Assembly (NCBI GenBank): GCA_031279495.1
Contig: JAITIJ010000067.1
Location: forward strand, 1 to 34,845
Length of the DNA: 34,845 bases
Source: Holosporales bacterium
GTDB taxonomy: Bacteria; Pseudomonadota; Alphaproteobacteria; UBA3830; JAIRMZ01
Direction: 5' to 3'
The notes beneath the pieces were generated by a model that was not told where the DNA came from, made no database searches, and saw only the letters and a program-made list of their open reading frames with translations. Of this stretch, positions 1 to 34,845 are shown piece by piece (within the stretch, counting starts at the first letter, position 1; each line of letters begins with the position of its first letter). Position numbers and translations under genes: made by a program.

Positions 1-190
1 TCGCGCCGAAGCGCTGCGGAAGTTCGTCAGCCTGCCGCCGAGCCCGCTGGAAAAATCGGAAAAACTGGAACAGCTTCGGGCAATAGAGAACGGAATGACC
101 GTCGGAGTTACTGTAGTCGACGCGGATCCTCCCGTAAGCGTAGATGTCGAAGAAGACTTGGAACAGGCTCGACATTTGTTCGAAATTTAG
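1..190 (+). CDS. kdsB: 3-deoxy-manno-octulosonate cytidylyltransferase, C-terminal fragment (cut by window edge)
   Basis: Frame from base 2 reads [62 protein letters not shown]; typical KdsB C-terminus ([23 protein letters not shown]). Confidence 0.85.
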
Positions 191-200
191 GGCGATTGTA

Positions 201-230
201 TTGACTTTGACGGGTAATATATACTACAAA
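201..230 (+). promoter_or_regulatory. Putative sigma70-type promoter of tRNA-Glu
   Basis: TTGACT (201-206), 18-nt spacer, TACAAA (225-230), 14 nt upstream of the tRNA 5' end. Confidence 0.45.
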
Positions 231-244
231 ATGTGAGACTTGCG

Positions 245-320
245 GTCCCCATCGTCTAGAGGCCCAGGACATCGCCCTCTCACGGCGACAACAGGGGTTC
301 GAATCCCCTAGGGGACGCCA
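245..320 (+). tRNA. tRNA-Glu (anticodon CTC), CCA encoded
   Basis: GTCCCCATCGTCTAGAGGCCCAGGACATCGCCCTCTCACGGCGACAACAGGGGTTCGAATCCCCTAGGGGACGCCA; cloverleaf with anticodon loop CTCTCAC. Confidence 0.97.
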
Positions 321-417
321 GTACGTTCCTTTTTAAACAAGGAGCCTTATTAGAGCGACGCGATTCTTGTTAGTTGACGCCTTATCCTCACCACTACTTG
401 CGCAATTCTGTTGTCGA

Positions 418-816
418 TCATGATTTAGAGATATCACAGCGATCTATTCGCCGAGGACGTCTGTTTTCATCAAGGGCGACCATGACAAAAGTTCCTCGAA
501 CTGCCGGAAGTTCCTCTTCTAAGCCACTGCGTTGAACGGTGACGTCGACTTCGAATGTAAGGGATGTGTTTCCGACGGTGGTCAGTTTGACATAGACAGA
601 AAGCTCGTCCCCCACGAAAACAGGTCGATCAAAAAGGACATTGCGAATAGCGCGCGTTGCCGTTAATCCACGCGCAAATCGTGATGACATAGCTGCTACG
701 GAAATATCCATCAGAGATACAATCCAACCGCCAAAAATGTCTCCGCGCGGATTTGTATCCGCCGGCATCGCTAGTGTACGGGTTACAAGCAGCCTTTGCG
801 TCCAATCCATTTTCAT
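418..816 (-). CDS. Acyl-CoA thioesterase, YciA-like hotdog family
   Basis: MPADTNPRGDIFGGWIVSLMDISVA motif typical of YciA-like hotdog thioesterases. Confidence 0.85.
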   Translation of the reverse strand: MKMDWTQRLLVTRTLAMPADTNPRGDIFGGWIVSLMDISVAAMSSRFARGLTATRAIRNVLFDRPVFVGDELSVYVKLTTVGNTSLTFEVDVTVQRSGLEEELPAVRGTFVMVALDENRRPRRIDRCDISKS

Positions 817-1016
817 TCTTTCTTAATAAGGCTCCTTGTGAAGGCTTAAAAAGTGATGCTTTCTCGCACGCGGGTTCAGCAAGAATAGAGCAAAAAATCT
901 TGTGAAGATCCTAGACATTTCTTTTGGCCAAAGCAATCCTTTACGCCCACTGTTACGCGCCTTGCCCTCTTAATAACCACTCTATAGGCTAGCAAAGAGA
1001 AAGCAAGACGCAGAAG

Positions 1017-2351
1017 ATGCTGCTTACACAGTTTCTAAAGAAACGACTTCCGCAAACGCTGTACAGGCGTTCGTTGCTAATCGTTGTGATGCCGATTATC
1101 CTCATTCAAGCAATTTCAGCGTTTGTCTTTTTCGATCGTCATTTGGAATCTGTCATGCGACAGGTCGCCAATTCTAAGGCCGAGGCAATTAGCGTGATTG
1201 TATCGTTGAGTCAGCACCTGCCGCACGCTATGGATGTTGTTAGGCAAGAAGCGGCGCGTTTCGAATTAACGCTTGAGGTTTTTCCTTCAAACACACAACT
1301 CCCAAAAAAATCTACGCCTTTCCCTTATATGGCAGGGTATATGTTTGAAGAAGCATTACAGGGACATCTCAAAGAAACCTATACTCTGACAGAGTCCAGC
1401 ACCTGTTTCATTGTTCATGTTCCTACCAGTCCTCAGCAGACATTGAAATTGTCTGTACCAAAGAGGCGCTTTGTAAGCCGCACAAGCGACATCTTCATCA
1501 TGTGGTCATTAGGAACATCGGTTTTGTTCACGTTGATCGCGTGGCTCTTTATGCGCAATCAGATTCGTCCTATTAAACAGCTGGCACAAGCAGCAGATCA
1601 GTTCGGCAGGAATAACACGTTCGACACGTTAACGCCCAGTGGCGCCTTAGAAGTGCGTAAAGCAGGAGAAGCGTTTAACGCAATGCAAGCGCGCATTAAA
1701 AGCTACATTGAACAACGCACCGAGATGCTTGCTGGCGTTTCACATGATTTGCGCACACCATTGACGCGCATGCGGCTGCATCTAGAGCTAATGCCAGAAA
1801 GCACCAACGTCTTAGCTCTTAAGCATGATTTGTCGGAGATGGACGCGATGGTAAACCATTTCCTGGAATATGTCCGTGGGGAGCGCTTAGAGAGACTGGA
1901 GCGACTGGCGTTGGCTCCTGTCATTCGAGAGGTTGCGCAGCGATATTTTATGCCAGCGCTAAGTTGTACGTTTTCTTTGGATGATCGTATTGTAACCACC
2001 GTAAGGCCGCAAGCGTTTCGACGGCTTTTGTCTAACATTCTCTCTAATTGTCAGCGCTATGCACATAATGTGCGTCTTCTTCTTATGCAAGAAGGAGATA
2101 TCTCTTTAATGATCGAAGATGATGGTCCTGGTATTCCAGAACAGCACAGGCAGGACGTTTTCGAGCCTTTTTTTCGTTTGGACGCATCGCGTACGCCAGG
2201 AAAAGGGGGAAGCGGATTGGGGTTGCCTATCGTAAAGGACTTGGTTACGTCTATGGGGGGCACCATCACGCTGACATCATCTTCTTTGGGTGGCTTAGGA
2301 GTCCTTATTCGTCTCCCGAGTAATACCGGGATTCCTTTAAATACATCTTAA
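1017..2351 (+). CDS. EnvZ-like sensor histidine kinase (two TM segments, HAMP, HisKA, HATPase_c)
   Basis: N-terminal TM; H-box GVSHDLRTPLTRMRLHLELM; N-box LLSNILSNCQRYA; G-boxes EDDGPGIPEQ and GGSGLGLPIVKDLV. Confidence 0.9.
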   Translation: MLLTQFLKKRLPQTLYRRSLLIVVMPIILIQAISAFVFFDRHLESVMRQVANSKAEAISVIVSLSQHLPHAMDVVRQEAARFELTLEVFPSNTQLPKKSTPFPYMAGYMFEEALQGHLKETYTLTESSTCFIVHVPTSPQQTLKLSVPKRRFVSRTSDIFIMWSLGTSVLFTLIAWLFMRNQIRPIKQLAQAADQFGRNNTFDTLTPSGALEVRKAGEAFNAMQARIKSYIEQRTEMLAGVSHDLRTPLTRMRLHLELMPESTNVLALKHDLSEMDAMVNHFLEYVRGERLERLERLALAPVIREVAQRYFMPALSCTFSLDDRIVTTVRPQAFRRLLSNILSNCQRYAHNVRLLLMQEGDISLMIEDDGPGIPEQHRQDVFEPFFRLDASRTPGKGGSGLGLPIVKDLVTSMGGTITLTSSSLGGLGVLIRLPSNTGIPLNTS

Positions 2352-3228
2352 GGTTATAGAAGAAGCGCATAACATGAGTCTTTATCTTATACGACATTTT
2401 TCTGAGATAAAAAGTGAGTGAGATCGGGGCGTTTTCTTGCTTTAGTAAAGTTGTTCTTTGAATGTCAGAATTTCCAAAAGTTTGGTGCGCAAGATGCGGT
2501 TCTATGATGGTGAACTTAATGTCAAATTCCCACCCTCGTGTAAACATAACGTCCACTGGCATCTTTATAGGAAATGCGTGCGTTAACAACCGAGCGGCAG
2601 CTTGTCGATTGATCAAATAAGCACCTGCGCACGAAAAGGCTTTCAGATATACGACAAGTTTGCCGTAGCTTTTTAAGGAACGCAATGTTAAGGGTGTGGC
2701 GCTGCGAGACAAGTTAAAATTGACAACATCCCAGTCGTTGGAGGAATCCATCAGCTCTGTCACAACTGCTTTAAGCGTTTCTGGAGGAAATGTGATGTCA
2801 TCTTCAACAATAAGGGCATAGCGATACGAAGACTGTAGAAACTTTTCCCATGCTTTAAAATGGCTGAGGCTGCATCCAATTTCCCCTCGTTTAGGAGGAT
2901 ATCCCTGGAACACACGAAAGGAATCTGTATCAACGTACTGATCGAGATCGCTTTCTGAAAGGCGCTGACCATCAATAGCCGAGATTCGCTCTGTCGGAAA
3001 ACGCATTTGCAACACTCGAGGAAGGACGAAGCGCAACCGATCGGGAGAACGATCGAGATTGATGACATACACGACAATTCCTCGCGTCTTCATAGAAGTT
3101 TCTTTTACGGATATAGGGCGTGTGCCGCACACAAAAGCACCCTCGAAGAGCGTCAACACAACAAGAAACCCCAGAAGAGCGCCGGCACTTATATAGCAAA
3201 AAGATCTGCACAACACAGATCGGATCAT
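2305..3228 (-). CDS. Glycosyltransferase family 25 (LPS biosynthesis type) with N-terminal signal-anchor
   Basis: VYVINLDRSPDRL..., RGEIGCSLSHFKAWEKF, YALIVEDDI motifs of GT25; strong SD (AGAGGAG) before the ATG at 3228. Confidence 0.85.
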   Translation of the reverse strand: MIRSVLCRSFCYISAGALLGFLVVLTLFEGAFVCGTRPISVKETSMKTRGIVVYVINLDRSPDRLRFVLPRVLQMRFPTERISAIDGQRLSESDLDQYVDTDSFRVFQGYPPKRGEIGCSLSHFKAWEKFLQSSYRYALIVEDDITFPPETLKAVVTELMDSSNDWDVVNFNLSRSATPLTLRSLKSYGKLVVYLKAFSCAGAYLINRQAAARLLTHAFPIKMPVDVMFTRGWEFDIKFTIIEPHLAHQTFGNSDIQRTTLLKQENAPISLTFYLRKMSYKIKTHVMRFFYNLKMYLKESRYYSGDE

Positions 3229-3289
3229 AACTTCTCCTCTTATCTACGGCGCCTTACTCTATTTCTCTTTGAAGCTATTGTCGTTCTTG

Positions 3290-3946
3290 TTAAGGGGAAA
3301 ATGCTGAAGAATTCGTCTCTGCAGAACAGGACAGATGAAAGACGAAGATCCTTCCTGTATGCACGATCACCTGCGCAGATGGCTCTGTAATGATATTGCT
3401 CATCCCATGTGTCACGTATCTTAGAGGAGTGTTTTCCAACGTGTATTGACATCCACGAATGGTGATGCGTGAAGGCTCTGCTCCAGAGGACAAGAGAGAA
3501 AGCGTATCGCCTATGGCATCATGCAGGACGATTTCTGAACGCACGCAACAAAGACGTGTTGTGTTGTGGACAAAGGCTAATTGGCATGTAGAGAACCGAT
3601 CATCTGCTAATAGGGTCATGTTTGCCATCGATTGATCGACGCGTCCACCTAAAGCGCCATAGATCACTCCTTCTGTCATGCCGTGCTCTTTTGCCCACAA
3701 TAAAGCAATCTCGAGGTCTGTTTGATCCTTGTCTTTTTGGAAAAGGCAAAAGGGTACTTCTCGGTCTTGCCACTTTTGTTGGACAGAAGACGCAAGAGAA
3801 TCCCCATCGCCAATGACAATATGAGGTATTATGCCAGCAAGATCAGCGTAGTTTCCACCACCATCAACAGCTATAACGCAATCAAAATATGCAGGGTCTG
3901 GAAGTGCGACGTTGCATTGCCCATTCGCAATAAGCAAAACCTTCAT
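3290..3946 (-). CDS. thiN: Thiamine pyrophosphokinase
   Basis: MKVLLIANGQ..., VIAVDGGGNYADLAGIIPHIVIGDGDSL, KDKDQTDLEIAL, GALGGRVDQSMANM; ATG at 3946 overlaps the upstream gene's stop (4-nt ATGA overlap). Confidence 0.9.
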   Translation of the reverse strand: MKVLLIANGQCNVALPDPAYFDCVIAVDGGGNYADLAGIIPHIVIGDGDSLASSVQQKWQDREVPFCLFQKDKDQTDLEIALLWAKEHGMTEGVIYGALGGRVDQSMANMTLLADDRFSTCQLAFVHNTTRLCCVRSEIVLHDAIGDTLSLLSSGAEPSRITIRGCQYTLENTPLRYVTHGMSNIITEPSAQVIVHTGRIFVFHLSCSAETNSSAFSP

Positions 3947-4212
3947 GTGTGGTGCTGTTTTTTCCCGAACATTCTCAGTATGCACAAGCCACCCCAGAGA
4001 AGCAGCATAGTGGCGTTGACTATGAAGACAGAAGGCGCTTCTGCAAGTACACCGTAAAAGGTCCACAAAAGCATACCACTGAAATTCAGGATGCACATAC
4101 CAAAAGACAAACCCTTTGCTTGAGGATCTCTATAGGTCTCACGCAATTGGGGGAAAAGAGCAACAATAGATACCAGGCCAGCCACTAAACCGACCCATTC
4201 ACTTATGGGCAC
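3943..4212 (-). CDS. PQ-loop / SemiSWEET (MtN3-like) small transporter, candidate thiamine transporter
   Basis: PISEWVGLVAGLVSIVALFPQLRETYRDPQAKGLSFGMCILNFSGMLLWTFYGVLAEAPSVFIVNATMLLLWGGLCILR: three TM, PQ motif. GTG start at 4212 chosen because SD GGAGG lies just upstream; the longer ORF start (4236, TTG) is inside the riboswitch. Confidence 0.85.
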   Translation of the reverse strand: MPISEWVGLVAGLVSIVALFPQLRETYRDPQAKGLSFGMCILNFSGMLLWTFYGVLAEAPSVFIVNATMLLLWGGLCILRMFGKKQHHT

Positions 4213-4311
4213 AAGATCCTCCCTCCGCTGGTACAAACCAGATCAGGTTCAAAGGGTCGAGTCCTTAAGACTCCTCTCAGCTCTTGCAAGCTCCCCCGCA
4301 GAAAGCATCTT
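4213..4311 (-). promoter_or_regulatory. TPP riboswitch (THI element)
   Basis: Minus strand: GCGGGGGAGCTTGCAAGAGCTGAGAGGAGTCTTAAGGACTCGACCCTTTGAACCTGATCTGGTTTGTACCAGCGGAGGGAGG; canonical CUGAGAG, ACCCUUUGAACCUGAUCUGG and GCGGAGGGA elements. P1 arms AAGATGCTTTC / GGGAGGATCTT. Confidence 0.96.
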
Positions 4312-4370
4312 TGCAAAAATCTGCTGAAACGTCAATCCATTAAGAAGAACATTCATTTGGAGCAACTAGA

Positions 4371-4408
4371 AACAAAAAGAGCCAGAAAGGTGATTCTCTC
4401 TGGCTCTT
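4371..4408 (-). terminator. Rho-independent terminator downstream of the XRE gene
   Basis: Minus strand AAGAGCCAGAGAGAATCACCTTTCTGGCTCTTTTTGTT: long stem followed by a T-run. Confidence 0.8.
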
Positions 4409-4420
4409 AAAGCGCTGTTT

Positions 4421-5281
4421 TTAAAAAGCACTGAGATCGATAGATCCAACAACACGATAAACAGCATGTAAAGCACTACGATCAAGCTCGATAAGGGCGT
4501 CTTCTTTAGAAAGAGAAACAATCTTGCTGTCAGGTTCGCTTTTGCCACCTTTTAATGCCTCGAAATGCTCGATAGAACATACTTGCAAGCTTGTTGGCGT
4601 TACGCTCCAGATCTTCTTTAGAAGAGCTTCTCCAGCTTCTGTAACAATCAGTACTGTTGCTTCTGGTGCCACCTGTGGAGAAGGATTTAGCCATAACAGT
4701 GAAGAGTCACTGTAGTAAGGCCGGAAATGCGTTCCAGCCTTAAGAGCAAAAGCTTCTCTCTTCCCAGCAAGTTCTGCTGGACGATGACGCATCTCGATGG
4801 CCGTATCCATCTTTAACTCCACTCTTCCTTCTTGAGAGCCTTGTTGCAAAACGTACACGGGAAGGTCGCAAAATACTTCTGACGCACGATTAGCAGAGCC
4901 ATCGTGGCGCTGCCCAAACATCTCACTTCTTCTTAACCGAATCTCCGCGGGAAGAAGGGCTGATTCTTCATGAATCTTATCCACCAACAACTCAGCTGGG
5001 TCGCAATTAAACGCTCCAGAAAGGCGGCGGATAAGATCCGTATTCAATCGTCGAGATCCTGATTCGAGACGCGACAAATAAGAAACGGAAATTCCCGTCA
5101 GCTCTGAGAGAATTTCCAGTGTGAGTCCTGTACGTTTCCTAAGAAATTTCAGGTGCGTCATAGCACTGCCTCTCCTTCTTCGCCCGCGTTTGCCCGGGGT
5201 TGTAAGTGAAATAGGTGAAGACGATGAAGCTCCAAATCCTTGGTCTTCTGCTGGTATTGGATTCAAACTGTGTCTAGCCAT
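4421..5281 (-). CDS. XRE-family HTH transcriptional regulator with large C-terminal domain of unknown function
   Basis: MTHLKFLRKRTGLTLEILSELTGISVSYLSRLESGSRRLNTDLIRRLSGAFNCDPAELL is a Cro/CI-type HTH. ATG at 5281 has SD GGAG six nt upstream. Confidence 0.85.
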   Translation of the reverse strand: MARHSLNPIPAEDQGFGASSSSPISLTTPGKRGRRRRGSAMTHLKFLRKRTGLTLEILSELTGISVSYLSRLESGSRRLNTDLIRRLSGAFNCDPAELLVDKIHEESALLPAEIRLRRSEMFGQRHDGSANRASEVFCDLPVYVLQQGSQEGRVELKMDTAIEMRHRPAELAGKREAFALKAGTHFRPYYSDSSLLWLNPSPQVAPEATVLIVTEAGEALLKKIWSVTPTSLQVCSIEHFEALKGGKSEPDSKIVSLSKEDALIELDRSALHAVYRVVGSIDLSAF

Positions 5282-5335
5282 TATTTTCTCCATTTTTATG
5301 ATGAAGGCAAAATACAACATGTTAAAGCACAATGC

Positions 5336-5376
5336 AAGCGTAACAAAAATTCTGTTAATTTTTACGCTTATAAGCG
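5336..5376. promoter_or_regulatory. Putative operator: inverted repeat AAGCGTAA-N18-TTACGCTT abutting palindrome CGCTTATAAGCG
   Basis: Perfect 8-nt arms (5336-5343 and 5362-5369) and a perfect 12-nt palindrome (5365-5376) directly upstream of the XRE gene. Confidence 0.5.
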
Positions 5377-5530
5377 CTCTATAAATATCAAGAAATACTC
5401 TTCTTAACTTCTATTTGTTCTGCGCTACATTGACAAATGTGTGTCCTAATTTCTACAATAGCGCTACAAAGCAATGACGTTTAATTTAAGCTTTTGGTCA
5501 TAATTCTTTAAAAATAGGAAAATAAGCACT

Positions 5531-5983
5531 GTGGCTACAAATTCGAAAAAGAAATCTATCTCAGGAAAAGACAAGAAAATGTTTCTTTTCCGCAATGCTT
5601 CTGCTCTTTTGATGTGTCGAAAGCTATTTCCTAAAAAGCGCTGCCTTTTCCGTTACGGAGAAAATCCTTCCATCCCTTATAAACCGCACAACGCAAATGC
5701 TTCCTCTTGTCTCAGTCCGGATTCCTCTTCAAAAATATGCGACACCATCGAGCACACAAGAAGGCGTTCTGCTTTACCTGTTCTGACAAAAATGGAATGC
5801 ATCCTTTACTGGTTACACAAAGAGGGGACTGACATTAAAAGTCAACAGAACGCACAAGGCGAAACTTTTTACCTTCTCGAAAGGCGTGTTCTTTCGCCTT
5901 GTCAAGTTATCATGATTGCAAACCGTCTTCGCCTTTCTAAAGGGCTAGCTTTGTTCTTCGTAGAAACCATTACTCAGTATTAG
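5531..5983 (+). CDS. Hypothetical basic protein, no recognised family
   Basis: 150-codon ORF (GTG start) with no competing feature; family not recognised. Confidence 0.4.
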   Translation: MATNSKKKSISGKDKKMFLFRNASALLMCRKLFPKKRCLFRYGENPSIPYKPHNANASSCLSPDSSSKICDTIEHTRRRSALPVLTKMECILYWLHKEGTDIKSQQNAQGETFYLLERRVLSPCQVIMIANRLRLSKGLALFFVETITQY

Positions 5984-6011
5984 TCTCTCCTCAGCTCTGA
6001 TGAAAAAATGA

Positions 6012-6039
6012 TTGAAGTGCTATAGATGCGCTTTATAAT
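6012..6039 (+). promoter_or_regulatory. Putative promoter of tRNA-Met
   Basis: TTGAAG (6012-6017), 16-nt spacer, TATAAT (6034-6039), 13 nt before the tRNA 5' end. Confidence 0.6.
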
Positions 6040-6052
6040 CCCTCCTGTTCCT

Positions 6053-6129
6053 GGCGGAGTAGCTCAGTTGGTTAGAGCAGCGGAATCATAATCCGCGTGT
6101 CGGGGGTTCAAGTCCCTCCTCCGCTACCA
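6053..6129 (+). tRNA. tRNA-Met (anticodon CAT, elongator-like), CCA encoded
   Basis: GGCGGAGTAGCTCAGTTGGTTAGAGCAGCGGAATCATAATCCGCGTGTCGGGGGTTCAAGTCCCTCCTCCGCTACCA; anticodon loop ATCATAA. Confidence 0.95.
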
Positions 6130-6186
6130 TTTTCTCTTTAAGAAAAAGCTCCATATCGCTATAGTAGCTATGATGGCGGAGGGGGA

Positions 6187-7974
6187 ATGTACCGAACGCA
6201 TACGTGTGGTGCATTGCGAATAGCCCACACCGGAAAACAAGTGCAGTTAGCGGGATGGGTGTATCGCAAGCGAGACCATGGGAATCTTCTGTTCATCGAC
6301 TTACGCGATCATTACGGCGTTACTCAGTGCGTTGTTGAAAAAGAGCGTCCGTCCTTTGAGTTGCTATCAACCGTTCGCTTGGAAAGCGTTGTTACCCTTT
6401 CTGGGCATGTAGCACAACGCGCACAACATGTTGTAAATACCAAGATTCCCACTGGCGAGATAGAGTTAGTAATCGCAAATGCGGCGGTTCTGTCTGCCGC
6501 AGAGACATTGCCATTTCCTATAACAGAGGAAGGGGCTACGTACCCGGAAGAAACACGACTAAAATACCGCTTTTTGGATTTGCGGCGTGAGGAGGTGCAT
6601 CAAAACTTAGTTCTGCGCGCGGAAGTCATCAAATTTTTGCGTGATGAAATGCAGCGTGCGGGATTCTTAGAGGTGCAGACGCCGATTCTTGCCGCCAGCT
6701 CTCCAGAGGGTGCTCGCGATTTTCTGGTTCCTAGTCGGCTGCATCCGGGCAAGTTCTATGCCCTTCCTCAAGCGCCGCAACAGTTCAAACAATTATTGAT
6801 GGTTTCAGGCGTTGATAGATATTTCCAAATTGCACCATGTTTTCGAGACGAAGATAGCCGTGCAGACCGTTCTCCTGGTGAGTTCTACCAATTGGACATG
6901 GAGATGGCTTTTGTTTCGCAAGAAGATGTCTTGGCAACGCTTGAACCTATTTTGAGGCGTACTTTCGAAACATTTGGCCAGGGCCGCTCTGTGACTGATA
7001 CTCCATTCCCACGTTTAACATTCGAAGAAGCGATGCGCACTTATGGATCAGACAAGCCAGATCTGCGAAACCCTTTGAAACTTACCGATGTGACTGAACT
7101 ATTTAAGGGCGGAGCTTTCACGCTATTCGCGCGAGCCGTTGAAACCGGAGCGCGTGTACAAGCCATCGCTGTTTCATGTTATTTAGATCGCTATCCACGC
7201 AGCTTTTTTGATTCTTTAAATAACTGGGCGCGTGCAGAAGGTATGGGCGGTTTAGCATACATCCTCTTTTCAGAAATCGAAGCTAAGGGGCCCATTTCGA
7301 AGTTTCTTTCTTCCGCCGATCAGGCGCGCCTGCGCGAGCAAACAGGTCTTCCCGGAGCTGGTGTTGTGTTTTTTGTGTGCGCTCCGGAGAAGTGTTCTTT
7401 AAAAAACGCTGGGATTGTACGCAAAAGACTCGGAGAAGCTTTTGGTCTCGTAGAAAAAGATACCTTTCGCTTTTGCTGGATCGTAGATTTTCCGATGTAC
7501 GAACTAGACGAACTCACTGGAAAGATTGTCTTCAGCCACAACCCCTTTTCGATGCCGCAGGGTGGGCTAGAGGATCTTGAGAAGCAAGATCCTCTCGCTA
7601 TTAAGGCGTATCAATACGATATTGTTTGCAATGGGGTGGAGCTTTCAAGTGGGGCTATTCGCAATCACTTGCCCGAGGTGATGTTCAAAGCGTTTGCAAT
7701 TGCCGGATATGAACGCGAGGAGGTAGAGACGCGTTTTGGCGGTATGTTGCGCGCGTTTCGGTATGGAGCGCCGCCGCATGGAGGGTGCGCACCCGGCATT
7801 GACCGCATGATAATGCTTTTACGCGATGCAGCAAACCTGCGAGAAGTTGTTGCTTTTCCACTAAATCAACAAGCAGAAGATGTCATGATGGGGGCGCCAA
7901 CCAAGATTCCTGAAACTCACTTGAAAGAACTCAATATTGCTATCAGACTGCCCGTTGTTAGTGGTGGGAAATAG
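6187..7974 (+). CDS. aspS: Aspartyl-tRNA synthetase
   Basis: Full-length class II synthetase: [82 protein letters not shown]. Confidence 0.97.
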
Positions 7975-7981
7975 AAGAAAT

Positions 7982-9256
7982 ATGCGACAGGTATACAAAG
8001 TTTTTGCTGTTCTCCTCAGTTTGAGTTGTGTGGTTTTCGCAACAAATGCGGCAGCAGCTACCATAAGAATAACCTGCCGAGCAAAAGGGCAGGAATTAGA
8101 ACTCTGCAAAAAGGCTGTACAGGAATGGGAGAAAAGGACAGGGAACGTCGTTGAAATTATCCCACTTCCGCAAAGTAGTAGCGAGGCATTTGTAGTAACG
8201 CAGCAACAACTTAGTGCTCAGACGTCAGATGTGGACATCTTCCAAGTCGATACGACATGGGTCTCTTTTCTTGCCGCGCATGTTGTGTCTTTAAAGTTGT
8301 ATTTTTCGCAACAAGAATTAGCTGCGCATTTCCCCGCCATTCTTCAGAACAATACGATTAACGGGGAGCTGATCGTGGCGCCATGGTATGCGGATGTCGA
8401 CTTGCTCTTTTACCGTAAAGATCTGTTGGAAAAATACGGGAAGCTTCCGCCTACTTCTTGGGAGGACCTTTTCCTTATCGCGCAGGAGATCCAAGAGTCC
8501 GAACGTGCTGCTGGAAACGGGCGTCTGTGGGGCTATGTATTCCGCGGCAAAGCTTATGAAGGCTTGATGTGTCATGTTGTTGAATGGATCGGAGCGTTCG
8601 GTGGAACGCTATACCCACCAGATATTGCGTGTATTATTGAGGTTTTTACGTTTATTGCGCAATTTATTCCAAAGATCTCTCCTGCTGGTACTTTGAATTA
8701 TGCTGAAGAGGATGTGCGAGGCGTCTTTCAATCAGGAAATGCTATATTTGCGAGCAATTGGCCCTATACGTGGGCGTTGACACAAACAGAAAACTCACCG
8801 GTCAAGGGAAAGGTGGGGATTTGTGTGTTGCCCAAGGGAGGCCAGCACGGAAAGTGCACAAGTGTGCTCGGCGGATGGGGATTGTGTGTGTCGCGCTATT
8901 CTCGCAATCAAGAGGCTGCCATTGATCTAGTCCGATGGCTGACACGTCCAGAAGAACAGCGTCGACGTGCTCTGCACGCCTCCTACTGCCCCACAATACG
9001 GCTTCTTTACCAAGATCCAGAGCTGCTTACAGCTAATCCTTTCTTCAGACAAGCAGGACAAGCGCTGGAAACGGTGATTCTGCGCCCATCGAGTTCCCTT
9101 GGCAGGTTCTACGCACAAGCGAGTGCTAGCATTGTGAATTTGGTGCAGAGAGTCCTTCTTTGCAGGATTGCGCCCGACATGGCGGCGCAAAGGTTGGAAA
9201 AGGATATTATAGGCTTTCATAAACGTGCTTCAGAAATGGCAACTACGAAAAACTGA
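7982..9256 (+). CDS. Carbohydrate ABC transporter substrate-binding protein (family 1, trehalose/maltose-like)
   Basis: Signal peptide MRQVYKVFAVLLSLSCVVFATNAAAA; TIRITCRAKGQELELCKKAVQEWEKRTGN, APWYADVDLLFYRKDLLEKYG. Confidence 0.88.
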   Translation: MRQVYKVFAVLLSLSCVVFATNAAAATIRITCRAKGQELELCKKAVQEWEKRTGNVVEIIPLPQSSSEAFVVTQQQLSAQTSDVDIFQVDTTWVSFLAAHVVSLKLYFSQQELAAHFPAILQNNTINGELIVAPWYADVDLLFYRKDLLEKYGKLPPTSWEDLFLIAQEIQESERAAGNGRLWGYVFRGKAYEGLMCHVVEWIGAFGGTLYPPDIACIIEVFTFIAQFIPKISPAGTLNYAEEDVRGVFQSGNAIFASNWPYTWALTQTENSPVKGKVGICVLPKGGQHGKCTSVLGGWGLCVSRYSRNQEAAIDLVRWLTRPEEQRRRALHASYCPTIRLLYQDPELLTANPFFRQAGQALETVILRPSSSLGRFYAQASASIVNLVQRVLLCRIAPDMAAQRLEKDIIGFHKRASEMATTKN

Positions 9257-9272
9257 AGAAGGAATTTAAAAA

Positions 9273-10532
9273 ATGAGAAAGATGGTTATGCCTGCCGTTT
9301 TTTTGTGCACATTATTGTTGGCAATCTTGTGCGGAAACCTGCTGCCAGATTCCGTTGCTTCCTTTTTCTATGCCGTCAGCCTTGCCATCAAAGAAGTTCT
9401 GATCTTTACACTGCCCTTTGTCGTTTTCGCTTTGATTTACACATCTTTCAGCAAAATTGGCGTTGGATCTATAAAATTTTTGCTGTTTATTCTTTTGTTG
9501 ATATGCCTTTCAAACTTTATCAACACTTTTATTTCCTATCTGTTAGGCTGTGTTTGTGTAAGAAACAATTTGGTGTCGTCCATTCAGCAGACAGCGCAGC
9601 AAGTGGTTCCTTCTTTGATTCCCGCGTTTTCATTTACTCTTCCTTCCCTCATATCTAATGATAGAGCTCTGTTGATTGGCGCTATTTTCGGAATTCTCAG
9701 CGCATTTTCCAAAAAGATTATAAGAGAAAAAGGGATACACGCTAACAATCAAAAGCTTCCTAATAATATTGTTTTCCGTCTTCTCAATAAGAAATATCCA
9801 TGCAATATTGTCTTGTGTTTCCTTGATACATTGACGGGCATTTTCTTCAAGGCATTGCTGCCGATCATGCCATTGTTCATATTCGGCACAACGTTAAAAT
9901 TAGAACGCGAAGGGATAATCTCCTCTGTTCTCTCTGAATATTTCGCTGTAGGAGGAATTTTTATCATCTCTGCATATGGTTATGTTGCTCTACAGCTGTT
10001 TATTGCTTCCAATTTCTGTATTGAACGGTGGCTGCAATATTTGAGGAATCTATTGCCGGCTATCATAACAGGATTTGGCTCTATGTCGAGCGCTGCAGCC
10101 CTGCCATTGTCTGTTAAAGCTGCGGAAGCCAACCTAAAGAATAAAAGCACTGCAGCTATAATCGTGCCTTGTTCTGTAAATGTGCATCTTGTAGGAGACT
10201 GCTTTTTCATTCCTCTTGTTGCATTGATTGTTTCTTTTTTATTCGGAAAAGGGCTTCCAGAGCTTTCAACATATTTAATGTTTGCCATGCATTTTGTTGT
10301 TGCAAAATTTGCTGTTGCCGCGGTACCAGGAGGCGGCATTCTTGTTATGCTGCCCATTCTAGAAAAATACCTTGATTTTAACGGGGACATGCTAGGGTTA
10401 ATTACAGGCTTGTATATTATGTTCGATTCTGTGATTACAGCGTGCAATGTCGCGGGGAATGGTGCATTCGCGATCATCTTTGATCGGCTTGCGGAAATGT
10501 TCTTATCCAAAGAACAAGCCACGCAAAGCTAA
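9273..10532 (+). CDS. Dicarboxylate/amino acid:cation symporter (DAACS family)
   Basis: Multiple TM; signature GFGSMSSAAALPLSVKAAE, VPCSVNVHLVGD, GGGILVMLPILEKY, DSVITACNVAGNGAFAII. Confidence 0.85.
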   Translation: MRKMVMPAVFLCTLLLAILCGNLLPDSVASFFYAVSLAIKEVLIFTLPFVVFALIYTSFSKIGVGSIKFLLFILLLICLSNFINTFISYLLGCVCVRNNLVSSIQQTAQQVVPSLIPAFSFTLPSLISNDRALLIGAIFGILSAFSKKIIREKGIHANNQKLPNNIVFRLLNKKYPCNIVLCFLDTLTGIFFKALLPIMPLFIFGTTLKLEREGIISSVLSEYFAVGGIFIISAYGYVALQLFIASNFCIERWLQYLRNLLPAIITGFGSMSSAAALPLSVKAAEANLKNKSTAAIIVPCSVNVHLVGDCFFIPLVALIVSFLFGKGLPELSTYLMFAMHFVVAKFAVAAVPGGGILVMLPILEKYLDFNGDMLGLITGLYIMFDSVITACNVAGNGAFAIIFDRLAEMFLSKEQATQS

Positions 10533-10540
10533 GTGTTCAA

Positions 10541-11449
10541 ATGAAAAAGTTTTCTTCTGCTAACCGTTCGATAACGCATCAGCGTTGTAGGACAGCATGG
10601 CTCTTCATGACACCCTGTCTTTTCGTATTGCTTTCGGTGGCAGCATGGCCTCTATTTCGAACATTTCTGTTTAGTCTGACAGATGCCCAACTCGGAGATA
10701 TTCCACATGCACAGTTTGTGGGATTTGCAAATTTTGCTGAGCTTTTCGCGGATGATAATTGGTGGAGTGCGGTTAAAAACACATTGCTGTTTGCAACGTT
10801 CTCAGTACCATGTGAGGCAATTCTTGGCCTTATGATCGCATTAGTTCTGCATAAAACCTTTATGGGTCGTGGTCTATTGCGTGCGGCGGTTCTGGTGCCA
10901 TGGGCAATCCCAACTATCGTTTCTGCCAGAATGTGGAGCTGGATGTTGCACGATGTGTATGGCGTTATAAACGAGCTTCTTGTTTGGATTGGGGCAATTG
11001 CAGCGCCGCTTCCGTGGACGGCAGCTCCCGAACTGAGCCTTATAACCATTGTACTTGTTGATGTGTGGAAAACAACACCGTTCATGGCCTTATTGTTACT
11101 TGCTGGTTTACAAGCTCTGCCGCAGGATTGTTTCGAAGCAGCTCTTGTTGATGGCGTTTCACGCAAGCGAATTTTTTTCCGGATTACTCTGCCACTGCTT
11201 AGGCCAACGCTTATTGTCGCACTGATCTTTCGAACGCTCGATGCGCTACGCATTTTTGACTTAGTATATATATTAAGCAGCGGAGATGCAGACACAGACA
11301 CGATGTCTGTCTACGCACGCCGACATTTTGTAGATTATGCCAATGTTGGACACGGATCAGCCGCGGCAGTGTGCCTATTTTTTATAGTGGCCTTGGTAAC
11401 GGTACTCTACATCAACATAGGACGGCACAATATCTTAGGAGAAGTATGA
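10541..11449 (+). CDS. Carbohydrate ABC transporter permease (MalF/UgpA-like)
   Basis: FLFSLTDAQLGDIPHAQFVGFANFAELFADDNWW...; EAA loop FEAALVDGVSRKRIFFRITLPLLRPTL. Confidence 0.92.
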   Translation: MKKFSSANRSITHQRCRTAWLFMTPCLFVLLSVAAWPLFRTFLFSLTDAQLGDIPHAQFVGFANFAELFADDNWWSAVKNTLLFATFSVPCEAILGLMIALVLHKTFMGRGLLRAAVLVPWAIPTIVSARMWSWMLHDVYGVINELLVWIGAIAAPLPWTAAPELSLITIVLVDVWKTTPFMALLLLAGLQALPQDCFEAALVDGVSRKRIFFRITLPLLRPTLIVALIFRTLDALRIFDLVYILSSGDADTDTMSVYARRHFVDYANVGHGSAAAVCLFFIVALVTVLYINIGRHNILGEV

Positions 11450-12294
11450 GCCACATAGTCTTAAAACTACAACAGAGAGCGCGCCATTTGTTTTTTTGTC
11501 TCTTTTGTGTGTTGATTGCATTGCTGTGTTTATTCCCCTTTTACTGGGCAATCGTTTCCTCCTTAAAAAGCGGAGCCGATATTTTTGCAACAGATCTTGT
11601 GCCAAAATGCATCACATTTCAAAATTACTACACTATTTTTCAGGATAGGACTTTTAGCTGCGCGCTTTTAAATTCAACGATCGTATCCTTTGTAACTGTG
11701 TGTATAGCTCTCGCATTGGCAGCTTTAGCCTCTTTTGCTCTTGCGCGCATTTCTTTTCGCGGTCGTAAACGGATTTTGATCGCGATTCTCAGTGTCACTA
11801 TGTTTCCTCAAGTGGCGGTTCTTTCGGGTATGTTTGAGCTTATCCGTACCTTAGGGCTGTACAACCAGCGTTCGGCGCTTATCTTGTCGTATATGACGGT
11901 GACGGTGCCGTTTACAGCATGGACGCTAACGAGTTTTATGCGTGAAGTTCCTAAAGAGCTAGAGGAAGCTGCTATTATAGACGGCGCAGGACACTTCACG
12001 ATCTTGACGAAGATCTTTCTTCCGATTGTATCTCCAGCCCTTGTGACGACAGGATTGCTCGCCTTTGTTGCCGCTTGGAACGAATTCCTGTTCGCGTTGA
12101 CATTTACGCTGACTAACGAGGTGAGGACAGTTCCTGTTGCTATCGCCATGTTGAGTGGTGCAAGCCAGCATGAGCTACCTTGGGGAAATATCATGGCAGC
12201 AAGCGTTCTTGTTACCCTGCCACTTGTTGCGCTTGTGCTGATTTTCCAACGTCGTATCATCTCTGGCTTAACTGCAGGCGCTGTCAAAGGATAG
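11446..12294 (+). CDS. Carbohydrate ABC transporter permease (MalG/UgpE-like)
   Basis: FPFYWAIVSSLKSGADIF; EAA loop LEEAAIIDGAGHFTILTKIFLPIVSPAL; ATGA overlap with upstream permease. Confidence 0.92.
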   Translation: MSHIVLKLQQRARHLFFCLFCVLIALLCLFPFYWAIVSSLKSGADIFATDLVPKCITFQNYYTIFQDRTFSCALLNSTIVSFVTVCIALALAALASFALARISFRGRKRILIAILSVTMFPQVAVLSGMFELIRTLGLYNQRSALILSYMTVTVPFTAWTLTSFMREVPKELEEAAIIDGAGHFTILTKIFLPIVSPALVTTGLLAFVAAWNEFLFALTFTLTNEVRTVPVAIAMLSGASQHELPWGNIMAASVLVTLPLVALVLIFQRRIISGLTAGAVKG

Positions 12295-12300
12295 GCAGAT

Positions 12301-13443
12301 ATGACGACGATCACGCTTAAAAATGTTACAAAAAGCGTCAAGGATCACATCATCATCGACGGTATTGGTTTGGTGATCACAGGAAATTCTTGCACAGCTT
12401 TGGTTGGTCCGTCTGGCTGCGGCAAATCTACACTTTTGCGTTTGATCTGTGGTCTTGAAGAGCCGACCACAGGAGAAATCTATATCGATGGCCAATGCGT
12501 GAATATGCGGCCCCCTGTAGAACGCGGCATCGCCATGGTGTTCCAATCCTATGCCCTGTACCCTCACATGACTGTATTTGACAATATGGCGTTCGCATTG
12601 AAGATTGCAGGATGTAGTAAGACCGACATTGCTCAACGAGTTCAACAGACCGCAAAAACTTTAAAAGTCGAGCACCTTCTGGATCGCAAACCTAAACAGC
12701 TTTCCGGAGGTCAGCGTCAACGCGTGGCGATAGGTCGCGCGATTGTACGACATCCTAAGGCCTTTCTTTTCGACGAGCCACTTTCTAATTTAGATGCCGC
12801 CCTAAGATCTGAAATGCGTTATGAACTCGCACGTCTTAAAGCTGATCTCAATACAACGATGGTGTATGTAACTCATGATCAAGAAGAAGCCATGACCCTA
12901 GCCGACACGATTGTGGTTATGCGTGATGGACGTGTTGAGCAGCAGGGTACACCTCTCGAGCTCTATCATCGTCCGAAAAATCTGTTTGTGGCGAGTTTTA
13001 TCGGCTCACCAACGATGAATTTTCTGCAGGCAACAGTTGATGCGTGGCAAGAAGACCACTGCCTACGCATTCGGTTTCGTTCTGATGAAACTCTTCTGGT
13101 GAAAGTGCCATTTGATGCCTTAGAAGGTAAGGAAGAGCTGTTTTCTGAAGGAAGCTCTCTTACAATTGGAGTTCGGCCGGAAAGTCTTGAAGAAGACGTA
13201 TCCTGCACTGATCAAGAAGGCGTCCGTTTGAACGGAACAGTATCCTTGGTTGAAAACTTCGGCAATGAAGCGTATGTGTACGTTACGTTGCAAAAAGGGG
13301 GGCACGTTAAAGTGCGTTTGGCTGGGAATTGTACTTATGAAGTTGGTCGTCGTATATCCCTCTTTCTTCCTCAATCAGATTGCCATATTTTTGACGCGAA
13401 CGGAGAAGCGGTGAGGCGTTTTAAAGAGGAATCTCTGTGTTAA
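12301..13443 (+). CDS. Carbohydrate ABC transporter ATP-binding protein (MalK/UgpC/MsmK-like)
   Basis: Walker A GPSGCGKST, signature LSGGQRQRVAIGRAIVRHPKAFLFDEPLSNLDA, C-terminal TOBE-like region. Confidence 0.95.
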   Translation: MTTITLKNVTKSVKDHIIIDGIGLVITGNSCTALVGPSGCGKSTLLRLICGLEEPTTGEIYIDGQCVNMRPPVERGIAMVFQSYALYPHMTVFDNMAFALKIAGCSKTDIAQRVQQTAKTLKVEHLLDRKPKQLSGGQRQRVAIGRAIVRHPKAFLFDEPLSNLDAALRSEMRYELARLKADLNTTMVYVTHDQEEAMTLADTIVVMRDGRVEQQGTPLELYHRPKNLFVASFIGSPTMNFLQATVDAWQEDHCLRIRFRSDETLLVKVPFDALEGKEELFSEGSSLTIGVRPESLEEDVSCTDQEGVRLNGTVSLVENFGNEAYVYVTLQKGGHVKVRLAGNCTYEVGRRISLFLPQSDCHIFDANGEAVRRFKEESLC

Positions 13444-13880
13444 CTGTAAAAATCCTAAAAGCGGTGCCTGATACAACATATTTTCCAACCTGTGCAACGA
13501 GTGGAAGTGCAGGTATGGATCTTTATGCAGCTATAAACCAGCCTATCGACATTCCGTCGCAGGAGCGCCGTTTGGTGGGAAGTGGCATCGCGATTGCGCT
13601 TCCTGTTGGATTCGAAGCCCAGATTCGATCACGCTCTGGCCTGGCGAGCAATCATGGCGTCGTCGTTTTAAATGCGCCAGGCACTATCGATAGCGATTAT
13701 CGAGGAGAGATCAAGGTCATTCTCGCCAATTTTGGTGATAAAACTTTTACTATAGAGCCTGGCATGCGCATTGCCCAGATGGTTGTTGCGCGTTACGAAC
13801 AGGTGTTGTGGGATTTGGTATCCGATTTGCCAGATACGGAACGTGGGGCAAGCGGTATAGGATCCTCAGGTGGATTCTGA
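13437..13880 (+). CDS. dut: dUTP diphosphatase
   Basis: AGMDLYAA, RSRSGLASNHGVVVLNAPGTIDSDYRGEIKVIL, RGASGIGSSGGF: trimeric dUTPase motifs. GTG start overlaps the ABC ATPase end. Confidence 0.95.
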   Translation: MLTVKILKAVPDTTYFPTCATSGSAGMDLYAAINQPIDIPSQERRLVGSGIAIALPVGFEAQIRSRSGLASNHGVVVLNAPGTIDSDYRGEIKVILANFGDKTFTIEPGMRIAQMVVARYEQVLWDLVSDLPDTERGASGIGSSGGF

Positions 13881-14359
13881 TGCGCATGCAGAAGTTCTTT
13901 TATGCGTGTTTTTGTTTCTGGATAAGCTCTTCTTCTTTTGCAACAAACGTGGATCCATATAGCGTCACCCTAAAAGCACGCGAAGCGAATGTGCGTGTGG
14001 GGCCCGGCAGTCGTTATCCTTTAGCTTGGAAATTTATACGTCCTGGCCTTCCATTGATGGTTCTTGCTGAAGTCGGCACCTGGCGAAAGATTCGTGATGT
14101 TGAAGGAGCAGAAGGCTGGATCCAGCAAAACATGATCACTGGACGCAGAACAGTTATGGTAATAGGGCAAAAGCGGGCGTTGCTGAAAAAGCCCGATCCA
14201 AATGCGGATGTCTTGGCGCATGTCGAGCCAGACGTTTGTGCACGCTTGCTCGAGATTCGTGGCAATTGGGTGCGCATCAGAATCGAACGCCTTAGCGGCT
14301 GGCTTCCTCGTGCACATGTATGGGGGATATCTAAAGAGGAAAAAGAGGGAAGGTTCTAA
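13880..14359 (+). CDS. Secreted bacterial SH3-domain protein
   Basis: Signal peptide MRMQKFFYACFCFWISSSSFA; SH3 pattern ANVRVGPGSRYPLAWKF...GTWRKIRDVEGAEGWI. TGATG overlap with dut. Confidence 0.8.
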   Translation: MRMQKFFYACFCFWISSSSFATNVDPYSVTLKAREANVRVGPGSRYPLAWKFIRPGLPLMVLAEVGTWRKIRDVEGAEGWIQQNMITGRRTVMVIGQKRALLKKPDPNADVLAHVEPDVCARLLEIRGNWVRIRIERLSGWLPRAHVWGISKEEKEGRF

Positions 14360-14541
14360 GACGATTGCGTGATGAAATAAGGCTCTCTGCGCAAATAAAG
14401 CAGAAGACAGCAGCAAGTCGACAGACCAACTCTTTATGTTCCCTTTCCTTGTGAACTATCACAAAATGTCCGGGGCGGGCCCCTTGCCATTATAATAAAG
14501 CTGTGATAGAGAAAACTGTTGTTAAGCTATAGGAATAGGGC

Positions 14542-14973
14542 ATGGCGAAAAAAGTTGCAGGGTATATTAAGCTCCAGGTGCCAGCGGGAAAGGCAAATCC
14601 TTCGCCGCCTATCGGGCCGGCTTTGGGACAACGCGGGCTGAATATCATGGATTTTTGCAAAGCTTTTAATGCTCAGACGCAGAATTTTGAGCCGGGAACA
14701 CCTCTTCCCGTTGTCATTTCGGCATACGTAGACCGTACATTCTCGTTTATTGTCAAAACGCCACCGGTAAGCTTTTTCTTGAAGAAGGCCGCAGGTATCG
14801 AGAAAGGTTCAAAGACAGCAGGTCGCGGAGGATTTATTGGAAAAGTAACGATGGCACAAGTTCGAGAAATTGCAGAAAAGAAAAAACAGGATCTGAATGC
14901 GTGGGACACCGAAGCTGCAGCGCAGATGGTCAAAGGCTCTGCGCGCTCTATGGGTCTTGAGGTTGTGGGGTAA
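14542..14973 (+). CDS. rplK: 50S ribosomal protein L11
   Basis: [46 protein letters not shown]. Confidence 0.98.
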
Positions 14974-14974
14974 C

Positions 14975-15664
14975 ATGATCGGGAAGCGCCTTCGAAATAT
15001 CCTCAAGGACTTCGATCAAGAAAAATGCTATGCGTTGAAGGAAGCAGTGTCTTTCTTAAAGAAAGTATCTTCGGTGCACTTTGACGAAACGCTGGAAGTG
15101 GCAATTAATCTAAATATCGATTCTCGTAAAGCCGACCAGAATGTGCGAGGCATGGTTTCTATGCCTCATGGAACTGGTAAGATGGTACGTGTTGCAGTAT
15201 TTTGCAAGGGGCCAAAGATCGAAGAAGCGCTTGTGGCAGGAGCAGATCTCGCGGGTGCCGAAGATCTAGCCGAGAAAATTCAAGAAAGCATAGACTTCGA
15301 TGTGTGCATTGCAACACCAGATATGATGGGTGTTGTTGGACGCCTTGGAAAGATTCTCGGTCCGAAGGGGCTAATGCCGAATCCAAAGCTAGGGACCGTG
15401 ACAGTGGATGTCGCAACAGCTGTGAAGAACGCCAAAAGCGGTCAGGTTGAGTTCCGTACAGAAAAAGCTGGTATAGTGCATGCTGGACTATGTAAACTCA
15501 GCTTCTCTCCCGAGAAAATCGAAGAAACTGTCAAAGCTTTCGTTGGCGCGGTTGTGCGTGCCCGTCCTTCTGGGATAAAAGGGAGCTATATAAGAAAGGT
15601 CTCGTTATCGACAACAATGGGGCCTGGTATAAAGCTAGATTTAGGAGAAGTGAACAGCTTTTAG
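14975..15664 (+). CDS. rplA: 50S ribosomal protein L1
   Basis: Start ATG immediately after rplK stop; [48 protein letters not shown]. Confidence 0.97.
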
Positions 15665-15680
15665 TGGTTTTAAAGGGCAT

Positions 15681-15930
15681 CTGTCAAAGACCGTCGGAGG
15701 AAAAACTTAAATGAGTTTCCTTCCTGAGGGATTCTGTACGAGGGAGCGCCGGAACAAAGTGGCAGGAAAGGTGTTTTGGGAAGCTTTCCCATCATCCTAA
15801 GGCTAAATTAGACTGAATGTTATTCAGTAGCCGCAACCCTCGAGTAGAGAAAAACCTGGAAGAAAGCTTGTCCGGCGCAGACGGAGCGAGTAGCGCTCTG
15901 CACAATTGTTCTGCGTCTTTTTCGTATCCG
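15681..15930 (+). promoter_or_regulatory. Ribosomal protein L10 leader (rplJL autoregulatory 5' UTR)
   Basis: CTGTCAAAGACCGTCGGA (5') can pair with TCCG-GCGCAG-ACGG (15871-15884): CCGU/ACGG and CGGA/UCCG helices separated by an asymmetric GCGCAG internal loop, the L10-leader architecture, located directly upstream of rplJ. Confidence 0.75.
15875..15921 (+). terminator. Possible attenuator in the L10 leader
   Basis: GCGCAGA (15875-15881) can pair with TCTGCGT (15910-15916), followed by CTTTTT; competing inner hairpin GAGCG-AGTAG-CGCTC. Confidence 0.35.
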
Positions 15931-15965
15931 GCAGGTTCTTTTAAAAAGGAGCATTAGGATATGTT

Positions 15966-16040
15966 ATGGATCGTGAAGAAAGAGAGAAATTTGTTGAGAA
16001 ACTCGTGCCAGAAGGACAAAGGTGGCTTGCTACAAAGTAG
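15966..16040 (+). CDS. 24-codon upstream ORF derived from tandem duplication of the rplJ start (possible leader peptide or pseudogene remnant)
   Basis: MDREEREKFVEKLVPEGQRWLATK* versus L10 start MDREEKKKFVEKIQRQ; DNA near-identical across ATGGATCGTGAAGA...GAAATTTGTTGAGAA. Confidence 0.55.
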   Translation: MDREEREKFVEKLVPEGQRWLATK

Positions 16041-16114
16041 CGATCTCTTCTTGTGCAGTTGCGTCTTTTCCTCATACATTCATCAGATCCGGTTAGGAAA
16101 AGCTAAGGCATATT

Positions 16115-16627
16115 ATGGATCGTGAAGAGAAAAAGAAATTTGTTGAGAAGATCCAACGCCAATTAGTGAATGGCGATTTGTTGGTCGTTTTGCATCAGAA
16201 AGGCCTCACGGTCGCAGAGGTGACTGATCTGCGCGCGCAGATGCGAGCTGAAGGGGCCTCTTATCTTGTTTCGAAAAACACACTTGCGCGTTTGGCGGTG
16301 AAAGATACGGCATTCTCTGGCGTTACAGACTTTCTGGAGGGGCCAACAGCGCTGGCGTTTTCTCCTTCGCCGGTTTCCATGGCAAAAGTGCTTTTTAATT
16401 ACGCAAAAACGCAAGGAGGGAAATTAGCAATCGTTGGGGGAAGCTATGAAGGGCGTACTCTCTCTTGTGCAGAGCTGGAAATGCTGTCACGCCTGCCCTC
16501 CATGGAAGCCTTGCGCGCAAAAATTATTGCTGTTATTCAAACGCCGATGCAGCGTGTGGCAGCAATACTCCAGGCTCCCGCTGAGCAACTTGCTCGCGTG
16601 ATGAATGCCTATGCCCAAAAAACATAA
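16115..16627 (+). CDS. rplJ: 50S ribosomal protein L10
   Basis: MDREEKKKFVEKIQRQLVNGDLLVVLHQKGLTVAEVTDLRAQMRAEGASYLVSKNTLARLA. Confidence 0.96.
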   Translation: MDREEKKKFVEKIQRQLVNGDLLVVLHQKGLTVAEVTDLRAQMRAEGASYLVSKNTLARLAVKDTAFSGVTDFLEGPTALAFSPSPVSMAKVLFNYAKTQGGKLAIVGGSYEGRTLSCAELEMLSRLPSMEALRAKIIAVIQTPMQRVAAILQAPAEQLARVMNAYAQKT

Positions 16628-16674
16628 AGGAGATGTTCGTGTTTAGAGTGGTTATTGGATAAGGGAAAAAGAAA

Positions 16675-17061
16675 ATGAGTGAAAATCTGCAAAAAATTGT
16701 TGATACGCTTTCGAAATTGACGGTAATGGAAGCTGCCGAACTTAGTAAAATGTTGGAAGAGACTTGGGGCGTTTCTGCTGCTGCTCCCGTTGCAGTTGCG
16801 GCGGTGGCAGCACCTGGTGATAACGCTGCGGCTCCTGCAGTTGAAGAAAAGACATCGTTCGACGTTGTCCTGACGGATGCAGGTGCTACGAAAATCAACG
16901 TTATCAAAGCTGTTCGCGAGATTACAGGGTTAGCCTTAACTGAGTCCAAGGCTCTTGTCGAATCGCCGCCAAAACCCGTTAAGGAGGGTGTCGCGAAAGA
17001 CGAGGCGGAGAAGATAAAGGCAAAGCTTGAAGCTGCTGGGGCAAAAGTTGAGCTTAAGTAA
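16675..17061 (+). CDS. rplL: 50S ribosomal protein L7/L12
   Basis: Ala-rich hinge then [48 protein letters not shown]. Confidence 0.97.
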
Positions 17062-17937
17062 GCTGTAACTGTAAGGACTTGCTTTTGGGTGAGAGATTCT
17101 TTAGATTTCTCTTCGTTGGTTTTTTATTGGGTGCGTTTGCAGCAGGATAGCGTGCGGACCTTTGGTTTGCCTGTTCTGAAATTGTGTTGTCTTAAATTTC
17201 GCTGAATAGTAAAGCGATGAGGGAAGTGGTTGGGGGTGCTGCGTTTTATTGCTTGCATGCTTCTTAATGAGCGCATGAAATTTGGAGCGACGGAGGAAAG
17301 AAGCGTGACAAAGCACCATCTAAAGTGCATGGATAGTTCTGTTTGCAAGGGTAGGCCTTGTGCTTTCGATTCTATCAACGGTCGGCGTCGTGTTGGCGAG
17401 ATGGCTATACACGTGACTCCGCATGTTTTTCGCTTTATAGGCTCTACGCATAGCAACATTAAAGAGATAGGCTCGCGTGTTGGTCCTTGCTATAGAGAAA
17501 ATGCGCTCCTCACTTCTCGTCGTCTATTCCTTACCTCTGGCAAGCAGCTTCGTGTTGACAGGGTGACGCTCTTTGTTCGTCCTTGTTGCAAAGGGAACAT
17601 ATCTCACGTTTCCTACTCTGCACCTTTTGCGTCCAATAAGCAGCACGGTCATGAAAAAACGATCTTGCGCGATGATCATTATCGCCACAGAAGTATATTC
17701 CATATTCTTCGCCATAGGTCGTCTACATCTGACAGCCGGCGTTGTATTAGAGAAACAATCCCGCGCAAGGCCTTCTGTAGCACGCTTCTTTCTCATCTAG
17801 CGCTTGCACCTAAAAGTCAGCACCGCGATTTTAGAAAGACAGCTTCACGTGTTGGTCTTTGCAAGACGGAAGGCGTCTACTATTTTCTCTTGTGCACGAG
17901 ATGTTAAAAGAAAATCTAGAGAATTAAGGAGGTGAAG

Positions 17938-20900
17938 TTGGCTGAGCGATCATTCACAGAGAGGAAGCGGTTTCGGAAAAGTTTCGGCAAAATAACCGAA
18001 ACCCTTGCACTTCCTGATCTTATAGAGTTGCAGCGTTCGTCTTATGAGGCTTTTTTGCAGCTCAAAGTTTTGCCTGCAGAACGCACCTCATCTGGATTGC
18101 AAGGAGTCTTTGCAGCAGCATTTCCAGTTAAGGATTTCTCAGGACATGCGCAAGTTGACTTCTGCTATTACGAATTCGATGAGACTAAATACGACGAGGA
18201 GGAATGCCGTCAGAAAGGCCTTACGTATGCAGCTCCTCTGCGCACTACTTTTCGCCTAATCGTTTGGGATGTCGACGACGATACAGGAGCAAAAACAATC
18301 CGCGACATCAAAGAACAAGCGGTCTACATGGGTGATATGCCACTTATGACACGCAGCGGAACGTTTATTGTCAATGGCATTGAACGCGTCGTCGTCTCGC
18401 AGATGCAGCGCTCCCCCGGTGTTTCTTTTGATCACGACAAAGGTAAAACACATTCCTCAGGAAAATTACTCTTTTCAGCTCATATTGTGCCGTACCGAGG
18501 CTCATGGCTCGATTTTGAGTTCGACGCCAAAGATCACCTTTATGTTCGCATAGATCGCAAGCGCAAAGTTTTGGCAACGACATTCCTCATGGCTCTTGAT
18601 AGTGCGCAAACAGAAGCACTCCGTATTGAGCGCGAAAAAGACGGTAAAGCTGTTAAATATTCTGAGGTCACAGGCATGTCACGCGAAGAGATTTTGCGTG
18701 CTTTCTATAATGTCGTGATTTACTCTAAGACAAAAAAAGGAGATTGGCAGCGCGCTTACACGCCTGCGGAATGGCAATCAGTTAAGATCTCGCGAGATTT
18801 GGTCGATGCAAGCTCTGGACAGGTTATCGCGAAAGCGGGAACAAAATTCACGAGCCGTTTGGCCCAAAAATTATACGACGAAGGGCTTCGCAAGGTTCGC
18901 ATTCTACCAGAAGAACTGGTCGGCGCGTATGTCGCTGATGATTTTATCGACGAATCCAACGGCCTTGTGCTTATTGATGCGGGAGCGGAACTGACAGAAG
19001 AGCTTCTCCATGTTTTCGAAGAAAATGGAGGGAAAGAGCTTGCAACCCTTGCAATTGATCGCCTTAACACAGGTGCGTATATACGCGATACGCTTAATAT
19101 AGATAAAAATAATTCTCGCGAAGAAGCTTTGTTCGAAATATATCGTGTACTCCGTCCGGGAGAGCCACCCACTGTTGATGGTGCGGCCGAACTCTTTCGC
19201 AGTCTTTTTTTTGATCAAGAGCGTTATGATCTGTCTGCGGTTGGACGTGTAAAGCTAAATGTTCGCCTTGAGAAAGACACGCAAGATGATTTGCGGACCC
19301 TTACAAAAGACGACGTCTTGAGGATTCTTAAAATACTGCATGAGTTAAAAGACGGGCGTGGAGAAATCGATGATATCGACAACTTGGGCAATCGTCGTGT
19401 TCGTTCAGTCGGGGAACTACTTGAAAATCAGTTCCGGATAGGGCTCTCTCGAATGGAACGTTCTATTCGAGAGCGCATGGGGTCTCCTGATGTTGGAAAC
19501 GCGATGCCTAACGATATTATCAACGCGAAACCTGTCAGCGTTGCCATCCGCGAGTTTTTTACTTCTTCGCAGTTGTCTCAATTTATGGATCAGACTAATC
19601 CATTAGCTGAGATTACTCACAAACGACGATTGTCTGCGTTAGGGTCCGGAGGACTAACTCGCGAGCGAGCTGGGTTCGAGGTGCGCGATGTGCACCCCAC
19701 GCACTACGGCCGTATTTGCCCGATTGAGACACCAGAAGGTCCTAACATCGGTTTGATCAACTCTTTGGCAACTTTCGCACGCGTTAATAAATATGGGTTC
19801 ATTGAGTCTCCGTATCGCAAAGTTGTCAATGGTCGCGTTACAGATGAGATCATATATCTTTCTGCTATGGAGGAAGCGCGACATACCATTGCGCAAGCTA
19901 ATGCTGCACAAGATGCTAAGGGCTGTTTTACTGATGAATTCGTCATTTGTCGCCAGAAGGGAGAAACGATTAATGCGCCGCGCGATGCGATCACTCTAGT
20001 CGATGTTTCTACTAAGCAAGTTGTTTCTGTTGCCGCCTCTCTCATTCCATTTCTTGAAAACGATGACACAAGCCGAGCTTTAATGGGGTCCAACATGCAG
20101 CGCCAATCTGTCTCGCTGTTGCGCACAGAGGCACCATTAGTTGGTACCGGCATGGAGAGTGTTGTTGCGCGTGATTCTGGGGTTGTTGTGGTTGCTAAAC
20201 GCGATGGTGTGGTGGACCAAGTAGATGCGCAACGCATCGTGGTCCGCACCTTTGAGGAATCGGATGACACAACTGTCGGTGTTGATATCTATAATCTGCG
20301 GAAATTCGAGCGTTCGAATCAAAGTACGTGTATTAACCAAAAGCCGCTTGTGCGTTGCGGAGATACCGTCAAGGCGGGTGACATTATTGCCGATGGTCCT
20401 TCTACACAACTTGGAGAGCTTGCTCTTGGACAAAATATGTTAGTTGCATTCATGTTGTGGAACGGCTACGGCTTTGAAGATGCGATTCTTCTCTCAGAGC
20501 GTGTTGTGCGCGATGACCTATTTACTTCTATCCACATTGAGGAATTCGAAGTCATGGCACGTGACACGAAGCTCGGCAACGAAGAGATTACACGTGATGT
20601 GCCCAATGTTGGCGATGAAGGGCTGCGTCATCTTGATGAAGCCGGGATTGTGCATGTCGGTGCCGAGGTTCAAGCTGGAGATATCCTGGTCGGCAAAGTA
20701 ACTCCCAAAGGCGAGTCACCGATGACCCCGGAAGAAAAGCTTCTTCGCGCAATTTTTGGTGAACGTGCTTCAGATGTACGCGATTCCTCGCTGCGTATCC
20801 CGCCAGGAGTCTATGGCACCGTTGTCGATGTGAAGGTCTTCACACGTCGCGGAGTTGAAAAGGACGAGCGCGCTTTAGCAGTCGAGAAAGCAGAAATCGA

Positions 20901-22188
20901 TGCACTGACAAAAGATTGTGATGCTGAGCGCAGTATTCTAGAACGCAGTTTTTATGCACAAATGGAAAAGTTGTTAATCGGCCAAATCGTTGCCAATGGT
21001 CCGAAAGGAGTTACTGCTGGTAGTAAAATAAACGCCAGTGTCCTAGCAGGGCTCTCAAAAGGTCAATGGCGTCAAATCGTCGTTGAAGATGCTAAAGTTA
21101 TGCTTAGAATAGAGGATCTGCAAAAACGGTTTGATAAAGGTGTGGAGCATCTGCGCAGGTGGTTTGACAACAAGGTCGAGAAGGTCCGGCGTGGAGATGA
21201 TTTGATGCCCGGCGTTCTTAAAATGGTCAAGGTCTTTGTCGCAGTGAAGCGAAAGATTCAACCGGGGGACAAAGTTGCGGGTCGACACGGAAACAAGGGT
21301 GTTGTTTCGCGCATCTTGCCAATTGAAGATATGCCGCATCTCGAAGATGGTACTCCTGTGGACATAGTGCTGAATCCGTTAGGCGTGCCCTCTCGTATGA
21401 ACATCGGGCAAATTCTGGAGACGCATCTTGGATGGGCCTCACATGCCCTTGGAGAGCGCGTACGCTCAATTCTATCCAATATGGGCAGTGCCAAAAAAGA
21501 TATAGGAGCCTTACGTCAAGAGCTTAAAGAGATTTTTGGCTCATCTGAAGATTGTACAGATATCGATGCATTGGGTGATTACGAAATGGTCGAGCTTGCT
21601 ACGCATCTAACGCGTGGCATTCCTATGGCAACCCCTGTGTTTGATGGCGCGCATGAGGACGACATCGTCGAGCATCTTAAAAAAGCTGGGCTGGATCCCT
21701 CTGGCCAAGTTACACTCTACGACGGTCGAACTGGAGAACCCTTCGATCGCAAGGTGACTGTGGGCTATATTTATATGTTAAAACTCGATCATATGATCGA
21801 TGATAAATTGCACGCGCGTTCTATCGGTCCTTACAGCCTTGTGACGCAACAACCATTGGGGGGCAAGGCGCAGTTTGGTGGTCAACGATTCGGAGAGATG
21901 GAAGTTTGGGCGCTGCAGGCTTATGGTGCTTCTTACACATTGCAGGAAATGTTGACAGTGAAGTCTGACGATATCACAGGTCGCATCAAGGCTTATGAAG
22001 CTATTGTACGGGGGGATGAGAATATTGAGTGTGGTATTCCGGAATCTTTTCGGGTTCTTGTCAAGGAACTGCATTCTCTAGCACTAAATGTCGAGTTCCA
22101 TCAACATACATTGCCAGAAGCGGAAAAATCCTCGGAACCAACCCCTGAATCTGTTTTTGGAAACGCACCAGCAGAGCAGCACATTTAG
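17938..22188 (+). CDS. rpoB: DNA-directed RNA polymerase subunit beta
   Basis: Full-length beta; [74 protein letters not shown] at 17938 preferred over GTG at 17932 because SD AAGGAGG overlaps the GTG. Confidence 0.96.
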
Positions 22189-22203
22189 GAAAGGAGCACA
22201 GAA

Positions 22204-25200
22204 ATGGTAGATCGATTCCAGCGGATTTTTGGTCAAGCAGCCAATCCTGATGATTTTGATGCCATTCGGATTTCTCTCGCAAGTCCAGAGAGAATTCGCT
22301 CTTGGTCTTTCGGTGAAGTGAAAAAACCAGAAACGATTAACTACCGTACGTTCAAACCCGAACGTGACGGATTGTTTTGTGCGCGCATTTTTGGCCCGAC
22401 GAAGGACTACGAGTGCCTTTGTGGCAAATATAAACGCATGAAATATCGTGGTGTGGTATGCGAAAAATGTGGCGTTGAGGTGACGCTTTCAAAGGTTAGG
22501 CGCGAACGTATGGGGCATATCGAACTCGCTGCTCCTGTTGCCCATATTTGGTTCACGAAATCTGTACCCAGCCGAGTTGCTCTGCTGCTTGATATGCCTA
22601 TGCAAGATATGGAGCGTGTCCTGTATTTCGAGAACTTCGTCGTAACCGAGCCAGGTTTAACACCATTTAGTCTTTATCAGCTTCTGACAGAAGATGAATA
22701 CTTACGAGCGCAAGATGAATACGGTGAAGACGCTTTCAGCGCCAGCATCGGTGCAGAGGCGCTACGAACGATGCTGCTTTCTTTGGATCTTAACGAAACT
22801 GCTGCTCACCTACGCACAGAGCTGGTGGAAACTAATTCCGAAATGCGACGTCGGCGCATTGTTAAGCGCTTGAAACTCGTTGAGTCGTTTTTGCAGTCGC
22901 ATTCTCGTCCGGAATGGATGATTCTCAGCTGTATTCCTGTTATTCCACCAGAATTACGACCTCTTGTACCTCTTGATGGTGGGCGATTTGCCACGTCTGA
23001 TCTTAACGATTTGTACCGACGTGTTATTAACCGCAATAACCGTCTTAAGCGTTTGATCGAGCTCCGTGCTCCCGATATCATCGTTCGCAACGAGAAGAGA
23101 ATGTTGCAAGAATCCGTCGATGCTCTGTTCGACAATGGACGCCGCGGCAGGGTTATCACAGGAACCAATCGACGGCCACTTAAGTCTTTATCGGATATGC
23201 TCAAAGGGAAGCAAGGGCGATTCCGCCAGAACCTACTCGGAAAGCGCGTCGACTATTCCGGCCGCAGTGTCATCGTTGTAGGCCCGAAACTTAAATTACA
23301 TCAATGCGGTTTGCCGAAGCGCATGGCGTTGGAGCTTTTTAAGCCTTTTGTTTATTCGCGCTTAGAACGCTACGGACTTGCGAGCACGCTAAAAGCTGCT
23401 AAGCGTATGGTAGAAAAAGAGCATCCTGGTGTTTGGGATGTCTTAGAAGAAGTTATTCGCGAGCATCCGGTCTTATTGAACCGCGCTCCGACTCTACATA
23501 GGCTGGGCATCCAAGCTTTTGAGCCGATGCTTATCGAGGGGAAAGCCATTCAGCTCCATCCGCTGGTTTGTACTGCTTTCGGTGCTGACTTTGATGGCGA
23601 CCAAATGGCAGTTCACGTACCACTTTCGTTAGAAGCGCAGCTAGAAGCGCGCGTCCTGATGATGTCGACGAATAATATTCTTAGTCCTGCAAACGGTCGA
23701 CCGATTATTGTGCCAACCAAAGATGTTGTGTTGGGTCTCTATTACCTTACTAGCGAACGTGAGAAAGCGCTGGGAGAAGGCATGGTGTTCAGTTCCATTG
23801 GCGAAATTGAGCACGCCTTGCATGAAAGAGCCGTCAGTTTGCAAGCGCGCATCGCAGCTCGTTGCGAGGAGTATCAGCCAGATGGCTCAATTAAACGTGT
23901 GCGCGTTCAGACGACTCCTGGTCGCATGCTGTTGTCCACAATTATGCCGAAAGGGCCGCATATTCCATTCCGCGCCATCAATAGGCAACTCACCAGCAAG
24001 GACGTAATAGGGCTCGTTGGACAGGTCTATCAGCATTATGGTCAGAAAGAGACCGTTCTTTTTGCTGATCATATGGTTCAACTTAGCTTTAAGGCCGTGA
24101 CAGAGTCTGGAATCTCATTCGGCAAAGATGACCTAGTCATTCCGCAAGAAAAGCAGAAGATCATCGCTAAAACGCGCGCAAAAGTAGCCGAATATGAGCA
24201 GCAATATCTAGATGGTCTAATTACACAAGGCGAAAAATACAACAAAGTGGTTGATGCATGGACACAATGCAACGAGGCGGTGTCAGAAGTTATGATGAAG
24301 CGCATTTCTACGGTTAAGCCAGGGGAATACGAGAACGCGATCTACACGATGGCACACTCTGGAGCCCGTGGTTCAGCTACTCAAATGCGGCAAATCATCG
24401 GTATGCGTGGTTTGATGGCTAAATCCTCAGGTCAGATCGTTGAAACTCCAATTACCTCTAATTTCAAAGAGGGATTAACGGTGCTTGAATACTTCACCTC
24501 TGCCCACGGTGCTCGTAAAGGTCTTGCAGATACAGCGCTAAAAACAGCGAATTCTGGATATTTGACACGGCGCTTGGTTGATGTGGCGCTGGATTGTGTC
24601 GTTTCCATCGAAGATTGCGGAACATCGCATGGCATTACCTTGAAAGAGGTAATGGAAGACGGAGAAATCACCGTTCCTTTGTCGGTGCGGGCTTTGGGCC
24701 GTACGGTTGCAGAGGATATCGTGGACAGAACCACAGAAAAAGTGATCATCACGCGAGACACCATGATCGACGAGGCATTATTGCCAGTTCTTGAGGCTGC
24801 TGGAATCACTGAGATCAAGGTCCGATCTGCTTTAACCTGCGAAGCCAAGATTGGGGTCTGCGCTAAATGTTATGGACGTGATTTGGCCAAAAGCCGTCCG
24901 GTTAATGTCGGAGAAGCTGTTGGCGTTATTGCGGCACAGTCGATTGGTGAGCCTGGAACGCAGTTGACTCTACACACTTTCCACGTCGGAGGTGCGGCGC
25001 AAGGTAGCTCAAAACAATCCTCTACTGAAGCTTCTCTAGATGCGACTGTCTCTATTCGCAATCGGAATGTGGTAGAAGACACCTCCGGTCGCAAGATTGT
25101 AATGGGACGTCATGTGGAGGTTGTCTTGAAAGATGCCCGCGGACGTGAACGCGCGAGCTATAAACCGCCATATGGCGCCACCTTGCGCGTGGATGATGAC

Positions 25201-26340
25201 GACAAGGTGACTAAGGGGCAATGCTTAGCAGAATGGGATCCGTATACGCTACCGCTTATTGCAGAGCGCGGTGGACGTGCGCAGTTTCTAGACCTCATTG
25301 AAGGAGTTTCTTTACGCGAGGCGACAGATGAAACGACAGGTATCACCACGCGCGTTGTAATGGATTGGCGTCAGCAAGCACATACCGCAGATCTTAGACC
25401 GCGTATTGTGTTGTGTGATGAAAGCGGAGCACCGCTTACTCTCGCGAATGGTCAAGAGATCCGGTATTTCTTGGCGGCGGATGCGACACTAAATGTCAAC
25501 AATGGAGACGAGATTCATGTTGGTGATGTTCTTGCACGCATTCCACAAGAGGCTAGCAAAACACGCGATATCACAGGCGGTTTGCCACGTGTCTCTGAGC
25601 TTTTTGAGGCGCGGAAACCAAAAGATTGTGCGGTGATCAGCGAATATGATGGTCATATTGAGTTCGGCAAAGACTATAAAGGCAAGCGCCGTATTATCCT
25701 ACGGCCACATGACGAATCTTTGCCTCCGGTCGAATATCTTGCCCCCAAATGGCGCTATGTTGCGGTGCAGGAAGGCGATGTTGTGAGCAAAGGAGAAGTC
25801 TTGATTGATGGCAATCCTGTTCCGCATGATATTTTGCAAGTTCTTGGCGTAGAAGCGCTTGCAGATCACTTGGTCAACGAGATCCAAGCCGTCTATCGGC
25901 TTCAGGGTGTTAAAATCGACGACAAACACATCGAGATCATCGTATGCCAGATGCTGCAAAAAGTTGAGGTCACCGACCCAGGTGACACGATGCTGCTAAA
26001 TGGCGAAACGGTTGATCATGATGAATTCGAGGAGATGAACGAGCATATTCGTCAACGCGGTGGCAAATTGGCGAAAGCAAAACCCATCTTGCAAGGAATT
26101 ACCAAGGCGTCCTTGCAGACTAAGTCCTTCCTTTCTGCAGCTGCGTTCCAAGAAACAACGCGTGTGCTGGCCGAAGTGGCTGTTAGCAGCAAATCAGATC
26201 ATTTGGCCGGCCTCAAGGAGAACGTTATCGTTGGCCGCTTGATTCCTGTTGGAACAGGGGCTTCTATCGCGCGGTACAAGTCTATGGCTGCCCTTCGAGA
26301 CACGGAATCTCTCAGCAAAGAAAGGGCAGCTGTTGCTTAA
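22204..26340 (+). CDS. rpoC: DNA-directed RNA polymerase subunit beta'
   Basis: Full-length beta'; [52 protein letters not shown]; Zn-binding [23 protein letters not shown]. Confidence 0.98.
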
Positions 26341-26412
26341 GAAGAGGCAGCAGTCGAGAGAATGAGAAAAAATGGAAAGAAGTGCGCAAAGGGTGTGTGG
26401 TGGAATTCTCAA

Positions 26413-26438
26413 TGACCCGTTCTTTGGTCGGTTTTTTT
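26413..26438 (+). terminator. Weak rho-independent terminator candidate after rpoC
   Basis: TGACCCGTTCTTTGGTCGGTTTTTTT: short GACC/GGTC stem followed by seven T. Confidence 0.35.
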
Positions 26439-26903
26439 ACTTGGGAAGCGTGAGCACATCTGAGGTGCAATCTGAAACATAACTTCGGTTAGACGAGAAG
26501 AACTTTCGTAATAATATCAAGACTATTTGGAATCGCGTTGCAGACCCTGTTTCAGAGCACGCAATGTCATCTAGTCGGCTAACAAAATTCCTGAGAATGA
26601 AAGCGGATTGCTATTTAATTGTACATTTAGCAAACAATGGGTAGGAGCATCGCACACATTAAAGGGAATGAGTCTCCTTTTTTTTCACTGCAACTCTCTT
26701 GCCTCATTTGACATGCGGTCTAGCGTTATTTCCTTTTAGATGAGGCGCGAAAGATGTCTCATAAGACTTGGCTATGACAAGTTAGAGTCTACAGTTTTTC
26801 TAGTTTCTGCACGAGCTTTTAAAGAAAAGACGAAATACGGAAAGCTCGTTTCTGTATAGAGAATGGGGCCTCTGTGAAGGCAATGGCCCATTGTTTAGAA
26901 GGT

Positions 26904-27113
26904 TTATAGAGCTGCTTGAACCTGGCGCGTCAGCTCGACCAATTCTGGATCTTGGATGCCATGCTCGATCACAACCTTTGCTGCGGTTTGACGTGTTTCA
27001 GGATCTGGATTCTCTAATTGTTCTCGCAAAACATCCGTCGGTGGATGCATCGCTTCTGCATAAAAAGTTGCCAGTGCGGCGATTGATGTTAGTAGTTTAC
27101 AAGTGTTGTTCAT
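26904..27113 (-). CDS. Small predicted secreted protein (69 aa precursor, ~48 aa mature), family unknown
   Basis: MNNTCKLLTSIAALATFYAEA|MHPPTDVLREQLENPDPETRQTAAKVVIEHGIQDPELVELTRQVQAAL*; signal-peptide-like N-terminus with AEA site; SD GGAG five to eight nt before the ATG; promoter upstream. Confidence 0.65.
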   Translation of the reverse strand: MNNTCKLLTSIAALATFYAEAMHPPTDVLREQLENPDPETRQTAAKVVIEHGIQDPELVELTRQVQAAL

Positions 27114-27143
27114 TTTCACTCTCCATTTTTTGAACATGAGGGA

Positions 27144-27174
27144 AGTATATCACGTCCCCCCCCCTATTTGTCAA
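27144..27174 (-). promoter_or_regulatory. Sigma70-like promoter with G9 homopolymer in the spacer
   Basis: Minus strand TTGACA (27174-27169), 19-nt spacer containing GGGGGGGGG (27164-27156), TATACT (27149-27144), about 30 nt upstream of the small-protein ATG. Confidence 0.7.
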
Positions 27175-27445
27175 GTTTCTGGAGAAGGTTTTTGCAATCT
27201 TATTGCCTCTTCTTGAAGTTGTTGCACAACCGACCTGCTGCACAGAAACAAGTAAGGCAAGAAAAGAAGGGAGGGGGTGAGCTTTGATTTTGTTTTGCTT
27301 GCAACGTAATTGAACGAATGGGAAGAGCATACGAGTCTTTCTGAATGGAATAGAGAATCTTCTTACTCCGTCCATTCACCTCTCACAACAAGTCCAATCT
27401 CATACAAATCCCCACTCCCCAGTATACCCAGTTCTCTTGCAGGAA

Positions 27446-27474
27446 TTGACACCAAGGAGATCACTCGATACAAC
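27446..27474 (+). promoter_or_regulatory. Putative promoter of tRNA-Ser
   Basis: TTGACA (27446-27451), 17-nt spacer, TACAAC (27469-27474), 8 nt before the tRNA 5' end. Confidence 0.6.
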
Positions 27475-27482
27475 CGACGCCA

Positions 27483-27573
27483 GGATGGGTGGCCGAGCGG
27501 TCGAAGGCGCACGCCTGGAAAGTGTGTATGCGGTTCTCCCGCATCGTGGGTTCGAATCCCACCCCATCCGCCA
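27483..27573 (+). tRNA. tRNA-Ser (anticodon GGA), CCA encoded
   Basis: GGATGGGTGGCCGAGCGGTCGAAGGCGCACGCCTGGAAAGTGTGTATGCGGTTCTCCCGCATCGTGGGTTCGAATCCCACCCCATCCGCCA; class II tRNA with variable arm. Confidence 0.96.
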
Positions 27574-27933
27574 GAAAACGCTTTTCTAAGCAGATTCTTA
27601 TCAAAAAATCGCAACCTCTATCCTTTGAGGATTATCAGAAATGTTTTCATCTATGGTGGTTTCAGAAAAACAAAGACCAACGATCCTGCAGAGTTCTTAT
27701 GGCGCGTCATGACCTTTTAAAAGACTCGTTCCATTCTCTTCAGTATTAAGTCCTCCGCAAAAGTAGAGGAGAAAGAGAATATAAAGGAATTGCTTGTCTT
27801 CTCAGCAAGGCCCTATCAGTCTTCTTTTGTTGGTAAAACTCTACATGTGCTACTTTAATTGATGGACCAACTTCGCTGCCTTGTTGTATCCTTTGTTTAT
27901 TCAGTAAAGGCTCACTATTCTTCGCAGCAAACA

Positions 27934-28617
27934 CTACAGATTCCACAGAGATTCTTTCATGCCTGCGCAAAAAGCTTTGTGCGCAACGATTTCTTCTTGA
28001 GTTGGTGCAAATACCCGGTGTGGATATTTCTTAACAAAAGCAGTACCAGCAACTTTTTGCTGATTTGAGCTTTCAAGAGCAAGCCCTGCTTGTTTGCCAC
28101 CCATAAGATACAGGTACACTTCGGCTAGCAACGTGCAGTCTAACAAAGCCCCGTGTAAGGTGCGCTGCGAGCTATCCACGTTAAAACGCCGACACAACGC
28201 ATCTAGACTCGCAGGTGCTCCAGGAAACAGGCGGCGCGCCAAAGAAAGCGTATCGATAACACGATCGGTTCTTAACGGCGGCTTATCAAGACGTGCGAGC
28301 TCTGCATTTAAAAATCTTATATCGAATGAAGCGTTGTGAATAACCAGTTGATCTTCAGCAATAAAATCCAGAAAATCCTCAGCAATCTGCTCAAATAAAG
28401 GAAAGTCCTTCAGAAAAGCGTACGTCAAACCTGTGACAGCCGAGGCCTCAGGATGCACTTCTCGCTGTGGATTAATGTATGTATGGAACGTTCTTCCTGT
28501 TGGCACAAAGTTATAAATCTCCACACAGCCGATTTCTACAACGCGATCCCCGTTCTTTGAGTCTAAGCCTGTTGTTTCTGTATCTAAAACAATTTTCCTA
28601 TGCACATTAACACTCAC
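27934..28617 (-). CDS. dnaQ: DNA polymerase III epsilon subunit (3'-5' exonuclease)
   Basis: KIVLDTETTGLDSKNGDRVVEIGCVEI, HNASFDIRFLN, LHGALLDCTLLAEVYL (ExoI-III motifs). Confidence 0.94.
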   Translation of the reverse strand: MSVNVHRKIVLDTETTGLDSKNGDRVVEIGCVEIYNFVPTGRTFHTYINPQREVHPEASAVTGLTYAFLKDFPLFEQIAEDFLDFIAEDQLVIHNASFDIRFLNAELARLDKPPLRTDRVIDTLSLARRLFPGAPASLDALCRRFNVDSSQRTLHGALLDCTLLAEVYLYLMGGKQAGLALESSNQQKVAGTAFVKKYPHRVFAPTQEEIVAHKAFCAGMKESLWNL

Positions 28618-28661
28618 GCAACACTCTTCTTATAATCTAATAGCAGATATAAGGAGAAACA

Positions 28662-29822
28662 ATGACCAGCGCACGTGTACTAATCGTAGACGATGAGTCT
28701 GATACAGAACTGCTGTTCACTCAAAAATTTCACCGTCAGGTGGCAGAACAGCAATATACGCTATTTTTTGCTACTAATGGCGTAGAAGCTTTAAAGATCC
28801 TAGAAGAAACTCCTGATATGGATATTGTGATCACGGAAACACATCTACCTATCATGGATGGCCTGACGCTGATTGGGCATGTTACGGAAAAATATCCTCT
28901 TATACGCCCAATCGTTATCTCTGCCTATAGTGATCTAGCAAACCTGCGAGCCGCAATGAACAAAGGCGCGCATGATTTTGTTCTAAAGCCGGTGGACTTT
29001 GAGGATCTGCAAGCAACGATCGATAAAACATTTGATCTTGTATCCAATCTAAAAAAAGCACAAAAATCGCAGCAACGGCTTAATAGCCTAACAGATGAAC
29101 TTGATGTTTCCGCGCATTTGCAGCGCAGTATTTTGCCTGGGAATATTATGAAGAAACCTCCTTTCGAAGTCTACGCTGACACACATCCAGCAGCCGAAGT
29201 TGGAGGAGACTTTTACGACTTTTTCTGGTTAGACGACACGCATCTGGGTGTTGTTATTGCTGACGTATCTGGGAAAAACATCTCTGCAGCTCTTTTCATG
29301 ACGATGACGCGCACGTTATTAAAGTGTTTCTCGAGGACAACTCTCAGTCCAGCCGCTTGCTTAACAAGCGTGAACGAAGCTCTTGTTTCTGAGAACCCCA
29401 CGTTTATGTTCGTAACGGCTTTCTATGGAATAATCGATGCGACAACAGGAATATTAACGTACGCGAATGCCGGCCATTTGCCACCTGTCTTATTCGGGCC
29501 AACAAAGGAGCCTACATTACTCAAAGAAGACCCGAGTTTAGCTCTTGGAATCGATGCCACATTTACCTTTACGGATTATCAATGCCCATGTGCCTTAGGA
29601 GGCGGATTTTTTCTGTATACCGATGGTGTTGTCGAGGCCAATAATATAGCTGAAGAAGAATATGGGTTCGATCGCTTCCTCGCCTGTTTGCGCATCTGCA
29701 AAAAAGATGCCTCTCCGCAAGAAATCACAGAATCTATTATAGAGTCTGTTCGCGCTTTTGCTGCAGATGCTGTGCAATCGGACGATATCACAACATTGTG
29801 TCTGCGTTATGAGAAATCGTAA
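28662..29822 (+). CDS. Receiver domain fused to SpoIIE/PP2C-type serine phosphatase (RsbU-like)
   Basis: VLIVDDESD...VITETHLPIMDG...VLKPVD receiver; PP2C motifs EVGGDFYDFF, VVIADVSGKNISAALFM, FFLYTDGVVEA, SDDITTLCLRY. Confidence 0.92.
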   Translation: MTSARVLIVDDESDTELLFTQKFHRQVAEQQYTLFFATNGVEALKILEETPDMDIVITETHLPIMDGLTLIGHVTEKYPLIRPIVISAYSDLANLRAAMNKGAHDFVLKPVDFEDLQATIDKTFDLVSNLKKAQKSQQRLNSLTDELDVSAHLQRSILPGNIMKKPPFEVYADTHPAAEVGGDFYDFFWLDDTHLGVVIADVSGKNISAALFMTMTRTLLKCFSRTTLSPAACLTSVNEALVSENPTFMFVTAFYGIIDATTGILTYANAGHLPPVLFGPTKEPTLLKEDPSLALGIDATFTFTDYQCPCALGGGFFLYTDGVVEANNIAEEEYGFDRFLACLRICKKDASPQEITESIIESVRAFAADAVQSDDITTLCLRYEKS

Positions 29823-30226
29823 TGGAATTAACGCTAGAGAATTCCATTGCCGAAATTTCGCGTCTTTGCGATGCAATAGAGCTGTTTTGCGACCAAGAGC
29901 AGCTTTCTCCAAGAGTGCGTCATGACATGCTGCTCGTTTTGGATGAGCTAGTAACAAATGTCATTACTCATGGCTTTTCTACAGGTGTTGGGGAATGTGT
30001 TCGTGTCTGTCTCGAAAAAACAGAAAAGGGAATATACGTTGCGATAATAGATGACGCTCCGGCGTTTAATCCCCTTGCGGTGAAAGAACCTGACGTGAAC
30101 GCTTCGATCGAAGATCGCCCTATCGGCGGTTTAGGAATCCATCTGATGAAGCAGTTTTCGCAGCACCTAGCATACCAACGTAAGGAGGAGCATAATGTTC
30201 TAACATTTTACCTTAAAGCACAGTGA
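29822..30226 (+). CDS. RsbW/SpoIIAB-like serine kinase / anti-sigma regulatory factor (HATPase_c_2)
   Basis: MLLVLDELVTNVITHGF (N-box), VAIIDDAPAFNPL, RPIGGLGIHLMKQFS; TAATG overlap with the phosphatase. Confidence 0.88.
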   Translation: MELTLENSIAEISRLCDAIELFCDQEQLSPRVRHDMLLVLDELVTNVITHGFSTGVGECVRVCLEKTEKGIYVAIIDDAPAFNPLAVKEPDVNASIEDRPIGGLGIHLMKQFSQHLAYQRKEEHNVLTFYLKAQ

Positions 30227-30276
30227 AGAGGTGCTAAAACAATCGATGTTATAGAGGATGCAGAAAGAGACTTGCC

Positions 30277-31053
30277 GTGGCGTTGATATGTGATTTTCTG
30301 TGCGATGGTGCAATTGCGTGGCTAACACTAAGTGAGCCCACTAAACGTAATGCTCTGAATCAATCCACTATCACTGCTTTAGCTAAGCAATTAGACATCC
30401 TCCAAGAGCGTCAACAGACGCATATTGTGGTCCTATCGGGTGCAGGAGGGACCTTCGCGGCAGGGGTAGACCTGACAGAAGTTGCTCCTATGACGCCGGA
30501 GCAAGCCCTTAGCCAAGATTATCTGGGTTCTCTTTGGCACCGACTGGCGCGTTTCCCGCTTCCTACGATCGCCGCTATTGAAGGATATGCGCTTGGAGGG
30601 GGATTCGAATTAGCTCTTATGTGTGATCTATTGATTGCTACCGATACCGCTCAATTTGGATTTCCAGAAGTATCGCACGGCCTGCTTCCGGGGTTGGGTG
30701 GCACCCAAAAGTTAACGCGGCTGATAGGACGCTATCGTACAGCGGAACTATGTTTCACCGGACGCTTTATATCGGCTCAAGAAGCGTTAACTATGGGTCT
30801 TCTTAATCGTGTTGTGCCGCAAACAACGTTAAAAGATGCTGCCATAGACCTTGCCCAAACGATTATCCGACAACCACAAAGCAGCTTATACCTGATCAAA
30901 AAGGCTATTAATTATAGTACCGAAGCTCCTCTTGCCGCTAGCCTTGAACTAGAGCGTCAGTTGTTCTTTACAGCGCTTGCAACACACGAAAAAAGAGATC
31001 GCACGAAACGTTTTCTTCATAAACAAGACAAAAAGGACGTGACAAGAAAATAA
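30277..31053 (+). CDS. Enoyl-CoA hydratase/isomerase (crotonase family)
   Basis: VVLSGAGGTFAAGVDLTEV, PTIAAIEGYALGGGFELALMCDLLIATDTAQFGFPEVSHGLLPGLGGTQKLTRLIG. GTG start. Confidence 0.92.
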   Translation: MALICDFLCDGAIAWLTLSEPTKRNALNQSTITALAKQLDILQERQQTHIVVLSGAGGTFAAGVDLTEVAPMTPEQALSQDYLGSLWHRLARFPLPTIAAIEGYALGGGFELALMCDLLIATDTAQFGFPEVSHGLLPGLGGTQKLTRLIGRYRTAELCFTGRFISAQEALTMGLLNRVVPQTTLKDAAIDLAQTIIRQPQSSLYLIKKAINYSTEAPLAASLELERQLFFTALATHEKRDRTKRFLHKQDKKDVTRK

Positions 31054-31108
31054 CTTTTGGTTAGTCTCCTTTCAGTTCTTTTAATTGATGAATAGGGAGC
31101 TTCTACAC

Positions 31109-31348
31109 ATGTCAGCTACGGCGGATAAAGTTCGCAAGATTATTATCGAGAAACTGAAAGTTGATGCGGAAAAGGTTATAGATAACGCGCGATTCATAGA
31201 CGATCTCGGGGCAGATAGTCTTGATACTGTCGAGCTAGTTATGCAGTTCGAAGAAGAATTCGGCATTGTTATTTCTGATGACGATCAAACGAAGATCATC
31301 ACAGTAGGGGATGCGATTTCTTTCATTGAAGCGCACGTTGCCAAGTAA
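31109..31348 (+). CDS. acpP: Acyl carrier protein
   Basis: [62 protein letters not shown] phosphopantetheine site. Confidence 0.96.
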
Positions 31349-31366
31349 TTTGTTTAGATACTTACT

Positions 31367-32647
31367 GTGCGCCGTGTCGTCGTTACTGGATTGGGGTGCG
31401 TAAGCCCTTTGGCGTGTTCCGTAGAGAAGACGTGGAAAGCTCTTATCAACGGAAAATCTGGAATTCGGTTAATCGACACATTTGATACAACAGATTTGCC
31501 ATCGAAAATTGCTGGACTTGTTCCATGGAAAAAAGAAGATGGCAGTTCTCCTGATGATGAGACATTTGATCCGTCCACGGTTGTTCCTGCTAAGGATCAA
31601 CATAAAATGGATCGCTTCATTCTGTATGGATTGGCAGCTGCGATAGAATCTGTGCGAGATGCTGGATGGGAGGCGCCTTCTGATGAAGAAAAAGGGCGAA
31701 CAGGCGTTGTCATAGGGTCTGGCGTAGGCGGTTTAGAGACCATATATAACACTTCAGTAACGCTTTATGACGGTGGAGCACGTCGTGTCAGTCCGTTTTT
31801 TATTCCCTCTTGCCTTGTAAATCTTGCTGCTGGTCATGTTTCGATTCGATATGGTTTTACAGGCCCAAATTATGCAACTGCAACGGCATGTTCTGCAGGC
31901 GCACACGCTATTGGAGAAGCTTTCCACCTGATTCGTCATAATCTGGCCGATGTTATGGTGGCAGGAGGAGCAGAAGGTGCCGTATGCCGGCTTGCAGTTG
32001 CTGGATTCTCAGCAGCGCGCGCCTTGTCTACCCATTTCAACGATCGGCCTACAGAGGCCTCGCGACCATGGGACAAAGATCGAGATGGTTTTATCATCGG
32101 CGAGGGAGCGGGTGCTCTTGTTCTGGAAGAATACGAGCATGCACGACGACGTGGAGCAAAGATCTATGCTGAAATAGTGGGATATGGATTGTCTGGGGAT
32201 GCTTATCACATGACTGCTCCTCCGCCAGATGGTGCAGGAGCTTATCGCGCAATGAAAACGGCCCTCATGTCAGCAGGGATGAACCCGCAGGATGTCGATT
32301 ATATTAATGCACACGGCACATCCACCCCGATAGGAGATCAGGCCGAGCTCTCTAGTGTGCAACGTTTGTTTGGAGCTCAAACGCGCGCCTGGATGTCTTC
32401 TACGAAGTCTTCTATCGGGCATCTTTTGGGAGGGTCTGGCGCTATCGAGGCAGTGTTTGCCGTAAAAACACTGTGTACTCATATCGTTCCACCAACGCTG
32501 AACTTGCACGTTCCTCCACCAGATGCTGCAATAGATCTTGTGCCACGTGTCGCAAAAGAGCGGAAGATAACAGTCGTCATGAGTAATTCTTTTGGCTTCG
32601 GCGGTACAAACGCCAGCCTGATCTTTAAGGCGGCACACGATGCCTGA
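31367..32647 (+). CDS. fabF: Beta-ketoacyl-ACP synthase II
   Basis: RRVVVTGLGCVSPL; active-site TACSAGAHAIGEA; HGTSTPIGD; KSSIGHLLGGSG. GTG start. Confidence 0.95.
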   Translation: MRRVVVTGLGCVSPLACSVEKTWKALINGKSGIRLIDTFDTTDLPSKIAGLVPWKKEDGSSPDDETFDPSTVVPAKDQHKMDRFILYGLAAAIESVRDAGWEAPSDEEKGRTGVVIGSGVGGLETIYNTSVTLYDGGARRVSPFFIPSCLVNLAAGHVSIRYGFTGPNYATATACSAGAHAIGEAFHLIRHNLADVMVAGGAEGAVCRLAVAGFSAARALSTHFNDRPTEASRPWDKDRDGFIIGEGAGALVLEEYEHARRRGAKIYAEIVGYGLSGDAYHMTAPPPDGAGAYRAMKTALMSAGMNPQDVDYINAHGTSTPIGDQAELSSVQRLFGAQTRAWMSSTKSSIGHLLGGSGAIEAVFAVKTLCTHIVPPTLNLHVPPPDAAIDLVPRVAKERKITVVMSNSFGFGGTNASLIFKAAHDA

Positions 32648-33086
32648 GATCGACGCCGATGCTATCCGCACTCTTGCAAAACTGCTTGACGAAACGGCAC
32701 TTAACGAAATCGAATACCAGACAGAAGCACTTCGGATTAGAGTTGCTAAAACGTCCCAGACCATAGGAGCTCCTTTTCCTCTCACCGTTGGGCCTAGTAC
32801 TTCCGAGTTTCCTGTATCAGCTTCTGTTGCGTCTTCTGCACAAGAAAATGAGGAAGAGATCATTACAGCTCCCATGGTTGGTACGGTTTATCTTGCTTCT
32901 AAGGTGGGGGCACTTCCGATGATCCGAGTGGGGGATACTGTAAAAAAAGACCAGGCACTCCTTGTTGTAGAAGCTATGAAGGTCATGAATACTATTCGTG
33001 CGCCACATGACGGGGTTATCAAGCGCATCTGCGTTACGGATGGTCAACCCGTGGAGTTCGGAGAGCCGCTTGTGGTTCTCGCTTAA
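32640..33086 (+). CDS. accB: Acetyl-CoA carboxylase biotin carboxyl carrier protein
   Basis: ITAPMVGTVYLA...VVEAMKVMNTIRAPHDGVIKRI; biotinyl motif EAMKVMN; starts inside the fabF end. Confidence 0.95.
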   Translation: MPEIDADAIRTLAKLLDETALNEIEYQTEALRIRVAKTSQTIGAPFPLTVGPSTSEFPVSASVASSAQENEEEIITAPMVGTVYLASKVGALPMIRVGDTVKKDQALLVVEAMKVMNTIRAPHDGVIKRICVTDGQPVEFGEPLVVLA

Positions 33087-34447
33087 TGTTTAAAAAAATA
33101 CTGATCGCCAATCGCGGCGAAGTGGCGTTGCGCATCTTGCGGGCGTGTCGCGATTTAGGAATACAGACGGTTGCGGTCCATTCAACAGCGGATGCTGAGG
33201 CTATGCATGTTCGACTTGCGGACGAAAGCGTGTGCATTGGACCTGCTCCCGCAGCAAAGAGCTACCTTAATGCTCAAGAGATTTTGTCGGCGGCTACAAT
33301 TACGGGCGCAGATGCTGTGCATCCTGGTTTTGGGTTCCTCAGCGAAAACGCTAACTTTGCACAAATGGTTGAGGAACACGGTTTTCGCTTCATCGGTCCT
33401 TCTCCACAACATATTGCAATGATGGGCGACAAAATCACCGCGAAAAAAACGGCTGTTTCTTTGGGCTTACCGATTGTTCCTGGTTCAGAAGAGGGTGTCC
33501 GTGATGTGGAAACAGCACACAGTATTGCGCAGAGCATTGGTTATCCTGTCCTGATTAAGGCTTCTGGTGGTGGTGGTGGCCGTGGCATGCAGGTGGTTCC
33601 AGATATGTCGTTGCTAGAAGAAAACTATCATGCGGCACGCACAGAAGCGCAGATGGCGTTTGGTAATCCAGAGGTTTATATCGAGAAGTACCTGGATTTT
33701 CCTCGTCACATCGAAGTGCAGATTATCGCTGACAGTTCTGGCAATGTTATAACGCTTGGAGAACGCGATTGCTCTCTGCAGCGCCGGCATCAGAAGATTT
33801 GGGAAGAGGCTCCGTCTCCTGCTATTGATGAGACCACGCGTGCGGCTTTATGCGATCAGGTGCGTACGGCCATACAAAAGTTAGGATATCAGGGATTAGG
33901 CACGCTGGAGTTTCTCTATCAAGACGACCAATTCTACTTTATTGAGATGAACACGCGCCTACAAGTCGAGCATCCTATCACCGAGATGGTAACTGGTATC
34001 GATCTTGTTTGCGCCCAGATTCGTGTGGCAGCGGGTGAGGCGCTATCGTTCACCCAAGATAGCATCCGATTGCGTGGACATGCTATTGAGTGTCGCATCA
34101 ATGCTGAGTCTCCGCTGGATTTTCTGCCATCTCCAGGCACGATCACCATTTATCACGCTCCTGGCGGACCTGGCATTCGGGTTGATAGCGCGCTGTATCC
34201 GGGGGCCATTATCTCTCCGCATTATGATAGTTTGGCTGCGAAGCTAATCGTGTATGGGCACACACGCGCGGAGTGTTTAGCGCGTCTTGATCGCGCTCTT
34301 TCGGAGTATGTCATTGATGGCATCCAGACACTTATTCCCTTTCATCGTGCACTTGTGCGTCACCCGAAAATTATTGCAGGCACTTACCACGTCAAATTTT
34401 TAGAGCAGCATGCCGATGACCTACGCCACAAGGAAATGGGTTTCTGA
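33086..34447 (+). CDS. accC: Acetyl-CoA carboxylase biotin carboxylase subunit
   Basis: MFKKILIANRGEVALRILRACRDLGI; KASGGGGGRGMQVV; YFIEMNTRLQVEHPITEMVTGIDLV. Confidence 0.97.
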   Translation: MFKKILIANRGEVALRILRACRDLGIQTVAVHSTADAEAMHVRLADESVCIGPAPAAKSYLNAQEILSAATITGADAVHPGFGFLSENANFAQMVEEHGFRFIGPSPQHIAMMGDKITAKKTAVSLGLPIVPGSEEGVRDVETAHSIAQSIGYPVLIKASGGGGGRGMQVVPDMSLLEENYHAARTEAQMAFGNPEVYIEKYLDFPRHIEVQIIADSSGNVITLGERDCSLQRRHQKIWEEAPSPAIDETTRAALCDQVRTAIQKLGYQGLGTLEFLYQDDQFYFIEMNTRLQVEHPITEMVTGIDLVCAQIRVAAGEALSFTQDSIRLRGHAIECRINAESPLDFLPSPGTITIYHAPGGPGIRVDSALYPGAIISPHYDSLAAKLIVYGHTRAECLARLDRALSEYVIDGIQTLIPFHRALVRHPKIIAGTYHVKFLEQHADDLRHKEMGF

Positions 34448-34527
34448 AGCTATAAGAATTAGGTGGGAGTGGAGCAAGCCCGTAACTTTATTTGATAAAT
34501 TATCGCTTTTTGATATGAAATATAGGC

Positions 34528-34689
34528 GCTGAGAAATACACAAGCGCTTTTGAAACGTTTTCCGGGTGCCCGATTCACAGGATGCGATATTTCTGAGAAA
34601 GCCTGTGCAGATTATCTGGCCAAAACAGGATGCCCTTCTTTTCAGGCGGATTTAATTCCCTCCAGCGAAAGCTGCTCTGTCTATTGAAT
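34528..34689 (+). pseudogene. Possible fragment of a SAM-dependent methyltransferase
   Basis: Open frame without a good start: ALRNTQALLKRFPGARFTGCDISEKACADYLAKTGCPSFQADLIPSSESCSVY*, resembling the GxDIS motif region of class I methyltransferases. Confidence 0.3.
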
Positions 34690-34845
34690 AAGATGAAGAT
34701 CTCTTTAGAAGATTGGCCAGTAAAATAGCAAAATGATCTCATCAACAATTTCGTGCGAGAGTGATAGAGCAAGACATTTATCTAGCACTGCAAGAAGCGC
34801 TCTGCAAAAGCATTCCACCGGTAGTTAGTCTTCTTCTTGCTGGGC

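Follow-up and report, generated by a model that had tools for sequence, protein, structure and literature searches.

The locus lies on the minus strand of the stretch of DNA analyzed here (the window, 34,845 nt) and comprises a sigma-70-type promoter followed by the gene for a predicted small exported protein (Table 1). The anatomy proposed in the first-pass annotation (TTGACA, a 19-nt spacer with G9, TATACT, GGAG and a 69-codon ORF) was confirmed letter by letter with all its coordinates, and a homopolymer thus lies between the -35 and the -10 element. A generic sigma-70 promoter scan did not detect the promoter of the window, because it permitted spacers of 16–18 nt and the spacer has 19 nt here. 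The extended -10 element may make the spacing less critical. The A/T-rich box at 27176..27193 is a possible UP element, and the start of the similarity between copies identifies it as the upstream edge of a repeated cassette (see below). An in-frame ATG at 27137 is situated within the predicted leader, close to the predicted transcription start, and the ORF listing has this frame begin at an in-frame ATG further upstream, with 77 aa. A leaderless start at 27137 was rejected and the 69-aa start was preferred, because the 77-aa frame is interrupted in the copies on contigs C94 and C67 and the relatives are homologous solely from M(N/H)N onwards. A hairpin downstream of the gene (26892-26862) was also rejected as a terminator; it is weak (z = -1.2) and has no T-run. 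Elsewhere in the window, a TPP riboswitch (4203-4307, minus strand, Rfam 64 bits) was found directly upstream of a thiamine pyrophosphokinase-like ORF (4096-3290).

Table 1. Features of the locus (window positions) and tracts and spacers of the ten cassette copies in the genome.
Feature	Position	Strand	Sequence or size	Basis or remarks
A/T-rich box	27176..27193	minus	AAAAACCTTCTCCAGAAA	adjoins -35 on its upstream side; similarity of most copies starts here
-35 element	27174-27169	minus	TTGACA, 6/6 consensus	letter-for-letter reading; unchanged in 9/10 copies
Spacer	27168-27150	minus	AATA-G9-ACGTGA, 19 nt	direct sequence reading
G9 homopolymer, proposed slippage tract	27156..27164	minus	GGGGGGGGG	paralogues G10, G10, G5TG3, G7TG6
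-10 element	27149-27144	minus	TATACT with upstream TGA	extended -10 (TGn; TGATATACT)
Predicted 5′ leader	27114..27138	minus	about 24 nt	Shine-Dalgarno GGAG 27124-27121
69-codon ORF, predicted small exported protein	26904..27113	minus	ATG 27113, stop ends 26904	homologues found
Predicted signal peptide, codons 1-21	27051..27113	minus	MNNTCKLLTSIAALATFYAEA	followed by near-invariant Met22; 15-member alignment
Mature part	26907..27050	minus	48 residues	three predicted helices, HEAT-like; AlphaFold2
Window copy			G9, spacer 19 nt	
C47 copy			G10, spacer 19 nt	
C55 copy			G10, spacer 17 nt	junction differs from C47
C77 copy			G5TG3, spacer 18 nt	weak -10 TACACC
C88 copy			G7TG6 (G7-T-G6), spacer 23 nt	
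C9 copy			interrupted tract, spacer 20 nt	damaged ORF (frame or start codon)
C53 copy			G5, spacer 12 nt	damaged ORF (frame or start codon)
C67 copy			GAAGGCTA, spacer 15 nt	damaged ORF (frame or start codon)
C94 copy			GGGTACCCCA, spacer 17 nt	damaged ORF (frame or start codon)
C38 copy			G6TG8	no -10 after the tract

The leader of the encoded protein, of the type MNNTCKLLTS...AEA/M, shows conservation between M(N/H)N and Met22 in both paralogues and relatives, and L8 and M22 were almost invariant in an alignment of 15 leaders. This supports, at the level of the sequence, the earlier proposal of an exported protein, and the gene product would be exported by virtue of its conserved signal-peptide-like leader with A-x-A/M. 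The mature part of the window protein has weak local similarity to the members on C9 and in the sister genus (G002). A single-sequence AlphaFold2 prediction yielded helices at residues 26-33, 38-50 and 56-68, with block mean pLDDT values of 87-91 from residue 31 onwards. The mature peptide, for which a faint likeness to HEAT repeats had been suggested, has a weak match to Pfam HEAT_2 (E=0.005, 17.5 bits), but this score stays below the gathering cut-off of 27.7. The homologue in G002 scored 17.8 bits against Pfam HEAT and did not reach the cut-off of 23.5 either, and a Foldseek search with the predicted model gave many HEAT/ARM chains among the matches, all with E > 1. "HEAT-like" therefore denotes a resemblance and not membership in a HEAT family. 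The products of the C55 and C77 genes are larger than that of the window (199 and 188 aa versus 69 aa); a faint ankyrin match in the C55 product was not significant (E 0.13). Taken from these comparisons, the small ORF is real: homologues of both its leader and its helical mature part exist in the own genome and in the family, which excludes a lack of conservation.

The own genome (G000) consists of 955,695 bases (0.96 Mb) on 95 contigs. ORF and DNA searches revealed close copies of the locus on C55, C88, C77 and C47, pattern searches added copies on C38, C53, C9, C67 and C94, and a sequence profile search confirmed ten copies, including that of the window. In most of them the similarity begins about 18 nt upstream of the -35 element and weakens at the signal peptide or shortly behind it. 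The A/T box, the promoter and the signal peptide thus form a repeated cassette, present about ten times in the genome. The copies of the window, C47, C55 and C88 are identical in CTTGACAAATA and over 33 nt from the TG of the -10 element through GGAGA, while the tract regions of all four are different, showing that change is concentrated in the tract; some poly-G lengths from a metagenome assembly may be inexact. The tract therefore varies beside fixed promoter boxes, between paralogues of one assembly, and this supports the candidate promoter phase variation put forward in the first-pass annotation. That annotation had also named 17 nt as the optimal spacer, and exactly this spacer is present in C55, together with G10. 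Its account of a single locus held for the anatomy, but had overlooked the cassette and the lineage specificity of the tract described below. The interrupted tracts of C77 and C88 would slow slippage there. In C9, C53, C67 and C94 the reading frame is broken or the start codon is lost, and the tract is shortened or scrambled in three of these four copies (C53, C67, C94) and interrupted in C9.

The G9 run is the sole G/C run longer than six in the window. In the whole genome 20 runs of at least nine G were observed, compared to 0.5–1.5 expected from Markov models of orders 1-3 trained on the window, and slippage-prone tracts are therefore common in this genome. These runs are scattered genome-wide, several fall within reading frames, some even in leuS- and rpsG-like frames, and G-runs are just as abundant in other genomes of the order. 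Together with the extended -10 element TGnTATACT, this would fit a non-adaptive origin, in which mutation bias expands G-runs anywhere and the extended -10 element and the A/T box suffice, so that tract length matters little. We regard this explanation, the foremost alternative, as unlikely. The intact copies keep the tract exactly in the spacer, whereas most pseudogene copies have lost or broken it, and the same tract position recurs in the leaders of a second family (see below). Furthermore, sigma-70 promoters are known to respond to spacing over the range of 17 to 23 nt. The strict pattern TTGAC-N2-10-G7-N0-12-TATANT had four matches in the own genome versus none for the reversed control, and eight versus two in 50 genomes of the order, and thus the arrangement of promoter and G9 in the window is more than chance.

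That the run is an artefact of sequencing or assembly, i.e., a false or lengthened poly-G from short-read chemistry, is very improbable: some genomic G-runs do lie at contig tips, e.g., C55:21-31 beside GC-only sequence, but the run of the window is 7.7 kb away from the contig end with unique sequence on either side, and paralogues have such a run between the same flanks. Runs of G8-G12 were also noticed inside reading frames of the own genome, some of them apparently frameshifted (C54:30195, C54:34495, C38:3843 and C45:721). By eye, the genes with these runs were named as an LmbE-like deacetylase, a GNAT-like protein, a secreted protein and a transporter, and these intragenic runs are candidates for a wider set of phase-variable genes.

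Another explanation is that the cassette chiefly serves recombination: the shared block would allow promoters and signal peptides to be exchanged between genes, and the G-run would be a point of recombination or breakage. The similarity often stops near the signal peptide and the mature parts differ, and G-runs were located near contig ends in 6 of 29 cases, which is above expectation (P about 0.0009); however, the latter may also stem from repeats or length heterogeneity. The C38 copy goes from the -35 element and the G-run directly into sequence found elsewhere behind a G13 run, but it lies in repeated sequence close to the end of a contig and could be a chimera of the assembly. In detail, at C38:10712-10911 the promoter passes via the G-run into sequence that elsewhere follows the G13 run at C77:6153, and this junction may have arisen by recombination or as a chimera. 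As the main role of the cassette, recombination is judged to be quite unlikely, and it is not exclusive of phase variation.

The sister genus G002 contains about eight genes with the leader, the products of which have up to 356 aa and in some cases internal repeats. Their homologous promoters have the form TTGACAAAT(A/T)... with a plausible -10 element at about 17–18 nt, several of these assignments being weak, and they are devoid of poly-G. The tract therefore looks like a lineage-specific addition to a pre-existing promoter, and promoters without the tract in G002 are as expected for an added switch. In 50 genomes of the order, the motif TTTNNAAAA-N0-3-CTTGACA had 47 matches, a few of them overlapping, and its reversed control had 10; the matches of the motif often precede signal-peptide ORFs. 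In a second family of the order a multi-copy poly-G leader was found, with spacers of 18, 19, 18 and 22 nt in G038 (C50, C11, C21) and of 20 nt in G024 (C103), and most of these leaders stand before signal-peptide ORFs. One further poly-G leader, with a spacer of 15 nt, was found in G028. The occurrence of poly-G leaders in two families could be due to either shared descent or convergence. The cassette had no match in the second species of the genus (genome 59% complete), the leader had no exact match in viral contigs, and it had no match in plasmids. The closest named match of the neighbouring dnaQ was the Holosporales MAG Gx481_bin16 (71% identity), from which the designation Holosporales-like is inferred; dnaQ and the next gene align with it, the tRNA-Ser is absent there, and no cassette was found. 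In the related genome G006 poly-G runs after TTGACAAA were rejected as promoters, because the positions fall inside TadE-like reading frames. By eye, these are TadE/pseudopilin-like paralogues with G8-G11 at their 5′ coding ends (C2:30940, C31:14252 and 13190, C7:34619 and 35463), which encode MRNLTNRGGG..., and the runs are in frame in some genes and not in others. They are candidates for translational phase variation.

Taken together, it is likely that secreted proteins of one family undergo phase (or level) variation at their promoters through the G-run of a duplicated promoter and signal-peptide cassette. In this view, the cassette with its sigma-70 promoter would drive a gene family whose products are small, exported and mostly alpha-helical, in an alphaproteobacterium that is Holosporales-like and has a reduced genome, and the G-tract would be the part of the cassette that varies. 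The putative source of the differences in tract length is slipped-strand replication, which would alter the distance between the perfect -35 and the good -10 element. The four best-preserved copies, with spacers of 17, 19, 19 and 23 nt, would then represent states of different promoter strength, and each family member could stochastically be strong, weak or silent. The window copy, with its 19-nt spacer, is probably in a low state. We infer an effect of the tract on transcription and a role of the family in host interaction. A MutS domain gene is present in G000 and in nearly all related genomes, and therefore absence of MutS is ruled out as the cause. Its presence is a point against switching, but switching of the porA type occurs in MutS-positive cells, too.

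Promoter switches by poly-G or poly-C are textbook knowledge in Neisseria and Bordetella. The vlp genes of Mycoplasma hyorhinis form a family with near-identical promoters and signal peptides, a homopolymer in the spacer and divergent mature proteins. The cassette shares with them the multigene family, the common promoter and signal peptide, the homopolymer tract in the spacer and the divergence of the mature parts. In contrast, the vlp genes have poly-A, are clustered lipoprotein genes and have C-terminal repeats, while the genes described here have poly-G, are dispersed and lack a lipobox; the likeness is one of layout, and no sequence relation is claimed. As in the case described here, porA of Neisseria meningitidis has a G homopolymer of about 9-11 G in the sigma-70 spacer of an exported-protein gene; 11G, 10G and 9G variants have been described, with medium expression for 10G and low expression for 9G (PMC3639595). 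However, porA is a single outer-membrane porin gene, whereas here small secreted helical proteins are encoded by dispersed copies in an alphaproteobacterium and switching is proposed from sequence. Ehrlichia chaffeensis, likewise a host-associated alphaproteobacterium, has a multigene exported-protein family, p28-omp19, with a G-rich element near the promoter, which has been described as a unique upstream element and not as a tract between -35 and -10 as found here (PMC2694197). By analogy, the locus is a candidate for the promoter-spacer homopolymer type of phase-variable genes (porA/opc/vlp).

A literature search covering few subscription journals yielded no report of a poly-G or poly-C promoter switch in Holosporales-like symbionts, and the words "phase variation" and "homopolymer" are absent from a 2025 review of the group. 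Tentatively, and with slightly less than even confidence, the view can be extended to the host-associated, reduced-genome order: a conserved strong promoter (A/T box and TTGACAWWTA...TATACT) may serve expanded secreted-protein families, and several lineages may independently have put in or expanded a poly-G switch, giving rise to combinatorial on/off repertoires. If phase variation of the family is true, an uncultured symbiont lineage would have gained a heritable means of diversifying its secreted proteins, and the comparison between genera would show a switch that was added to a promoter previously without one.
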